This document shows, one piece after another, positions 1 through 64,000 of a DNA stretch of 64,000 bases (position 1 is its first letter; every line of letters starts with the position of its first letter). The stretch covers positions 2,604,001 through 2,668,000 of the forward strand of contig JAZGVH010000002.1 of NCBI GenBank assembly GCA_039889245.1. Reading direction: 5' to 3'. The position numbers were made by a program, and so were the translations under genes. This stretch comes from Dermatophilaceae bacterium Soc4.6 (lineage in GTDB: Bacteria > Actinomycetota > Actinomycetes > Actinomycetales > Dermatophilaceae). The notes below the pieces were generated by a model that saw only the letters and a program-made list of their open reading frames with translations, had not been told where the DNA came from and ran no database searches.

Positions 1-365
1 TCGGGCAGCCGACCGCGACCGAAGACCCACAGGCCGAGGAAGGTCGACTCGAGGAAGAACGAGGCGAGGGCCTCGACGGCGAGGGGGGCGCCGAAGATGT
101 CACCGACGAAGCGCGAGTAGTCCGACCAGTTCATGCCGAACTGGAACTCCTGCACGATGCCCGTCACCAGCCCGAGGGCGAAGTTGATGAGGAAGATCTT
201 GCCGAAGAAGCCAGCCAGCCGCTGGTCCTCCTCGTGGTGATTGCGCACGTACTGCGTCTGGAACCAGGCGACGATGGCCGAGAGACCGATCGTGACCGGG
301 ACGAACAGAAAGTGGTAGACGGTGACGATGGCGAACTGCCACCGGGCGAGGTCTACAGCATCCAT
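1..365 (-). CDS. cydA: Cytochrome bd ubiquinol oxidase subunit I (N-terminal 121 residues; cut by window edge)
   Basis: Subunit I of the cytochrome bd quinol oxidase, an integral membrane terminal oxidase that reduces O2 to water with high oxygen affinity. The visible N-terminus ([20 protein letters not shown], continuing through a V-TIGLSA helix and a second segment with [20 protein letters not shown]) is the classic start of CydA, including the helix that supplies an axial haem ligand. The ATG at 365 has an AGGAG ribosome site 8 bases upstream. The gene continues beyond the left edge, so its length and the Q-loop cannot be judged. A set of CTACTAC repeats lies just upstream (see the operator entry). 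The family call is firm because the N-terminus is so conserved. Confidence 0.9.
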
Positions 366-388
366 GCGGGGGGCTCCTGCGGCGAAGA

Positions 389-433
389 AGTATCTACTAC
401 GGTCGGTAGTAGATACTACGTCACGTAGTAGAT
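389..433. promoter_or_regulatory. Inverted/direct repeat operator upstream of cydA
   Basis: A perfect 12-bp inverted repeat (AGTATCTACTAC, 389-400, and its complement 406-417) with a 5-bp spacer is followed by a second 7-bp inverted repeat (TACTACG 414-420 / CGTAGTA 424-430). In effect the 9-mer GTAGTAGAT occurs at 406-414 and 425-433, 19 bp apart, with an inverted copy at 392-400. A TAGTAT hexamer (minus strand, 413-418) could be the cydA -10. The array overlaps the last 13 bases of the paaK gene. The half-sites recall TACTAC/GTAGTA-type sites of BlaI/CopY-like winged-helix repressors. They do not look like a Rex site. The regulator is not in this window, so its identity is inference. Confidence 0.6.
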
Positions 434-1731
434 CCGCGAGAAGGGACCTTGGTCCCGCGCTCGTCGACGATGCGCCGGGCCTTGCCGACGCTGCGCTCGA
501 TGCTGCCGGGGTCGCGCACCTCGACCCGGCAGGTGGTGCCCACCCGCTCCTTGATGCGGGTGACCAGCCGGTCGGCCACGGCCCGACCCTGCGCCTCGCC
601 CATCGGCTCGAGGCTCTCGACCAGCACGGTCAGCTCGACGAGCCGGTCAGGCTGGGTCAGCACGCACTGGAAGTACGGCGCGAGCGACGGCTCGGCCAGC
701 ACGTGCTCCTCGATCTGGGTGGGGAAGACGTTGACGCCGCGCACGATCATCAGGTCGTCGGTGCGGCCGGTGACCTTCTGCATCCGGCGGAAGGTCGGGT
801 GGGCGGTGCCCGGCAGCAGGCGGGTCAGGTCGCGGGTGCGGTAGCGCAGCACCGGCATGGCCTGCTTGGTCAGCGAGGTGAGCACGAGCTCGCCCATCTC
901 CCCGTCGGGCAGCACCTCACCGGTGAGCGGGTCGACGACCTCGGGATAGAAGTGGTCCTCCCAGACGTGCAGGCCGTCCTTGGTCTGCGCCGACTCCTGG
1001 GCGACGCCGGGGCCGATGACCTCCGACAGGCCGTAGATGTCGACCGCGTCCATCGCCGTGCGGGTCTCGACCTCGTGGCGCATCGCCTCGGTCCACGGCT
1101 CGGCGCCGAAGATGCCGACCCGCAGGGAGGTGCTGCGCGGGTCGATGCCCTGGCTCTCCATCTCGTCGAGCAGCGACAGGAAGTAGCTGGGCGTCACCAT
1201 GATCACCCGCGGCTCGAAGTCGACGATGAGCTGCACCTGACGCTGCGTCATGCCACCGGAGACGGGCACGACCGTGCAGCCCAGACGCTCGGCTCCGTAG
1301 TGCGCGCCGAGCCCGCCGGTGAACAGGCCGTAGCCGTAGGCGATGTGCACGAGGTCGCCCGGTCGGCCGCCGGCGGCGTGGATCGAGCGGGCCATCACGT
1401 CGGCCCACATCGAGATGTCGTCGGCGGTGTAGCCCACGACCGTCGGCCGGCCGGTCGTGCCGCTGCTGGCGTGCAGGCGCACGACCTGCTCGCGTGGCAC
1501 AGCGAACATCCCGAAGGGGTAGTTGGCCCGCAGGTCGGCCTTGTCGGTGAAGGGCAGGCGAGCGAGGTCGCCCAGTGACCGGATGTCGTCGGGGTGGACG
1601 CCCACGGCGTCGAGGGCCGTGCGGTAGTGGGGGACGGCGGCATACGCCGTGGTCACCGTGCGCTGAAGGCGCTGCAGCTGCAGCGCCCTCAGCTCGTCGA
1701 GGGACAGCTCCGTCCCGTCCTGCCAGGCCAT
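421..1731 (-). CDS. paaK: Phenylacetate-CoA ligase
   Basis: Adenylate-forming ligase that converts phenylacetate (or a related aryl acid), ATP and CoA to the aryl-CoA thioester in the cytoplasm. At 436 residues it has the usual PaaK length. The P-loop-like core motif SSGTTGRPT is at residues 89-97. It is followed by a [10 protein letters not shown] segment and a C-terminal hinge region with [11 protein letters not shown] and [18 protein letters not shown], typical of PaaK. The ATG at 1731 was chosen because the open frame further upstream lies inside the ABC ATPase gene. The start is only 4 bp after that gene's stop, so the ligase is the last gene of the amino-acid ABC transporter operon. No other paa genes are visible, so the true substrate may be another aryl or indole acid. 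Confidence 0.88.
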
Positions 1732-1735
1732 GGGG

Positions 1736-2572
<837 letters not shown>

Positions 2573-2574
2573 GG

Positions 2575-3558
2575 TCAGGCTCCTCCGCTGCCGCCGGGTC
2601 GGGCGAAGCGACGGGTCGTCGCCGGCTTGGTCGTCCCGAAGCCGCGACCGAAGTAGCGCTCCAGGTAGAACTGCCCGACCATCAGGACCGAGCAGATGAT
2701 GAGGTACCACAGGGTGGCCGCGACGAGGGCGGGCATGATCTGCAGGGTGCGCAGGCCGATGTTCCTGGTCTGGTAGAAGAGCTCGGTGATGATGGGGATG
2801 GCCGACAGCAGCGAGGTGTCCTTGACCATCGCGATGGTCTCGTTGCCGGTCGGCGGCACGATCACCCGCATGGCCTGGGGCAGGACGATCCGGCGCATCG
2901 CGGTGGAGCTGCTCATGCCGAGGGCCTCGGCCGCCTCGGCCTGGCCGCGGTCGACCGAGCCGATCCCCGCCCGGGCGATCTCGGCCATGTAGGCCGCCTC
3001 CGACAGGCCGAGCCCGAGGATGCCTCCCCAGATGGAGCCGGTCACGGAGAAGGTGCTGACCGAGCTGAGGGTGAGGTCGGTCGGCAGGTTCAACCACCCG
3101 GCGAGCTGCAGTCCGAAGGGCACCCCGAAGGTCGTCTGGGGGTAGAGGAAGCCGAGGCCGCTCCCGATGACCACCAGCAGCACGTAGCGGGGGATGGCGC
3201 GGAAGAACCAGGTGAAGACGAAGGCCACCCCCGAGAGCACCGGGTTGCTCGACAGGCGCATCACCGCGATCGGCACGCCGAGGCCCACCCCGACGATCAT
3301 GGCTCCGACGGTGCCGAGCAGCGTGCCCTTGAGCAGCCCCTCGAGCACGGGCTTCTGGTACATGATCTCGAAGGCCAGCGAGAAATTCCACCGGGGGTTG
3401 GTGGTGAAGGAGCTCACCACCATGGCCACGAGGACGGCGATCGCAGCGAGCGCGACCCACCGCCCCGGGTGCCGGACCGGCCGGGCGTGGATGACGCCGG
3501 GCCGGTCGGTCGAGTCGTGGTCGGCCGGGGCTGACGGCCCCGGGGCGAGGTCGGTCAC
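2575..3558 (-). CDS. Polar amino-acid ABC transporter permease
   Basis: Membrane permease of the HisM/GlnP family (327 aa). A first membrane helix near residues 30-50 ([17 protein letters not shown]) is followed by the MetI-like domain. The EAA loop is recognisable as [20 protein letters not shown], followed by [17 protein letters not shown]. The GTG start at 3558 overlaps the stop codon of the binding-protein gene as GTGA, indicating translational coupling. Only one permease is encoded, so it probably works as a homodimer. Confidence 0.9.
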
Positions 3559-4502
3559 GGGTTGACGGCGAAGTCGGTGATCGCCCCGACCTCGACCCCC
3601 CACTTGGTCAGGGCGGCGGTGTAGGTACCGTCGGCCGACGCGGCCTTGAGCGCGGTCACCAGGGCGGTGCCGAACGTGGTCTCGTCCTTGGGGATCACGT
3701 AGCCGTAGGGCGCCGAGTCGTAGGGCGTGCCCAGGGGGGCGAGCGCGCCGTTCGACTGCTTGGCGGCATACAGGCCGACGGGGGAGTCGGCGGCCATCGC
3801 GTCGGTCTTGCCGCTGGCGACGTCGGCGGTGACCTGGTCCTGGCCCTCCTGGATGACGAGGTTGATCGCCGGCTTGCCCGCGTCGGTGCACTTCTTGCTC
3901 CGGGCGGTGAGGTCGTCGACCTGCGTGGCGCCCTTCTGCACCCCCACCGACTTGCCGCACGCGTCGTCGGGGTTGACGCCCTTGGCGTTGCCCGCGGCGG
4001 TGACCCACTGCGTTCCGGCCGTGAAGTAGCTGACCATGTTGACGACCTTCTTGCGCTCGGCGGTCACCGAGAAGCTCGAGATGCCCATGTCGTACTTCCC
4101 CCCGGTGACGCCGAGGATGATCGAGTCGAAGCCGGCCGGCTGGTACTCCACCGTCAGGCCGAACTTCGCGGCGACGGCGTTGAAGAGGTCGACGTCCATG
4201 CCCTGCACGGTCTTGCCGTCGCCGCCGAGGAACTCGTTGGGCGCGTAGGTCGCGTCGGTGCCGACGACGATCTTGCCAGCGGCCTTGATCTTCGCGGGGA
4301 GCGCGGCGACCAGGGCCGGGTCGACCGTCGCGGTGGCCGTGCTGCCGCCCGAGCTGCTGGCCGGCGCCGTGGTGCCACCCGACAGCGAGCTCGACCCGCA
4401 GGCGGCGAGGCCGAGGGTCAGGCCGAGGGCGACGGGCACGGTGAGGGCGACGGGCGTACGACGGGTCGAGCGGGTCGAGCGGGGGGTCAGGCGGCGGGTC
4501 AT
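3555..4502 (-). CDS. Amino-acid ABC transporter substrate-binding lipoprotein
   Basis: Extracellular solute-binding protein family 3 (315 aa). It has a lipoprotein signal ending in [10 protein letters not shown], a Ser/Thr/Gly-rich linker, then the periplasmic-type fold ([45 protein letters not shown]). The ATG at 4502 is preceded by a GAGAGGA ribosome site. It is the first gene of the operon binding protein-permease-ATPase-PaaK. The ligand cannot be read from the sequence; an amino acid is expected for the family. Confidence 0.9.
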
Positions 4503-4614
4503 GGGGTGAGGTCCTCTCGAGGGTCCCGTGGGCGGGGCGGGACGTGTGAGTGGCATCCTGCCATCCCGCGTGTTGCGGGGGTGTGACATCACGACGACCT
4601 GTGTCCGGACCGAG

Positions 4615-5643
4615 TCATTGCCCGCAGCGACCGCGCAGCCACGCGCGCGCCGCGTCGAGGGCCACGGCGGGGTCGGCGGACTCCTGCGGGAGGACGGCCC
4701 CGGAAGCGACCGGGCCGGCGCTCTCGCCCAGCCGCCAGCGGGTGATGTAGAGCATCGCTCCGTCGCTCAGAGGCGTGGTCGTGCCGTCGGTGGCCTTCCC
4801 GAAGGTCGCCGACCCGATCGAGTGGCTCCCGCTGCGGGAGCGGAAGGCGAGGACGACCGCCTCGCCGGCGCGGGAGGTGCCGCTGTCCTGGAGGACGACC
4901 ACGGGCTCGTCGTGCCGGGCGACCGGGTCGAGGGGCAGCGCCAGCGTGCCACCCGTGTGCACGCCGTCGTCGGTGAGGACGACGTCCGAGTGCCGGCCAT
5001 CGCGGTCGACGCGCGACAGGACCGGGCCGGCGGGGAGCAGTGCGGCGATGCTGCCGAGCAGCACGGGCACGTCGGTGGTGCCGTTGCCCCGCACGTCGAC
5101 GACCCAGCCACAGGTCGTGTCGCGCGCGGCGTTGGAGACGGCCGCCGACCCGCTGCGCGCGTAGGCGACCTCGGCGGCTGTCGTCGCGCCGGAGCCGGGG
5201 CGGGCCGACAGGTCGGCGAAGCCCGGCAGGGTGACCACGGTGATGCCGCCCGCCGTCTCGGCGCCGGGCTCGCCGGGTGAGGCCGGCACGCGGGCGACGG
5301 CGTCACGGGTGATGAGGTCGCCGGGGCTCTGGCCTACCCCCGTCAGGGCGGTGCGGAGGGCGTCGTACGTCCCTGCCGTCGTCGTGGCCGGGCCCGCCTT
5401 GCGCAGGGCGATCTCGCGCAGCACGCCGAAGCTCGACTCGACCTCGAGGCCTCCCCCGATCAGGTCGAGGGCCGCCTGCGTGTAGGCGCGCGGCGTGACG
5501 GGGGCGTTCGGACCGGTGACGGACGGGAGCGACGGTGTGGGGCCGACCCGCGCTGACCCGTCGGTGCACGCGGCGAGGGCGAGCCCGAGCCCGAGGCCGA
5601 TCCCGACCAGGGGGGCGATGACACGAGCGGCGGCAGCGGGCAC
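4615..5643 (-). CDS. S41-family secreted peptidase-like lipoprotein
   Basis: 342-residue protein with a lipobox signal (GLGLALAACTDGS) and a C-terminal tail-specific-protease fold. The strand CGWVVDVRGNGTTDVPVLLG matches the S41 core (W-x-x-D-x-R-x-N). The later GTSRAGEAVVLAFR corresponds to the nucleophile block, where the Ser of TSRAGE would be catalytic. There is no PDZ domain. The GTG at 5643 gives the complete signal peptide. The gene is separated by about 110 bp from the amino-acid transporter gene downstream and is probably its own unit. Proteolytic activity is inferred from the family only. Confidence 0.78.
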   Translation of the reverse strand: MPAAAARVIAPLVGIGLGLGLALAACTDGSARVGPTPSLPSVTGPNAPVTPRAYTQAALDLIGGGLEVESSFGVLREIALRKAGPATTTAGTYDALRTALTGVGQSPGDLITRDAVARVPASPGEPGAETAGGITVVTLPGFADLSARPGSGATTAAEVAYARSGSAAVSNAARDTTCGWVVDVRGNGTTDVPVLLGSIAALLPAGPVLSRVDRDGRHSDVVLTDDGVHTGGTLALPLDPVARHDEPVVVLQDSGTSRAGEAVVLAFRSRSGSHSIGSATFGKATDGTTTPLSDGAMLYITRWRLGESAGPVASGAVLPQESADPAVALDAARAWLRGRCGQ

Positions 5644-5682
5644 CGACCCATCGTCGCAGGCGGGGGGCGCTCCTCGTCGAAC

Positions 5683-6630
5683 CTACGCGGCGGTCGGGCC
5701 CAGCAGCGCCGCGACCCGCGCGGCGTGGGCCCGTCCCACCTCCCGGCCCGCCGCAGCGGAGGGGGGCCGGGTCGTCGGGGACAGGGGGTTGGCGCCGAAG
5801 GCGGCCACGGAGTCAGCGTCGGCGTAGATGACGTGGACCGCGGCGGGGCCGAGGTCGACGAGCTCGTCGGCGAGGGGGCGGCCGAGCATCGTCGGCCCGT
5901 CGGGGAGCGTGGGTGAGAGCACGAGCACGATGTCGCAGCCGGCGGCGACGTCGGCGTTCGCCCCGGAGTGGACGCCGCCGTCGGTGTAGTGGTGGCCGTC
6001 GATCGCCACCACGGGCCAGATGCCTGGCACGGCGCAGCTCGCGGCGATGGCGAGGGCGAGGTCGACGCCGCTGTGACGGTCGAGCACCCGACGCTCGCCC
6101 GACTGCGCGTCGAGCGTGACGACTCGCAGGTCGCGCTCGGGCCACTGCGGGCGCGGCAGGCGAGTGCGGATCACGGCGAGCCGCTCCTGCGCCGGCACGG
6201 TGTCGGCGGCGAGGGCGAAGGCCCCCACGGCTCGCCGGACCTCGGCCGCCGACCGCGCACCGGCGGTGGCCGCGGCCAGACGCTGGGCGAACGACGTGAG
6301 GTCGAGGTCGGCCGAGAGCTCGGCGGTCGCGTCGACCCGTTGCGCGGCATACAGCTGCTCGAGGGTCGGCGACGGGTCGGCCGAGGTGGCGACGGTGACC
6401 TGGGCCCCGACGACCGATCCCGCCGAGGTGCCCACGACGACGTCGCTGGCCAGCACCCGCGCGGCGAGGGCGGGGTCGACGTCGGCGAGACCCTGCAGCA
6501 CTCCCAGCTCCCAGGCGATGCCGGCCAGCCCACCGCCCGCGAGGACCAGGGCTGTGGTCGGGACCCTGCGCACAGGGGTCGACCCGCCATCCGGGGACGC
6601 AGCTGTGGGGGTGGGGATCGCGTCGCTCAT
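5683..6630 (-). CDS. Patatin-like phospholipase family protein
   Basis: Serine hydrolase of the patatin family (315 aa), cytoplasmic as no signal peptide is visible. The oxyanion loop LAGGGLAGIAWELG (about residues 30-43), the nucleophile elbow GTSAG with Ser69 and the catalytic aspartate in DGG (Asp217) are all in place, so the Ser-Asp dyad is complete. Such proteins hydrolyse acyl ester bonds of lipids. It is divergent from the S58 peptidase gene (80 bp between start codons). Confidence 0.88.
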   Translation of the reverse strand: MSDAIPTPTAASPDGGSTPVRRVPTTALVLAGGGLAGIAWELGVLQGLADVDPALAARVLASDVVVGTSAGSVVGAQVTVATSADPSPTLEQLYAAQRVDATAELSADLDLTSFAQRLAAATAGARSAAEVRRAVGAFALAADTVPAQERLAVIRTRLPRPQWPERDLRVVTLDAQSGERRVLDRHSGVDLALAIAASCAVPGIWPVVAIDGHHYTDGGVHSGANADVAAGCDIVLVLSPTLPDGPTMLGRPLADELVDLGPAAVHVIYADADSVAAFGANPLSPTTRPPSAAAGREVGRAHAARVAALLGPTAA

Positions 6631-6710
6631 CCTGTCGCAACGACGGCTGGAGCACCGGGCATTCCGCTACCGTGGCTCGCGGGCGGTGGTGACCTGCAGG
6701 AGGGACGTCG

Positions 6711-7616
6711 ATGAGGATCCCTGTTCCCGGAGTGGGGGTCGGTCACTGGACCGACCCGGTCGGCCGGACCGGGTGCACCGTGATCGTGCTGCCGCCCGGG
6801 ACGACGGCCTCCTACGAGTGCCGTGGCGGCGCTCCCGCGTCGCGGGAGCTCACGGTGCTCGAGCCGGACAAGTCGGTGAGCCGGGTCGATGCGGTGCTGC
6901 TCACCGGGGGGTCCGCCTTCGGGCTGGCCGCCGCCGACGGGGTGATGCGTCGCTGTGAGGAGCTCGACCGTGGAGTGCCGACGTCGGCAGGCCGGGTGCC
7001 CATCGTGCCGGCCCTCGCGCTGTTCGACCTCACGGCCGGCGACCGCCACGCGCGACCGACCGCGCAGGACGGCTATGCCGCCGCGTGCGCCGCCTCTGGC
7101 GACGCGCAGCTCACCGGTCTGGTGGGGGCCGGGACCGGGGCCCACACCGGTCAGTGGCGGGGCCCGAGCGGGCGCTCACCCGGGGGCCTCGGGACGGCCG
7201 TGCGGCAGGTCGGCGACGTCGTGGTCTGGGCGCTGGTCGCCGTCAACGCCTTCGGCGACCTGGCCGACGGGTCGGCGAGCCCGTCGCTCGAGGTGGCCGA
7301 GCACCTCCAGCGGTCCGTCGAGGCTCGTCGTGGCGTCGCGACGGGACCCGCCAGCGAGGTGGAGAGCGAGAGGCTCCATACGACCATCGGGGTGGTCGTC
7401 ACCAACGCCCGTCTCGACAAGACCGGCTGTCACGTGGTCGCTCAGGGCGCGCACGACGGGTTGGCCCGGGCGGTCACGCCTCCGCACACCCGCTACGACG
7501 GCGACGCCTTCGTGGCCGCGGCCACCGGCGAGGTCGATGCGGACCTCGATGTCGTGCGGCTGCTGGCCCTGGCCGTCGTCTGCGACGCCATCCGATCGGT
7601 CGGCGCACCGGCCTGA
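6711..7616 (+). CDS. Peptidase family S58 (DmpA-like aminopeptidase)
   Basis: 301-residue member of the P1/DmpA family of self-cleaving N-terminal nucleophile peptidases (L-aminopeptidase/D-esterase). The N-terminus PGVGVGHWTDPVGRTGCTV and LLTGGSAFGLAAADGVMR are family signatures. Near residues 223-229 lies HTTIGVV, at the position where the family cleaves itself and exposes the nucleophile; here that would be Thr instead of the usual Ser. The ATG at 6711 has a GGAGGG ribosome site. It is cytoplasmic and the substrate is unknown. Confidence 0.85.
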   Translation: MRIPVPGVGVGHWTDPVGRTGCTVIVLPPGTTASYECRGGAPASRELTVLEPDKSVSRVDAVLLTGGSAFGLAAADGVMRRCEELDRGVPTSAGRVPIVPALALFDLTAGDRHARPTAQDGYAAACAASGDAQLTGLVGAGTGAHTGQWRGPSGRSPGGLGTAVRQVGDVVVWALVAVNAFGDLADGSASPSLEVAEHLQRSVEARRGVATGPASEVESERLHTTIGVVVTNARLDKTGCHVVAQGAHDGLARAVTPPHTRYDGDAFVAAATGEVDADLDVVRLLALAVVCDAIRSVGAPA

Positions 7617-7783
7617 GCGCCTGCCTGACCCCGTCCGACAAAAGCAGTTGCGCCGTCAGGTCGAGGCTCTCACGATGGGGTCAGATCGCTGGGCGTCCGC
7701 CCGGCCCGATGAGAGGAGCCGTGACATGTCGATCCCTGTCCTCGGCCTGCCCGCCGCCCCCTTCTCTCACCGGAGCCCCTCTC

Positions 7784-8749
7784 ATGACCCGAGGTATCGA
7801 CCGCGCGACCTCCGCGGCTAGCACCCCACCGCCCACCCCCACCACCAGCCCAGCCAGCCCCGCCAGCCCAGCCAGCCCCGCGAGCCCCGCGAGTCAGGGA
7901 GGCCACCCCGCGGCTGCCGAGCCGGTGCTCACCTTCGACTTCCGGCCCGTGGAGGACGTCGACGAGGGCCAGCGCTTCTCGACCTACTGGGACGTCGAGC
8001 CTCTCAGCCGCGGCCCCCAGCCCGCGCCCGACTGGGTGGTCACCGACCGGGCGGCGGTCGACACCGAGCTGGGGGTCCTCAAGACGGGCAAGGAGGCCGA
8101 CGTCTTCCTGCTCGAGCGCGCGGTGCCGGGGACGGATGTGGGTGTGGTCCTCGCCGCCAAGCGGTATCGCGACGCCGAGCACCGCCAGTTCCACCGGGCC
8201 GCCACCTACACCCAGGGGCGCCGGGTGCGCAGCTCGAGGGACGCCCGGGCGATCGCGAAGGGGACCGCCCACGGCCGCGCCGTCGCGGCCGGCCAGTGGG
8301 CCTGGGCGGAGTGGGAGTTCCTGGGGCGCTGTTGGGAGGCCGGTGTGCCCGTGCCCTACCCCGTGCAGATCGACGGGACCGAGATCCTGATGGAGCTCGT
8401 GACCTCGCCCGACGGCACTCCGGCCCCACGGCTCGCCCAGACCCGTCCCGATCCCGAGCGGTTGGCGTCGTACTTCGACCAGCTGCACGAGGCGATGCTG
8501 CTCCTGGCCGCCATGGGCGCAGCCCACGGGGACCTCTCGCCCTACAACGTCCTTGCCGCCGGCGAGCGCCTGGTCGTCATCGACGTTCCCCAGGTCGTCG
8601 ACATCGTCGCCAACCCGGCCGGCCAGGACTTCCTCCTGCGTGACTGCCACAACATGTGCACCTGGTTCCGGGCCAGAGGCCTCGACGTCGACGAGCAGGT
8701 GCTCTTCGCCGAGCTGGTGACGCAGGCCTACGGGGTGGGCTTCGGCTGA
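7784..8749 (+). CDS. RIO-family atypical serine/threonine kinase
   Basis: 321-residue bacterial RIO kinase. The nucleotide loop LKTGKEADVFLLE matches the RIO1-type STGKEA loop, the catalytic loop is HGDLSPYNVL, and the metal-binding aspartate sits in VIDVPQVVD. The start at 7784 is followed by a 40-residue low-complexity Thr/Pro/Ser/Ala stretch containing PASPASPASPAS, encoded by a short tandem DNA repeat (about 7846-7893). The upstream open frame overlaps the S58 gene and is not believable as an N-terminus. Targets of bacterial RIO kinases are poorly known. Confidence 0.87.
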   Translation: MTRGIDRATSAASTPPPTPTTSPASPASPASPASPASQGGHPAAAEPVLTFDFRPVEDVDEGQRFSTYWDVEPLSRGPQPAPDWVVTDRAAVDTELGVLKTGKEADVFLLERAVPGTDVGVVLAAKRYRDAEHRQFHRAATYTQGRRVRSSRDARAIAKGTAHGRAVAAGQWAWAEWEFLGRCWEAGVPVPYPVQIDGTEILMELVTSPDGTPAPRLAQTRPDPERLASYFDQLHEAMLLLAAMGAAHGDLSPYNVLAAGERLVVIDVPQVVDIVANPAGQDFLLRDCHNMCTWFRARGLDVDEQVLFAELVTQAYGVGFG

Positions 8750-8815
8750 AGGCCGCGCGCGACGGATGGTTCCCGAGAGGGGGTGGGGTGGGTTAGGACG
8801 TAGCCTGGAGACTTC

Positions 8816-8872
8816 CCCGCCACAGACTGTGCCGTGCCCCACGTCGTGGGGCACGGCACAGTCTGTGGCGGG
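8816..8872. terminator. 28-bp perfect palindrome, terminator-like repeat (copy 1)
   Basis: Perfect inverted repeat with 28-bp arms (8816-8843 and 8845-8872) around a single central T, 66 bp after the RIO kinase stop. There is no T-tract. The core CTGTGCCGTGCCCCAC and its complement recur at 39529-39569 behind another gene, so this is a dispersed element and not a one-off terminator. See the finding on compensatory changes. Confidence 0.75.
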
Positions 8873-8999
8873 CGAGGTGTGGTGGTGGGTCCCGGCGGCT
8901 GGGGGTGGGTTTGTCCACAGGGGGTGGGGTCGGCGGTGGTGTCCCCAGGGGGACGGCGGGTGGGGGGTGGTGGGTGGGGTGACGGGTGAGACTCGGGAG

Positions 9000-9548
9000 A
9001 TGGGTGAGTCGTCGTCGTTCGGTGGTCAGGTGGGGGATGCGTTGCGCGCGGTGCGGTATGCGCGGGGGTGGAGCCAGCGGGAGCTGGCGGCGCAGCTGGG
9101 AGTGGGGAAGTCGGCGGTCGCGCGGTGGGAGGCGGGCGTCGTCAGTGGGGCGGTCGCCGCGGTGCTGGGGGTGCTGGAGCGGGTGGGGTTCGAGGTGGGG
9201 GTGGTGGATCGGCGGCCGGAGGGGCAGCGTGAGCCGGCGGATCCGCCGTGTCCGCGTGATCCGGTGGCGGCGCAGATCGTGGTGTTCTGGCGGCAGCGGG
9301 TGGAGGACGAGGGGGTGCGTGATGCAGCGGGTCGTCGTCCGCCGGCGCATCGGCACGTGTATCCGCTGAAGATCCCTCACACGTGGTGGACGGCGCGTCA
9401 TCGGGGGGTGCCGTGGGTGATGCGGCCCGTGTGGTCGTGGGCGCGGTACATCACCTGGGCGCACGTGGTGCGGCGTTACGGTCGGTTCCCGTCGTACGTG
9501 GGCCATCCTCCGTGTGGGGGTGCGCCGATGCAGGGGTACCCGCCGTGA
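9000..9548 (+). CDS. XRE-family helix-turn-helix protein with Trp/Arg-rich C-terminus
   Basis: 182 residues. The N-terminal Cro/C1-type HTH is clear: GDALRAVRYARGWSQRELAAQLGVGKSAVARWEAG (shown here by its key elements RGWSQRELA and GVGKSAVARWE, residues about 10-45). The C-terminal half is not recognised. It is rich in Trp, Arg, His and Pro (HTWWTARHRGVPWVMRP, WSWARYITWAHVVRRYGRFP). The start could also be the GTG at 8979; neither has a convincing ribosome site. The coding strand is strongly G/T-biased compared with neighbours. It is convergent with the dehydrogenase gene. A regulator role is inferred from the HTH only. Confidence 0.75.
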   Translation: MGESSSFGGQVGDALRAVRYARGWSQRELAAQLGVGKSAVARWEAGVVSGAVAAVLGVLERVGFEVGVVDRRPEGQREPADPPCPRDPVAAQIVVFWRQRVEDEGVRDAAGRRPPAHRHVYPLKIPHTWWTARHRGVPWVMRPVWSWARYITWAHVVRRYGRFPSYVGHPPCGGAPMQGYPP

Positions 9549-9593
9549 GGGAGGTGCTGGTGGCGGGTCCGACCCCCCACCCCTGGTGTCGGC

Positions 9594-10766
9594 CTATGCG
9601 GTGGTGAGTCCGGGGCTCGGGCGGTAGCGGCCCCCCGGGAAGGCCGCGGCCAGCTCGCGGAGCTGGGCTTCCACGACGTCGAAGCCGATCTCTCGGCCCC
9701 ACTCGAGGATGCCCCGGGGATAGCCTGCGCCGAGGCGCATGGCCAGGTCGACGTCGTCGCTGCTCGCCTCCCCGCGGTGGACCAGGTCGACGGCCTCGTT
9801 GACGAGCATGGCCAGGGTGCGCGCCACCGGGTCGGTGGTGACCGGTCCACCGACCAGGTCGGCTAGCAGCTGCTCGTCGGGCCCGGTGGTCAGGAGGTTG
9901 CCGTCGGCGGCATACGCGTAGATGCCGTGGCCGCTCTTGCGGCCGAGCCGGCCGTCGGCGACGAGCTGCTGCTGCAGGGCCGTGGGCGCGTAGCGCGGGT
10001 CGCGACCGGTCTGCTCCCACACGCTGGTGCCGACAGCGAGGTTGACGTCCTGCCCGATGAGGTCGGTCAGCTCGAGGGGACCGAGTCGGAAGCCGGCCCC
10101 CCGCAGGGCGGCGTCGATCGTGGCGGCGTCGGCGACCTCGTCGCCGAGCAGCCGCTGCGCCTCGCCGTAGAAGGGTCGCGCGACCCGGTTGACGACGAAG
10201 CCGGGGGTCGACGCACAGCGCACCGGGGTCTTGCCCCAGGCCCGCACGAGCTCGGCACCGACGTCGAGGGCGGGCTCGGCGCTGCCCCGCCCAGCCACCA
10301 CCTCGACCAGCGCCATGGCCGGGGCCGGGTTGAAGAAGTGCAGGCCGATGACCCGCCCTCGCCCCGGCTCGGGCACGGCCTCGGCGATGGCGTCGATGTC
10401 GATGCTCGAGGTGTTGCTGGCCAGCACCGCGGTCACCGGTTGACGCGCGGCCAGCTCGGCGAAGATCGCCCGCTTGACCTCGAGGTCTTCCCGGACCGCC
10501 TCGACGACGAGCAGGCACGCGGGCAGGTCGCCGATGCCATCGGCCACCTCGAGACGCGCGACCGTCGCCGCCGCGTCCGCCGCCGTCATCCGGCCGCGCG
10601 AGACCCGGGCGTCCAGGCGGGCGGCGATGCCGTCGCGGGCTCGCCCCGCCGCTCCGTCCACGGCGTCGACCAGGTGCACCACGTGCCCCGCCGTCGCGGC
10701 GACCTGCGCGATGCCCGCGCCCATGGCGCCCGTGCCGATGACTGCGACGTGACCGAGCGGCTCCAT
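9594..10766 (-). CDS. 3-hydroxyacyl-CoA dehydrogenase
   Basis: 390-residue NAD-dependent L-3-hydroxyacyl-CoA dehydrogenase of fatty-acid or aromatic beta-oxidation. The Rossmann motif GTGAMGAGIAQVAA is at residues 11-24. The catalytic His region is GRVIGLHFFNPAPAMALVEV, with the NTSSIDI segment before it. Two C-terminal 3HCDH helical repeats follow (TPGFVVNRVARPFYGEA and LVNEAVDLVHRGEASSDDVD). Two repeats plus the length fit the PaaH-type single-function enzyme and not the short 3-hydroxybutyryl-CoA enzyme. The ATG at 10766 opens the gene. No pathway partners are adjacent. Confidence 0.88.
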   Translation of the reverse strand: MEPLGHVAVIGTGAMGAGIAQVAATAGHVVHLVDAVDGAAGRARDGIAARLDARVSRGRMTAADAAATVARLEVADGIGDLPACLLVVEAVREDLEVKRAIFAELAARQPVTAVLASNTSSIDIDAIAEAVPEPGRGRVIGLHFFNPAPAMALVEVVAGRGSAEPALDVGAELVRAWGKTPVRCASTPGFVVNRVARPFYGEAQRLLGDEVADAATIDAALRGAGFRLGPLELTDLIGQDVNLAVGTSVWEQTGRDPRYAPTALQQQLVADGRLGRKSGHGIYAYAADGNLLTTGPDEQLLADLVGGPVTTDPVARTLAMLVNEAVDLVHRGEASSDDVDLAMRLGAGYPRGILEWGREIGFDVVEAQLRELAAAFPGGRYRPSPGLTTA

Positions 10767-10822
10767 GAGCCCATCCTGCTACACGGCCCCAACTCCGGGT
10801 GAGTCCGAGGAGTCGACTCCTA

Positions 10823-10846
10823 CCCCCGTCGTCGCGAAGACGGGGG
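10823..10846 (-). terminator. Hairpin downstream of the glycosidase operon
   Basis: 8-bp GC-rich arms (CCCCCGTC 10823-10830, GACGGGGG 10839-10846) with an 8-base loop, starting 9 bp after the GH1 stop codon in the direction of transcription. There is no U-tract, which is common in high-GC actinobacteria. It probably ends the sugar operon. Confidence 0.6.
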
Positions 10847-10854
10847 CGCGCCGG

Positions 10855-12318
10855 TCAGGCCCCGACGTCGGTGTTGGCCCGGATGACGCCCGCGTAGAAC
10901 AGCGCCGAGTCCTTCAGGGTGCGCTCCTGCGTCGCGTAGTCGACGTGCGTGATGCCGAAGCGACGGTCATAGCCCCAGGCCCACTCGAAGTTGTCGAGCA
11001 ACGACCACAGCTGGTAGCCGCGCACGTCGGCGCCCCGGTCGATCGCCTCGAGCACCGCGGCCAGATGGCGCCTGACGTAGTCCACCCGCTCGACGTCGTG
11101 CACCCGGCGCTCCGCGCCCGCCCCCTGGTCCTCGACGACGACGACGTCGTCGAAGGCAGCACCGTTCTCGGTCACCATCAGGGGCAGGCCCGGGTAGGTC
11201 TTCGAGGTCCGCAGCAGCAGCTCGGTCAGGCCCGCCGGGTCGACCAGCCAGCCCATCTCGGTGCGCGGTCCCTGCGGGATGACGAAGTCGCAGTCGTCGA
11301 GGCCCACCCAGGGGACGTGCTCGCTCACCATGTGCCCGTCCTCCATGACCCGGGGTGAGACGCCGTCCCACTTCCGCACCACCGACGTCGTGTAGTAGTT
11401 GACTCCCAGCACGTCGATCGGCTGGTGGATGGTCTCGAGGTCGCCGTCCCGCACGAAGCCCCAGTCGGTCACCGCCGCCGTGTCGGCGACGAGGTCCTGC
11501 GGCAGCCGACCCTCGAGCTGTGGCTCGAGGAACGCTCGGTTGCCCAGGGCGTCCATCCGCCGCACCACATCGAGGTCGTCGGCGGAGTACGGGTCCGCGG
11601 GCCGGATCACGTGCAGGTTGTGGGTCACCGACAGCTGCGCCTGCGGCAGCACCGACCGCACAGCCTGGCAGGCCAGGCCGTGGGCGAGGTTGAGGTGGTG
11701 CACCGCAGCGAGGGCGGCCGCGCCGTCGGTTCGTCCCGGCGCGTGGACTCCCGACGCATAGCCCAGGTAGGCCGCGCACCAGGGCTCGTTGAGGGTCGTC
11801 CAGGTGTGCACCCGGTCACCGAGCGCCTCGGCGACAGCCGCGGCATACGGGCCGAAGGCCTCGGCGGTGGACCGCGCGGCCCAGCCGCCCGCATCCTCCA
11901 GCTCCTGCGGGAGGTCCCAGTGGTACAGCGTGACGATGGGGGCGATGCCGGCCCCGAGCAGCTCGTCGACGAGCCGGTCGTAGAAGGCGATCCCTTGGGG
12001 GTTGAACGGTCCTGACCCGTGCGGTTGCACGCGTGACCACGCGACGGAGAAGCGGTAGGAGCGCAGGCCGAGCTCCTTCATCAGGGCGACGTCCTGCGGC
12101 ATGCGGTGGTAGTGGTCGACGGCCACGTCACCGGTGTCGCCGCCCCGCACCCGACCGGGCGTGTGGCTGAAGGTGTCCCAGATCGAGGGTGTGCGGCCGT
12201 CCTCCCCGGCGGCACCCTCGATCTGGTAGCTGGCGGTGGCCGAGCCGAAGAGGAAGCCCCCGGGGAAGATCAGCTCGGGGAAGGTCAGCTCGGGAGAGGC
12301 GGGCGACAGGTCGGTCAT
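10855..12318 (-). CDS. GH1 beta-glucosidase/beta-mannosidase
   Basis: 487-residue retaining glycoside hydrolase family 1 enzyme, cytoplasmic. The N-terminus [19 protein letters not shown] is a family signature. The acid/base Glu178 lies in TLNEP and the nucleophile Glu384 in MVTENG. The start ATG at 12318 overlaps the GH2 stop as ATGA. As last gene of the operon it probably splits imported beta-linked disaccharides to monosaccharides. Whether glucose or mannose is preferred cannot be read here; the GH2 neighbour points to beta-mannosides. Confidence 0.92.
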
Positions 12319-14885
12319 CGGTGGGCTCCTTGGAGGTCGGGGGCGGAGACGAGCTGGTTGGTGCTGCGCACGACGCTCGGCGCGAGCCATGCCTCGGGGG
12401 CAACCGTCAGGTCGCTGGTGACGTGGAGGGTGCAGCTCTCACCCGGCAGCAGCGTCACCATGCCGTCGTCGACGGTGGCGTCAGGGTCGACCTTGTCGAC
12501 CAGCAGGCAGACGTCGCGCTGGAGCCCCGCTGCCGTCAGGTGCACGTCGTAGCCTCCGGGCACCCGCTCCGCCCTCGTCGAGGCCCACCCCGGCGCGAGG
12601 GCGAGATCCTTGTCCTCGGCGAAGAACCACAGGGCGCGCTGGATCCCTGCCTGCGCGACCAGCACGTCGCGCGCCGGGTCGACGTCGCTCCACAGCGCCA
12701 CCGGGAGGGGCACGGTGACCGTGGACCGCGGCGCGACCTCGACGGCGAGGGTCGTGAGGGCACGTTCGTCACCGTGGAGGTCGAGGCGGCGTACGGCGAC
12801 GTGCGTGACCCAGGCCTCGTCGGTGTCGTTGCCGACCGCGAGCCCCAGCCCACCCTCGCGGGGCTGGATGCTGAGCAGCCTCGGGGCGTAGGCGTGGCGC
12901 AGCGCGAACCACAGCGGCTTGCGCCGGCCGTCGCCGTCGACGGCAGCCCACGACGTCACGGGCCAGCAGTCGTTCAGCTGCCAGACGATCGCCCCGGAGC
13001 AGACCGGGTGCCACGAGCGCAGGTGCTCGAGGCCGAACCTGACGGCGCGGGCCTGCTGCACCTGCATCGCCCAGTGCCAGTCGTCGAAGCGGTCGTCGGG
13101 TGGCCGGTGCAGGTGGGGGGCAATGCCCCGGTTGAGCTTGTCGTCGCCGCCGATCGCCTTCTGGTGGCTCGACATCGCGGGTGACGTCGGGGTGAGCGGC
13201 CGGTCGTGGACGGCCTGGGTCAGCGTGGCCCAGGTCGGCGGCCCCTGGTAGCCGAACTCGGAGACGAAGCGCGGCACGGAGTCGCGGTAGTGCGTGTGGT
13301 CGAGCGTGTTCCACACGTCCCACAGGTGCGTCGTGCCGTGAGCGGGGTCGTTGGGGTGGCGCTGCTCGTCGAAGGACCACGGGCTGCCGGGTGAGTAGGG
13401 CCGGGTCGGGTCGAGGCGGGCCAGCAGCTCGGGCAGCACCTCGAGGTAGTAGCCGCGCCCCCACGTGAGGTCGCCGAGCTGTGCGGCCCAGCCCCAGTCC
13501 TCGTGTCCCCAGAGGTTCTCGTTGTTGCCGTTCCAGACCACGAGGCTCGGGTGCGGGCTGAGCCGGGTCACCGCCTCGGTCGCCTCCGCGACGACCTCCC
13601 CGCGCAGCGGCGGCTCCTCTGCGTAGGCCGCGCACGCGAAGAGGAAGTCCTGCCAGACCAGCACGCCCTGCTCGTCGCAGAGGTCGTAGAAGTCGTCGGA
13701 CTCGTAGATGCCACCACCCCAGACCCGCAGGAGGTTCATCCCCGCCTCGACCGCGTCGACGATGCGGGTGGCGTAGCGGGCGTGGTCGACCCGGTGCGGG
13801 AAGGCGTCGTCGGGGATCCAGTTGGCCCCCTTGACCAGGACGGGGTGGTGGTTGACCGAGAGCACGAACGGCGTCCCGTGCTCATCGGGCTCGGTGTCGA
13901 GCGTGACCGTGCGGAAGCCGGTGCGCCCCTGCCAGCGGTCGAGCTCGTGGCCCTCGGGGTCGAGGGTGTCGGGGGTGTCGGGGGTGTCGGGGGTGTCGAG
14001 GCTGCTGAGGCTGCTGAGGCTGACGACGAGGTCGTAGAGCGGTTGGTCGCCGTAGCCGCGGGGCCACCACAGCGCCACCTGCGGCACGTCGAGAGCGACG
14101 ACCACGTCGCTGCCGGTGCTGCCGACGACCACGCTCGCGAGGTATGGAGTGCCGTCGGGTGCGGTGAGCGACGCGGCCAGCGAGAGGGTGGCGCCCTCAC
14201 CGGCGGGGCGAGCGACCTCGACGTGCACCTCGACCCGACCGGTCGTCCCGTCGACGGTGGCGAGCGGTCGCACGCTGCCCAGCCGGGCCGTGTGCCAGCG
14301 CTCGACGAGCACCGGCCGCCAGATTCCCGCCGTCACGAGATCGGGGCCCCAGTCCCACCCGAAGTTGCAGGCCATCTTGCGCACCGCGTTGAAGGGGTGC
14401 TCGTTGGTGTGCACCCGTGGCCCCTGCGCCTGGCTCATCGCCTCGGCGGCGTCGAGCGGCGCGGTGAGGTCGACGACGAGGTCGTGCCCGCCCGGCACCC
14501 TGGCCGTGGCGGCACCTTCGTCACCGAGGAGGTCCGTGACGTCGTACCGGTGGGTGCGGTGCATGTTGCTCGGTGTCCCGAGCAGGTGGTCGTCGAGGCG
14601 CACCTGCGCGACGGTGTCGAGGCCGGCGAAGACGAGCTCGACCCGCTCGCCGGGCGCGGGGGGCGACAGGTGGAGGCGGGTGCGGTAGCGCCACGCGGTG
14701 CGACCGATCCACTGGAGCGCGGCCTCGTTCTCGTCGAGGTAGGGGTCGGGGATCAGGCCCGCGGCGAGCAGGTCGGTGTGCACGACCCCGGGCACCGTCG
14801 CCGCGACCTCGACCCCGCGCAGGACGTCGGGCACCGCGCCGTCGGTGGCGGTCAGCACCCAGGGCTCGTCGAGCAGCTGTCTCAC
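12315..14885 (-). CDS. GH2 beta-mannosidase
   Basis: 856-residue glycoside hydrolase family 2 enzyme, cytoplasmic. An N-terminal sugar-binding domain (residues about 30-190), an Ig-like domain and a TIM barrel are followed by beta-sandwich domains. The acid/base is Glu456 in [10 protein letters not shown] and the nucleophile Glu543 in [10 protein letters not shown]; the NGNNE form is typical of beta-mannosidases. The GTG at 14885 overlaps the permease stop as GTGA, and the gene ends in an ATGA overlap with GH1. Between residues 291 and 310 an in-frame minisatellite gives SSLSSL and [11 protein letters not shown] in the Ig-like domain, probably a surface loop. Confidence 0.9.
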
Positions 14886-15721
14886 TTGACGGCTCCAGCG
14901 GTCACGCCGGCGACGAAGCTCTTCTGGGCGAGCAGGAAGCCGACGACGACCGGCACGCTGACCACCAGCGAGGCGGCCATGATCTGGTTCCAGTAGACGT
15001 TGGTCTGCGTGGAGTACTCCCGCAGCCCGACCGCCAGGGTGCGGTTGGAGTCGTTGGTCATCACCGAGGCGAAGAGCACCTCCCCCCAGGCGGTCATGAA
15101 GGAGTAGATCGCGACGGCGATGACTCCCGGACGGGCAGCGGGCAGCACCACTCGCCAGAGGGCGCCGAGGGGGGTGCAGCCGTCGACCATCGCCGCCTCG
15201 TCGAGCTCGCGCGGGATCGAGTCGAAGTAGCCGACGAGCATCCAGATCGAGAAGGGCAGCGTGAAGGTGAGGTAGGTGATCACCAGCCCGAGGCGCGAGC
15301 CCACGAGCTGGATCCCGGTGGCGCTGTTGATGTTGGTGAAGATGAGGAAGAGAGGGAGCAGGAAGAGCACCCCCGGGAACATCTGCGTCGACAGGACGGT
15401 GGTGGTGAAGATCGAGCGCCCCCGGAAGCTGAAGCGCGACACCGCGAAGGCGGCCAGCACGGCGAGCACGACGCTGGCCAGCGTGGCCAGCCCGGAGACG
15501 ACCAGGCTGTTGCCGAAGTAGCGCGCCAGCGGCACGGTCGTCCACATGTCGACGAAGGGGGAGACGGTGAGGGTCGACGGCCACCACGTGAAGGTGCTCT
15601 GCACGTCGCGCAGCGGCTTGAGGGCCGCGGTCACCATCGCGTAGAGCGGGATGAGGGTGAAGGCACCGAGCAGCAGCACGGTCACGGCGCGGAACGACAT
15701 GAAGCCCTTGGTGTTACGCAC
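14882..15721 (-). CDS. Carbohydrate ABC transporter permease (MalG type)
   Basis: 279-residue inner-membrane permease of the CUT1 family with about six helices. The EAA loop is visible as SIPRELDEAAMVDGCTPLGA followed by WRVVLPAARPGVIA. The GTG at 15721 was preferred over the ATG at 15700 because GGAGG lies 7-8 bases before it; it overlaps the end of the MalF-type gene by 8 bp. It pairs with the next permease and the binding protein. No ATPase is encoded here, so a shared MsiK-like ATPase elsewhere must energise the system, as is usual in actinobacteria. Confidence 0.92.
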   Translation of the reverse strand: MRNTKGFMSFRAVTVLLLGAFTLIPLYAMVTAALKPLRDVQSTFTWWPSTLTVSPFVDMWTTVPLARYFGNSLVVSGLATLASVVLAVLAAFAVSRFSFRGRSIFTTTVLSTQMFPGVLFLLPLFLIFTNINSATGIQLVGSRLGLVITYLTFTLPFSIWMLVGYFDSIPRELDEAAMVDGCTPLGALWRVVLPAARPGVIAVAIYSFMTAWGEVLFASVMTNDSNRTLAVGLREYSTQTNVYWNQIMAASLVVSVPVVVGFLLAQKSFVAGVTAGAVK

Positions 15722-16733
15722 GACTGGACCTCCGGTTGGTGACGACGAGGTAGGCCGCGGTGAGGACCATGAGGAAGAGCAGCAACAGCACCGACATAGC
15801 CGCCCCGATGCCGAAGTTCCACGTGAGGAACGAGGCGTTGTAGATGTGGAACGACACGAGGTCGCCCGCCGGGGGCTGGGCCGTGCCGAACAGCACGTAC
15901 GGCGTGTTGAAGTCGCTGAACGTCCACAGGAAGAGGACGAGCACGAGCACGATGTTGACCGGGCGCAGCGACGGCAGGGTGATCGACCGCCAGGACCGCA
16001 GGTTGCCCGCACCGTCGACCGAGGCCGCCTCGTAGAGCTCGGTCGGGACCGACTGCAGGCCGGCCATGATCGTGAGGAAGGCGAAGGGCCACAGCCGCCA
16101 GACGGCGACGACGACGAGCGAGGTGAACGCGTTGTTGCCCAGCAACCAGAAGGGCCGGTCGCCGGTGAGGTGCAGGTTGTCGGCGAGCACGTGGTTGATC
16201 AGGCCCGTGTCGCGCTGGAGCATGAAGTTCCATGTGAGGATCCCGGCATACGCAGGCAGCGCATAGGGGACCAGGAAGAGGGTGCGCACGATGCCTCGTC
16301 CCCGGAATGGTTGCTGGAGGGCCACGGCCGCGGCCATCCCCAGCCCCCACGACAGCACGACCGCGGCGACGGAGAAGCCGATGGTCACGAGGAACGACTG
16401 GAAGAGCTTGGCGCCGATGCTCGAGTTGATGTCGAGCGCCAGCCGGTAGTTGCCCAGACCCGCCCAGGGGGCCGCTGACCAGTTGGCCAGGAAGAACTTC
16501 GTGAGGCGCACGAAGCTCATCCAGATGCCGACGAGCATCGGCAGGATGTGGATCAGCAGCTCCATGACGACGGCCGGCGCGAGCAGCAGGTAGGGCAGGA
16601 GCTTGTGGTCACGCGAGGTGGCGCGGCCACGCCGCCGCCGGGGACGGGTGGTGCCCGCCCCGGCGGTCGACGGGGCTGCCGTGCGGGCTGCCGTGGGGGC
16701 TGAGCTGGTGGCTGAGCTGGTGGAGGTGGCCAT
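15714..16733 (-). CDS. Carbohydrate ABC transporter permease (MalF type)
   Basis: 339-residue CUT1 permease. A basic, Ala/Thr-rich N-terminal tail of about 45 residues precedes the first helix (LLPYLLLAPAVVMELLIHIL). The EAA motif is VPTELYEAASVDGAGNLRSW followed by RSITLPSLRPVNI. The ATG at 16733 is 15 bp after the binding-protein stop. It forms the heterodimeric channel with the MalG-type protein. Confidence 0.92.
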   Translation of the reverse strand: MATSTSSATSSAPTAARTAAPSTAGAGTTRPRRRRGRATSRDHKLLPYLLLAPAVVMELLIHILPMLVGIWMSFVRLTKFFLANWSAAPWAGLGNYRLALDINSSIGAKLFQSFLVTIGFSVAAVVLSWGLGMAAAVALQQPFRGRGIVRTLFLVPYALPAYAGILTWNFMLQRDTGLINHVLADNLHLTGDRPFWLLGNNAFTSLVVVAVWRLWPFAFLTIMAGLQSVPTELYEAASVDGAGNLRSWRSITLPSLRPVNIVLVLVLFLWTFSDFNTPYVLFGTAQPPAGDLVSFHIYNASFLTWNFGIGAAMSVLLLLFLMVLTAAYLVVTNRRSSRA

Positions 16734-16748
16734 GACCGGGTCCGGGTC

Positions 16749-18077
16749 TCAGCCGCCGGTCGCGGCGGTGACCTGGTCCTGCGCGTCCTGGAGCGCAGTC
16801 TTGACGTCGGTGGCCGAGACCGTCCCGCCCGTGGCCACCTTGGCGAAGAGCGCGTTCATGGCCTTGCCCACGGTCGACTCGAACTGGTCCTCGGCGGCGA
16901 CGAGGGGCAGCGGCTTCGACATCGTCGCGTAGATGTCCTGGAAGGTCTTGGCCTCCTCGGCGTTGTCGGTGAAGACCGGGGTCTCACCCTGGAGGACGGG
17001 CAGTGCGGAGAAGGGCTTGTCGAGCGTCTTCTGCGTCTCGGGCGAGGTCATGAACTTGACGAACGAGAGCGCGGCGTCCTTGTTCTTGGTCGACTTCATC
17101 ACCGACAGGTTGATGCCGGCGATGAAGGTCGCGATCTTCTGGCCTCCCGACGGGGAGGGGAAGGGCACGACGCCGTAGGCATCGCTCTTCATGCCGTTGC
17201 TGACGATGGAGCTGTCGGCGTTGTTCTGGTTGAGGATCATCGCGACCTTGCCGGCGGCGAAGTCGTTGACCGACTTGGTGCCGTTGTCGTACTGCGCGTT
17301 GCTCGGGTTGACCACCTTGTCGGTCTGCATGAGGTCGAGGTAGCGCAGGACGCCCTGCACGTTGGCGTCGCTGGTGAAGGTCGGCTTGCCCGCGGCGTCG
17401 AACCACGCGCCGCCGTTCTGTGAGCCGTTGATGAAGGCGAAGTGCACGTTCTCGGTGTAGCTGCCCGCGGCGAGCGAGAAGCCGTACTCCTGCTTGGCCG
17501 GGACGGTCAGCTTCTTGGCCGCGGTGACCATCTCCTCCCACGTCGTCGGGGGCTGGAGACCGGCGGCGGTGAACATCGCCTTGTTGTAGTAAAGCCCGTA
17601 GGCCAGGCCGTAGAGCGGGACGGAGGTCGGGTCCTGCCCGGCCATGCCGCCGGTGTCGAGGGCGGCCTTGACGAACTTGTCCGGGCCGCCGATCGCCGTC
17701 ATCGCCGCGCTGTCGTAAGGCAGGAACGCGCCGGTGGCCTGGAGCGAGGAGGCCCACGTGTTGCCGATGTTGAGCACGTCGGGGCCGGAGCCAGACGTGA
17801 TGGCGGTCTGGATGCGGGTCTGCAGGTCGTTCCACCCGATGACCTCGAGGTTGACCTTGACGCCGGTCTGCTTGGTGAAGGCGTCGAGGACGGGGGTGAG
17901 GACCTGCTTGTCGTTGTCGAGGCTGGTGCCCTGGTTGCTGGCCCAGTAGGTGAGGGTGGCGTCGGCGCCCGTGGCGCCGCCGGCACTGGTGGTGCTGCCG
18001 CCGCTGCTGCTGCAGGCGGCGACGCCGAGCGCGAGCACGCAGGTGCTGGCGGCGGCGAGGAAGGCACGTCGAGTCAC
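16749..18077 (-). CDS. Carbohydrate ABC transporter substrate-binding lipoprotein
   Basis: Extracellular solute-binding protein family 1 (442 aa), with signal peptide and lipobox (CVLALGVAACSSSGG) followed by a Ser/Thr/Gly linker. The fold is recognisable from LTYWASNQG, ITSGSGPDVLNIGNTW and the C-terminal SFVKFMTSPETQKTL. The GTG at 18077 has AAGGGAG 7 bases upstream. It is the first gene of the operon binding protein-MalF-MalG-GH2-GH1, and the glycosidases suggest a beta-mannoside or beta-glucoside oligosaccharide ligand. Confidence 0.92.
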   Translation of the reverse strand: MTRRAFLAAASTCVLALGVAACSSSGGSTTSAGGATGADATLTYWASNQGTSLDNDKQVLTPVLDAFTKQTGVKVNLEVIGWNDLQTRIQTAITSGSGPDVLNIGNTWASSLQATGAFLPYDSAAMTAIGGPDKFVKAALDTGGMAGQDPTSVPLYGLAYGLYYNKAMFTAAGLQPPTTWEEMVTAAKKLTVPAKQEYGFSLAAGSYTENVHFAFINGSQNGGAWFDAAGKPTFTSDANVQGVLRYLDLMQTDKVVNPSNAQYDNGTKSVNDFAAGKVAMILNQNNADSSIVSNGMKSDAYGVVPFPSPSGGQKIATFIAGINLSVMKSTKNKDAALSFVKFMTSPETQKTLDKPFSALPVLQGETPVFTDNAEEAKTFQDIYATMSKPLPLVAAEDQFESTVGKAMNALFAKVATGGTVSATDVKTALQDAQDQVTAATGG

Positions 18078-18142
18078 GGTCAGACTCCCTTGTCCGAGTA
18101 GGCTCCCGGTCGCCGACGGCGAGGTGGGAGGGGTGTGCTGCG

Positions 18143-18184
18143 ACTATGGACCTAACCGGTTAAGAGAGTCAACGTAACCGGTTA
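18143..18184 (-). promoter_or_regulatory. Promoter with two LacI operators for the glycoside operon
   Basis: Two identical perfect 10-bp palindromes TAACCGGTTA lie at 18153-18162 and 18175-18184, 22 bp centre to centre (two helical turns). On the minus strand a -35 TTGACT (18167-18172) and a -10 CATAGT (18143-18148) are separated by 18 bp. One operator sits in the spacer and the other just upstream of the -35. The central CCGG-containing palindrome is typical of LacI-family operators. The lacI-type gene lies immediately upstream, so repression relieved by a sugar is expected. Confidence 0.82.
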
Positions 18185-18224
18185 AGTTCGTGACCGTATC
18201 GTGACCATCCGAGGTCGGGCGAGA

Positions 18225-19259
18225 TCAGCGTGGAGGGGCTGCCGTGGTCCCGCGGACGATGAGGGTGCCGACCGGCGACTCGCGGTGGAGCTGCGTCCCC
18301 CCGGCGATCAGGTCGTAGAGCAGGTCGGTCGCGAGGCGGGCCTTGCCGATGAGCCCGTGGTCCATCGCGGTCAGGGGTGGGCGCCCCACCTGGCACAGCA
18401 CCGAGTCGTCCCAGGCGATGACCGACAGGTCCGTCGGCACCCGCACGCCCAGGTCGGTCGCGGTCGTGACCACCGCCGTGGCCATGATGTCGTTGCCCGC
18501 GACGATCGCGGTCGGCGCGGCGCCCGGCCCGTGGGCCAGCAGTGCCGTCGTCGCGGCGGCCCCCGAGGCGAAGTCGTAGGTCGCCTCGACGTGCCTGACC
18601 CGCAGACCGCGGCTCGCGCCCTCGCGCGACATCGTCTCGGCGCGCACCCGCTCGTGCGCATACAGGAGCGGGCCACCGAGGTGGGCGACGTCGCGGTGCC
18701 CCAGTGAGTGCAGGTGGTCGAGCATCACCTCGACGGTCTGCGCCTCCGGGGTCACGAGGCGACCGATGCCGTCGTCGAGGGCGACGGAGGTGACCATCAC
18801 GGCCGGGATGCGCAGCGCCCCGAGCAGCGGGATGCGGGGGTCGTCGTCGTGCTCGTCGTAGAGCAGGAAGCCGTCGACCCGGCCCTGCCGGGCCCACCGA
18901 CGGTAGACGTCGAGGTCTTCCCCCCTCTCGCCCGTCAGCCGCAGCAGCAGCTGGCCGTCGGCGTCGTTGAGGTACTGCTCCACACCGAAGAGCGTGCGCA
19001 TGTAGAACGCCTCGGCGGCGATGACGGCGGGGTCGCGGGCGATGACGATGCCGATCGTGCCGGTGCGGGAGGCCGACAGGGCGACCGCGGCCGAGCTGGC
19101 GTGGAAGCCGAGCTCGTCGGCGAGGTGGAGGACCCGGGCCCGGGTCTCGGCACTGACGCCGGGCCGCCCGTTGAGTGCGTAGGACACCGACGCCTTCGAG
19201 ATGCCGAGCTGCGCGGCGATGTCGCTGATCGTGATGCGCTCTCGCCGGACGGTGGTCAC
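18225..19259 (-). CDS. LacI-family transcriptional regulator
   Basis: 344 residues with an N-terminal LacI HTH (TISDIAAQLGISKASVSYAL then NGRPGVSAETRARVL), a hinge at about residues 55-68 and a periplasmic-binding-like effector domain (FYMRTLFGVEQYL, VMLDHLHSLGHRDVAHLGG). The GTG start at 19259 begins 8 residues before the HTH. It sits immediately upstream of the sugar operon on the same strand. The two TAACCGGTTA palindromes lie between it and the binding-protein gene, so it almost certainly controls that operon. Confidence 0.92.
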   Translation of the reverse strand: MTTVRRERITISDIAAQLGISKASVSYALNGRPGVSAETRARVLHLADELGFHASSAAVALSASRTGTIGIVIARDPAVIAAEAFYMRTLFGVEQYLNDADGQLLLRLTGERGEDLDVYRRWARQGRVDGFLLYDEHDDDPRIPLLGALRIPAVMVTSVALDDGIGRLVTPEAQTVEVMLDHLHSLGHRDVAHLGGPLLYAHERVRAETMSREGASRGLRVRHVEATYDFASGAAATTALLAHGPGAAPTAIVAGNDIMATAVVTTATDLGVRVPTDLSVIAWDDSVLCQVGRPPLTAMDHGLIGKARLATDLLYDLIAGGTQLHRESPVGTLIVRGTTAAPPR

Positions 19260-19313
19260 GGCGTCATCCTCTCAGAGGGGCACTCCCCGGGGACGCCGTT
19301 CGCGGTCAGCGGC

Positions 19314-19931
19314 TCACTGGAAGGGTGCGGGGTCTCCGGCACCGACGCGCGCGATCTCGGGCAGGCCCGAGGAGTAGTCGACGACGGTGGTCGGCACGGC
19401 CTCGCAGTCGCCGTCGACGACGACGTCGACCACGTGGTCGAGCTCGTCCTTGACCATCCAGCCCTCGGTCATCGCGTCGGTCGTGCCCGGCAGGATCAGG
19501 GTGGTCGACAGCAGCGGCTCACCGAGGGCCTCGAGGATCGCGCGGGTCACGGCGTGGTCGGGCAGGCGCACGCCGACAGTCTTCTTCTTCGGCTGGAGGA
19601 GACGCTTGGGCACCTCCTTGGTGGCGGGCAGGATGAACGTGTAGGGCCCCGGGGTGGCGGCCTTGACGGCCCGGAAGACGCGGTTGTCGATCTGCACCAG
19701 CTGCCCGAGCTGGGCGAAGTCGTGGCACACCAGCGTGTAGTGGTGCCGGTCGTCGAGGTGGCGGATGGCGGCCATCCGCTCCTTGCCCTCGACGTTGCCG
19801 ACCTGGCACCCGAGGGCGTAGCCGGAGTCGGTGGGGTAGGCGATCAGGGCCCCTGCCCGCAGCCGGTCGACGACCTGGGCGACCGCACGCGCCTGTGGGT
19901 CGTCGGGGTGGATGTCGATGAACCGGGCCAT
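19314..19931 (-). CDS. YrdC/Sua5-family protein (L-threonylcarbamoyladenylate synthase-like)
   Basis: 205-residue single-domain YrdC protein. Known family function: formation of threonylcarbamoyl-AMP for the t6A modification of tRNA, though YciO-type paralogues may do something else. Visible signatures are [19 protein letters not shown] near the N-terminus, [19 protein letters not shown] and [15 protein letters not shown]. There is no C-terminal Sua5 domain. KPKKKT-type basic residues follow the binding pocket, as in YciO proteins. The ATG at 19931 is 12 bp from the stop of the next gene. Confidence 0.85.
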
Positions 19932-19943
19932 GACCAGGGCGCC

Positions 19944-20339
19944 TCAGGCCTTGTCGGGGACGACGACGTTGAGCAGCATCGAGACGACCGAGACGATGAC
20001 CGCGCCGAGCACGGCGTCCCAGAAGAAGCTGTCGACGGCGAAGACCAGCCCGAGGTGCGAGGCGAGCCACGCGGTGAGCTCGAGCATCAGCGCGTTGACG
20101 ACGACGGTGAACAGCCCGAGCGTCAGCCAGATCAGCGGCAGCGAGAAGAGCTTCACCACCGGCTTGATCGCCGCGTTGACCAGCCCGAAGACGAGCGCGA
20201 TGAGCACGATGGACACGACCGTCGCGGTCCAGGTCGAGCGCGGCGGGGCGAAGGTGATGCCGGCGACGACAGCCGAGGCGACCCAGAGGGCGACGGCGTT
20301 GACACCGGTCTTCAGGGCCAGCCGCGACAGGGTGCTCAT
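19944..20339 (-). CDS. Phage holin family IV-like membrane protein
   Basis: 131 residues with four predicted membrane helices and short loops ([71 protein letters not shown]). This is the widespread chromosomal 4-TMS protein annotated as phage holin family (Mycobacteriophage Hol superfamily); a lysis role is not shown. The gene is divergent from the aminotransferase gene, with 46 bp between start codons, and directly upstream of the YrdC gene. Confidence 0.8.
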
Positions 20340-20385
20340 GCGGCCATCCTGTCACGCGGGCACGGCGGCGCTACCGTGTCGTGTC

Positions 20386-21507
20386 ATGAGTGCTGACCTG
20401 AGCCGGACGTCCGGTGAGCCGCCCCTGACGCAGGCCGAGCAGGTGCGGCTGCGGGCCGCCCTCGGTGAGCTGCCGGCCTACGTGCCGGGCAAGCCGGCCG
20501 CCGCGGTGCCGGGGGTCGTGACCTACAAGGTCTCGAGCAACGAGAACCCCTACCCGCCGCTCGACGCGGTGCAGGCCGTCATCGCGGCCGCCGCGGGGGA
20601 GGTCAACCGCTACCCCGACATGGCGGTCGCCCTGCTGTCGTCGCGGATCGCGGCGGCGGTCGGTGTCGACCCGGGCAACATCGCGACCGGCACCGGCAGC
20701 GTCGCCGTGCTCGCGCACATCGTGCAGGCCATGTGCGACGCCGGCGACGAGGTCGTCTACGCGTGGCGCTCGTTCGAGGCCTACCCGATCGTCGTGGCCC
20801 TCGCTGGCGCGGTGTCCGTGCAGGTGCCGGTCGACGCCGACGCGCGCCACCGGCTGTCGGCGATGGCCGACGCCGTCACGGAGCGCACCAAGATCGTCAT
20901 CGTCTGCTCGCCCAACAACCCCACCGGCACGGTGGTCCACCGCGACGAGCTGGACGCCTTCCTGGCGCGGGTGCCGAGCTCGGTGCTCGTGGTGCTCGAC
21001 GAGGCCTACCTCGAGTTCGTCGCCGACCCCGAGGCGCCCGACGCGGTCGACGTGTGGAGGGCCCACCCCAACGTGCTGGTCCTGCGGACCTTCTCCAAGG
21101 CCTACGGCCTGGCGGGCCTGCGGGTCGGCTACGCCGTCGCGCACCCCCGGATGGCGACGGCGCTGCGGCAGACGGCGACGCCCTTCGGGGTCAGCTCGAT
21201 CGCGCAGGCGGCGGCGGTCGCCTCCCTCGATGCCGTCGACGAGCTCACCGTCCGCGTCGAGGCCATCGTCGCGGAGCGCACGCGCATGGCGGCGGCGCTC
21301 GAGGGCCAGGGGTGGACGCTGTCGGCGAGCGAGGCGAACTTCGTGTGGTTCCCCATCGGCGCCGACTCGGCGGCCTTCGCCGCCGCCTGCGACGCCGCCG
21401 GTCTCGTCGTCCGGCGCTACGGCGACGACGGGGTGCGGGTGACGGTGGCCGAGCCCGAGGCGAACGACCGGCTCCTCGAGGTCGCGGCGGCGTTCGGCGC
21501 GCGGTAG
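20386..21507 (+). CDS. HisC/Pat-like PLP aminotransferase
   Basis: 373-residue fold-type I aminotransferase of the histidinol-phosphate family. Lys238 in [17 protein letters not shown] forms the PLP aldimine. LDEAYLEF supplies the PLP-binding Asp205, and the N-terminal [13 protein letters not shown] loop is typical. Actinobacterial Pat (aromatic amino-acid transaminase) and HisC2 share these features, and no his genes are adjacent, so phenylalanine/aromatic transamination is as likely as histidine synthesis. The ATG at 20386 starts after the divergent promoter region. The 2-oxoacid dehydrogenase operon starts 153 bp downstream, which would fit amino-acid turnover. Confidence 0.85.
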
Positions 21508-21660
21508 CGGCGGGGGGATACATTAACCGGGAACGGCTCAACGGTGAGTGCGGTCACACCACGTCCGCGCCTGCCCATCCCCGAAGCCCTGCGCACCACG
21601 GTGACCCCGGGAGCGCGCGGCCCGACCGCCGGTCTGACCGACCGGCAGCAAGGAGTGACG

Positions 21661-22869
21661 GTGAGCGCCGACCCTGACACCACGACCGCAGACACCACGA
21701 CGGCACCGATCACGGCGGCCGACCTCACGGCGGGTGTTCCCGCCGTCGGTGACGGTGGCCCCGAGATGATCCAGCTGCTGACGCCCGAGGGTCAGCGGGT
21801 CGAGGGCGGGACCGACGCCGCCGACTACACGGCATACGTCGACGCCCTCAGCGACGAGGAGCTGCGCGGCTTCTACCGCGACCTCGTGCTCATCCGCCGG
21901 GTCGACACCGAGGCGACTGCCCTGCAGCGCCAGGGCGAGCTCGGCATCTGGGCCAGCCTGCTCGGCCAGGAGGCGGCGCAGGTCGGCTCCGGCCGCGCGC
22001 TCGCCCCCCAGGACCACGCCTTCCCGACCTACCGCGAGCACGGCGTGGCGTGGTGCCGCGGCGTCGACCCGCTCAACCTGCTCGGCATGTTCCGCGGCGT
22101 CAACAACGGCGGGTGGGACCCGGCCGAGAAGAACTTCCATCTCTACACGATCATCATCGGCGCGCAGACCCTGCACGCCACGGGCTACGCGATGGGCATC
22201 CAGCGCGACGGCGCGGTCGGCACGGGCGACCCCGATCGCGACGCCGCGGTCATCGCGTACTTCGGCGACGGGGCCACGGCCCAGGGCGACGTCAGCGAGG
22301 CCTTCACCTTCGCCGCGGTGATGAACGCTCCCGTCGTCTTCTTCTGCCAGAACAACCAGTGGGCGATCTCCGAGCCGAGTGAGCGCCAGACCCGCATCCC
22401 TCTCTACCAGCGCGCCCGCGGCTTCGGCTTCCCCGGGGTGCGGGTCGACGGCAACGACGTGCTGGCCGTGTACGCGGTGACGAAGCACGCGCTCGAGGAG
22501 GCCCGCTCCGGCCAGGGCCCGTTCCTCGTCGAGGCCTACACCTACCGCATGGGCGCGCACACGACGAGCGACGACCCCACGAAGTACCGCGTCTCGGCCG
22601 ACGTCGAGGTGTGGAAGCTGCGCGACCCGATCGCCCGCTTCAAGGCGTGGCTGGCGCGCGAGGGCCGGGCCGACTCGACCTTCTTCGACGCCGTGGAGGC
22701 GCAGGCCGACGAGCTCGCCCTGCACGTGCGTCGAGGCACTCTCGAGATGCCCGACCCCGACGCACCGTCGATGTTCGACCACGTCTACGTCGAGCCGCAC
22801 CCCCTGCTGGCTGCGGAGAGGGAGCAGTTCGTCGCCTACCACGCCTCGTTCGAGGGGAGCCACTCATGA
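21661..22869 (+). CDS. 2-oxoacid dehydrogenase E1 component, alpha subunit
   Basis: 402-residue thiamine-diphosphate E1alpha subunit of a pyruvate or branched-chain 2-oxoacid dehydrogenase. The TPP motif runs from GDGATAQGD (202-210) to the paired Asn in CQNNQWAIS (231-232). The phosphorylation-loop region YRMGAHTTSDDPTKYR is conserved. The GTG at 21661 has AAGGAG upstream; an earlier GTG at 21544 would add a Pro/Arg-rich leader. The gene overlaps E1beta by ATGA. The separate alpha and beta subunits exclude the AceE-type enzyme; branched-chain substrates are plausible but unproven. Confidence 0.9.
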   Translation: MSADPDTTTADTTTAPITAADLTAGVPAVGDGGPEMIQLLTPEGQRVEGGTDAADYTAYVDALSDEELRGFYRDLVLIRRVDTEATALQRQGELGIWASLLGQEAAQVGSGRALAPQDHAFPTYREHGVAWCRGVDPLNLLGMFRGVNNGGWDPAEKNFHLYTIIIGAQTLHATGYAMGIQRDGAVGTGDPDRDAAVIAYFGDGATAQGDVSEAFTFAAVMNAPVVFFCQNNQWAISEPSERQTRIPLYQRARGFGFPGVRVDGNDVLAVYAVTKHALEEARSGQGPFLVEAYTYRMGAHTTSDDPTKYRVSADVEVWKLRDPIARFKAWLAREGRADSTFFDAVEAQADELALHVRRGTLEMPDPDAPSMFDHVYVEPHPLLAAEREQFVAYHASFEGSHS

Positions 22870-23840
22870 CGCAGCTGACCATCGCGAAGGCGCTGACCAA
22901 CGGCCTGCGCGCCGCCATGGAGAAGGACCCCAAGGTCGTGCTCATGGGGGAGGACATCGGCAAGCTCGGTGGCGTCTTCCGGGTCACCGAGGGCCTGCAG
23001 AAGGACTTCGGTGAGGAGCGCGTCATCGACACCCCGCTCGCCGAAGCCGGCATCGTCGGCACGGCGGTGGGTCTCGCCCTGCGCGGCTACCGCCCCGTCG
23101 TCGAGATCCAGTTCGACGGGTTCGTCTACCCGGCGTTCGACCACATCGTCAGCCAGGTCGCCAAGATGCGCGCGCGCAGCCTGGGTACGGTGGCGATGCC
23201 GATCGTCATCCGCATCCCCGTCGGTGGCGGCATCGGCGCGGTCGAGCACCACAGCGAGTCCAACGAGGCCTACTTCACGCACACGGCCGGGCTCAAGGTC
23301 GTCTGCGTCTCCAACCCCGAGGACGCCTACTGGGGCATCCAGCAGGCCATCGCCACCGACGACCCGGTCGTCTTCTACGAGCCCAAGCGTCGCTACTGGG
23401 ACAAGGGCGAGGTCGGCATCGACGCGCCCACCCGCGGGCTCTGGTCGGCGGCCGTCGCCCGCGAGGGCACCGACTGCACGGTCGTCGCCTACGGCCCGAT
23501 GGTCAAGACCTGTCTGCAGGCCGCCCAGGCCGCGGCCGAGGAGGGCCGCAGCCTCGAGGTGGTCGACCTGCGCTCGCTCTCGCCGCTCGACCTCGACACC
23601 CTCTGCGCGTCGGTCGAGAAGACCGGCCGCATGGTCGTCGTGCACGAGGCGTCGACCAGCGGCGGCCTCGGCGCCGAGATCGCCGCGGCGGTCACGCAGC
23701 GCAGCTTCCACCACCTCGAGGCGCCCGTGCTGCGCGTCGGCGGCTACAACCTGCCCTACCCGCCCAGCCGGCTCGAGGAGGACTTCCTCCCCGACCTCGA
23801 CCGCGTGCTCGACGGTGTCGACCGCGCGCTCGCCTTCTGA
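22866..23840 (+). CDS. 2-oxoacid dehydrogenase E1 component, beta subunit
   Basis: 324 residues with the transketolase pyrimidine-binding domain (MGEDIGKLGGVFRVTEGL, DTPLAEAGIVGTAVGLAL, GGIGAVEHHSE) and the transketolase C-terminal domain (VVDLRSLSPLDLDTL, VHEASTSGGLGAEIAA). It pairs with the preceding alpha subunit as an alpha2beta2 E1 enzyme. The start overlaps the alpha stop as ATGA. E2 follows after 29 bp. Confidence 0.92.
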   Translation: MTQLTIAKALTNGLRAAMEKDPKVVLMGEDIGKLGGVFRVTEGLQKDFGEERVIDTPLAEAGIVGTAVGLALRGYRPVVEIQFDGFVYPAFDHIVSQVAKMRARSLGTVAMPIVIRIPVGGGIGAVEHHSESNEAYFTHTAGLKVVCVSNPEDAYWGIQQAIATDDPVVFYEPKRRYWDKGEVGIDAPTRGLWSAAVAREGTDCTVVAYGPMVKTCLQAAQAAAEEGRSLEVVDLRSLSPLDLDTLCASVEKTGRMVVVHEASTSGGLGAEIAAAVTQRSFHHLEAPVLRVGGYNLPYPPSRLEEDFLPDLDRVLDGVDRALAF

Positions 23841-23869
23841 CGACCTACTGAGACAAGGGATTCCACGAC

Positions 23870-25312
23870 ATGGCGCTCCATAGCTTCCGCCTGCCCGACC
23901 CCGGTGAGGGCCTCACCGAGGCCGAGGTCGTCACGTGGCGGGTCGCCGTCGGTGACACCGTCAAGGTCAACGACGTGGTCGTCGAGATCGAGACCGCGAA
24001 GTCGCTCGTCGAGCTGCCCGTGCCCTTCGCGGGCACGGTGACCGCGCTGCTCGTCGACGAGGGGGCGACCGTCGAGGTCGGCACGACGATCATCACGATC
24101 GAGGACGGCATCGGTGCCGCCGAGCCCGTCGAGCCTGCCCCGCCCGTGCCTGTCGCCGTGCCCGTGGTCGTGCCCGTGGCGGCGGACACCGTCGAGGAGG
24201 CCATCGAGGAGGGCAAGATCGGGGGCACCACCTCGACCGGCCGCACCGCTGTCCTCGTCGGCTACGGCGTCAAGCAGACCGAGGCCAAGCGGCGTCCCCG
24301 CAAGGGTGCCCCGGAGTCACCCCCACCATCCGGTATGCCGCCTGCCGCCGTCGCACCAACCGCCCCCGTCGCGCCACCCACCCCCGTCGCGTCATCCGCC
24401 CGGGCACTGGCCAAGCCGCCGGTCCGCAAGCTGGCCAAGGACCGCGGGATCGACCTGCGCGACGTCACGGCGACCGGAGCGGGCGGCCTCGTCACCCGGG
24501 CCGACCTCGAGGCCCACACCCCCGGGACCGTCCCCGCGCCACAGCTCGAAGACCTTCGAGCTGAGGCGACCCCGGCCCCGACCCCCACCCCGAACCAGCG
24601 CGAGACCCGGATCCCGGTCAAGGGTGTCCGCAAGATGACCGCTCAGGCGATGGTCGGCTCGGCCTTCACGGCCCCGCACGTGACGATGTTCAACACCATC
24701 GACGTGACCGCGACGATGCAGCTCGTGGCCCGGCTCAAGGCCGACCGCGAGTTCCGAGACGTCAAGGTCACCCCGATGCTGGTCCTTGCCAAGGCCCTGC
24801 TCGTCGCCATCCGCCGCAACCCCGGGATGAACGCCGTCTGGGACGAGCAGGCGCAGGAGATCGTGGTCAAGCACTACGTCAACCTCGGCATCGCCGCCGC
24901 GACGCCACGCGGCCTCGTGGTGCCCAACGTCAAGGACGCCGACCAGATGTCGATGCTGCACCTGGCGCAGGAGATCGGGGCCCTCACCGAGACCGCGCGC
25001 TCCGGCCGCACCCAGCCGGCGCAGATGAGCGGTGGCACGATCACCATCACCAACGTCGGCGTCTTCGGCATCGACACGGGCACCCCGATCATCAACCCGG
25101 GCGAGAGCGCCATCGTCGCCTTCGGGGCCGTCAGGAAGCAGCCGTGGGTCGTGACCGACGCGGACGGCGACGACCAGCTCGCCATCCGTCAGGTCACCAC
25201 GCTCGCCGTCTCGTTCGACCACCGACTCATCGACGGGGAGCTCGGCAGCCGCTTCCTCGCCGACCTGTCGGCGCTGCTCGAGGACCCGAGCCGGGGGCTG
25301 GTCTGGGGCTGA
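23870..25312 (+). CDS. 2-oxoacid dehydrogenase E2 component (dihydrolipoamide acyltransferase)
   Basis: 480 residues. One lipoyl domain carries Lys44 in EIETAKSLVELP. A long Pro/Ala/Val linker and a peripheral-subunit-binding domain follow (KPPVRKLAKDRGIDL, TGAGGLVTRADLE). The catalytic domain ends in SFDHRLIDG, with catalytic His451 and Asp455. The ATG at 23870 has AAGGGA 9 bases upstream. No E3 gene is present, so the cell's general dihydrolipoamide dehydrogenase must be shared. Convergent with the gamma-glutamyltransferase gene (13 bp gap). Confidence 0.92.
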   Translation: MALHSFRLPDPGEGLTEAEVVTWRVAVGDTVKVNDVVVEIETAKSLVELPVPFAGTVTALLVDEGATVEVGTTIITIEDGIGAAEPVEPAPPVPVAVPVVVPVAADTVEEAIEEGKIGGTTSTGRTAVLVGYGVKQTEAKRRPRKGAPESPPPSGMPPAAVAPTAPVAPPTPVASSARALAKPPVRKLAKDRGIDLRDVTATGAGGLVTRADLEAHTPGTVPAPQLEDLRAEATPAPTPTPNQRETRIPVKGVRKMTAQAMVGSAFTAPHVTMFNTIDVTATMQLVARLKADREFRDVKVTPMLVLAKALLVAIRRNPGMNAVWDEQAQEIVVKHYVNLGIAAATPRGLVVPNVKDADQMSMLHLAQEIGALTETARSGRTQPAQMSGGTITITNVGVFGIDTGTPIINPGESAIVAFGAVRKQPWVVTDADGDDQLAIRQVTTLAVSFDHRLIDGELGSRFLADLSALLEDPSRGLVWG

Positions 25313-25325
25313 GTCACCCCACGCC

Positions 25326-27116
25326 TCAGCGCCCGACGGCGTAGCCCTGCATCCCGCGGGGGTTCGCTCCCGCCCTCAGGATGCCGTCGGGCGAGCGGGT
25401 CACGGCACAGAGCCGGCCCAGCGACCACGGGCCGGCCACGGTGACCGCGTGTCCCCGCGCCTCGAGGTCGGCGACCCCTGCGGCGCCGACCCGCGACTCC
25501 ACCACCACCCCGCCGGGCTGCCGGCCTCGGGGATAGAACGACCCGGTGAACCCGATGGAGTGGAAGGCCGGTGCGTCGATGGCCGCCTGGAGCGACTGCC
25601 CCTGCACCAGCGTGCGCAGCAGCAGGAGCAGCTGCCACTGGTCCTGCTGGTCACCACCGGGGCTCCCGCAGGCCAGGTATGGAACGCCGTCGCGCAGCAC
25701 GAGCGTCGGGGTCAGCGTCGTGCGGGGCCGCTTCCCGGGCGCGAGCGACGACGCCAGCCCGTCCTCGAGCCAGAACATCTGCATCCGGCTGCCCAGGCAG
25801 AAGCCGAGGCCGGGGATCGTCGGCGAGCTCTGCAGCCAGCCGCCGCTCGGGGTCGCCGACACCATGTTGCCGGCCCGGTCGACGACGTCGACGTGGCACG
25901 TGTCACCGCGGGTCGCGCCCGACGCCGCGACCGTGGGCTCCCCGACGGTCGCGTCGACGCGCGCTGCGTGCGTCTCGGCTCCGCCGCCGCCCAGCACGAA
26001 GGACGCCAGTCGCGGCACCCGACCGTCGGGTCGTCCCGGCCGGATGCCGAGGTCGGCGCGTTCGCCGACGAGACCTGCTCGCTCGCGGGCGTAGCCGGTC
26101 GACAGCAGCGCCTGCATCGGCTCGTCACCGCTGCCGTACCACGCCTCACGGTCGGCCGCGGCGAGGTTGAAGGTCTCGACGACCGCGTGAATACCGCTGG
26201 CGGACAGCAGGTCGAGGTCCGCAGGGTCACCGAGGGCGTCGAGCGTCCCCAGCACCTGCAGCAACGTCGGACCCTGCCCCCACGGGCCCGTCTTGGCGAC
26301 GGTGTGGCCCTGCCACTCCAGCGTGGTCGCAGGCTCCCAGGTCGCCTCCCACCCGGCGAGGTCGGCACCGGTGAGCAGGCCGGCGTGCCGCTCACCGGAC
26401 GAGTCACGAAAGGGCCTGCGCGAGAACGCATCCACGGCTTCGGCGACAAAGCCCTGCGACCAGGCCCGCCGGGCCGCGTCCACCTGTCCCACCCGGTCGG
26501 AGCCGCCGGCCTCGCCCTCGGCGACGATCCGCTCGAGGGTGTCGGCCCACTGCGGGTTGCAGAAGAGGGCCCCGGCCGTCGGCGCCCTCCCTGCGGCCAG
26601 CCACAGCCGAGCCGACGGGGTCCAGTCGTCGGTGAAGAGCTCACGCACCGCGTCCACCGTGGCGGACACCTGCGCGAGCAGGGGGTGCCCGTGTCGCGCG
26701 TAGCCGATGGCGGGCTCGAGCACCTGGCGCAACGACTGCGTGCCGTGGTCCCGCAGCAGGAGCAGCCAGGCGTCGAACGCGCCGGGCACCGTGGCGGCGA
26801 GGGGGCCCGAGCCGGGCACCAGCGACAGCCCCTCATCGGTGTAGTGGGCGATGGTCGCCGCAGCAGGGGCCGGCCCCTGCCCGCAGAGCACGCGTGGCGT
26901 CGGGTCACCCGCCGTCACGACGATGGCGGGCAGGTCGCCCCCGGGGCCGTTGAGGTGCGGCTCGACCACCTGCAGCACGAAGCCGGCGCAGACCGCCGCG
27001 TCGAAGGCGTTGCCCCCGCGCTCGAGCACCCCCATCGCCGACTGCGACGCGAGCCAGTGCGTCGACGACACCATGCCGAAGGTGCCCTCGAGGGTCGGGC
27101 GGGTCGTGAAGCTCAC
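25326..27116 (-). CDS. Gamma-glutamyltransferase family protein
   Basis: 596-residue Ntn-hydrolase of the gamma-glutamyltranspeptidase family. Signatures are GGNAFDAAVCAGFVLQVVEP, NGPGGDLPAIV and the cleavage/nucleophile region RGDTCHVDVVDRAGNMVS, where the Thr of DTCH is the expected nucleophile. No signal peptide is visible. The protein may therefore be a cytoplasmic acylase-like member and not a secreted glutathione-degrading enzyme. The start is a GTG at 27116, 7 bp after the DUF1330 stop, so the genes are cotranscribed. Confidence 0.87.
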   Translation of the reverse strand: MSFTTRPTLEGTFGMVSSTHWLASQSAMGVLERGGNAFDAAVCAGFVLQVVEPHLNGPGGDLPAIVVTAGDPTPRVLCGQGPAPAAATIAHYTDEGLSLVPGSGPLAATVPGAFDAWLLLLRDHGTQSLRQVLEPAIGYARHGHPLLAQVSATVDAVRELFTDDWTPSARLWLAAGRAPTAGALFCNPQWADTLERIVAEGEAGGSDRVGQVDAARRAWSQGFVAEAVDAFSRRPFRDSSGERHAGLLTGADLAGWEATWEPATTLEWQGHTVAKTGPWGQGPTLLQVLGTLDALGDPADLDLLSASGIHAVVETFNLAAADREAWYGSGDEPMQALLSTGYARERAGLVGERADLGIRPGRPDGRVPRLASFVLGGGGAETHAARVDATVGEPTVAASGATRGDTCHVDVVDRAGNMVSATPSGGWLQSSPTIPGLGFCLGSRMQMFWLEDGLASSLAPGKRPRTTLTPTLVLRDGVPYLACGSPGGDQQDQWQLLLLLRTLVQGQSLQAAIDAPAFHSIGFTGSFYPRGRQPGGVVVESRVGAAGVADLEARGHAVTVAGPWSLGRLCAVTRSPDGILRAGANPRGMQGYAVGR

Positions 27117-27123
27117 GCCCTGG

Positions 27124-27414
27124 TCACTCCACCCCGGGCACGATCCTCATGTCCCTCACGGCGCCACCGTCGAGGGCGGCGAGCGCCTCCTGGTAGGCCG
27201 GGCTGTCGTGCGCCGCCCGGGCGGCGTCCACCGAGTCGAAGCGGAGCACGACGGTGCGGGTGGCCTCGCCGGCTTCATACGTCTGCTCGGGCAGCCCGCG
27301 GGCCACGAAGGTGCCCCCGGCATCCCTCAGGGCGGGTCCCGCCAGCTCGGCGTAGGCCGCGACCTTGGCCTCGTCGGTGATCTCACGGTAGATGCTGATC
27401 CAGTAGGCGCTCAT
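27124..27414 (-). CDS. DUF1330 domain protein
   Basis: 96-residue small alpha/beta ferredoxin-like fold protein. The sequence MSAYWISIYREITDEAKVAA, then AGGTFVARG and VVLRFDSVDAARAAHDSPAY, matches DUF1330 well. The family function is unknown; members are soluble dimers resembling monooxygenase ABM domains. The ATG at 27414 lies between the GDSL hydrolase and gamma-glutamyltransferase genes in one apparent operon. Confidence 0.85.
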   Translation of the reverse strand: MSAYWISIYREITDEAKVAAYAELAGPALRDAGGTFVARGLPEQTYEAGEATRTVVLRFDSVDAARAAHDSPAYQEALAALDGGAVRDMRIVPGVE

Positions 27415-27442
27415 GCCCCCATCCTCGCCGACCCGGGGCCCC

Positions 27443-28225
27443 TCACGAAAGCAGCATCGCCAGCTCGTGCGCGACGGCCTGCATCCCGGCGGCACTCGGG
27501 TGGTAAGAGGCGGGGATCCGGGCCGGTGACGTCTCGAAGCCGAAGACCCAGGGGTCGTCGGCCCCCAGCGCGTGTCGGCGGCTGAGCGCGGAGGCGCGGA
27601 CGAGCTCGGCCGCTGTGCGGGCCGCCGCCTGCTCGAAGGCGGTCTCGAGCGCGGACTGGATGCGCAGGAAGGTCGCGAGGTCGCCTGTGTCGAACGGGGC
27701 GTCGTCGGCGCTGTGCTCGTCGACGACGGTCAGGTAGTCGACCAGCACGACCCGAGCCGTGGGAGCAGCCCGGCGCACGGCCTCGACGACCTGCACCAGA
27801 CCTGCGGCCGCCGCCGCCGTCGAGGCGGGCGTCGGCTCGGTCACGCCCGCCCCCAGCTGCTGCTCGAGCACCGCGACCATCGGGTGGTGGGGGTCATGGC
27901 GTCGCCAGGAGGCCGAGAGCATCGACCCGAGATAGTACAGGTCGTTGCCGCCCGCGGTCACCGTCACGACGTCGGCCTCCGCCGGCACCCCGGCCAGCTG
28001 CGGCGCGAAGGTCGTGCCGTCCATGGTGACCTGCGCCTCCCGCAGGATGCTCGCGGTCGTCGCCCCCGACACGGTCAGGTCGACGAGCCCGGCCCCCAGC
28101 GCCCCGGCGAGCAGGTGCGGGTAGTTGTGCAGGGACCGCAGGGCGGCGACGTCGGCATACGGCGGGAGACCGGGGCCGGCGGCGAACGAGCTGCCGAGGG
28201 CCGTGATCAGCAGGGGAGAGGGCAC
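27443..28225 (-). CDS. SGNH/GDSL hydrolase
   Basis: 260-residue esterase/lipase-like hydrolase. Block I is ITALGSSFAAGPG, with Ser in GSSF as the expected nucleophile. Block III is TAGGNDLYYLG and the C-terminal His lies in SYHPSAAGMQ. The GTG at 28225 has a GGGAG ribosome site 8 bases upstream and is preferred to the longer form starting at 28273. There is no clear signal peptide. It heads the operon with DUF1330 and the gamma-glutamyltransferase family gene. Confidence 0.85.
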   Translation of the reverse strand: MPSPLLITALGSSFAAGPGLPPYADVAALRSLHNYPHLLAGALGAGLVDLTVSGATTASILREAQVTMDGTTFAPQLAGVPAEADVVTVTAGGNDLYYLGSMLSASWRRHDPHHPMVAVLEQQLGAGVTEPTPASTAAAAAGLVQVVEAVRRAAPTARVVLVDYLTVVDEHSADDAPFDTGDLATFLRIQSALETAFEQAAARTAAELVRASALSRRHALGADDPWVFGFETSPARIPASYHPSAAGMQAVAHELAMLLS

Positions 28226-28320
28226 GAGCGATGCTCCCACCGACTTGGACAGCGGCGCCCGCAGGGGCGACACTCGAGGAGGCCGGCAACCCGGTCGTCC
28301 CGCTGAACAGGAGTCCTGCT

Positions 28321-29622
28321 GTGCTGCGCGCCTACCGGCCGCTCCTCACCGTCGCCGGTGCGAGGCGCTTCGTCATCGGTGCCTCGCTCGGGCGGGTCGC
28401 GGTCGCGATGTTCGGCATCTCCGTCGTCGTCATGGTCGCCCGCCGCGAGGGCTCCTACGCCCTGGCCGGTGCGGTCTCCGCCGTCGGACTCCTCACCTTC
28501 GCCCTCGCCGCTCCCGTCATCGGTGGTCTCGTCGACCGCTACGGCCAGCGGCGGGTCGCCGTGCCCCTCGTGGTGGTCGCGACCGCGATGCTCGCGGTGA
28601 TGGTCGTCTGCTCGATCACCCGCGCCCCGGTGTGGACCCTCTTCGTCACCTACGCCCTCTCCGGCGGCGTCGCGAGCCTCGGCACCATGAGCAGGGCCCG
28701 GTGGAACACCGCCTTCCGCGGTGACCCCGAGTCGTTGCACGTGGCCATGTCGTTCGAGCAGGTGCTCGACGAGCTGGGCTTCGTCGTGGCGCCGGCGCTC
28801 GCGGTCGTGCTGAGCACGACCTTCCTGCCCGAGACGGGGGCGATCGTCGCGGGCCTGGGCTTCTTCGTCGGCACCCTGCTCTTCTGCTCCGCGCGCGAGA
28901 GCGAGCCCCGGGTCGTCGCCCGCGTCGACCGCCCCGGCGGCCTGGCGGTCACCCGTCCCGGTCTGCTCGTGGTCGCCGCGATCATGACCTTCACCGGGGT
29001 CCTCTTCGGCAGCAACGAGGTGGTCACCGTCGCGGTCGCCGAGGCCGCAGGCCACGAGAACCTCGCCTCGGTCGTGCTCGGCCTCTTCGCGCTCGGCTCG
29101 GCAGCCTCGGGACTGGCCTTCGGCACCCGCCGGTTCCGCTCGGGCGTGGTCACGCGGCTGCTCGTCGGGGTGGGTCTGATGGCCCTGCTCGAGGTGCCGG
29201 TGCTCCTGGTCTCGGGGAGCCTGTGGGCCCTGGCCGGCGTGATGCTCGTCGCCGGGGTCGCCACCGCGCCCACCCTGATCACCAGCATGGGGCTCGCCCA
29301 GCGGCTCGTGCCGCCCGCGATGCTGAATGAGGGCATGACCGTGGTCCTCACCGGTCTCGTGGTCGGCGTCTCCGGCGGGTCGGCCCTCGGTGGCGCCGCG
29401 GTCGAGGCCCTCGGGCCACGGCCGGCGTATGCGGTGCCCGTCCTCGCCAGCGTCGTCGCCCTCGTGCTCGCCCTGCTCGGATCGCGCTCGCTCGCGCGCG
29501 CGGAGCGTGCGGTCGGTGACGTCGGCCCTGCGCCGGTCGTGCCGGAGACGCAGGTAGTGCCGGGCGTGCCGGTCACCGTGGCCGGCGAGGCATCAGGTCT
29601 GCGCGGCGACCAGACGGTGTAG
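28321..29622 (+). CDS. MFS transporter
   Basis: 433-residue major facilitator with about 12 helices. The loop 2-3 motif is GGLVDRYGQRRVAVPLV, the usual GxLxDRxGRR form. The substrate is unknown; the shape resembles drug/metabolite efflux proteins. The GTG at 28321 is preceded by AGGAG with 7 bases spacing, and the upstream in-frame ATG at 28231 would run into the divergent GDSL promoter. The 3' end overlaps the convergent SRPBCC gene by 30 bp. Confidence 0.85.
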   Translation: MLRAYRPLLTVAGARRFVIGASLGRVAVAMFGISVVVMVARREGSYALAGAVSAVGLLTFALAAPVIGGLVDRYGQRRVAVPLVVVATAMLAVMVVCSITRAPVWTLFVTYALSGGVASLGTMSRARWNTAFRGDPESLHVAMSFEQVLDELGFVVAPALAVVLSTTFLPETGAIVAGLGFFVGTLLFCSARESEPRVVARVDRPGGLAVTRPGLLVVAAIMTFTGVLFGSNEVVTVAVAEAAGHENLASVVLGLFALGSAASGLAFGTRRFRSGVVTRLLVGVGLMALLEVPVLLVSGSLWALAGVMLVAGVATAPTLITSMGLAQRLVPPAMLNEGMTVVLTGLVVGVSGGSALGGAAVEALGPRPAYAVPVLASVVALVLALLGSRSLARAERAVGDVGPAPVVPETQVVPGVPVTVAGEASGLRGDQTV

Positions 29623-29997
29623 CGCGAGCCGTGCCACCTGGGGGTAGCCCAGGGCGATCGGTGCGATGGCCTCGACCGTGAGGGTGGCGACCGAGCCGGC
29701 TTCACCCTCGGCGAGTCGTACCCCGTGTCCCAGCATCGCGGTCAGGGGCCCCATATTGACCCGCCAGGTCCACGAGCGGGCCTGCTCGTCGACGCTCTCG
29801 ATGCGGAAGGTGAGGAAGACCCCGGCCACCCCGCGCACGATGCCGGTGACCCCCGCAGCGATCCGCGGCGCCGTGGCCTCGACCGTGCGGATCGGTGGTG
29901 ACCAGGTGTGCCAGGCCGAGATCACGGCATACCGCTGCCACACCTGCTCGACCGAGGCCGGTCCTGACACCTCGATGGTCCGCTGCACGAGCCTCAC
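29593..29997 (-). CDS. SRPBCC-family protein
   Basis: 134-residue START/Bet v1-like protein (polyketide cyclase/dehydrase family). The N-terminus RTIEVSGPASVEQVWQRYAV and the central WTWRVNMGPLTAMLGHGVRL are typical. The fold binds hydrophobic ligands; no catalytic function can be given. The start is GTG 29997 or GTG 29988. The gene overlaps the MFS gene tail-to-tail by 30 bp. Confidence 0.75.
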   Translation of the reverse strand: MRLVQRTIEVSGPASVEQVWQRYAVISAWHTWSPPIRTVEATAPRIAAGVTGIVRGVAGVFLTFRIESVDEQARSWTWRVNMGPLTAMLGHGVRLAEGEAGSVATLTVEAIAPIALGYPQVARLALHRLVAAQT

Positions 29998-30001
29998 CGT
30001 A

Positions 30002-30043
30002 CCCGCGCGCCCGACCCGACGTGGGTGGGGTCGGGCGCGCGGG
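30002..30043 (-). terminator. 16-bp-arm hairpin after the TAP-like peptidase gene
   Basis: CCCGCGCGCCCGACCC (30002-30017) pairs perfectly with 30028-30043 across a 10-base loop, 17 bp past the stop of the secreted peptidase gene in its direction of transcription. There is no U-tract. It also separates this gene from the SRPBCC gene. Confidence 0.75.
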
Positions 30044-30059
30044 GGGTGGGGACCCGGGG

Positions 30060-31721
30060 TCAGCGCACCGTCGGCAGCAGGCTGCGCCGCAGGGCCTGCA
30101 GGTCGGTCGCCGCCGGGGCGGCCGCCTTGGCGGCGGCCGTCGTCAGCGTGGCGGCCGGCGGGGGCACCGGCTTGCACTGCCGGTCCGACACGTTGCCGGC
30201 GACCCGGGCCGGCAGGGCGCCGGTCGCGAGGTAGTCGGCGATGGTGTTGTCCGTGCACCGGATGCCCGAGAGCGAGCCGGCGTGGGTGGTGCCGCCGACG
30301 CCCTCGATGAGGACGTTCTTGGGGAAGATCGACCGCACGTAGAGCGAGCCCTCGAACGGCGTTGCCGCGTCGCGGGTCTCACCGATCATGAGCATCCCCG
30401 GTGCACCGTTGTCCTTGACCTTCACCGGCGTGCCGGGCTGGGCGGCCCAGGTGCGGCACGGGGCGTTGAACCAGGCGTTGGCCCAGGTCTCGAAGGGGTG
30501 GGTGCCGTAGATCGTCCAGTTGTCGGTGGCCCACTTCGTCCAGCGGGAGGGCCACTTGGCGTCGGTGCACTGGGTGGCGAGGTACATCAGGTAGCCGTTG
30601 TCGGCGCCCGGCCCGGTGGGACCGTTGGCGCCGATGTAGGCCTCGGCGACGGGCGTGTAGTTCTTGTCGTTGACCCAGGCGCTGAAGGCGCTGGCCGTGT
30701 CGGCCCAGCCGTAGACGTAGTAGCCCGCGCCGAGGAAGGCGTCGGTCCACTCGTCGGGGCCGATCGTGCCGATCCCCGCCACCGGGACGGAGGTCTGGCG
30801 CAGCTGGCCGAGGATCTTGTAGTAGGTCTTCTGGATCGCGACCGGGTCGGTGCCGAGGTGGTAGACGCTGTCGTTCTCGGCGATCCACGCCCAGAAGGCC
30901 GGCATCACCTCGTCGAAGGCGATGTCCTGGTCGAGGTTGCCCTGGTACCAGACGCCGCGGGGGTCGACGGTGCCGTCGATCACGAAGCGGCGCACCTGCT
31001 GCGGGTGCAGCGTCGCGTAGACCTGAGCGAGGTAGGTGCCGTAGGAGAAGCCGTAGAAGTTGATCTTCTGCTGCCCCAGGGCGATCCGCATGCTCTCCAT
31101 GTCGGCGACCGTGTCGGTCGTCTTGACGTGGTCGAGCAGGAGGCCGGCGGCGGCCGCGCAGTCGCGGGCGTAGGTGTTGGTCTTGGTGAACCACTGCCGC
31201 TGGACCGTCGGGTTGGACGGGATGTAGTCGGGGCGGTCGAAGCCGAAGTAGTCACCGTTGCACGTGGGCGAGGGCTCGCTGGATCCGACCCCGCGTGGGT
31301 CGAAGCCGATCCAGTCGTAGCTGCTGCCGGCGCCCTTGGGCACGTACTGCCCGAGGACCGACAGGGTCAGGCCCGACCCACCGGGGCCTCCCGGGTTGGT
31401 CAGCATGACGCCCTGGTACTTGGCGGCCGACGAGGTGTGCGCGATCCGCGAGATCGCGAGCTTGATCTTGGTGCCCTGCGGGTTCGCGTAGTCGAGCGGC
31501 ACGGTGAGCATCGCGCACTCGCCCTTGTAGAACTGCAGGGTCCTGCTGGCGCACGGCCCCCACGTCAGGGGTGGCGGCACGTAAACCGCGGACGGCGCCG
31601 TGGTGGTGGTGGTCGTGTCGGTCGCCGCGGCGGCGAGGGCCCCGGTGGTCGAGGCGGCCGCAGCGGTCAGGCCCAGGGTGAGGGCCGATCCGATCGCGAC
31701 CAGGCGTGGCAGTGTGCGCAT
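30060..31721 (-). CDS. Secreted alpha/beta hydrolase, tripeptidyl aminopeptidase (TAP) family
   Basis: 553 residues. A signal peptide (residues 1 to about 35, LVAIGSALTLGLTAAAA) is followed by a Thr-rich linker and the hydrolase core. GGPGGSG gives the oxyanion loop, GFSYGTYLA the nucleophile elbow with its Ser, and the C-terminal TAP-like domain carries the candidate catalytic His in GTTHAGSL. Family members remove tripeptides from extracellular protein N-termini. The ATG at 31721 starts the signal peptide. Monocistronic, flanked by hairpins on both sides. Confidence 0.87.
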   Translation of the reverse strand: MRTLPRLVAIGSALTLGLTAAAASTTGALAAAATDTTTTTTAPSAVYVPPPLTWGPCASRTLQFYKGECAMLTVPLDYANPQGTKIKLAISRIAHTSSAAKYQGVMLTNPGGPGGSGLTLSVLGQYVPKGAGSSYDWIGFDPRGVGSSEPSPTCNGDYFGFDRPDYIPSNPTVQRQWFTKTNTYARDCAAAAGLLLDHVKTTDTVADMESMRIALGQQKINFYGFSYGTYLAQVYATLHPQQVRRFVIDGTVDPRGVWYQGNLDQDIAFDEVMPAFWAWIAENDSVYHLGTDPVAIQKTYYKILGQLRQTSVPVAGIGTIGPDEWTDAFLGAGYYVYGWADTASAFSAWVNDKNYTPVAEAYIGANGPTGPGADNGYLMYLATQCTDAKWPSRWTKWATDNWTIYGTHPFETWANAWFNAPCRTWAAQPGTPVKVKDNGAPGMLMIGETRDAATPFEGSLYVRSIFPKNVLIEGVGGTTHAGSLSGIRCTDNTIADYLATGALPARVAGNVSDRQCKPVPPPAATLTTAAAKAAAPAATDLQALRRSLLPTVR

Positions 31722-31845
31722 CTGGTGTGGTCTCCCGTCAGGTCGCCCGGCGGCGACAGCCGCCACTCTCCTGCCCGGGAGCCGGTATGGCAAGAGGAAC
31801 TGCCGTCCCCGGTTGTGCTAACGACACCTTTTGCACGCACGACGT

Positions 31846-31884
31846 CGGTATGCCGGGTGCCCGTGAGGGGCACCCGGCATACCG
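31846..31884. terminator. 17-bp-arm hairpin downstream of the DHA2 transporter gene
   Basis: Perfect 17-bp arms at 31846-31862 and 31868-31884 (CGGTATGCCGGGTGCCC and complement) with a 5-base loop GTGAG. It starts 47 bp after the transporter stop and is followed on the minus strand by the promoter region of the TAP-like peptidase gene. Confidence 0.75.
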
Positions 31885-31930
31885 GAGGGGGTGGTGCGGT
31901 GGTCGTGACGCTCAGCTCACGCCGAGCGGG

Positions 31931-33889
31931 TCAGACCAGGTCGCCGGGCTCGGCGCGGTGGCGGCCGGGCTCGGGGTCACCCGCGGTGAGGGTGACCTCG
32001 GGCCGGCTGCCGGCCATGGCCTCGAGCTCGTCGAGGCTGGCCTCGTGCCGGCCATGGGCCGGGGTGTGACCGTTGGTCGGCTGGAGACCGGCCTGGTCGG
32101 CGAACGCCTGCGGGTCGTCGACGAGGACGCCACCGGCCGGCACCAGCACTGGTGCGGGCTCGTGGGCCCGGTCAGGCTCCGGCGCGCCAGCGACCGGCGC
32201 CGCGGCGGCTACAGCGGCAGCCGCCTTGTTGCTCTCGGCTGCGCGCTCGGCGCTCGGCGAGCCACCACGCAGCTCGACGTGGGGCAGGAACAGCACGACG
32301 AAGAAGGACGCCGCGAGGATGAAGGTCGCCACGAGGAAGACCGTCGACATGGCCCCCGAGAAACCCACGAGGAACGGGTGGGCGACGGCCTTGTCGAGGC
32401 TGCTGAGGAACGAGGTGTCGCTCAGCGACGCGCCCGTGCCACCGCTCTGCTGCTGGGCGAGGAAGGCCTTCGTCGGGCCCGTCGCGGTGGCTGCGGCCTG
32501 CTGGAACTCCGGCGTCGACGCCGCGCTCTGGTAGGCGGAGCTGATCTTGTCTCCGGCGGTGGAGAAGAGGATCGACAGGAAGACGGCGGTGCCGAGCGTG
32601 CCGCCGATCTGGCGGGTGAAGGTGGCCGACGAGGTGGCGACACCGATGTCGCGCGGGCTCACGGAGTTCTGCACGGCGAGGGTCAGCGGCTGGAAGTTGA
32701 ACCCCAGCCCGACGCCGAAGAAGACCATGATCGCCATGGTGATCGGCAGCGCTGTGTCGGCGCCGACGAAGTGGAAGGCGAACATCGCCCCGGTGAGCAG
32801 CCCGGTGCCGATGATCGGGTAGCGGCGGTAGCGACCGGTGCGCGAGATGAGCTGACCCGACAGGATCGAGCCGAACATGATGCCGAGGGTCAGCGGCAGG
32901 AGCAGCAGGCCGGCCTGCGTCGGGGAGGCACCCTTGACGATCTGCAGGTAGAGCGGCAGGGCAGCGAGGCCACCGAACATGCCCATGCCGATGAAGACCG
33001 AGGCGATCGACGAGACGCCGACGGTGCGGATCGCGAAGAGGCGGAGCGGGATGAGGGCCTCCTCCTTCATGGCCCGCTCGACGAGCAGGAAGCCGACGAT
33101 GCCGGCGACACCGATGACGTACGTCGCGATGGAGCGGGCCGAGACCCAGCCCCACTCGCGGCCCTGCTCGGCGACGATGAGCAGCGGCACGAGGGCGACG
33201 GAGAGCGCGACGGCGCCCCACCAGTCGACGCGGCTCTCACGGCGCTCGTGCTTCTTCAGGTGCAGGGTGCGGGTGACCACGACCAGCGCAGCCATGGCGA
33301 TCGGCACGTTGACCAGGAAGACCCAGCGCCAGCCGGTGATGCCGAGGATGGAGGACTGGCCGGCGAAGAAGCCACCGATGACCGGTCCGAGCACGCTCGA
33401 GGTGCCGAAGACGGCGAGGAAGTAACCCTGGTACTTCGCGCGCTCACGTGGCGACACGATGTCGCCGATGATGGCGAGCGAGAGGGAGAAGAGACCGCCG
33501 GCGCCGAGGCCCTGCACCGCGCGGAAGGCCGAGAGCATGCCGATCGACGTCGCGAAGGAGCACAGCAGCGAGCCGATGGTGAAGAGGCTGATGGCGAGCA
33601 GGAAGAACTGCTTGCGGCCGTACATGTCGGAGAGCTTGCCGTAGAGCGGCGTGACGATCGTCGAGGTGATGAGGTAGGCCGTCGTCACCCAGGCCTGGGC
33701 CGAGAGCCCGTGCAGCTGGTCGGCGATCGTGCGGATCGAGGTCGCGACGATGGTCTGGTCGAGCGCGGCCAGGAACATGCCCATCATCAGGCCGGTGAGG
33801 ATGGTGAGGATCTGACGGTGGGTCAGGATGCCGTCGTCGGCGGGTTCGTGCAGTCCGGCCGAGGCCGGGGTGGGGGTGGCTGCTGCCAT
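31931..33889 (-). CDS. DHA2-family (EmrB/QacA) MFS drug exporter
   Basis: 652-residue drug:H+ antiporter with 14 helices and a long hydrophilic C-terminal tail of about 90 residues rich in Ala, Pro and Glu. The first helix ends in MFLAALDQTIVATSIRTIAD, the DHA2 motif D, and loop 2-3 carries GKLSDMYGRKQFFL. The ATG at 33889 is 1 bp after the MarR stop, so the pair is one operon, under a pair of MarR-type operators. The substrate is unknown. Confidence 0.92.
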   Translation of the reverse strand: MAAATPTPASAGLHEPADDGILTHRQILTILTGLMMGMFLAALDQTIVATSIRTIADQLHGLSAQAWVTTAYLITSTIVTPLYGKLSDMYGRKQFFLLAISLFTIGSLLCSFATSIGMLSAFRAVQGLGAGGLFSLSLAIIGDIVSPRERAKYQGYFLAVFGTSSVLGPVIGGFFAGQSSILGITGWRWVFLVNVPIAMAALVVVTRTLHLKKHERRESRVDWWGAVALSVALVPLLIVAEQGREWGWVSARSIATYVIGVAGIVGFLLVERAMKEEALIPLRLFAIRTVGVSSIASVFIGMGMFGGLAALPLYLQIVKGASPTQAGLLLLPLTLGIMFGSILSGQLISRTGRYRRYPIIGTGLLTGAMFAFHFVGADTALPITMAIMVFFGVGLGFNFQPLTLAVQNSVSPRDIGVATSSATFTRQIGGTLGTAVFLSILFSTAGDKISSAYQSAASTPEFQQAAATATGPTKAFLAQQQSGGTGASLSDTSFLSSLDKAVAHPFLVGFSGAMSTVFLVATFILAASFFVVLFLPHVELRGGSPSAERAAESNKAAAAVAAAAPVAGAPEPDRAHEPAPVLVPAGGVLVDDPQAFADQAGLQPTNGHTPAHGRHEASLDELEAMAGSRPEVTLTAGDPEPGRHRAEPGDLV

Positions 33890-33890
33890 G

Positions 33891-34436
33891 TCAGTGCTCC
33901 TGGTGGTGCGTGGTGTGCGTGATGGGGTCGGTGGGCGCGGGCGCCGCGAGGGCCGGTGAGCCGGCCGGGTGCAGGAAGAGCTCGGTCTTGAAGGCGGCAC
34001 AGGTGTCGACGAAGCGGTCGAGGTGGGTGAGGAAGTCGGTGGCATCCTGCTCGCTCCATTCGGCCAGCATCTGCTCGAACCACTCGCCACGGCGGGTGAC
34101 CACCTCGTCGATCACGTGACGGCCCCTCGGGGTGAGCGACAGCAGCTGGGCCCGGCCGTCGTCGGGGTCGTGGATCTTCTCGACGAGGCCGACAGCCACC
34201 AGGTGCGTGACCTGGCGGCTGACGGTCGAGATGTCGGAGTGGATGCTCTCGGCGAGGGACGAGACGCGCTGCGGCTCGTGCGCCAGGGTGAAGAGCGCCG
34301 CGAAGTGCGAGTGGTCGAGGCCGGGCGCATCGACCATCGTCGTCAGCGGCATGCGGTTGCGCATCGACGTGAGGATCTTCACGACCCGCACGATGGTGTT
34401 CGAGAGCGCACTGGCGGTCTCGGGGGTGACGCTCAT
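33891..34436 (-). CDS. MarR-family regulator of the DHA2 exporter
   Basis: 181 residues with the MarR winged-helix core (HFAALFTLAHEPQRVSSLAE, SDISTVSRQVTHLVAVGLVE then KIHDPDDGRAQLLSLTPRG). The D-x-R-D/G wing is clear. The C-terminal 25 residues are Pro/His-rich. The ATG at 34436 lies 3' to two TTGCTTG palindromes overlapping its own promoter, so it should repress itself and the exporter. Confidence 0.9.
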   Translation of the reverse strand: MSVTPETASALSNTIVRVVKILTSMRNRMPLTTMVDAPGLDHSHFAALFTLAHEPQRVSSLAESIHSDISTVSRQVTHLVAVGLVEKIHDPDDGRAQLLSLTPRGRHVIDEVVTRRGEWFEQMLAEWSEQDATDFLTHLDRFVDTCAAFKTELFLHPAGSPALAAPAPTDPITHTTHHQEH

Positions 34437-34465
34437 GTCTGGTGGCTCCGCGGCGTGCAGTGAGA

Positions 34466-34517
34466 AGTTGCTTGGGACAAGCAACTATGACACAGATCTA
34501 TTGCATGTGCCAAGCAA
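34466..34517 (-). promoter_or_regulatory. marR promoter with two MarR-type operators
   Basis: O1 is a perfect 9-bp inverted repeat AGTTGCTTG (34466-34474) / CAAGCAACT (34478-34486). O2 is TTGCATG (34501-34507) / CAAGCAA (34511-34517) with one mismatch and the same 3-bp spacer. Centres are 33 bp apart (three turns). On the minus strand -35 TTGGCA (34508-34513) and -10 CATAGT (34484-34489) are 18 bp apart, so O2 covers the -35 and O1 the -10/start region. Confidence 0.82.
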
Positions 34518-34577
34518 CTATCTGCCCAGCCTCGCCGCCGGGTGGGGGATGTCGGCCGAGGTCCTTACGCTGGAGTC

Positions 34578-36644
34578 ATGGCTTCAGCCCCTGCCCCGGC
34601 GCCCCTGGCCGCCCGCGCTCCCCGGCCGCGCAGATCCGGGCCCACCACCGTGCCGGTGCTCGGCCTCGGGATCGTGGCCGTGCTCGCCTGTCTCGTCGCG
34701 ATCGTCATCGGCGGTGCGGCGACGGCCGCGGTGGCCGGTCTGCAGGACCCGGGAGCCGTCGTCCGCTGGGGCCTGCCGGTCGTGCGCGTGGTGCACGACG
34801 TGGCTGCCTCGCTGACCATCGGCCTGCTCGTCGTCGGCGCCCTGCTGCTGCCGGGCACGACGGGGGGCAGGGGGGGCAAGGACGCGGTCGCTCCCCCCAC
34901 CATGCTGCGTGCGGGAAAGCTCGCGATGTGGTCGGGTTGCGTCTGGGTCGCGGCCGGTCTGGTCGGGGTCGTGCTCGGCTTCGCCGACGCCGCCGGGACG
35001 CCGCTGTCCAGCCCCGTCTTCTGGGCTCAGCTGCAGACCTTCGTCTGGCAGCTGGAGACGCTGCGGGTGGGCATCATCAGCTCGCTGCTGGCGGCCGTCG
35101 CCGCCACCATCGCGGGCGTGTCCCTGACCCGCAAGGGTCTGGCCGGCGCCGCCTTCGTCGCGGTCGGCGCCCTGCTGCCGCTCGCGCTCGCCGGGCACGC
35201 CGCCGGCAGCAGCGACCACGAGACAGCCGTCAACACCATCGCCTTCCACCTCGTGGGTGCCGCGCTCTGGGTGGGTGGTCTGCTGGCGCTCGCCGTGCTG
35301 CGGCCGCTGCTCGGCAAGCGGCTCGCCCCGGTCGTCGCGCGCTACTCCGCGCTCGCCCTGTGGTGCTTCGTGGCCGTGCTCGTCTCGGGGGTCGCCAGCG
35401 CCTGGCTGCGCCTCGGTGGCCTCGCTGGACTGGCCACCGCGTACGGCGTGCTGGTCGTGGTCAAGGCGGTGTGCCTCGTGGTGCTGGGGCTCTTCGGCCT
35501 GCAGCAGCGGCGGCGGGTGGTCGACCGGCTCGCGGTCGACCCGACCTCGGCTGCCCTCTTCGCGCGGATGGCGGTGACCGAGCTCGCGGTCATGGGGGTC
35601 GCGTTCGGCTTCGCGACGGCCCTGGCCCGCAGCGCCCCGCCGGTGCCCGACACGCTGCCCCCGCTCGACGCGGCGCAGGGGCTGACCGGATACCCCGCGC
35701 CCCAGGATCCCGTGGGGCTGAGCTGGCTCTCGCAGTGGCGCTTCGACTGGCTCTGGGGCGTGCTCGCGGTGGTGGCGGTGGCGGCCTACCTCGTGTGGGT
35801 GGTGCGGCTGCACCGCCGTGGCGACCGGTGGCCCGTGCTGCGCACCTGCTCGTGGGTGCTCGGGTGGGCCGTCGTCGCCTGGACGGTCTGCGGTCCGCCC
35901 GGCGTCCTGGGGCGGGTCTCCTTCTCCTGGCACATGATCGAGCACATGGTGCTCGCCATGCTGGCGCCGGTCTTCCTCGTGCTCGCGGCGCCCGTGACGC
36001 TGGCGCTGCGCGGCATGGTGCCGCGGCGCGACGGCAGTCTCGGCCCGCGTGAGCTGCTGCTCGGCCTCGTCCACTCCCGGCTGCTGCGGGTGATGGGCAA
36101 CCCGGTCGTCGCGGCCGTGCTGTTCTTCGGCAGCCTCGCCGTCTTCTACTACTCGCCACTCTTCGGCCTGGCCCTCGAGACCCACACCGGGCACGTGCTG
36201 ATGGTGGCCCACTTCCTGCTCACGGGCTACCTCTTCGTGTGGGTGCTCGTGGGGATCGACCCCGGCCCGCCGAAGTGGTCGGCGCCGATGAGGCTCGTCG
36301 TCCTGCTCGTCACGATCTCGTTCCACGCCTTCTTCGGGGTCGGGCTGATGACCGGTGAGACCTTGCTGGCGCCCGACTTCTTCCAGTCGGTCCAGATTCC
36401 GTGGGTGCCCGACATCCTGGCTGACCAGCGCCTCGGCGGCTCCTACGCCTGGGGCATCGGCGAGGTGCCGACCCTCCTGCTCGCGATGCTCGTCGTCGCC
36501 TCCTGGGTGCGCAGCGACGCCGCCGAGACCAAGCGCGGCGACCGGCAGGCCGCGCGCGACGGCGGCGCCGAGCTCGAGGCCTACAACGCCCGGCTCGCGA
36601 GCCTGCGCGAGCGCGGCGCCCAGCGGGTGCCCGATCAGGACTGA
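34578..36644 (+). CDS. CopD-CtaG fusion membrane protein (copper/cytochrome oxidase assembly)
   Basis: 688 residues with about 14 membrane helices. The N-terminal half is a CopD-type domain (VVRVVHDVAASLTIGLLVVG, TIAFHLVGAALWVGGLLALA). The C-terminal half is a caa3_CtaG domain (FSWHMIEHMVLAMLAPVFL, ETHTGHVLMVAHFLLTGYLF, SFHAFFGVGLM) with the conserved His residues. This fusion is known in actinobacteria and is linked to copper delivery to cytochrome c oxidase. The ATG at 34578 follows a GGAG only 2 bases away, so another start cannot be excluded. Confidence 0.85.
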   Translation: MASAPAPAPLAARAPRPRRSGPTTVPVLGLGIVAVLACLVAIVIGGAATAAVAGLQDPGAVVRWGLPVVRVVHDVAASLTIGLLVVGALLLPGTTGGRGGKDAVAPPTMLRAGKLAMWSGCVWVAAGLVGVVLGFADAAGTPLSSPVFWAQLQTFVWQLETLRVGIISSLLAAVAATIAGVSLTRKGLAGAAFVAVGALLPLALAGHAAGSSDHETAVNTIAFHLVGAALWVGGLLALAVLRPLLGKRLAPVVARYSALALWCFVAVLVSGVASAWLRLGGLAGLATAYGVLVVVKAVCLVVLGLFGLQQRRRVVDRLAVDPTSAALFARMAVTELAVMGVAFGFATALARSAPPVPDTLPPLDAAQGLTGYPAPQDPVGLSWLSQWRFDWLWGVLAVVAVAAYLVWVVRLHRRGDRWPVLRTCSWVLGWAVVAWTVCGPPGVLGRVSFSWHMIEHMVLAMLAPVFLVLAAPVTLALRGMVPRRDGSLGPRELLLGLVHSRLLRVMGNPVVAAVLFFGSLAVFYYSPLFGLALETHTGHVLMVAHFLLTGYLFVWVLVGIDPGPPKWSAPMRLVVLLVTISFHAFFGVGLMTGETLLAPDFFQSVQIPWVPDILADQRLGGSYAWGIGEVPTLLLAMLVVASWVRSDAAETKRGDRQAARDGGAELEAYNARLASLRERGAQRVPDQD

Positions 36645-36730
36645 CGACGCTCCATCCCGACGCGGTGCGGGTCCTCCCGGGTGGAGGTCGCCCTCCCGGG
36701 CCGCGACGCCGGCGACCTAGGATCGGCCGT

Positions 36731-37576
36731 ATGAAGATCGCCCTCGTCCAGCTCGCCTACGGAGACGACGAGAGCGTCGTCGACCGGGTCGCTCGCGCAG
36801 CCGACCTGGTGCGGGCGCAGCGCGGCCACGACCTCGTCGTCCTGCCCGAGCTCTGGGCCGCCGGCGGTTTCTCCTACCGACTGTGGGCCGACCGCGCCGA
36901 GGACCTGGCGGGCGCCGTCGCAGCCGCGATGTCGGCCGCGGCCCGCGACGCCGGAGTCACCCTGCTCGCCGGGTCGATCGTCGAGCGCGGGTCCGAGGTG
37001 GGCGCCGAGGGCAAGGACCTGTGGAACACGCAGCTGCTCTTCGGCGCCGACGGCGAGCTGCTCACCCGCTACCGCAAGATCCACCGCTTCGGCTTCCAGG
37101 GCGGCGAGCCGGCGTTGATGGAGGCCGGTGACGAGCTGGTGCTCGTCGACCTGCCCGACGGCACCACCGGTCTCGACGGCACCCCCGGCACGCCCGGCAC
37201 CGTGCGCGCCGGGCTGACCACCTGCTACGACCTGCGGTTCCCCGAGCTCTACCGGGCCCTGCTCGACGGCGGGGCCCGGATGTTCGTCGTGCCTGCCGCC
37301 TGGCCGATGCGCCGGGTCGAGCACTGGACCCTGCTGGCCCGGGCCCGCGCCATCGAGGACCAGTGCTTCGTGGTCGCCTGCAACACCGCCGGCACCCACG
37401 CCCGCACCCTGATGGGCGGTCACTCGATCGTGGTCGCCCCGACCGGCGACGTGCTCGCCGAGGCCGGCGCGGACGAGCAGGTGCTGAGCGTCGAGGTCGA
37501 TCTCGACCTCGTCACGACCTGGCGCGAGGAGTTCCCCGTGCTCGGTGACCGGCGCCTGCCGCAGGGCCTGTGCTGA
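36731..37576 (+). CDS. Nitrilase-superfamily carbon-nitrogen hydrolase
   Basis: 281-residue amidase-like enzyme. The catalytic triad is complete: Glu40 (VVLPELW), Lys116 (RYRKIHRFGF) and Cys165 (GLTTCYDLRFPELYR). The sequence is closest to omega-amidase/YafV-like and deaminated-glutathione amidase branches. A short GLDGTPGTPGT insertion sits before the Cys block. Cytoplasmic, with the ATG at 36731. The next gene starts 52 bp downstream. Confidence 0.88.
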   Translation: MKIALVQLAYGDDESVVDRVARAADLVRAQRGHDLVVLPELWAAGGFSYRLWADRAEDLAGAVAAAMSAAARDAGVTLLAGSIVERGSEVGAEGKDLWNTQLLFGADGELLTRYRKIHRFGFQGGEPALMEAGDELVLVDLPDGTTGLDGTPGTPGTVRAGLTTCYDLRFPELYRALLDGGARMFVVPAAWPMRRVEHWTLLARARAIEDQCFVVACNTAGTHARTLMGGHSIVVAPTGDVLAEAGADEQVLSVEVDLDLVTTWREEFPVLGDRRLPQGLC

Positions 37577-37628
37577 GCCGTCGGCCGCGTCGGGAACACC
37601 GCGCCCGGACCCCGGCGTTGCCCCAGCC

Positions 37629-39503
37629 GTGAGCACCCCGTCCCCGTCCTCGCGCGCCCGCGCGCGCGTGCGTGCCCCCGAGCTCGTCGGCCGCCGCTGG
37701 CTCGGCACCGCGGGCCGCGACCTCTCGCTGGAGCAGCTGCGAGGGCGGGTCGTCGTGCTCGACTTCTGGACCTTCTGCTGCGTCAACTGCCTCCACGTCC
37801 TCGACGAGCTGAGGCCGCTGGAGGCGCAGTTCGCCGACGAGCTGGTGATCATCGGCGTGCACTCGCCCAAGTTCGAGCACGAGGGCGAGCCGGCGGCGGT
37901 CGAGGCGGCGGTCGAGCGCTACGAGGTGCACCACCCCGTGCTCGACGACCCGGCCCTCACCACGTGGAGCGCATATGCCGCCCGCGCCTGGCCGACCCTC
38001 GTGGTCATCGACCCCGAGGGCTACGTCGTCGCGTCGATGTCGGGTGAGGGCCACGGCCCCGGCCTGGTGTCCCTGGTCGAGGAGCTGCTGGAGGAGCACC
38101 GCGCCAAGGGCACCCTGCGCACCGGCGACGCGCCCTATGTCGCCCCGGCTCCCCGCGTCGGCGCCCTGGCCTTCCCCGGCAAGGCGGTCGCGCTGCCCGA
38201 CGGGTCCTTCGTGGTGAGCGACACCACCCACCACCAGGTCGTGCACCTCGAGGCCGACCTCGAGACGGAGCGCCGCCGCTGGGGCCGTCGCGGTGAGCTG
38301 GCCGAGCCCCAGGGCGTGCTGGCCCTGCCGAGCGATGTTGCGACGTCCGTGGGCTACGACCTGCTGGTCGCCGACTCCGTCCACCACCGGGTCGTCGGGA
38401 TCTCGTTGTCGGACACAGAGATCCGCGTTGTCGCCGGCACGGGGAAGCAGCTGCGCGAGCGCTCTGGCGGAGGCCGGGCGCTGCGGCAGCCGCTCTCCAC
38501 CCCGTGGGACCTCGCGTGGTGGCAGGGACGGGTCGTCGTGGCCATGGCCGGTGTGCACCAGCTGTGGCAGCTGCACCTGTGCGCCGACCCCGAGCTCGCC
38601 ACCGTCGACGTGCTGGCCGGCACCACCCAGGAGGGAATCCGCGACGGCGCCGTCGCCACCGCCTGGTTCGCCCAGCCCTCGGGGCTGGCCACCAGCGCCG
38701 ACGGCGAGACGCTGTGGATCGCCGACGCCGAGACCTCAGCGCTGCGCTCGCTGACCCAGGGCGACCGGGGCCCGGTCATCACGACCCATGTCGGCACCGG
38801 CCTCTTCGACTTCGGTCACCGCGACGGCACCGCCCACGGGCCCGTCGGCACCGGGCAGGTCGGCGACGCCCTGCTGCAGCACCCGCTCGGCGTGACCGTG
38901 CTGCCCGACGGGTCGGTCGCGGTCAGCGACACCTACAACGGGGCGATCCGCCGCTTCGACCCGGCGAGCAACCAGGTGACGACCCTCGCGACCGGTCTGC
39001 TCGAGCCCAGCGACGCCGTCGTCGAGACCGACCCCGAGGGCGGCTCGCGGCTCGTCGTCGTCGAGTCGGCGGCCCACCGGCTGGTGCGCGTGGCCCTGCC
39101 GACCCAGGCCCAGCGGGTCGAGGGTCCCGCCCACCGCACGCAGCGCCCCCCGACCGACCTCGCGGCCGGCGACGTCGCGCTCCGCGTCACGTTCACCCCG
39201 CCGCCGGGGCAGAAGCTGGACGACCGGTATGGCGACCCGACCCGCCTCGTCGTCTCGGCCACCCCGCCCGGGCTGCTGCTCGAGGGGGAGGGGACGGCCC
39301 CCGGCCTCACCCGTACGCTGCGGCTCGCGGCCGGCATCCACGAGGGGACGCTGCACGTCTCGGTGCAGGCGGCTGCGTGCGACAGCGACACCGGAGACAC
39401 CGAGCACGCCGCCTGCCACCTCTTCCAGCAGGACTGGGGCGTGCCCCTGCGGGTGCTCGAGGCGGGCGCACACGACCTGACCCTCGACCTGCGTGCCGTC
39501 TGA
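37629..39503 (+). CDS. Thioredoxin-like/NHL-repeat protein
   Basis: 624 residues. An N-terminal AhpC/TSA-thioredoxin-like domain has the redox motif CVNC (residues 51-54 in DFWTFCCVNCLHVLDEL). A beta-propeller of NHL repeats (SVAVSDTYNGAIRRFDP, ATSADGETLWIADAETSALR) and a C-terminal beta domain follow. This architecture is the bacterial counterpart of NHLRC2. No signal peptide is present, so it is cytoplasmic. Its partner is unknown. The GTG at 37629 is the most plausible start. Confidence 0.85.
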   Translation: MSTPSPSSRARARVRAPELVGRRWLGTAGRDLSLEQLRGRVVVLDFWTFCCVNCLHVLDELRPLEAQFADELVIIGVHSPKFEHEGEPAAVEAAVERYEVHHPVLDDPALTTWSAYAARAWPTLVVIDPEGYVVASMSGEGHGPGLVSLVEELLEEHRAKGTLRTGDAPYVAPAPRVGALAFPGKAVALPDGSFVVSDTTHHQVVHLEADLETERRRWGRRGELAEPQGVLALPSDVATSVGYDLLVADSVHHRVVGISLSDTEIRVVAGTGKQLRERSGGGRALRQPLSTPWDLAWWQGRVVVAMAGVHQLWQLHLCADPELATVDVLAGTTQEGIRDGAVATAWFAQPSGLATSADGETLWIADAETSALRSLTQGDRGPVITTHVGTGLFDFGHRDGTAHGPVGTGQVGDALLQHPLGVTVLPDGSVAVSDTYNGAIRRFDPASNQVTTLATGLLEPSDAVVETDPEGGSRLVVVESAAHRLVRVALPTQAQRVEGPAHRTQRPPTDLAAGDVALRVTFTPPPGQKLDDRYGDPTRLVVSATPPGLLLEGEGTAPGLTRTLRLAAGIHEGTLHVSVQAAACDSDTGDTEHAACHLFQQDWGVPLRVLEAGAHDLTLDLRAV

Positions 39504-39528
39504 CCGCTCCCGTCGTGCTGTGTCTGCC

Positions 39529-39569
39529 GCGCTGTGCCGTGCCCCACCTGGTGGGGCACGGCACAGCGC
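39529..39569. terminator. 20-bp perfect palindrome, terminator-like repeat (copy 2)
   Basis: Arms 39529-39548 and 39550-39569 around a central T, 26 bp after the NHL-protein stop. The core CTGTGCCGTGCCCCAC is shared with the palindrome at 8816-8872. The flanking paired bases differ but stay paired. Confidence 0.75.
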
Positions 39570-39696
39570 CGGAGGGATGCGCCTCACCCCGCTCCAGGTT
39601 TGCCGGGAGGGATCGGTGGGTATGGGACCTCCCCCGGTACGGTCGGGCGCGTTGTGGCGCACCCGCCACGACCTCCTTTACTGAGAAGGCAGCGAC

Positions 39697-39975
39697 ATGG
39701 GCATTGGTCTCGGAGTGTTCCTCATCATCGTCGGAGCGGTCCTCAGCTTCACGACCCTCGACACGCAGTACATCGGCTCCAACCTCGACACCGTCGGCTT
39801 CATCATCATCGCCGGCGGTTTCCTGGCCCTGATCTTCGGCACGATCCAGAACTACCAGCGCACCCACACACGCCACGAGGAAGTGGTCGACCGTCGCAGT
39901 CGCTCGGTCAACGACACGGTCGTCGACTCCGGTGAGCGCCGAGTGGTCGACGAGCGTCGCGCCGAGGACCTCTGA
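39697..39975 (+). CDS. Small membrane protein (DUF6458-like)
   Basis: 92 residues. Two helices (GIGLGVFLIIVGAVLSFTTL and TVGFIIIAGGFLALIFGTI) are followed by a charged cytoplasmic tail rich in Arg, Glu and Val. The N-terminus MGIGLGVFLIIVGA resembles actinobacterial DUF6458 proteins. Function unknown. The ATG at 39697 has GAAGG 7 bases upstream. Followed by a strong bidirectional hairpin. Confidence 0.78.
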   Translation: MGIGLGVFLIIVGAVLSFTTLDTQYIGSNLDTVGFIIIAGGFLALIFGTIQNYQRTHTRHEEVVDRRSRSVNDTVVDSGERRVVDERRAEDL

Positions 39976-39990
39976 CCACGCGCCGCGAGC

Positions 39991-40031
39991 ACGAGGAGGC
40001 CCCCACCCGGCAGGGGTGGGGGCCTCCTCGT
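39991..40031. terminator. Bidirectional terminator between convergent genes
   Basis: Perfect 18-bp arms (39991-40008 and 40014-40031) with a 5-base loop. It lies 15 bp after the small membrane-protein gene and 21 bp after the acyl-CoA dehydrogenase gene, which face each other, so it can serve both. Confidence 0.85.
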
Positions 40032-40052
40032 CGTCCGAAGCCGCAGGTCGGC

Positions 40053-41933
40053 TCAGAAGGCGCTCTCGGGTAGGTCCATCAGGTCGAGGTCGGTGCCCTC
40101 GCAGATGGCCCGCTCGGACGTGAGTCGCGGGAGCACGTTGCGGGCGAAGAACTGGCCCGCCGCCACCTTGCCGAGGTAGAAGGCGCGGTCGGCGCCCGAC
40201 AGCGCTTCGCCCCGGGTGGTCAGCGCGGTCTGGGCGACCTCGGCCTGGCGCAGCAGCAGCCAGCCGACGACGAGGTCGCCGGCGCCGAGCAGGAAGCGTG
40301 AGGTGTTGAGGCCGACCTTGTAGATGTTGCGCACGTCGCCGCCCGAGCGGGGGTCGCTCAGATGAGCTTCACGCCCCATGTACTCCAGCATCCCCTGCAC
40401 GTCGGCCAGACCCTGGGCCAGGAGGCCGCGCTCGCGGTCGAGCGAGCCGCCGGTGGCCCCGAGGTCCTTGGCGAACTCGGCGATCTGCATGGCCAGGTGG
40501 CCGATGGCCACGCCCTGGTCCTTGACGATCTTGCGGAAGAAGAAGTCCTGGCCCTGGATGGCGGTGGTGCCTTCGTACAGGGTGTCGATCTTGGCGTCCC
40601 GGACGTACTGCTCGATCGGGTAGTCCTTGAGGAAGCCGGAGCCGCCGAGGGTCTGGAGCGACTCGGTGCCGAGCAGCACCCAGGCGCGCTCGGAGCCGAG
40701 ACCCTTGACGATCGGCAGGAGCAGGTCGTTGACCCGGCGGGCGAGGTCGGCCGGCGAGCTGGCCTCGAGCTCCTCGGAGCCGCTCTCGATCTGCGCCTGG
40801 TCGACGACGTCCTGCTGGGTGGCGGTGTAGAGCACGAGCGCCCGCAGGCCCTCGGCATACGACTTCTGCAGCATCAGCGAGCGACGCACGTCGGGGTGGT
40901 GGGTGATCGTGACCCGCGGCGCGTCCTTGTCCGTCGCCTGCGCGAGGTCGGAGCCCTGCACGCGCTGCTTGGCGTAGTCGAGCGCGTTGAGGTAGCCGGC
41001 CGACAGGGTCGCGATGGCCTTGGTGCCGACGAGCATGCGGGCGTGCTCGATGACGCGGAACATCTGGGCGATGCCGTCGTGCACGTCGCCGAAGAGCGTG
41101 CCCACCGCGGGAGTCGAGTCGCCGAACGTGATCTCGCAGGTCGTCGAGACCTTCAGGCCCATCTTGTCCTCGACGTTGGTGACGATCGCGCCGTTGCGCT
41201 CACCGAGCTCACCGGTCCCGAGGTCGACGTGGTACTTCGGCACGATGAAGAGGCTCAGGCCCTTGGTGCCGGCGCCGGCGCTCTCGGGGCGGGCCAGCAC
41301 GAAGTGGACGATGTTCTCCGACATGTCGTGCTCGGCCGAGGTGATGAAGCGCTTGACCCCGGTGATGTTCCACGTGCCGTCGGCATTCTGCACGGCCTTC
41401 GTGCGGCCCGCGCCCACATCGGAGCCGGCGTCGGGCTCGGTCAGCACCATGGTGCCGCCGTAGCTGCGCTCCACCATCAGCTTGCCCAGCCTCTGCTGGT
41501 CAGGCGTGCCGAAGCGGTGCAGCAGGTGCGCGAAGGAGTAGCTCGCAGCGAACATCGCGACGGCGGGGTTCGCACCGAGCACCATCTCGTTGAGCGCCCA
41601 CTTGAAGGACGGGGGCACCACGCTGCCCCCGAGGTCGGCCGGCACGTCGACGTTCCAGAAGCCGGAGTCGACGTAGGCCGCGTAGGTCTTCTTGAACGAC
41701 TGCGGCATGGCCACCGAGTGCGTCGCGGGGTCGTAGACGGGCGGGTGGCGGTCGGAGTCGAGCAGGCTCTCCGCCAGCTCGTTCTCGGCGAGGGTCGCCA
41801 TCTGCGCGATCATCTCGCGGGCGGTCTCCTCGTCGACGTCGGCGTAGGGACCATGCCCCAGGACGTCACCACGACCGAGCACCTCGAAGAGGTTGAACTC
41901 CAGGTCGCGCACGTTGCTCGTGTAGTGGCCCAT
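40053..41933 (-). CDS. Acyl-CoA dehydrogenase
   Basis: 626-residue FAD enzyme of beta-oxidation, of the long actinobacterial type with an extra N-terminal helix domain and C-terminal DUF. The core shows [31 protein letters not shown] and [16 protein letters not shown]. The ATG at 41933 ([18 protein letters not shown]) was chosen because homologues begin this way and GAGG lies upstream; the in-frame ATG at 41963 would add 10 residues. A 13-bp inverted repeat lies just upstream. The C-terminus QMAxE-type region ends in [10 protein letters not shown]. Confidence 0.9.
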
Positions 41934-41965
41934 CAGGTGTCGCCTCGCTTGCTCGTGGTCCATCG

Positions 41966-42005
41966 GTTACCCGTCGGTAACACCATGATGCTACCGACGG
42001 GTAAC
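41966..42005 (-). promoter_or_regulatory. TetR-like operator pair upstream of the acyl-CoA dehydrogenase
   Basis: TTACCCGTCGGTA at 41967-41979 and its exact complement TACCGACGGGTAA at 41992-42004 form a 13-bp inverted repeat spaced by 12 bp. Each half is itself an imperfect GTTACC..GGTAAC palindrome (41966-41981, 41990-42005), 24 bp centre to centre. This is the pattern of TetR-family fatty-acid regulators; the regulator is not in the window. Confidence 0.72.
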
Positions 42006-42044
42006 GTGCGCAAGCAGGTCGACCACAATGGTGCGGTGGGCGGC

Positions 42045-42704
42045 TCAGAGGCTCAGGTCGGCCAGCGCCCGCAGGTCGGGGACCACCGCGGTCGGTCGTG
42101 GCTCGGCGGGCAGGGGTCGCCGCCCGTCACGGCTGACGAAGACGGTGCGCAGCCCCGCCGACGCCGCGCCCAGCACGTCCCACCCGTGGGCCGCCACCAT
42201 CACCGCCTCTGCGGCGGCCACGCCCTGCTGCTCCAGCGCCGCCGCGTAGGCGCGCGGGGAGGGCTTCAGCGCCCCGGCCGTCTCCACCGAGACCACGTCG
42301 TCCACGAGGTCGCGCAGACCTGCCCCCCGCAGCTGCTTCTCGATCGTCGCCAGCGGCGAGTTGCCGAAGGGCACGAGCCGGTGGCCCTGCGCCCGGAGGG
42401 CCGCGAACGCCGGCTCGACGTCGTGATGCGCACCGAGGGCCCCGAAGGCCGCCCTCAGCGCCTCGCCGTCGGCCTCGGTCCAGGTCCCCCCGGTGCGACC
42501 CGCCACCTCGGCCGCGGCCGCGCCCCCCAGCCGACCGAAGTCCTCGTACCGGTCGGCCGCGGTGAGCGTCAGTGCGGTCTGGATGAGGGTGTCGAACCAG
42601 GTGGTGAGCAGGGGTGGGCCCGGGGACCCGGCGGCTCGCTGCAGCACCGCCTCGACCGGGGTGAGGTCGAGCAGGGTCTCGTTGATGTCGAAGAGCCAGA
42701 GCAC
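42045..42704 (-). CDS. Haloacid dehalogenase type II-like HAD hydrolase
   Basis: 219-residue HAD-superfamily hydrolase. Motif I is LFDINETLLD, with Asp nucleophile and the Asn-Glu variant typical of 2-haloacid dehalogenases. Motif II is VPFGNSPL, the Lys lies in GALKPSPRAY, and motif III is AAHGWDVLGA. The substrate may be a haloacid or a phosphate ester. The GTG at 42704 has a GAGAGG site. The gene is 46 bp downstream of the SDR gene on the same strand. Confidence 0.85.
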   Translation of the reverse strand: MLWLFDINETLLDLTPVEAVLQRAAGSPGPPLLTTWFDTLIQTALTLTAADRYEDFGRLGGAAAAEVAGRTGGTWTEADGEALRAAFGALGAHHDVEPAFAALRAQGHRLVPFGNSPLATIEKQLRGAGLRDLVDDVVSVETAGALKPSPRAYAAALEQQGVAAAEAVMVAAHGWDVLGAASAGLRTVFVSRDGRRPLPAEPRPTAVVPDLRALADLSL

Positions 42705-42750
42705 GGGGGCCTCTCGGTGGTGTGGTGGGAGGGTGGAGGGGAGCGGGCGG

Positions 42751-43518
42751 TCAGAACGCGGTGTAGCCACCGTCGGCCACGAGCACCGATCCCGTCACGA
42801 ACGAGGAGGCGTCGCTGGCGAGGAAGACCACGGCCGGCGCGAGCTCCTCGACCGTGCCGTAGCGCTGCATCGGCGCGTCGTCGATCCACATCCGGCGGAA
42901 CTGCGGGTCGTCGACCGGTGACATGTCGGTCTTGATGTAGCCGGGTGCGAGCGCGTTGACCCGGACGCCGGACGGCCCCCACTCGGCCGCGAGGCTGCGG
43001 GTCAGGTGATGCACGGCGGCCTTCGAAGCATTGTAGGCCGGCTGCCACTGCGGCCGGTTGACGACCATCCCCGACATCGAGCCGATGTTGACGATCGACC
43101 CCGAGCCCTGGGCGACGAAGTGCCGGCCCACGGTGCGCGCCACCGTCCACACCGCGGTGAGGTTGGTGTCGATCACGTGGTCCCAGTCCTCGTCGGTCAC
43201 CTCGAGCGCGGGGGCGTGCACGCAGGCGCCGGCGTTGTTCACCAGCACGTCGACCCGGCCGTAGGCGTCGAGGGCGCTGGCCAGCAGGCGCTCGACGTCG
43301 GCGGTCACCGTCACGTCACCCGCGACGTAGGTCGCCTCGATGCCGGAGGCTCCCAGCGACGCCACCTGCGCGGCCCCGGCGGCGTCGTCGCGCCCGCCGA
43401 TCACGACCCGAGCCCCGGCCTCGCCGAGGGCCCGGGCGAACCCCGCCCCGAGACCTCGGGTGCCCCCGGTGACGATCGCCACCCTGTCGGTGAGGCGGAA
43501 GCGGTCGAGAGCCGTCAT
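42751..43518 (-). CDS. Short-chain dehydrogenase/reductase
   Basis: 255-residue classical SDR. The nucleotide loop is TGGTRGLGAGFA (residues about 17-28), NNAG lies in VDVLVNNAGACVH, and the catalytic Ser-Tyr-Lys in GSMSG and PAYNASKAAVHHLTR. An NAD or NADP oxidoreductase of unknown substrate, gluconate-5-dehydrogenase-like. The ATG at 43518 has GAAGGA 6 bases upstream. Confidence 0.9.
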   Translation of the reverse strand: MTALDRFRLTDRVAIVTGGTRGLGAGFARALGEAGARVVIGGRDDAAGAAQVASLGASGIEATYVAGDVTVTADVERLLASALDAYGRVDVLVNNAGACVHAPALEVTDEDWDHVIDTNLTAVWTVARTVGRHFVAQGSGSIVNIGSMSGMVVNRPQWQPAYNASKAAVHHLTRSLAAEWGPSGVRVNALAPGYIKTDMSPVDDPQFRRMWIDDAPMQRYGTVEELAPAVVFLASDASSFVTGSVLVADGGYTAF

Positions 43519-43842
43519 GGCACGTCCTTCGTCGTCGGAGGCCCGCCTCCTGCCGCAGGCGGTGCCGCCAGCCTAGGCGTCCTCGGCGTGCGTGCCTCGC
43601 GGCCCGGCGGGGCAGGCGTGCTCGACGACGACGGCGTGGCAGTCGCTGTGCCAGAGCGTCACGCTCCCTGGGCGCTCGCTGCTGGTAGCCGCACGTGACC
43701 GTGACGGGCACCGGCGACCACGCCGCCCTGGTGTGGATGTCGGCCGACCCCGCCCCGGCGGCGGCCCCGCGTGAGACCCCGCCCCGTTGCGTCCGCGTCG
43801 TGGCGGGTAAGAGGCCTCCGGGACGCGGACGTCGCCGATCAG
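43519..43842. other. Gene-free interval between SDR and carboxylesterase genes
   Basis: About 320 bp with no supported gene. It must hold the SDR/HAD promoter near 43519-43600. At 43790-43799 and 43822-43831 a 10-bp inverted repeat (CGTCCGCGTC) with a 22-base loop lies 12-53 bp past the carboxylesterase stop and may be its terminator. Confidence 0.4.
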
Positions 43843-45309
43843 CTAGCGGCTCGGCCAGGCCTGCCGGCGCTGCGGCTCCGGGTCGGTGAGCACAGCCCCG
43901 TCGTCGTGGCCGCCGAAGCGGCGGGTCTGCCGGTCCGTGCCGTAGGGAGCCCAGCCCGGGTCACCGTCTCGCACGAAGGCGACCCAGGCGCCGTGCATGT
44001 CGTCGGCCAGGGCCTGTGGCGGCTCGGCGCCCACCATCGGGCGTCCCTCCGGGACGGCCAGGGTGTCGAAGACGAAGCCGATCTCCATGGCGTGGGCCGC
44101 GCCGAGCACGCCGCCCATGACGGGGCTCTTCCACCCGAACTCGTAGACGAACGTCGGCTGCCCGAGAGCAGCACGCGCCTCGGCGAGGCGCAGCGCGGGC
44201 AGGCGGAAGAACCAGTCGCTGAGGCCGGCGACCATGATCCGCCCGGGGTGGTCAGTGCCGAGCCGCTCGACATAGGTCTCGTAGGCGTCGTCGACGGCCT
44301 GGCAGGCGGCGAAGGTCGCTCGCACCCGCGCCTCGTCGACCTGCTCGAGCAGGGGGTGGAGGAAGAGCGCGTGCTCGTCGTCGTTGGAGCCGGTGAGGAA
44401 GGTGACGTCGGCGCCCTCGCCGGCGGCGAGCACGGCATACGGCACACCGGGCAAGGAGTCTCCGTCGACGACGGGCTCGAAGGGCATCATGTTGGCCGCG
44501 ACCTCGCCCCACCGCTTCGGGTCGGGGTCGGTGCCCACCTTGAGCGACAGCTCGTCGTGCGCCGCGAGCAGCTGGGGCAGCGGCACGTCGGCCAGGGCCG
44601 CGGCCGTCCCCTCGACGCCGAGCAGCTCGGCCAGCCCGGCGGTGATCTTCTGCGCCGAGGCCGGGTGCAGCACGTGGTGCCCGGCGCCGCTCTGGGCGAT
44701 CACGCGCTGGAAGAGCCCGCGCGCCGCGGGCATCGCCGCGAGGGTCGTCACCCCCATGGCGCCGGCCGACTCGCCGCAGACCGTCACGCGAGCCGGGTCG
44801 CCGCCGAAGGACGCGATGTTGTCGCGCACCCACTCCAGGGCCGCGATCTGGTCGAGCAGCCCGCGGTTGTCGGGAGCGTCGGGCAGGTGCGCGAAGCCGT
44901 CGACCCCGAGGCGGTAGTTGACGCCGACCGTCACGACGTCGTCGCGGGCGAAGGCCGAGCCGTCGTAGGGCGGCACGGCGTTGGAGCCGTTCTGGAAGGA
45001 CCCGCCGTGGATCCACACCAGCACCGGTGCGCTGCCCTCGAGGTCGGCGCTCCAGACGTTGACGTGCAGGCAGTCCTCACCGGGCACGACCGGCTCGGCG
45101 AGCAGGTCGCGCACGATGGCGCGGTAGGGCGGCGCGGGCGCCGTCGCCCCGTACGCCGTGCAGTCGCGCTCGTCGCTCCACGGCTGTGGCGGCTGCGGGC
45201 TGCGGAAGCGCAGGGCGCCGAAGGGGGGTGAGGCATACGGGATGCCGAGGAAGGTGTGGATGCCGTCTCGGGTGAAGCCGCGGACCGGGCCGTTGGACGT
45301 CGTCGTCAT
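43843..45309 (-). CDS. Type-B carboxylesterase/lipase
   Basis: 488-residue cholinesterase-like alpha/beta hydrolase. FLGIPYASPPFGALRFRSP opens the fold, EDCLHVNVW is the second signature and VTVCGESAGAMGV the nucleophile elbow. The acidic and His members lie in the C-terminal half. No signal peptide is visible, so it is probably cytoplasmic. The ATG at 45309 was chosen over a longer open frame. Substrate unknown (esters of organic acids in the family). Confidence 0.9.
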   Translation of the reverse strand: MTTTSNGPVRGFTRDGIHTFLGIPYASPPFGALRFRSPQPPQPWSDERDCTAYGATAPAPPYRAIVRDLLAEPVVPGEDCLHVNVWSADLEGSAPVLVWIHGGSFQNGSNAVPPYDGSAFARDDVVTVGVNYRLGVDGFAHLPDAPDNRGLLDQIAALEWVRDNIASFGGDPARVTVCGESAGAMGVTTLAAMPAARGLFQRVIAQSGAGHHVLHPASAQKITAGLAELLGVEGTAAALADVPLPQLLAAHDELSLKVGTDPDPKRWGEVAANMMPFEPVVDGDSLPGVPYAVLAAGEGADVTFLTGSNDDEHALFLHPLLEQVDEARVRATFAACQAVDDAYETYVERLGTDHPGRIMVAGLSDWFFRLPALRLAEARAALGQPTFVYEFGWKSPVMGGVLGAAHAMEIGFVFDTLAVPEGRPMVGAEPPQALADDMHGAWVAFVRDGDPGWAPYGTDRQTRRFGGHDDGAVLTDPEPQRRQAWPSR

Positions 45310-45452
45310 GGGTCCATTGAATCCCGTGCCGACCGAGGGGCGCGACCGGGGCTGCACCGCCGCTTGTCACCGCAACCTGCCTCCAGCACACTCACAGGAG
45401 GACCCGGCATGCTCGGAGGTCCTGCCCCCACGACGGAGGACCGCACCTCATC

Positions 45453-46715
45453 ATGGCCCGCCACCGCGCCGACACCCCATCACACCGACTGCGCACCACG
45501 ATCGTCACGGTGGTGGTGGTGGCCCTCGTGTCCGTCATCGGCTTCGCCGCCTACGAGTACATCGGGCTGAAGAAGGACCTCACGACGTCTGACGCGTTGC
45601 AGGGCAACACCCCCGCCCAGACGACCGGGCCGACGACGCCGGCCCAGGAGACGACCCTGCTGGTGATGGGTCTCGACAGCCGGGTCGACGTCAAGGGCAA
45701 CCCACTGCCCAAGGACATCTACGACGCGCTGCACGCCGGTGACCAGACCGACGGCGGTCTCAACGCCAACGTGCTGATGCTGCTGCACATCCCGGCGTCG
45801 GGCAAGGCGGTCGAGATCTCGATCCCCCGCGACGACCAGGTCGCCCTGCACGGGTGCCCCGACCAGGAGTGCACCGGCAAGATCAAGCAGGCTTACGGGC
45901 TCGCGGTCGACCAGGAGCAGCGGCGGCTGTCGGGGTCGGTGGGTGCCGGGCTCAGCGCCGCGCAGAAGTACCAGAAGGCCCGCGACGCAGGCCGGCTCGC
46001 GCAGGTGCAGACGGTGCAGGACTTCCTCCAGGTGCACATCGACCACTTCGTCGAGGTCACCATGGTCGCGTTCTACCAGCTCGCTCAGGTCGTCGCCCCG
46101 ATCAAGGTGTGTCTGCTCAACAAGACCGTCGACACCTACTCGGGCGCGAACTTCCGGGCCGGCACGCAGGAGCTGGACGCCGCGCAGGCGCTGGCCTTCG
46201 TGCGCCAGCGGCGCGACACCCAGAACGCCTCGCTCGAGTTCACCGACCTCGACCGCTCCCGTCGGCAGCAGGCCTTCATCACGTCGGTGGCCACCCAGAT
46301 GAAGAACGCCGGCACCCTCACGAATCCCTTGAAGATCAACGGGATCCTCGACGTCATCAAGCAGAACACCGCCATCGACTCCGGGCTCGACCTGCTCTCG
46401 TTCCTGGGTCAGGCGCGTGACATGGCCGGCGGCAACGTCAGCTACTACACGCTGCCGGTGAAGTCGTTCGGCGTGAACGCCCGCGGCGAGGACGTCAACC
46501 TCGTCGACCTCGAGCAGGTGCGGGCCACGACCAAGCTGCTGCTCTCGGGCCGGATCCCGGGCGAGGTGGTGACCGCGACGGGCACCCCCAGCACCTCGTC
46601 CGGCACGCCGAGCAGCGCGCCCACGACGGCCAAGCCCCCGGTCTCGGCCGGGTCGAACCCCAAGCCCACCGACCTCTCGCAGCTCGAGGGCGGCGGGGTG
46701 CCCTGCGTGAAGTGA
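45453..46715 (+). CDS. LCP-family (LytR-CpsA-Psr) cell-wall glycopolymer ligase
   Basis: 420 residues: a single N-terminal membrane anchor (IVTVVVVALVSVIGFAAYEY), then the extracellular LCP domain and a Ser/Thr/Pro-rich tail. Motifs include TLLVMGLDSR, DGGLNANVLMLLHIP, ISIPRDDQV and LAFVRQRRD with the conserved arginines that bind the polyprenyl diphosphate. The family transfers glycopolymers from undecaprenyl diphosphate to peptidoglycan. The ATG at 45453 follows a GGAGGA site somewhat far upstream. Likely monocistronic. Confidence 0.9.
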   Translation: MARHRADTPSHRLRTTIVTVVVVALVSVIGFAAYEYIGLKKDLTTSDALQGNTPAQTTGPTTPAQETTLLVMGLDSRVDVKGNPLPKDIYDALHAGDQTDGGLNANVLMLLHIPASGKAVEISIPRDDQVALHGCPDQECTGKIKQAYGLAVDQEQRRLSGSVGAGLSAAQKYQKARDAGRLAQVQTVQDFLQVHIDHFVEVTMVAFYQLAQVVAPIKVCLLNKTVDTYSGANFRAGTQELDAAQALAFVRQRRDTQNASLEFTDLDRSRRQQAFITSVATQMKNAGTLTNPLKINGILDVIKQNTAIDSGLDLLSFLGQARDMAGGNVSYYTLPVKSFGVNARGEDVNLVDLEQVRATTKLLLSGRIPGEVVTATGTPSTSSGTPSSAPTTAKPPVSAGSNPKPTDLSQLEGGGVPCVK

Positions 46716-47002
46716 GCTGATGCACCCCGGGGCGGACCTCGGCGGTGGCCGCGACGCGTCGTACGTCGTGGGACCACTGGAGGTCGGTGCACACGTAGCG
46801 CCTGCTGCGGTGAGGACGCGAAGCACCTCGTCGTCGGCACGACGGTCGTCCTGAGATCGGCCTTCCCCCACCACCGGGCGAAGGCGTACCTGAAGACCAT
46901 GTCCGACGAGTAGAGGTATCTTTCGGTCAACCCCTCGGCGGAGTGGCCGTGACGGTCCTCCAGACCGTGGTCCGACGCCAGTCGTGAGAAAATGTCTGTC
47001 AT
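46716..47002 (-). pseudogene. Possible decayed small gene, family not recognised
   Basis: On the minus strand an ORF starts at 47002 with protein-like sequence (MTDIFSRLASDHGLEDRHGH, then SAEGLTERYLYSSDMVFRYAFARWWGKADL). After about 50 codons the coding look moves to another frame (DDRRADDEVLRVLTAAGA) and then to a third (CTDLQWSHDVRRVAATAEVRPGVHQL, ending near 46730). This suggests two frameshifts in a formerly continuous gene of about 90 codons. I do not recognise the family and chance cannot be excluded. The rest of the 380-bp interval holds nothing else I can support. Confidence 0.3.
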
Positions 47003-47095
47003 CGACCCATCATGGACTCGGCACCCCCTCGGGCACCGGGGTGAAGGGTCGCCGTCCTGCGCGACGGATCACCCCGGCTGTGGCCCGGGAGGACG

Positions 47096-47602
47096 TCAGC
47101 GCACCCCGATGACGCCGCACAGCGGCGGCGACCACGGCAGCGCCGTATCGACGGCGAGCTGCGCGTCGAGGGCCGCGGCCACGGCGGGAGGGAACGGGGT
47201 GGGACGTCGTACGGCGAGGTCGATGCTCACCGACACCGCCTCGAAGGTGCCCGCGACCGTGCCGGTCGTGCGGTCGAGCATCAGCTGCACGTGGTGCACG
47301 GCCTTGGCCGACCGGCCGACGAGGCGGCTGTGGAGGGTGACCTCGTCGCCCGCGTGGACCTCGGCCGCGTAGCGCAGGTAGTGCTCGGCGTCGAAGGTCG
47401 CCGGGCCCCCGGCGAGGGCGGTCTCCTCGCCGAGACCGAAGCGGGAGAAGGCGACCCAGCCCGAGCGGCTGTAGAGCTCGAGGTAGCGGGCGATGTTCAT
47501 GTGGCCGTTCGCGTCGGTGAACTCCGGCGGGACGACGAGGGCCAGGTGCTGGGGAAGCTGCGCGACCTGCTCGGGGGTGGGCAGGGCGGGGAGGCGGCTC
47601 AC
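47096..47602 (-). CDS. Hotdog-fold acyl-CoA thioesterase family protein
   Basis: 168 residues. The motif FTDANGHMNIARYLELYSRS is the 4HBT-type active-site helix region (D-x-N-G-H-M-N). The later HAGDEVTLHSRLVGRSAKAVHHVQLML is the central strand pair. Hydrolysis of an acyl-CoA thioester is expected. The GTG at 47602 overlaps the DUF2630 stop as GTGA, so the two are coupled. Confidence 0.82.
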   Translation of the reverse strand: MSRLPALPTPEQVAQLPQHLALVVPPEFTDANGHMNIARYLELYSRSGWVAFSRFGLGEETALAGGPATFDAEHYLRYAAEVHAGDEVTLHSRLVGRSAKAVHHVQLMLDRTTGTVAGTFEAVSVSIDLAVRRPTPFPPAVAAALDAQLAVDTALPWSPPLCGVIGVR

Positions 47603-47850
47603 CCGAGGTAGCCCTCGACCTGCCTGCCCGAGCGCTCCTCGGCGCCGTCGGGGTCGGCGCCGAACTCGCGCCTGGCCCGCCGCTGGCGCAGCAGGTCCCA
47701 CAGGCGGTCGAGCTCGACCTCCACCGCGCGGAGGCGGGCGTGCTCCTCGTCGGCGGTGATTTTGCCCTTGGCGAGACGGTCGCGCAGACCGTGCTCCTCC
47801 GCCACGAGGTCGCTGATGTGCTGCTGGATGTGGGGGTCGGTGTCGGCCAT
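47599..47850 (-). CDS. DUF2630 family protein
   Basis: 83-residue, highly charged helical protein, probably a coiled coil (IQQHISDLVAEEHGLRDRLA, then RLRAVEVELDRLWDLLRQRR). It matches the small actinobacterial DUF2630 family of unknown function. The ATG at 47850 starts the gene. The end overlaps the thioesterase start. Confidence 0.85.
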   Translation of the reverse strand: MADTDPHIQQHISDLVAEEHGLRDRLAKGKITADEEHARLRAVEVELDRLWDLLRQRRARREFGADPDGAEERSGRQVEGYLG

Positions 47851-47910
47851 GGGGCCAGTCTGCACCGCGGGTGGTGGTGGTGGCCCGCAGGTTGGGGGAT
47901 CGACCCTGCG

Positions 47911-48048
47911 GAGATCACTGCGCGGTTGCCCGATGTGTTGGTCGACTACGTCGACGCCGTGGTCGCCGCCGGGGACGCCGGCAGCCGGGCAGAGGTAGTG
48001 CGTCGGGCCCTGGAGCGGGAGCGTCGCCGAGCCGCGACGGAGCGCGGC
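47911..48048 (+). pseudogene. Remnant of MazE-type ribbon-helix-helix antitoxin
   Basis: The frame reads ITARLPDVLVDYVDAVVAAG, then SRAEVVRRALERERRRAATE, a clear ribbon-helix-helix DNA-binding domain of a type II antitoxin. No start codon or ribosome site precedes it at a sensible distance, and the toxin-binding tail is missing. The frame then runs on into nonsense in the toxin region. I read it as the N-terminal half of an antitoxin left by a deletion. Confidence 0.7.
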
Positions 48049-48049
48049 G

Positions 48050-48301
48050 CCGCTCACCCGGGAGGCGGTCCGGCCCCACCTGACGCGGGTGACCGTCGCC
48101 CCGCTCACGACGACGTTCCGGGGGCTGTCGACGGAGGTGGCGGTGGGCCGCCACAACGGACTCGACCACGACAGCGTGGTCTCCTGCGACAACGTGACGA
48201 CCGTGTCCGTGTCGGACCTCGGTCGTCAGGTCGGGTTCCTCCCCGACCGCCAGGAGCGAGCACTGGCCGACGCGATCCGCGCCGCCTTCGACCTGGAGTG
48301 A
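48050..48301 (+). pseudogene. Remnant of MazF/PemK-type toxin (C-terminal part)
   Basis: In a different frame from the antitoxin remnant the sequence reads LTREAVRPHLTRVTVAPLTT, then GLSTEVAVG, GLDHDSVVSCDNVTTVSVSD and QERALADAIRAAFDLE. This is the C-terminal two-thirds of an actinobacterial MazF endoribonuclease. The N-terminal part, with the first strands and the conserved catalytic Arg, is absent. The junction with the antitoxin remnant is abrupt (about 48045-48055). The toxin should be inactive. Confidence 0.78.
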
Positions 48302-48334
48302 GCTCGATCCCGAGACGAGGGGATGGGGGTGACC

Positions 48335-48394
48335 TTGACACGCGCCCGTCGTCACTGGTCAGATCAGCGTGTGCTGATATCAACCGAAGCTGAT
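48335..48394 (+). promoter_or_regulatory. ars promoter with two abutting ArsR operators over a leaderless start
   Basis: A -35 TTGACA (48335-48340) and a weak -10 TCAGAT (48359-48364), 18 bp apart, predict transcription start at about 48371, which is the GTG of arsR. Two 16-bp sites abut exactly: ATCAGCGTGTGCTGAT (48363-48378, 6-bp perfect arms) and ATCAACCGAAGCTGAT (48379-48394). Both resemble the ATCAA-N6-TTGAT form of ArsR sites. An outer 11-bp inverted repeat (GTCAGATCAGC 48358-48368 / GCTGATCTGAC 48389-48399) encloses them. Confidence 0.72.
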
Positions 48395-48691
48395 CTGACA
48401 GCGGCCGGGCTCGTGCTCGACGCCGTCGCCGACCCGATGAGGCGGCGCATCCTCACCGCTCTCGCCACCGAGGAGCTGTGCACCACGCACCTGCAGGCGG
48501 TCCTCGACGCCAAGCAGACCCTCGTGTCGCACCACCTGCGGATCCTGCGGGAGGCCGGGCTCGTGCAGACCTCGCCCTGCGGCCGCTTCACCTACTACCG
48601 GCTCACCCCCGGCGCCCTCGACGGGGCGAGCACTGCCCTGGCGCAGGTCGCCGAGGCCAGTCACCGCCCCCCGGCGAGGCGCGCGTGCTGA
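48371..48691 (+). CDS. arsR: ArsR-family metalloregulator of the arsenic operon
   Basis: 106-residue winged-helix repressor (DPMRRRILTALATEELCTTH, then KQTLVSHHLRILREAGLVQT). The metal-site helix reads ELCTTH with a single Cys (Cys37) in place of the usual CxC form; other Cys are Cys70 and the terminal Cys106. The GTG at 48371 is preferred: promoter and operators would otherwise fall inside the gene, and the resulting N-terminus (ISTEADLTAAGLVLDAV) is of normal length. The longer frame starts at ATG 48323. The stop overlaps the acr3 start by 7 bp. It should repress the operon until As(III) or Sb(III) binds. Confidence 0.85.
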   Translation: MLISTEADLTAAGLVLDAVADPMRRRILTALATEELCTTHLQAVLDAKQTLVSHHLRILREAGLVQTSPCGRFTYYRLTPGALDGASTALAQVAEASHRPPARRAC

Positions 48692-49782
48692 CCGCGGAGC
48701 AGACCCCGGTGCTGCGGCAGCTGTCGACGCTCGACCGCTTCCTGCCGGTCTGGATCGTCGCGGCGATGGGGCTGGGGCTGGCGCTGGGGCGTGGGGTGCC
48801 GGGGCTCGACGACGCACTCCAGGCGGTATCGGTCGGGTCGGTCTCGCTGCCGATCGCGGTGGGGCTGCTGCTGATGATGTATCCCGTCCTGGCCCGGGTG
48901 CGATACACCGAGCTCGGCACCGTGACCGGTGACACGCGGCTGCTGGTCTCGTCGCTCGTGCTGAACTGGATTGTCGGGCCGCTGGTGATGTTCGCCCTGG
49001 CGTGGGTCTTCCTGGCCGACCAGCCGACCTATCGCACCGGCCTGATCATCGTCGGGCTCGCCCGCTGCATCGCCATGGTGCTCATCTGGAACGACCTCTC
49101 CTGCGGCGACCGAGAGGCCGGAGCCGTGCTCGTGGCGATCAACTCCGTCTTCCAGATCGCCGCCTTCGCCGGGCTCGGGTGGTTCTACCTGCAGGTGCTG
49201 CCCGGATGGCTCGGGCTGAGCACGCAGCGGCTCGAGGTGTCGACGTGGGACATCGCCCGATCGGTGCTCGTCTTCCTCGGGATCCCTTTGGTGGCAGGCT
49301 TCCTCACGCAACTGCTCGGCGAGCGGGCCAGGGGCCGCGACTGGTATGAAGGTGCGTTCCTGCCGAGAATCGGGCCGGTCGCCCTCTACGGCCTGCTGTT
49401 CACCATCGTGGTCCTCTTCGCGCTGCAGGGGGCGACGATCACCAGCCGGCCGCTCGACGTCGCGCGGATCGCGTTGCCACTCCTGGCCTACTTCGCCCTG
49501 ATGTGGGGCGCGTCGTTCGTGCTCGGGCGCTCGATCGGGCTGGGCTACCCGCGCACGGCGACCCTGGCGTTCACCGCGGCGGGCAACAACTTCGAGCTCG
49601 CGATCGCCGTGGCCATCGGGGTCTTCGGGGTGACGTCGGGCGAGGCGCTCGCTGGGGTCGTGGGGCCGCTCATCGAGGTGCCGGTGCTCGTGGCCCTGGT
49701 CTACGTCTCGCTCTGGGCCAGGAAGTTCTTCGCCGACCCGCCACCGGTGGTCACGGCGTCGACAGCGGGGGCGAGGTCATGA
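48685..49782 (+). CDS. acr3: ACR3-family arsenite efflux permease
   Basis: 365-residue, ten-helix arsenite exporter of the BASS-fold ACR3 family. The essential helix-4 cysteine is Cys128 in LARCIAMVLIWNDLSCGD. AFTAAGNNFELAIAVAIGVFG is the second signature helix pair. The GTG at 48685 overlaps the arsR stop and the stop overlaps arsC as ATGA. It expels As(III) produced by ArsC. Confidence 0.93.
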   Translation: MLTAEQTPVLRQLSTLDRFLPVWIVAAMGLGLALGRGVPGLDDALQAVSVGSVSLPIAVGLLLMMYPVLARVRYTELGTVTGDTRLLVSSLVLNWIVGPLVMFALAWVFLADQPTYRTGLIIVGLARCIAMVLIWNDLSCGDREAGAVLVAINSVFQIAAFAGLGWFYLQVLPGWLGLSTQRLEVSTWDIARSVLVFLGIPLVAGFLTQLLGERARGRDWYEGAFLPRIGPVALYGLLFTIVVLFALQGATITSRPLDVARIALPLLAYFALMWGASFVLGRSIGLGYPRTATLAFTAAGNNFELAIAVAIGVFGVTSGEALAGVVGPLIEVPVLVALVYVSLWARKFFADPPPVVTASTAGARS

Positions 49783-50213
49783 GCCGCCCCAGCGTGCTGT
49801 TCGTCTGCGTGCACAACGCCGGGCGCTCGCAGATGGCGGCGGGCTACCTGACGGCACTGTCGGGCGGGGCGGTCGAGGTGCGCTCGGCCGGGTCTGCCCC
49901 GGGGCAGTCGGTCAACCCGTCGGCCGTCGCCGTCATGGCCGAGGAGGGCATCGACCTCTCGGCGCAGACCCCCAAGGTGCTGACGACCGAGGCGGTCGAG
50001 GCGTCCGACGTCGTCATCACCATGGGCTGCGGCGACACGTGCCCGATTTTTCCCGGGAAACGGTATGAGGACTGGGTGCTGGAGGACCCGGCCGGCCATG
50101 GCGTCGACTCCGTCCGCCTGATCCGCGACGAGATCCGCGCGCGGGTGGTCACGCTGCTGGGCGAGCTCGGGGTGCCGGTGGCGCTCCGTACGGCAGGGGG
50201 CACTCGTGGGTGA
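49779..50213 (+). CDS. arsC: Arsenate reductase, low-molecular-weight phosphatase type
   Basis: 144 residues. The P-loop is CVHNAGRSQ (Cys10-X5-Arg16). Two further cysteines, Cys84 and Cys88 in TMGCGDTCPIFPGKRYEDW, can form the relay disulfide, as in the three-cysteine enzymes reduced by thioredoxin. It reduces As(V) to As(III) for export by ACR3. Overlap with acr3 shows coupled translation. The gene faces the methyltransferase gene with a 6-bp gap. Confidence 0.92.
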   Translation: MSRPSVLFVCVHNAGRSQMAAGYLTALSGGAVEVRSAGSAPGQSVNPSAVAVMAEEGIDLSAQTPKVLTTEAVEASDVVITMGCGDTCPIFPGKRYEDWVLEDPAGHGVDSVRLIRDEIRARVVTLLGELGVPVALRTAGGTRG

Positions 50214-50219
50214 TCCGCG

Positions 50220-50840
50220 TCAGGTCGACCGCGCCCAGGCCGCGTACAACGGGTCGCTCCCACGCCGCCGCGTGGTCCGCAGCGCGGTCGTGACCCCCTC
50301 GAAGCCGGCGCGCTCCAGGTAGGCCCGCACGATCGCGACGCGGCCGTCCTCGTCGGTGGCGAGCCACCCGCGCACCGCCTTGGTCGGGAAGCACCGGTTG
50401 CTGAAGGTGAGCACGACCACTCCACCGGGCCGCAGCACCCGCGCAGCCTCGCGCAGGACCTCGACCGGGTGGATGAGGTAGTCGATCGACACGCAGCAGA
50501 CCACGGCGTCGAACGACGCGTCGTCCACGGACAGCCGGGGGTCGAGGTTGAGGTCCTGGACGACGACCTCGTCGGCCACAGGGTTCGCCCGCAGCTCGAC
50601 GGCGTTCAGGCCGAGCGCGACGAGCCCACCATCCGGCTTCCTCGACAGGTGCGACACCCACGACGACATCAGGTCGAGGACCCTGCCGTCCGGCACCCCC
50701 AGCTCGTCGTACAGCGCGCCGACCGCGGCGATCGCGCCGTCGTCGAGGTGGGTGACGAGGCGCGGCGGCCCGTAGAAGGCGGCGTCGTCACCGTCGTCCT
50801 GCCGGTCGAAGAAGTCGGGTGGCCAGTCGTCGTCCGTCAT
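50220..50840 (-). CDS. Class I SAM-dependent methyltransferase
   Basis: 206 residues. The SAM motif region is GRVLDLMSSWVSHLSR (motif I with Ser in place of the usual Gly run), and FDAVVCCVSIDYLIHPVEVL then RVLRPGGVVVLTFSNR form motifs II and III. The first glycine-rich loop is atypical (D-L-M-S-S-W). The substrate is unknown; it does not resemble ArsM, as its conserved cysteines are missing. The ATG at 50840 was chosen from the match to the domain start. Confidence 0.82.
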   Translation of the reverse strand: MTDDDWPPDFFDRQDDGDDAAFYGPPRLVTHLDDGAIAAVGALYDELGVPDGRVLDLMSSWVSHLSRKPDGGLVALGLNAVELRANPVADEVVVQDLNLDPRLSVDDASFDAVVCCVSIDYLIHPVEVLREAARVLRPGGVVVLTFSNRCFPTKAVRGWLATDEDGRVAIVRAYLERAGFEGVTTALRTTRRRGSDPLYAAWARST

Positions 50841-50977
50841 AGCAGCATCCTGCCCCAGGGCTGCGCGCGTCGGCCGGCTGGTCGACGCCCTGATTGGCGC
50901 GTGTGGTCGCTCGGAGCACCGCGCGGAGGTCGTTGGGGACAACCCGCCGGTGCCGAGCGGCGGGTGTGGGTTCAAGG

Positions 50978-51589
50978 GTGTCCACGAGCGATGCAGGGTC
51001 GGAAGAGGATCTGACGCAGGAGCAGGTGGTGGGGCTGGCCCGCGACCGGCGGCTGCGATGGTGGCTGCTGATGGGCGCGGCCGTGCTGACCGTCGGCACC
51101 GTGGTTGTCGCGGCGCTCGTCGCGCACGCCCGTCATCCGGACGAGCCGGTGCGCTGGATCCGGTTGATGTGGATCGCTGCCGGGGTCTTCGTGCTCTACA
51201 GCCTGTCGGCGGTAGTCGGGGTCAGGCTGCGCTCCCGGTCGACGTCGCTGCAGCGGCTCGTCGTCAGCGGTGACCGCGCGACGATCCGACGGGTCGCGAA
51301 GCAGCTGCGCCGGGGAGAGCCTGTTGCCGGCGACGACCTCGACGTGGCTCGGGCCGTCGTCGCGTCGACCCGGACCCAGCGGTGGCTGCCGTGGCTGTTC
51401 TCGACGATGGGGGTCCTCAACCTGCTTCCCCTCGTCCTCGGGCGCGACGACGCGCACCCGCAGCCGACCTTCGTCGTGGCCGCGCGAGTAGTCGGCGCCA
51501 TCGCCATGATGACGGTGGCCGCCATGGCCGAGAGCGGCCGGCGGCGGGTGCTGCGGGGAGCCGCGCGGCAGCACCTCACGGTCGAGTAG
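50978..51589 (+). CDS. Hypothetical four-helix membrane protein
   Basis: 203 residues with four predicted helices in two pairs (WWLLMGAAVLTVGTVVVAAL, WIRLMWIAAGVFVLYSL, then WLPWLFSTMGVLNLLPLVLG and FVVAARVVGAIAMMTVAAMA). A basic cytoplasmic loop lies between the pairs (SGDRATIRRVAKQLRRGE). Family not recognised. The GTG at 50978 is the likely start, although the frame opens earlier. Confidence 0.6.
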   Translation: MSTSDAGSEEDLTQEQVVGLARDRRLRWWLLMGAAVLTVGTVVVAALVAHARHPDEPVRWIRLMWIAAGVFVLYSLSAVVGVRLRSRSTSLQRLVVSGDRATIRRVAKQLRRGEPVAGDDLDVARAVVASTRTQRWLPWLFSTMGVLNLLPLVLGRDDAHPQPTFVVAARVVGAIAMMTVAAMAESGRRRVLRGAARQHLTVE

Positions 51590-51739
51590 CCGGCTACGGG
51601 GGTGTCGCCCGCAGATCTCCCGACGCGCCGTGCAAACCGGCACTCCGTGACCCACGCCGCCGCGTACCCCCCATCGAGGGCAACCGTTGGAGGCGGTGCC
51701 TGTTCGTCCTTGGGGGTGCTGAATGCCTCCGTAGGCCCC

Positions 51740-52084
51740 ATGGCGAGGGATCTTGGAGCGTACGGCGAGGACGACGCCGCTGACTGGGTTGTTCAATGCT
51801 CCGAGATCGACCTGGTCCGGGTTTGCTCTGTGGGTGAGTGGATTCTCCACAACGGCCCTGGCCCGGCTGCGGGTGGGAGCATGATGTTCGCGAAGGCGTG
51901 TCCTCTGGCCTGGGTCTATGTGCGGGAGGGCGAGCCCAGAAAGTTGGCGCGGAGCCGGCGTAAGAGCCCCGAGCCCGTGGGGGCTGGTGACGTGAAAAGT
52001 CGCCGACCGGACCACAAGCTTCAAGCTGAGCAGGTCACCGACTACGGGGTCGGTGACGACCTGCGGCGCTTCTGGTCCGAGTGA
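51740..52084 (+). CDS. Hypothetical protein
   Basis: 114 residues beginning MARDLGAYGEDDAADWVVQC. The GxxxxDDAADWV start is faintly like DUF4259 proteins, but the rest (SEIDLVRVCSVGEWILHNGP, KSRRPDHKLQAEQVTDYG) is not recognised. The open frame starts earlier at 51602, but the upstream part looks non-coding. It lies 85 bp left of the tRNA-Gly fragment and is thus the last chromosomal gene before the island. Confidence 0.45.
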   Translation: MARDLGAYGEDDAADWVVQCSEIDLVRVCSVGEWILHNGPGPAAGGSMMFAKACPLAWVYVREGEPRKLARSRRKSPEPVGAGDVKSRRPDHKLQAEQVTDYGVGDDLRRFWSE

Positions 52085-52168
52085 GCCGACTGGGGGCGGC
52101 GAAGGATTCGAAGCAAAGGGAGCGAGGTGGCTCGACGCTGGCAGGCCTGTGACCTGCGCTTTCGCGTG

Positions 52169-52214
52169 TGGAGCGGGCGACGAGAATCGAACTCGCGTGT
52201 CCAGCTTGGGAAGT
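52169..52214 (-). other. 3' fragment of tRNA-Gly(CCC): integration-site remnant
   Basis: Read on the minus strand, the sequence runs from the anticodon loop (TTCCCAA) through GCTG, the T arm (GCGAGTTCGATTCTCGT) and an acceptor 3' strand CGCCCGCT to an encoded CCA. The 5' half (acceptor 5' strand, D arm) is absent, and the base preceding the loop no longer pairs properly. Duplication of a tRNA 3' end starting in the anticodon loop is the usual product of tyrosine-integrase insertion. The chromosome continues to the left, so the element lies to the right. Confidence 0.8.
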
Positions 52215-52672
52215 CGGTTGAGGCCCGCGTGGAGATGGTCCTCGTGCTTTAGGTAGGCGCGGTCAGTACCCCCTTGGACCCCATATGGACCTCTTGATTG
52301 GGCACGTAGAGGGCACGCCGCTGCCAGGGTGTGGTCGTCGTGACCAGGGATGAGCCGTCGAGCCATAGCGGAGCAAGCCGGTGGGGCGGGGAGGGTGTCA
52401 AGCCCCCGCGCGACGAGTGGTGAGCGGGCAGGCACACGGAGTGTGCACCTCGACGGGCTGGGACTGGGGCTTGACACCCTCCCCGAGCTGCCGGACGCTA
52501 CTGCGACGGGTCGGGGGCGGAGGTAAAGCCGACTTCGGCGCTGTAGCCGGGTGCTTGTGATCCGTAGGACGGTGAGAGGCGTCCAGTGCGCCCGTCCGTG
52601 CGCGCTCCGGACGTGGTCGATATAACCGAAATGAGGATCCGGTGGTGCGTGGATGGGTGACAGCGTTGGCCC
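52215..52672. other. Gene-poor left end of the island
   Basis: No convincing gene is seen. The main structure is a 20-bp perfect inverted repeat at 52387-52406 and 52466-52485 separated by 59 bp. A short minus-strand frame at 52249-52437 ends in ALYVPNQEVHMGSKGV, which may be the tail of a lost gene but is too short to call. Confidence 0.4.
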
Positions 52673-53443
52673 ATGCAGGTTCAGCCCGGGGTGGCCGGTG
52701 GTTCGGCGCAGCGCAAGTATGAGGAGTTGCTGCGCTCGTGGCGCCGACGAAACCGTCGAGTGTTCGTTGGGCTAGCGCTCGTCTGTGGCCTGATCGTCTT
52801 GGCCTCGTTGCTGCTTGCGCGGATTTGGCCGGGGCAGTCATGGTTGCTGGGCTGCTTCGCAGGGGGTGCGGCGACCTTCTTTGGCGTCGCCAGGCTGAGT
52901 CCGCCGGGCTGGATCGAGAACTGGCAGTTGGGTGCGTGGGGGGAAGAGGCGACCGCCAAGGCTCTTGGCCCCATGGAGGCCGAGGGGTGGGTCGTCGTGC
53001 ATGACCTTCCCACTGGCCGAGGCAACGTGGACCACGTGGTGGTCGGGCCCGGTGGTGTGTTCTTGCTTGATTCTAAACGAGTCGGGGGGTCCGTCGTGGT
53101 GGAGGGTGAGGTCATGACTGTCCGCCGGCTCGACGACCCCGAGCTGGTCTATCGGCACCCTGGCTCCGGCCATCTGTTGGGTCTGGCCCGTGAAACTCAC
53201 GAGCGTGTTCTCCGGTCGACGAGGATCAGGGTCTGGGTGCAGCCGGTCATGGTCGTCTGGGCAGAGTTCCCGCAGCGGAAAGTGCAGGGCCGCTGCGCTT
53301 TCGTCCACGGCGAAGAACTCGCCGAGTGGTTACGGGCACAACCGCAAAGGGTGGCGCCCGCAAGGGTTCCCCAGCTCGTCGCCGCGGTGCGCTTGTCCTG
53401 GGACCTCAGCGATCAGGCTTCGACTGTCACACATGGCGGATGA
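52673..53443 (+). CDS. Membrane-anchored NERD-domain protein
   Basis: 256 residues. Two N-terminal helices (FVGLALVCGLIVLASLLLAR and a following hydrophobic stretch) are followed by a NERD domain (about residues 100-200) with the motif GNVDHVVVGPGGVFLLDSKR, which holds the expected Asp and the D-x-K pair of this PD-(D/E)XK-like nuclease fold. A nuclease role is inferred from the fold. GC content is lower than on the left side. The ATG at 52673 is the first in frame. Confidence 0.85.
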   Translation: MQVQPGVAGGSAQRKYEELLRSWRRRNRRVFVGLALVCGLIVLASLLLARIWPGQSWLLGCFAGGAATFFGVARLSPPGWIENWQLGAWGEEATAKALGPMEAEGWVVVHDLPTGRGNVDHVVVGPGGVFLLDSKRVGGSVVVEGEVMTVRRLDDPELVYRHPGSGHLLGLARETHERVLRSTRIRVWVQPVMVVWAEFPQRKVQGRCAFVHGEELAEWLRAQPQRVAPARVPQLVAAVRLSWDLSDQASTVTHGG

Positions 53444-53593
53444 CGTGCCCTGCTGAAGAACGCATCAAGGCGCATCGTTCGCCAGAGGCACGACACCTCA
53501 CCCAGGACTTAATGTCTCCGGTACCTGATGCCAACTTTTCCAGGTCACGGCTGCTCGCAACCTTTCAGTCGCACTAGCGCCGCCTTAAGGCGG

Positions 53594-54604
53594 TTACTCC
53601 GGCGGTAGCATGTATGCAAACTTCGTTGGGGAAAGATCTTGCGCACTGGGAGTCCAGTCATGCCAGATACGCACCCGTCCGCCTGAGGTCTCGATTGAGT
53701 CAGACTTACGGGTGTACTCAATTTTATCCACGACGATCAGATCGGTGTGCTGGAAGTCCTCAGCGTGGGATACCTCATTTATCGTAAGCTCCACCGCCTG
53801 TATCAGGAGGGAACTGCCTTTAACCTCCACATGCCGCTCCTCTCCGTCGAGGACCAATCTGACGTCATAAGGCTTGCCGAGCTTAACGATATCGGAGGCC
53901 CCTGCGGCGCGATACAGCTCAACAGCCCGGCTCACGGCGTGGTTTTCAATCGCCGATCGGAGCTCAGGATCTTGAACTCGTGCCAGCGCACCCCTCGCCA
54001 CCGCTTGCTTGCGGTCCTGGACTTCCGCAACCAAGTCACGGTCCGATGCGGCTGGCAAATCAGTCTGCGCGGCGCCTAAGCCTGAGAAAACACCAAACAG
54101 CTCGACTGGGAACTTAAGAAGGTAACCCTGTTGTGCGCGAAGTTGGCGGCCACCGTACAGATAGAATGGGAAATAAAGAGGCTTGCCGTTTGTCTTTTCG
54201 AGCTCTGCTCCGATCTGCAGTACGCCACGCATGACACGTTGAAGATCATCGAATAGCAGCGGGCGTGCAAATCGGTTGAGCCCGCCGAGGGCAACCATCC
54301 AAGCATCGGTGGTTCGAGGGCCGAAGAGCGACCTTCCCGCCGTGCCCCGCGGTTGCCAGGTATAACCTGTCACAACCTCTGGATTGCTCGTAGCCACGGA
54401 CCAGCCCATCAGTCCGCGACCTTCATCTCCAGACTCCCAGTGGAGGACGCGATCGCCCATGCGAACCTGACTCACCAGCTCATATGACCACGTGGCACCA
54501 TCAAATTTCGGCGCAATGAGGCGCTCGCCCATCTCACCCGTAGTAGCCACCTCCATCCAAAAGCGCTGCCTTGAATCACCGTTCCACCACGTATTCAGAA
54601 CCAT
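53594..54604 (-). CDS. EVE-like/DUF3883 protein, putative modification-dependent nuclease
   Basis: 336 residues of AT-richer codon use. The N-terminal 110 residues (LNTWWNGDSRQRFWMEVATT, LIAPKFDG, SYELVSQVRMGDRVLHWESG, LMGWSVATSNPE) look like an EVE/PUA-type modified-base-binding domain. The C-terminal third is DUF3883 (RAVELYRAAGASDIVKLGKP, VRLVLDGEERHVEVKGSSLL) with a D...E-V-K-G nuclease-like core. Together they suggest a restriction-type enzyme that recognises modified DNA. No methylase is adjacent. Function is inferred from domain logic. Confidence 0.7.
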   Translation of the reverse strand: MVLNTWWNGDSRQRFWMEVATTGEMGERLIAPKFDGATWSYELVSQVRMGDRVLHWESGDEGRGLMGWSVATSNPEVVTGYTWQPRGTAGRSLFGPRTTDAWMVALGGLNRFARPLLFDDLQRVMRGVLQIGAELEKTNGKPLYFPFYLYGGRQLRAQQGYLLKFPVELFGVFSGLGAAQTDLPAASDRDLVAEVQDRKQAVARGALARVQDPELRSAIENHAVSRAVELYRAAGASDIVKLGKPYDVRLVLDGEERHVEVKGSSLLIQAVELTINEVSHAEDFQHTDLIVVDKIEYTRKSDSIETSGGRVRIWHDWTPSAQDLSPTKFAYMLPPE

Positions 54605-55276
54605 GCCCGCATTGTGCCCTACGGCCCGCCCAGCAGGTGCGGCTGGCGGACTGTCAGAGCTCTTGGGTCAGGGAGCCCCTTGTAGGTTTGCTGACCGCCA
54701 CACATGGGGTGTCGTCCCAGAGCGGAGCAGGCAGCCAAGCGCAGTGGTCAGCCCAAGGATGGGCGGAGGCCATCACGCAGTGACGCAGAGCGCCCTTGAC
54801 GCGGTCTGGGAGGTCGGCGCATCGTGCCGCGGTGGACGACTGCGAGAAGGCGAGCCGAGGGGCGGTGCCGGCCTCAGCGGGGCGGCCTGTCCACAGGTCA
54901 GCTCGCGAGGTCGAGAGTGAGGTGGCCGGGGTGCGTTGGGGTGCGCGCAGGGCGCGAAGCGCCCGAAGCGCGGGGTCCCCATCGCGGGCCCCCGGCCGAG
55001 CGGCGCGAAGCGCCGCCTTGATTATTCATAGGTCAACTCAGCAAAGGCCTGCGGTCAGGTGGTGCGATGACGGGTCAGGTGAACGGAAGGCAGTGGTTTT
55101 TAGATGCAGAATTTGGTGGCCTTCATCGCCACACCGGTTGTTCCCCCACTGCGCGCCCATCGGCGAGACTAGCTAGGTGAGGAGCGAGGGTATGGCGGGT
55201 GAGGGGTCCAGATCGGCCGAACGGGTCTCACGAAATTCGGAAGCCGACGCACGGACCGGGGCTGAGTTGTTTTGCC
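54605..55276. other. 670-bp interval without a supported gene
   Basis: Several short frames are open but none has a protein-like sequence or start signal. Two small hairpins with the same GAA triloop lie at 54950-54964 (GGGCGC/GCGCCC) and 55000-55016 (GCGGCGC/GCGCCGC), the second followed by CTTGATTATT, which could be a terminator. Otherwise nothing identified. Confidence 0.4.
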
Positions 55277-55708
55277 TTACTCTTTCGGCGGCCCCTCAAG
55301 AGCCAGCTTTCGAGCCTCCTTCACGACAGCGCTCACATAATCAGCAAGCATCTGTGCCTCTCCAAGCTGCAGATGATCGTCAGCCAATATTCGTATGGCC
55401 GTGGTCTGTAGCAGTCGCAGAGGCTCTCTGAGACCGGTGTATCCCCGAAGTACCGCACGATTTTGGGCAAGCATGAGGCGACCCACAGCGTCCTTTTTCG
55501 CATCGCCAGAGTTCCCGTTGGCAGCGATGTCATTGCTTGCTAGTACACAATCCTCTGCTAGCCCTAGCACCCCATCGTGCCACTCCTGTTTACGCTTGCT
55601 CTCCAGCTGCTTATTGCTTTGATAGACGGTGAATCCGCTTGTGATACCTCCACCCACGATCACGCCCACCAGTGGTCCCACGCCCGCCCACACGTCACCT
55701 AAAGTCAT
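55277..55708 (-). CDS. Small single-helix hypothetical protein
   Basis: 143 residues. One N-terminal membrane helix (AGVGPLVGVIVGGGITSGFT) precedes a soluble helical domain (KQLESKRKQEWHDGVLGLAE through LADYVSAVVKEARKLALEG). Family not recognised. The ATG at 55708 lies only 7 bp from the ISL3 target duplication, so the IS has cut the gene off from its natural promoter. Transcription now depends on the IS. Confidence 0.6.
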   Translation of the reverse strand: MTLGDVWAGVGPLVGVIVGGGITSGFTVYQSNKQLESKRKQEWHDGVLGLAEDCVLASNDIAANGNSGDAKKDAVGRLMLAQNRAVLRGYTGLREPLRLLQTTAIRILADDHLQLGEAQMLADYVSAVVKEARKLALEGPPKE

Positions 55709-55715
55709 GGCCGCA

Positions 55716-55723
55716 GTCTAAGG
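55716..55723. repeat. ISL3 target-site duplication, left copy
   Basis: GTCTAAGG, identical to 60927-60934 on the other side of the element. An 8-bp duplication is the ISL3-family rule. Confidence 0.92.
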
Positions 55724-55747
55724 GGCTCTTCGGATTCAAGCGTGGGG
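55724..55747. repeat. ISL3 terminal inverted repeat, left
   Basis: 24 bp starting GGCTCTTCGGATTCAAGC; pairs with 60903-60926 with one difference. It contains the transposase stop codon (55736-55738). Confidence 0.92.
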
Positions 55748-55867
55748 TCTTCCTCGTCGGTAGGGGCGGGTTCCTGACACGGCGAGCAGGATGCGGATGC
55801 GGTCGTGCTCGAAGTTGCGGAAGCCGTGGGCCAGGCGCCGGGTCTTCTCGATGATGAGGTTCAGGGT
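55736..55867 (-). pseudogene. ISL3 transposase, C-terminal fragment
   Basis: The minus strand reads LNLIIEKTRRLAHGFRNFEH, then DRIRILLAVSGTRPYRRGRP and stops inside the terminal repeat. This is the end of the ISL3 DDE transposase whose N-terminal part lies at 59603-60801. The two parts join at GGTEAV/NLIIEK once the Tn554-like element is removed. Confidence 0.9.
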
Positions 55868-55878
55868 TATCTGGAGCA
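55868..55878. repeat. Tn554-like terminal inverted repeat, left
   Basis: TTATCTGGAGC, exact complement of 59592-59602. A further copy of the complement, GCTCCAGATAA, lies inside the right end at 59523-59533. Confidence 0.85.
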
Positions 55879-55918
55879 CTTGGTCGGATGTGGCCGGTGA
55901 CCTGCATGTCTGCGTCGG

Positions 55919-56317
55919 CTACATGTCGCTGACGGGGGCGTCGCGGCCGGCGGTGCGGTCCTGCCCGATGCGGGTGGCGAGTTGCAGGCGGAGCGCGTGG
56001 TTCTCTGCTCGCAGGGTGTGGAGTTCCTGGCGGAGGGTGGTCAGCTGTTCGTCGCGGGAGGCTTGGCTCATCCGTTGGGCTGCGGGTTGACGGGGGCTGC
56101 GGGTGGCGGGAGCTCGAAGCCGGTTGATTTGCTCGCGGAGCTGGGGATCGCGATAGAGCAGGGTCCGCGAGACGCCGGCGGTGTGAGCGACGGCGGCGTA
56201 GGTGATGGGGGTGCCAGCGTGGTCGAGGGTATGGATGGCCGCGCGGGCCCGCTCCCGAGCCGATTCGGCTCGGTGCCGGCTCGCGGCAGTGAGGGCTGTG
56301 GTGTTGTCAGCGCGCAT
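55919..56317 (-). CDS. TnpC-like accessory protein (DUF6262)
   Basis: 132 residues: an N-terminal HTH-like domain (HTLDHAGTPITYAAVAHTAG, then VSRTLLYRDPQLREQI) and a C-terminal coiled coil (DEQLTTLRQELHTLRAENHA). This is the third gene of Tn554-type elements; TnpC of Tn554 affects efficiency and orientation of transposition. The ATG at 56317 has AGGA upstream and overlaps tnpB by 11 bp; an ATG at 56347 is also possible. Confidence 0.82.
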   Translation of the reverse strand: MRADNTTALTAASRHRAESARERARAAIHTLDHAGTPITYAAVAHTAGVSRTLLYRDPQLREQINRLRAPATRSPRQPAAQRMSQASRDEQLTTLRQELHTLRAENHALRLQLATRIGQDRTAGRDAPVSDM

Positions 56318-58310
56318 CGGGGGTGTCCTGTCCGGCTGGGGCGTCATGGATCCCGAGGGTCTCGAGGGTTTCCAGCGCGGAGATGATCCTCGTGAGGTTG
56401 TCGGCGACCTTGCGGTGGTTGTCGGCCAGCCGGTGGTTGCCGCGGTGCTCGGCCAGGTCGATCAGTTCGAGGGTGTCGTCGTGTTGGCGCCGGTGGATCG
56501 GCAGGAACGTCGTGGTGGTTTGGAAGTCCGGGCAGGTCAGGCAGGCGTTGGGGTGTGGGCAGTCCTGCTGCGGTGGTCGTCCGCAGTAGCCGTTCGGCAG
56601 GCTGGCCTGCACCCGGGCGAGGTTGTGCTTGATCCACTCGGCGTCGGCGCTGGGACCGTGGGGGTCGAACGGGAGGCGGTCACCGTGGATGTCCACGCGC
56701 CGCTGCTGGTAGTCGTCGAAGGCCGCGCGGACGGTGGCGTCGTGGATCGTGGCGTACCGGGCGGTCATCTGGGGTGAGGCGTGGCCGAGCATCTTCTGAA
56801 CGACGTGCTGCGGCACACCGGCGTTGATCAACCGGGTCCCGAGGGTGTGACGGTACTGGTGCGCGGTGACGGACACGGCCTGGCCGGCTTCGTCGTGGAG
56901 ACTGATCTTCTCCTGCCAGTCGGCTAGGCGCTGGCGCAGGGTGGCGTAGGAGAATGGTTGGGCCCCATCGGGATTGGCGTGAGGCGAGGGAAACAGCTTC
57001 GGGCATCCGGCTGGCCAGCGGCTGCTCAGGTGCAGTTGTTGGGCGCGGACGGCGTCGGCGGCCCGCTGCGACAGCGGGACGAGCTGCTCGGTGGACATCT
57101 TGTGGTTGACGTACTTCAGGCAGGGCCAGCCGGCGCTGTCGACGATGACGGGGTTGTACTCGAGCAGGCAGGCGTCATTGGCGCGTAGGCCGGTCTCCTG
57201 GATGAGGATCAGCAGGTGTCGGGTGGTCTCGTCGGGGAGCAGGGCGAGGTTGTTGGGGTCCTCGAGCTGGGCCATCACGAACTCGGGGATGAACCGTGGC
57301 AGGGGACGCGGCCGCGGTGGCAGCTCGTCCAGGTACAGCGCGGCGTGACCGGAGAGGCCGGGCATCCAGTCGTGGCGGTGGCAGGCCTGCAGGAAGCTGC
57401 GCAGGATGACCAGGTAGGTGTTCGTCGTGTTGCCCGACAACTGCGGCGCCGCGGTGAGCCAGGACAGGTAGTGCTCCAGGACCTGCCGGCTGATCCCGCT
57501 GGCATCATCGACGTCCGGGTGATGGTGATGCAGGAACCCGGCGAACCAGCGCAGGGCACGCTCGTCGATGCTGACCGATCCGAACGCTTTACCGGCGCCG
57601 AGCCGGTAGCGGCAGGCTCGCTTGATCGCCTCACGCAGCCACGGTTGTGGGATGTGGTCGAACCGAATGGGTGGGACCTTCTTCGGCGACGGTCGCGCCC
57701 CGAGTGCGGCTGCCCGCCAGGTGTCTCGAGCGAACTCGGCCTCGGCGTCGATGCCCTCGTCCAGGTCGAGCACCTGCCGCCACGCGAAACGCAGCTGGCC
57801 CATCGCCCGGCCACCGGTGTCGGTCAGGCCGTGCTCGAGGGCCAGCAAGGTCCAGCGCTCCAGCCCGTGGTCCAGCAGCGAGTCGACCCTGGCGGTACTG
57901 ACCAGCCTCACGAGGCGGTTGATCATCATCGGGACGAGGCGGATCGTTCGATGATCGTGGCGGATCTGAATGGAGTAGGCCACCTCCAACCGCAGCTGCA
58001 ACGGCAACCCGCGAAGATCGAACGCGTCGATCCGGTCGCTGTGACCGCCGACCACCGGGCCGGTCGTGGCCGCGAACAGGTCCAGGTCGTGGCGGCCCTC
58101 GTGGACCCACCGTCCGTAGTGGCTGTTGCACAGCAACTTGGTCCAGGCGCCGCGTTCGCAGTCGGTGACGCGGCACTGCCCGCGCGCGAAGACGGGGTGG
58201 GTGGGATCGATGTGGATCAGGTCGACCGCGAACTCCGGTCGGACAGCCGCTCCCAGCTTGTCCAGCAGGCTCAGCGCGCCAGCCCGGTTGGCGTGCAGCG
58301 CGATGGTCAT
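56307..58310 (-). CDS. TnpB-like tyrosine recombinase of the Tn554-type element
   Basis: 667 residues. A long N-terminal region is followed by a phage-integrase catalytic domain: Arg in QETGLRANDACLL, His484-x-x-Arg487 in HQYRHTLGTRL, His510 in MLGHASP and the nucleophile Tyr519 in ARYATIH. A Cys cluster, CGRPPQQDCPHPNACLTC, near residues 576-593 may bind zinc and is typical of this family. The ATG at 58310 overlaps the tnpA stop as ATGA. All catalytic residues are present. Confidence 0.9.
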   Translation of the reverse strand: MTIALHANRAGALSLLDKLGAAVRPEFAVDLIHIDPTHPVFARGQCRVTDCERGAWTKLLCNSHYGRWVHEGRHDLDLFAATTGPVVGGHSDRIDAFDLRGLPLQLRLEVAYSIQIRHDHRTIRLVPMMINRLVRLVSTARVDSLLDHGLERWTLLALEHGLTDTGGRAMGQLRFAWRQVLDLDEGIDAEAEFARDTWRAAALGARPSPKKVPPIRFDHIPQPWLREAIKRACRYRLGAGKAFGSVSIDERALRWFAGFLHHHHPDVDDASGISRQVLEHYLSWLTAAPQLSGNTTNTYLVILRSFLQACHRHDWMPGLSGHAALYLDELPPRPRPLPRFIPEFVMAQLEDPNNLALLPDETTRHLLILIQETGLRANDACLLEYNPVIVDSAGWPCLKYVNHKMSTEQLVPLSQRAADAVRAQQLHLSSRWPAGCPKLFPSPHANPDGAQPFSYATLRQRLADWQEKISLHDEAGQAVSVTAHQYRHTLGTRLINAGVPQHVVQKMLGHASPQMTARYATIHDATVRAAFDDYQQRRVDIHGDRLPFDPHGPSADAEWIKHNLARVQASLPNGYCGRPPQQDCPHPNACLTCPDFQTTTTFLPIHRRQHDDTLELIDLAEHRGNHRLADNHRKVADNLTRIISALETLETLGIHDAPAGQDTPDAR

Positions 58311-59455
58311 GACGGGTCCGCCTGCAGGACCGGGCGAGTGGCTGGCCGCTCGACCCAGAATCCCGCGCGGACGAGCTCGGCCCGCACGTCCTCGACACCG
58401 AGATGGACGTACGTTTCGCTCGTGGTCACGACCGAGCGGTGGGTCAGCATGTTCGAGACGATCTCGATCGGGACACCGGCCCGGATCAGCTCCGTCGCCC
58501 GGGTATGGCGCAGCATGTGGGGGCTGAACTCGATCCCGGTCCCGGCCCGCAGGCGGGCCACGAGCTTCGCGACCGCGTCGTACCGCAGGGGTCGCCCGAC
58601 CGGTGCCGCGAACAGGTTGACGAAGACGTAGTCGCTGTCCAGGTCGCCGTATTCGGTGTGCATGTACTCGCTGTACAGGCGCACCAGCGGCGCTGAAACG
58701 GGCAGCACGGCAACGGTTTTGGTCTTGGCGCGGGCGCCGTTGGCGTTGTCGTCACGCGGCACGATCCGCAGCTCGCACCGACGAGAGATCAGATCGCTGT
58801 GGCGCAGCCCGAGCGCTTGACCCACCCTGATCCCGGTCTCGGCCAGCAGCGCGAGCAGGAACCTGTCTCGCAGCCGCGTGCAGGCGCCGAGGATCACCGC
58901 GACCTCCTCAACGCTCAGCGTGGACGGCAGCCGCCTCGGTGCCTTGAGCTTGACGGGTCTGGTCGCGATCGGGCGTCCCTTGGTGACATGGTGCAGGAAC
59001 GGCTTGAACGACCCCCTCGGTACACGGCGCCACGCGACCAACGACTCAGCCAGGGCCACACCCGTGCGGGCGTGGAAGTCATAGAAGCCGAACACGCCCG
59101 CCAGGTGACGGTTGACGGTGGCCTCGCTGCGGCGGGCCGTTGCAGCATCCAGCACGATGACGTTCGCGGCCGGTGCCCGCAGCCACGACACGAACCGTGA
59201 GACGTCCTCGACTCCGGCGCTGGCCCAGTCGACGCGTCTCAAGGCGAGGAACTCGAGCCACAACGCCAGACTGTGCGCGTACGCCCGCACCGTGTTCGGC
59301 GACCGCTCGATCGAGGACAGGAACGCCAGGTACCGCTCCGCCGCCTCGACCGGACCGAAGTCGTCGTCGACGACGGTCCACGACTCCACCCCCGTCACCG
59401 GCATGAGCACCCGTTGCGCCTTCACCAGCACCGCCACCTCGAGGTCGGCCTGCAC
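58307..59455 (-). CDS. TnpA-like tyrosine recombinase of the Tn554-type element
   Basis: 382-residue tyrosine recombinase with an N-terminal SAM-like core-binding domain (ERYLAFLSSIERSPNTVRAY) and catalytic domain: Arg in AETGIRVGQALGLRHSDL, His313-x-x-Arg316 in HMLRHTRATEL, His339 and Tyr349 in SETYVHLG. The GTG at 59455 is the first start near the right end. Works together with TnpB and TnpC. No inactivating mutation is seen. Confidence 0.9.
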   Translation of the reverse strand: MQADLEVAVLVKAQRVLMPVTGVESWTVVDDDFGPVEAAERYLAFLSSIERSPNTVRAYAHSLALWLEFLALRRVDWASAGVEDVSRFVSWLRAPAANVIVLDAATARRSEATVNRHLAGVFGFYDFHARTGVALAESLVAWRRVPRGSFKPFLHHVTKGRPIATRPVKLKAPRRLPSTLSVEEVAVILGACTRLRDRFLLALLAETGIRVGQALGLRHSDLISRRCELRIVPRDDNANGARAKTKTVAVLPVSAPLVRLYSEYMHTEYGDLDSDYVFVNLFAAPVGRPLRYDAVAKLVARLRAGTGIEFSPHMLRHTRATELIRAGVPIEIVSNMLTHRSVVTTSETYVHLGVEDVRAELVRAGFWVERPATRPVLQADPS

Positions 59456-59591
59456 CGGCTTCCAGCCGGATACCTACTCTTCTACTCCGACCCGCCAGCC
59501 ACGTGGGGGACGTCGAAGACATGCTCCAGATAACGTGTCGCTGACGCACCGGATCGGCCTCGTGAGCTACGTCGGACACACCCTCCGGAGG

Positions 59592-59602
59592 GCTCCAGAT
59601 AA
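59592..59602. repeat. Tn554-like terminal inverted repeat, right
   Basis: GCTCCAGATAA, complement of the left end. Directly before it lies a 12-bp palindrome CCCTCCGGAGGG (59581-59592). Confidence 0.85.
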
Positions 59603-60801
59603 TGACGGCCTCCGTCCCGCCGTTGGAGATGCGGTGGGTCTCGAACCGGGCCATGACGTGCTCACGCCACATCCGCAGCGTGCGCCCGAGCCGGGCGACC
59701 TCGGGGATCGGGCACTGGTGGAACGAGTCGAGGACCTTCTCGGCGGCGGCGCGGCCGGCGGCGGCGTCCTGCTGGTACATCGACCGCAGCTGTTGGTAGG
59801 CGTGCCAGGCGAGGGTGACCTCCCACCCGGGGTCACCGGCGATGAGGCACGCGTTGAGCTTGGCTGCGGCCTTCTCGGGCAAGTGCTCCCGACCGCGGCG
59901 CAGTAGCCCACGGATCTTGTACAGCCGGGTCGTCCTTGTGCCCACGCCGGCCGAGGGTGTCCTGCTGGACCCGGCGGCGGACCTCGTCAACGACCTGGGT
60001 CCCGAGCTTCACGACGTGGAAGGCGTCAAGGACGGCGACGGCATCGGGTAGCTCGTCGCGGATGGCGTCGGCGTACCCGCGGAACGGGTCGAGGGAGGCG
60101 TGCTTGATCCCGGCGGTGAACGTGTTCGGCTGCTTCTTCAGCCACCCCGCGTAGGCGGTGCCGGTCCGGCCGGGGACGACGTCCAGGAGGCGAGCATGCA
60201 GCTGCCCCTCGGCGTCTCGGGTCAGGTCGACCATCCCCGTCACGGCCCGTTGGGCGTCCCCGATCTTCGAGGACCGCCAGATGTGCTCGTCCACGCCGAG
60301 GACCTCGACCCCGTCCAGGCGGGCCGGGTCGGCCACGCGGCGGGTGGCCTCGGCCTCGACCGCGTCCCAGCAGGTGTGCCAGTCGACGCCAAGATGACGG
60401 GCCAGCGCGGACACCGTGGTGTCGTCCAGGGTGAGCGCGTCCGTGGCTCACGCCGCCGCTCTGCTCGTGAGCTTCGCCCGGGGTGCGACGAGGTCGTGAC
60501 GCTCGGTGAAGACCCCTACCGGGCACGCCGGTTCGCGGCACCGCCACAGCCGGGCGAGCCACACCAGCCGCACCGGCACCCCGAACGCGGGGGCTTCCGC
60601 GACGACCCGTCGTCGCCGGCCGTGCCCGATCGCGACGACCCCGCAGGACGGGCAACCGCCGACATCGGCGTCGGTCTCGATAGTCAGAACGAACCTGGTC
60701 TCGTCGCGCTGGACGGTCAGGACGTGCATGCCCGGCACGTCGAACAACAGGTCGGTGCGAGGGCACCAGGTCGCGCTCGAGGCGCACGTAGAGTGGTCCA
60801 C
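59603..60801 (-). pseudogene. ISL3 transposase, N-terminal part with stop codon and frameshift
   Basis: The start is GTG 60801. The N-terminal zinc-ribbon region reads GGCPSCGVVAIGHGRRRR and LWRCREPACPVGVFTERHDL. At 60448-60450 a TGA replaces the expected TGG of RAAAWATDALTL; the same frame continues with SALARHLGVDWHTCWDAVEA, LGVDEHIWRSS (first catalytic Asp) and VLDAFHVVKLGTQVVDEVRR (second). Near 59925-59929 one extra base shifts the frame (GRRGHKDDP to LYKIRGLLRRGREHL). It ends in SNGGTEAV at the Tn554-like junction. Three independent lesions make it a dead gene. Confidence 0.9.
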
Positions 60802-60902
60802 GTCGAGGCCTTCTCTTGGAGCAACTGCTTGGTCGCTGTTGATCCTGAAGGCCTCGACACCCTCATGTGCGGACCGCCACGCCGGGCCCTGTCAGAGCGG
60901 GC

Positions 60903-60926
60903 CCCCACGCTTAAATCCGAAGAGCC
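60903..60926. repeat. ISL3 terminal inverted repeat, right
   Basis: Complement of 55724-55747 with one mismatch (TTT AAGC against TTC AAGC in the outer-to-inner reading). Confidence 0.92.
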
Positions 60927-60934
60927 GTCTAAGG
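60927..60934. repeat. ISL3 target-site duplication, right copy
   Basis: GTCTAAGG, identical to 55716-55723. Confidence 0.92.
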
Positions 60935-61140
60935 GTCTTCGCTACGAGTCCACGAGACCGACGTCTCTACTGCGGTGTAAGAAAACGCTGGTCCACTGAT
61001 GCCCCCATATGCACCCCATCTTCCTCTCTTCACCCGCTGCAGCATCAACAGGCGATATGCCAATGCCGCGCAACCGTAAGGAGCTACCCCATCGCCGCAC
61101 CCATCTGGTCCGACGAGTTCATCAACTTAGGCGTCGCCTG

Positions 61141-61359
61141 ATGCGCCCAACCCAGGACGAGGCGAAGGCTGGGGCCGCGACTGCCAAGGCGGAGTGGCAG
61201 GCCTTGATTGACGACAACGACAAGCTCAAGGTGTTGGGCGAGCAGCAGGCGCAGGCCGCCGACGGCCGTGCAATCTCGGCAGCGCAGAAGGATGCCATCG
61301 GCGTGACCAGAACGGCATTCTCGCGGCGCTTCGTGCAGGCGAAGGTCATGGAGGTCTAA
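61141..61359 (+). CDS. Small hypothetical protein
   Basis: 72 residues, helical and Ala/Lys-rich (MRPTQDEAKAGAATAKAEWQ, then ALIDDNDKLKVLGEQQAQAA and RTAFSRRFVQAKVMEV). Not recognised. The frame is open upstream to 61009, so the protein could be longer. Another frame ending SYPIAAPIWSDEFINLGVA stops with TGATG right at 61141, which hints at a preceding short gene. Its stop overlaps the next start as TAATG. Confidence 0.45.
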   Translation: MRPTQDEAKAGAATAKAEWQALIDDNDKLKVLGEQQAQAADGRAISAAQKDAIGVTRTAFSRRFVQAKVMEV

Positions 61360-61535
61360 TGATTGATGCATCCGACGAGCCCGTGATCGTACCCGAGGCC
61401 GATGAGTGGAACGCGGACCTACGCAATTGGTGTCGATGCGCAAATCTGTCGCCTGAGCGTCGCCTTAACGTGAGAAGCCCACGCCCACCTCAAACCCAGC
61501 AACCGCTTTACGAATTCATGCGCCCTTCAGACTAA
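61359..61535 (+). CDS. Very small hypothetical protein (58 aa)
   Basis: MIDASDEPVIVPEADEWNAD, then LRNWCRCANLSPERRLNVRS and a Pro-rich end. It starts in a TAATG overlap with the previous small gene, which argues for coupled translation. Trp and Cys content (WCRC) looks protein-like. Not recognised. It overlaps the convergent membrane-protein gene by 20 bp. Confidence 0.4.
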   Translation: MIDASDEPVIVPEADEWNADLRNWCRCANLSPERRLNVRSPRPPQTQQPLYEFMRPSD

Positions 61536-62535
61536 AGACGATTGCTGTGCCAGCCAAGACAGACAGAACCGCACAAGTTACGGGAACCGACAAAATCATT
61601 ATCCGTTGAAGGATTGGCCGCGGCCCTCCCTCCTTAAGCCGACGCCTCCAAAGTTCTGAGCTTTCCAATGAGGACATGGAGAGGGCGACCTGCATCTTGA
61701 TCATCCACCATGCGATGCCAATTAGGGGTCCCACCACAAGCGCCGGATCGATGTATTGCAGGCGCATATCCTCGATTCCGATGGCGGTAGAGCTCACAAC
61801 ATAGCGCATGACGGCGTTGAAGGCTCCCCAGATGACGACTACTAGGAGTGTGATCGCTGTGGATTGACCGACCGCCTCCGACAACGCACCAAGCCCCTTT
61901 TTGAAGGGCGTTGATGCGCCTTTGGTACCATTTTCAGCATCAGTGGGGGAAGGCACGGTCTTGTTAGAAGGGCTCGGCGAACCAGCGATTAAGAACAGCA
62001 GGGAGACCACCGAGAAAGTCAAGTACGCGACTATAGAAACAACCGTTAAGGCGGGCCCGTAAGTGGTGCTTAGGAAATTGGCGGCCACATTATAAAAGAT
62101 GAGGGCGATCGCGGCCACGCAAAGGCCCACAGCAAGCAACTTTCCGACAGTCCGCAGACGGCGCAACTCAAGCTTGATGTCGGCCGCCAACATCTCTTCC
62201 GGGCTCCGCTGTCCCTGTTCTATGTGGCCGGATTCATTAATATCATCCGGCCCGCTGTTCTTTTGCCCAACTGTATGGGGGGCCATTTGCCCTTTGGCGA
62301 CCCCTGCTGACGGAGTTTTTGGAGCGGGGGTCGGCGTCATGTCAGATGGCCTCGGCTTCGGCTGCTGTTCTGGGCACTCGGACTCACTGATCCTACTCCT
62401 CGCACTCGCCTGCATCGCTCGATGGGCCGGCCCTGCGTCACGAGTGGGGCCTCTGGGCGCCGACGCGCTACTGCGGTACGGCTCATCCTCGGCCTTGGCA
62501 GGCCCGGCGAGCGGGGCCTTCCTTGCTATCGGCAC
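61516..62535 (-). CDS. Hypothetical multi-span membrane protein
   Basis: 339 residues as read from the ATG at 62535. The first 110-140 are Pro/Ala/Ser-rich and disordered, so a later start (for example the ATG at about 62341) is possible. About six helices follow (LLAVGLCVAAIALIFYNVAA, ALTVVSIVAYLTFSVVSLLF, AITLLVVVIWGAFNAVMRYV, ALVVGPLIGIAWWMIKMQVA and a C-terminal one). A charged segment RSPEEMLAADIKLELRRLRT precedes the first helix. Family not recognised. It lies 74 bp downstream of the DUF262 gene on the same strand and may be its partner. Confidence 0.6.
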   Translation of the reverse strand: MPIARKAPLAGPAKAEDEPYRSSASAPRGPTRDAGPAHRAMQASARSRISESECPEQQPKPRPSDMTPTPAPKTPSAGVAKGQMAPHTVGQKNSGPDDINESGHIEQGQRSPEEMLAADIKLELRRLRTVGKLLAVGLCVAAIALIFYNVAANFLSTTYGPALTVVSIVAYLTFSVVSLLFLIAGSPSPSNKTVPSPTDAENGTKGASTPFKKGLGALSEAVGQSTAITLLVVVIWGAFNAVMRYVVSSTAIGIEDMRLQYIDPALVVGPLIGIAWWMIKMQVALSMSSLESSELWRRRLKEGGPRPILQRIMILSVPVTCAVLSVLAGTAIVFSLKGA

Positions 62536-62609
62536 CTCGCGGAGAGGGTCAAGTTGCCTCCCCGAGCTACGTTTTTGCTCCGAATCAACACACGATCCGT
62601 GCCGGCGCG

Positions 62610-64000
62610 CTAGTCCGACGCGTCCGTATCTGAGTCGTCGCCGTTTTCAACGACCAGCTCGTCCCCCTCGCCAACCGTACCGAGTGTCAGGCCCGTCAAC
62701 GCCGAGACATGCTTATGCAGGTGATCGGCCCGAATCTCAAGGAACAGCTGATAATCATCTTTCAGAGCTGCGTTTAACGCCGCCTCGGGGACAAGATTGG
62801 CGGCAAGGCGTGTCACTACCGCAGCTCGGCCAGACTGCTCGATTAGCCTTCCTAGATACTCGCTTGGGGCGGAATCACGTATCGAGATGTTGCTCGCAGA
62901 CGTGAGGAGAATGATGTTGCCAACTACGTTCGCACTGGTGGCGTCGACTCCATTTCGTTGGAGGTAGGCCTTCGGAAAAAAGTGGTGATATTCCTTGTCA
63001 TTTGACCAAGCCAAGGATTTGTCGACGCTGATCTTTTGCCCATTGAGCAGGTCGACAGGACCGTGATCAGCCAATAGAAGGCCCAGCATCTTGGAGACCG
63101 CACTATTGGACCTGAAGGGACGCATCCTCCAGAGAGCTGATGACGGAACGACGCCTCCCTCCCCGAGAGTGGGTTGCTTCCCAGCCACGAACTCACGGAT
63201 CTGCTTAGTGTCCTGCGTCATTTGCCCGCTATCCCACCCGCCGAAGTAACCGGAGAGGGTCGTCAGCCAGAACCATCGCTTGATTTCCGACAGTTGGCTG
63301 TCGGTTGGCGTTGGCAGGAGTCGAAAAACTTCACAAAGCACGGCGAACTGGTTGGCGTACGGCAACGCCTCCGCCCTGGGTGCGCCGATCTCGGTGGTGA
63401 GAAAGTCCGCCGCTCGTAGTGAAGCCTGCTTCATGGAGTCGGCTGCCTCTTGCAGCTCCTTCTTGCTCAGCTCTCGCAGGCCATCGATGCTCGCCGCTGA
63501 GAAGTCACCCCCAGACGCTGCCCCAAGCGTTCGCAGAAAAGTCTTATTATCTAGGCCGTCAAACTTCTTCGGCTCCAAGTTCGCTTTGATATCATCTACT
63601 GTCTTACCAAGGTCAAAGTCAGGACTCCAAGTGGCCGCACGCATGAGGTCATATATGGTGAGCCGCGTCCCGGTTGAGTTGATTCGTTCGAAGACGGGCG
63701 CCACATCGTCAATCGTCATATCTCCCAGAGTGACCAATGGGACTTGATATTGTAGAAAACGCACGAACAACAGATCGGCTCGTGCCTTCAGTTCGGCATC
63801 CTCGACCGGTGCCAAGAACTTGTAGAATTCTGGCGCATTGCTCAGGCGTCGCAACGGGATCTGATGTGAGGGGTAGTCGTTGATGATGTCGGAGTGTTGG
63901 AAGCGCCCCGTCCGCAAATCAAAGATCACATTCCACACACTTTTGGCGCTATTTGGCTGGTCTCCCTCGCCCTTTGCCTCAGCAGGCTTCCAGTAGATTG
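62610..64000 (-). CDS. DUF262/HNH (GmrSD-like) protein, N-terminus beyond window
   Basis: At least 463 residues, open to the right edge. The visible part includes the DUF262 end (VWNVIFDLRTGRFQHSDI, DDVAPVFERINSTGTRLTIYD) and the C-terminal DUF1524/HNH region KEYHHFFPKAYLQRNGVDAT, then NVVGNIILLTSASNISIRDS, holding the His-His and Asn of the nuclease motif. The DGQQR nucleotide motif would lie beyond the edge. GmrSD-type proteins restrict modified phage DNA. Low-GC codon use agrees with the island. The gene continues past 64000. Confidence 0.82.
   Translation of the reverse strand, partial: IYWKPAEAKGEGDQPNSAKSVWNVIFDLRTGRFQHSDIINDYPSHQIPLRRLSNAPEFYKFLAPVEDAELKARADLLFVRFLQYQVPLVTLGDMTIDDVAPVFERINSTGTRLTIYDLMRAATWSPDFDLGKTVDDIKANLEPKKFDGLDNKTFLRTLGAASGGDFSAASIDGLRELSKKELQEAADSMKQASLRAADFLTTEIGAPRAEALPYANQFAVLCEVFRLLPTPTDSQLSEIKRWFWLTTLSGYFGGWDSGQMTQDTKQIREFVAGKQPTLGEGGVVPSSALWRMRPFRSNSAVSKMLGLLLADHGPVDLLNGQKISVDKSLAWSNDKEYHHFFPKAYLQRNGVDATSANVVGNIILLTSASNISIRDSAPSEYLGRLIEQSGRAAVVTRLAANLVPEAALNAALKDDYQLFLEIRADHLHKHVSALTGLTLGTVGEGDELVVENGDDSDTDASD

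Follow-up and report, generated by a model that had tools for sequence, protein, structure and literature searches.

A Tn554-related element that appears to use the DNA encoding a transposase catalytic motif as its attachment site

An element of the actinobacterial Tn554-related class lies inside a broken ISL3 insertion sequence in the 64-kb window, the whole stretch of DNA that was analysed, of a 4.8 Mb actinobacterial genome. Comparison of the sequences makes it highly probable that the attachment site of this element is the DNA coding for the last DDE catalytic motif of ISL3 and IS3 transposases, and that it moves by the cycle proposed below. The constant codon register of the insertions, the identity of the multiple copies, an empty site and a donor-type hexamer form the directly observed basis of this reading.

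The outer element spans 55716–60934 including both duplications and has the features of the ISL3 family, namely a DDE transposase, terminal inverted repeats and an 8-bp duplication (Table 1). The initial annotation had described 24-bp ends and an 8-bp duplication, and our comparison agrees, with repeats that match at 23 of 24 bp and GTCTAAGG directly abutting both. This 8-mer occurs exactly twice within the window, both times at an ISL3 edge; because at least two matches were also reached in 8 of 100 shuffled windows, the weight of this observation lies in the abutment to the terminal repeats. The pieces of the ISL3 transposase were kept unjoined and each was matched separately by tblastn to the intact ISL3 transposase of Kocuria flava (L137). 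Residues 1–284 and 285–391 of that protein match one side of the inner element and residues 390–432 the other. The reading frame shifts at ~59925, in keeping with the +1 shift reported near 59927, and the reported change of TGG to TGA at 60448 corresponds to an in-frame TGA where the intact K. flava protein has Trp. A trio of genes including two recombinases separates the two pieces of this one transposase, which supports the proposal that a Tn554-type element inserted into a pre-existing ISL3 element. For the inner element the annotation gave limits of 55868–59602; the right limit holds, while the left one is off by one base, since the inverted ends place it at 55867. Rfam and tRNA scans of the 64-kb window gave no matches.

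Table 1 Features of the nested elements in the 64-kb window.
Feature	Coordinates	Strand	Basis or remark
Target duplication of ISL3, 8 bp, GTCTAAGG	55716..55723	no strand	Sequence comparison
ISL3 terminal inverted repeat, tnp 3' end	55724..55747	no strand	23/24 bp
ISL3 transposase C-terminal piece (NLIIEKTRRLAHGFRN...)	55739..55866	-	tblastn, K. flava ISL3 residues 390-432
attR hexamer CCCTGA (gene orientation)	55861..55866	-	Putative donor footprint by the Tn554/SE rule, PMC10214605
Inner Tn554-like element, 3,736 bp	55867..59602	-	Limits from inverted ends
Terminal inverted repeat TTATCTGGAG	55867..55876	no strand	Sequence comparison
tnpC-like gene, DUF6262, 142 aa	55919..56347	-	Pfam PF19776, E 3.5e-12
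tnpB-like large tyrosine recombinase gene, 667 aa	56307..58310	-	Pfam PF00589, E 4.1e-21
tnpA-like tyrosine recombinase gene, 382 aa	58307..59455	-	Pfam PF00589, E 2.6e-28
Subterminal CTCCAGATAA copy	59524..59533	no strand	69 bp inside the tnpA-side end
Terminal inverted repeat CTCCAGATAA, tnpA-proximal end	59593..59602	no strand	Sequence comparison
attL hexamer CCGTCA (gene orientation)	59603..59608	-	Target's own bases by the Tn554/SE rule
ISL3 transposase N-terminal part: Zn ribbon and most of DDE domain	59604..60801	-	Pfam and tblastn
GAG codon, conserved E-x-x-N glutamate of the ISL3 transposase	59610..59612	-	-10 to -8 from junction
In-frame TGA in ISL3 gene, Trp in intact relative	60448..60450	-	tblastn
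ISL3 terminal inverted repeat, tnp 5' end	60903..60926	no strand	23/24 bp
Target duplication of ISL3, 8 bp, GTCTAAGG	60927..60934	no strand	Sequence comparison

The three genes of the inner element are co-oriented, with overlapping recombinase genes, and fill its 3,736 bp. Two of them encode PF00589 tyrosine recombinases, one longer than 600 residues (667 aa) and one of ordinary size (382 aa), and the third encodes a DUF6262 (PF19776) protein that we liken to Tn554 TnpC by its position. For none of the three proteins did NCBIfam return a model above its cut-off. Among the matches listed, Enterococcus plasmid proteins are 37% identical to the TnpA protein. The inner element belongs to the actinobacterial Tn554-related class, which likewise has a long and an ordinary tyrosine recombinase in tandem with a TnpC-type third gene and which the available text of van Houdt et al. 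2012 (PMC3414803) describes as mostly actinobacterial and as occurring in several identical copies within a genome.

When the window DNA was searched against the entire genome, four further copies emerged, and all five are identical, with 0 mismatches over 3,736 bp. Each lies inside a transposase gene, three of the ISL3 type and two of the IS3 type. The left junctions read in frame ISNGGTEAV, TSNGPTEAI, YSNARSEGY, YDNALAEAF and YDNALAEAF, and in all five a gap of 7 bp separates the end of the E-x-x-N glutamate codon from the element. On the right, each gene picks up again at an Asn codon, reading NLIIEK, NGRLEH, NRLAKH, NSLFKA and NSLFKA. The split between GGTEAV and NLIIEK that had been noted in the window is the first of these. 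We take the glutamate at this register to be the third catalytic residue of DDE transposases of the ISL3, IS3 and IS256 families. In the three ISL3 hosts the PF01610 match ends at positions 216, 216 and 215 of 240, and the other two hosts are IS3-type proteins with a Pfam rve domain. When the left flanks (1,500 bp) of the ISL3 copies were compared with one another by blastn, the three gave short matches or none, and the flanks of the two IS3 copies are 89–91% alike. Because the host genes are unlike while the element is identical, the copies represent five separate insertions; the inner insertion is targeted and the nesting is no accident. Around one of the copies (L050, contig C2 ~1,804,600–1,813,600) we observed a second ISL3 gene, 84% (left) and 94% (right) like the uninterrupted gene L053. 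The same E-A-I codons mark the break in this second gene, where ~7.5 kb of other DNA intervenes, including the ISL3 element that bears one copy of the inner element.

The short sequences at the junctions carry information about the origin of the copies. The initial annotation had remarked on an extra hexamer at the junction, and this is real: the hexamers at 55861–55866 and 59603–59608 both fit the target and yet differ, so the pair looks like a donor footprint rather than a target duplication. The two hexamers of a copy differ in three of the five cases. A single empty site was found, the uninterrupted 454-aa ISL3 gene at L053, which is 100% identical to the flanks of the copy at L049 over 1,311 and 128 bp. 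Its native hexamer, CCATCA, equals the tnpA-side hexamer of L049, which shows that L049 obtained its far-junction 6 bp from elsewhere. As in the Tn554 family, there is thus no target duplication, and a donor-type left 6 bp lies at the right junction. The far-side hexamer of L049, CCGTCA, equals the tnpA-side hexamer of the window copy, suggesting as donor of L049 either the window copy or a copy in a comparable site. Similarly, the far hexamer of L050 (CGTTCA) suggests descent from a copy in an IS3-like site, in which case the element has crossed between transposase families, and the donor of the window copy itself (CCCTGA) does not appear to be among the five copies. This genealogy is proposed as an inference, because donors with identical hexamers might be present in other genomes.

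To place these insertions among related ones, we used a contig search with a single protein query, which gave 27 loci, and whole-genome searches, which added more. Ten relatives combine a readable left end with a TnpA identity of at least 70% (L060–L066, L087, which is the same as L106, L088, and L090, which is the same as L105); with the five copies of the host genome they make 15 insertions. Nine of the ten relatives carry a GAR codon at positions -10 to -8 in an ISL3-like frame, the exception being L088 (75%), which is off register and has no transposase there by eye. The GAR codon is therefore present at this register in 14 of 15 close-clade insertions, across two transposase families. These 14, all of which sit in transposase-like genes, share an invariant G at -19, GA at -10/-9 and A at -1. 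Of the ISL3 left pieces, 11 give a match to the Pfam ISL3 model, and it ends at 215–216 of 240 in every one; they include eight of the nine register-true relatives (L061–L066, L105 and L106; the match of L061 is below the curated cut-off). The ninth, L060, offers a 95-aa piece, ISL3-like by eye, for which Pfam gave no match. Nine of the 15 insertions (the five own copies, L060, L064, L065 and L066) have a readable right junction, and in all nine the transposase continues from its Asn codon. In a TnpA tree of 38 rows, the window copy, L060–L066, L106 and L088 form one set with support 96/87, within which L088 is nested beside L106. A further 394 genomes of the class yielded no new relative at a TnpA identity of at least 70%, and no stretch of the viral contigs matched the query's patterns. 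Judged from the sequences, we regard the insertion rule of the close clade as firm.

The consensus derived for the site, AAYGSNNNNNNNGARGCNNNCAA, occurs four times unoccupied in the whole genome, and its backward control not at all. Two of the sites are in ISL3 genes, the empty L053 and an ISL3 remnant with the frame NNGGTEAVK; the other two are in an aldehyde-dehydrogenase-like gene and an uncharacterised ORF, both named by eye. The signature is rare and enriched in transposases, yet not confined to them.

More distant trios, with TnpA identities of 28–54%, were examined as far as their flanks permitted, in most cases with Pfam applied to a single side, and constitute a non-random sample that gives no rate; the plasmid part covers four records among the best 40 of 766 matching ones. 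The trios in transposition or recombination genes often sit at conserved motifs. Four trios (L107, L122, L123 and L101) lie in IS256-type transposases, all with the PF00872 match broken at 337–338 of 379, and L123 is in the opposite orientation to the other three. L143 is in an IS1380-type transposase (PF13701, one side), as L142 probably is too, judging by eye from a 63-aa piece that has no Pfam match. L130 is in an IS3 orfA/orfB region in the opposite orientation (HTH_21, one side), L109 is in IS3 (by eye, one side), and L108 in ISL3 and L110 in IS3 are a few codons off the glutamate. Other targets include a TniB/AAA gene that is flanked by a TnsA-like and a TniQ gene (L102) and, for two look-alike trios on two plasmids (L103 and L104), two different tyrosine recombinase genes, the match of L104 being below the curated cut-off; the far sides of these three loci were read by eye and their far-side pieces have no Pfam match. 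The host genome also contains a second trio (393, 731 and 271 aa) at three loci on contig C2, where the flanks that can be read belong to IstB genes interrupted at the P-loop: L056 (4,181,000–4,188,000) has the IstB match broken at 101 of 238, L057 (4,488,500–4,495,500) one IstB piece from 100 in the opposite orientation, and L055 (4,529,500–4,540,000) one IstB piece by eye.

Several relatives appear to lie outside transposition genes. By eye, no transposition gene was present at the junction of the ~50% loci L126 with its near twin L132, L127, L128 and L129, or of L145 (~50%), which is just past an IS30-like ORF. The 63–68% relatives L069, L071, L075 and L070 (22 bp of flank) are without the register and have no transposase by eye. 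The judged loci leave out L067, L068, L074 and L131 at 63–68%, and L111, L124, L125, L144, L146, L147, L023, L024, L072 and L073 among the distant trios. One conserved target for the whole trio family is rejected on the basis of the off-register 63–68% loci and of the ~50% loci, which lack a transposition gene by eye. We also observed that L069, L070, L071 and L075 seemingly carry an extra small outward gene at the tnpA end, presumably DUF6788-like, and its acquisition may accompany a change of target. The trio at L133 (G332; TnpA 42% identical) sits, just after EGEVVSWA, within a gene with an HD domain (read on one side; dgt-like by eye) that lies outside mobile elements. Cyanobacterial relatives in Anabaena (L072) and Nodosilinea (L073) show 45–46% identity.

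Three other explanations for the insertion pattern were weighed. The first holds that the target is a DNA sequence causally unrelated to transposases, so that any gene with the sequence would serve; recombinases indeed read DNA and not protein, two of the four consensus sites that carry no insertion fall in non-transposase genes, and the IS256-type trios are inserted in both orientations. We nevertheless judge it unlikely, as it is at odds with the finding that every one of the 14 register-true clade insertions is in a transposase-like gene and that some trios of other lineages are also in transposition genes, at other motifs; it differs from an attachment site within the catalytic-motif DNA mostly in emphasis. 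A random inserter that survives in dead IS elements because it is harmless there could draw on the dispensability of IS genes, in which insertions persist, and on the location of L088 and the readable 63–68% relatives elsewhere, but survival alone would scatter insertions along the gene, and such chance nesting is rejected as contradicted by a constant codon position across 14 of 15 insertions and two families, leaving it a negligible probability. Equally improbable is spread as a passenger, with one insertion into ISL3 followed by movement of ISL3 with its cargo, which is rejected as contradicted by the unlike flanks of five identical copies in different host genes of two families and by the stop and frame change that break the window ISL3, even though the window retains intact outer ends and an intact duplication.

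The preferred reading, targeting of the catalytic-motif DNA, leads to the following cycle. The attachment site would be the conserved DNA for N-[AG]-x-x-E-[AS]-x-N, which contains the E-x-x-N glutamate. TnpA and TnpB, aided by TnpC, would generate, by copying or excision, a circular form of the element with the predicted joint CTCCAGATAA-N6-TTATCTGGAG, where N6 is the left hexamer of the donor. The circle would then recombine with the 6 bp that start 1 bp past the Glu codon of another transposase gene, such that the target hexamer is kept at the tnpA-side junction and the donor hexamer is deposited at the far junction. Insertion would cut the target transposase short just after the glutamate and so silence the IS. 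The element offers a testable instance of landing on the most constrained codons of other mobile elements. Such a landing site would exist wherever a rival is active, would be hard for that rival to drift away from and would probably come at low cost to the host, with one transposase broken per landing. In addition, donor–recipient history within a genome may be legible from the 6-bp footprints.

Among the known elements that resemble this one in part, Tn554 integrates at radC, and Tn5053/Tn402 and IS4321/IS5075 use enzyme types other than tyrosine recombinases. Like the inner element, the res site hunters Tn5053/Tn402 (PMC7765201, in its available part) and, by title, IS4321/IS5075 prefer a part of another mobile element, but they target res sites or terminal inverted repeats and not the coding sequence of a catalytic motif. 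Tn554 of Staphylococcus and Enterococcus encodes TnpA, TnpB and TnpC, is site-specific and leaves the 6 bp of the donor's left flank at the new right flank (PMC10214605 and PMC3414803, available parts), without target duplication according to the title of a cited work; its unique integration site (PMC3414803) differs from the five different transposase genes used by the inner element in one genome. For the actinobacterial elements, section 10 of PMC3414803 suggests several similar attB sites and names no insertion gene or motif. SE elements also have two tyrosine recombinases and imperfect inverted ends and follow the 6-bp fingerprint/footprint rule, by which the target's 6 bp stay at attL and the donor's left 6 bp lie at attR, and one was seen entering insJ of IS3 in E. 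coli; they differ in having a fourth core gene (tfp), a median length of 15.7 kb and gammaproteobacterial hosts, compared with three genes in 3,736 bp here (PMC10214605, available text). RIT elements have three tyrosine recombinases, in contrast to two and a DUF6262 protein, and a Tn6049-like transposon is reported to carry one RIT trio within its transposase gene; the available text of PMC3414803 describes no motif or recurrent target. The available parts of the open literature, including PMC8138268, PMC5385486 and PMC11187229, contained no report of a transposase active-site target, with subscription papers mostly outside this search. The trio class and the 6-bp rule are already known, and the transposase active-site target is the part for which our search showed no report.

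A broader and more tentative idea, which we consider possible without favouring it, is that separate trio lineages form a guild, each fixed on the active-site code of its rivals and reading its target through TnpB modules, and act as natural transposon silencers. The proposed targets would be the ISL3/IS3 and IS256 glutamate, IS1380, the IS21 IstB P-loop, a TniB-like ATPase and a tyrosine recombinase box. A pattern search found a single C-x4-C-x9-C-x2-H module near the N end of the window TnpB, at residues 46–64, and one module in each of the seven close-clade TnpBs scanned. Ten of 16 TnpBs of the 50% group have three modules (L101–L104, L107, L111, L122, L123, L125 and L130), and L124 has one. 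The pattern was absent from L126–L129 and L132, whose ORFs look short, and from seven others scanned (L055, L070, L072, L073, L079, L108 and L110). The modules look alike in the IS256-targeting L107, L122, L123 and L101. An AlphaFold2 model of TnpB has a mean pLDDT of 69.9, with the module residues 46–64 mostly below 50. We conjecture that these zinc-finger-like modules are candidate target readers that might bind zinc or DNA; if they read the site, the trio family would be a natural set of recombinases with different targets.

A further feature of the inner element is the CTCCAGATAA repeat 69 bp inside the tnpA-side end, which has the same orientation as the terminal copy and is perhaps an accessory recombinase site. 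At equal spacing, TTATCTGGA is found in L063 and L088.
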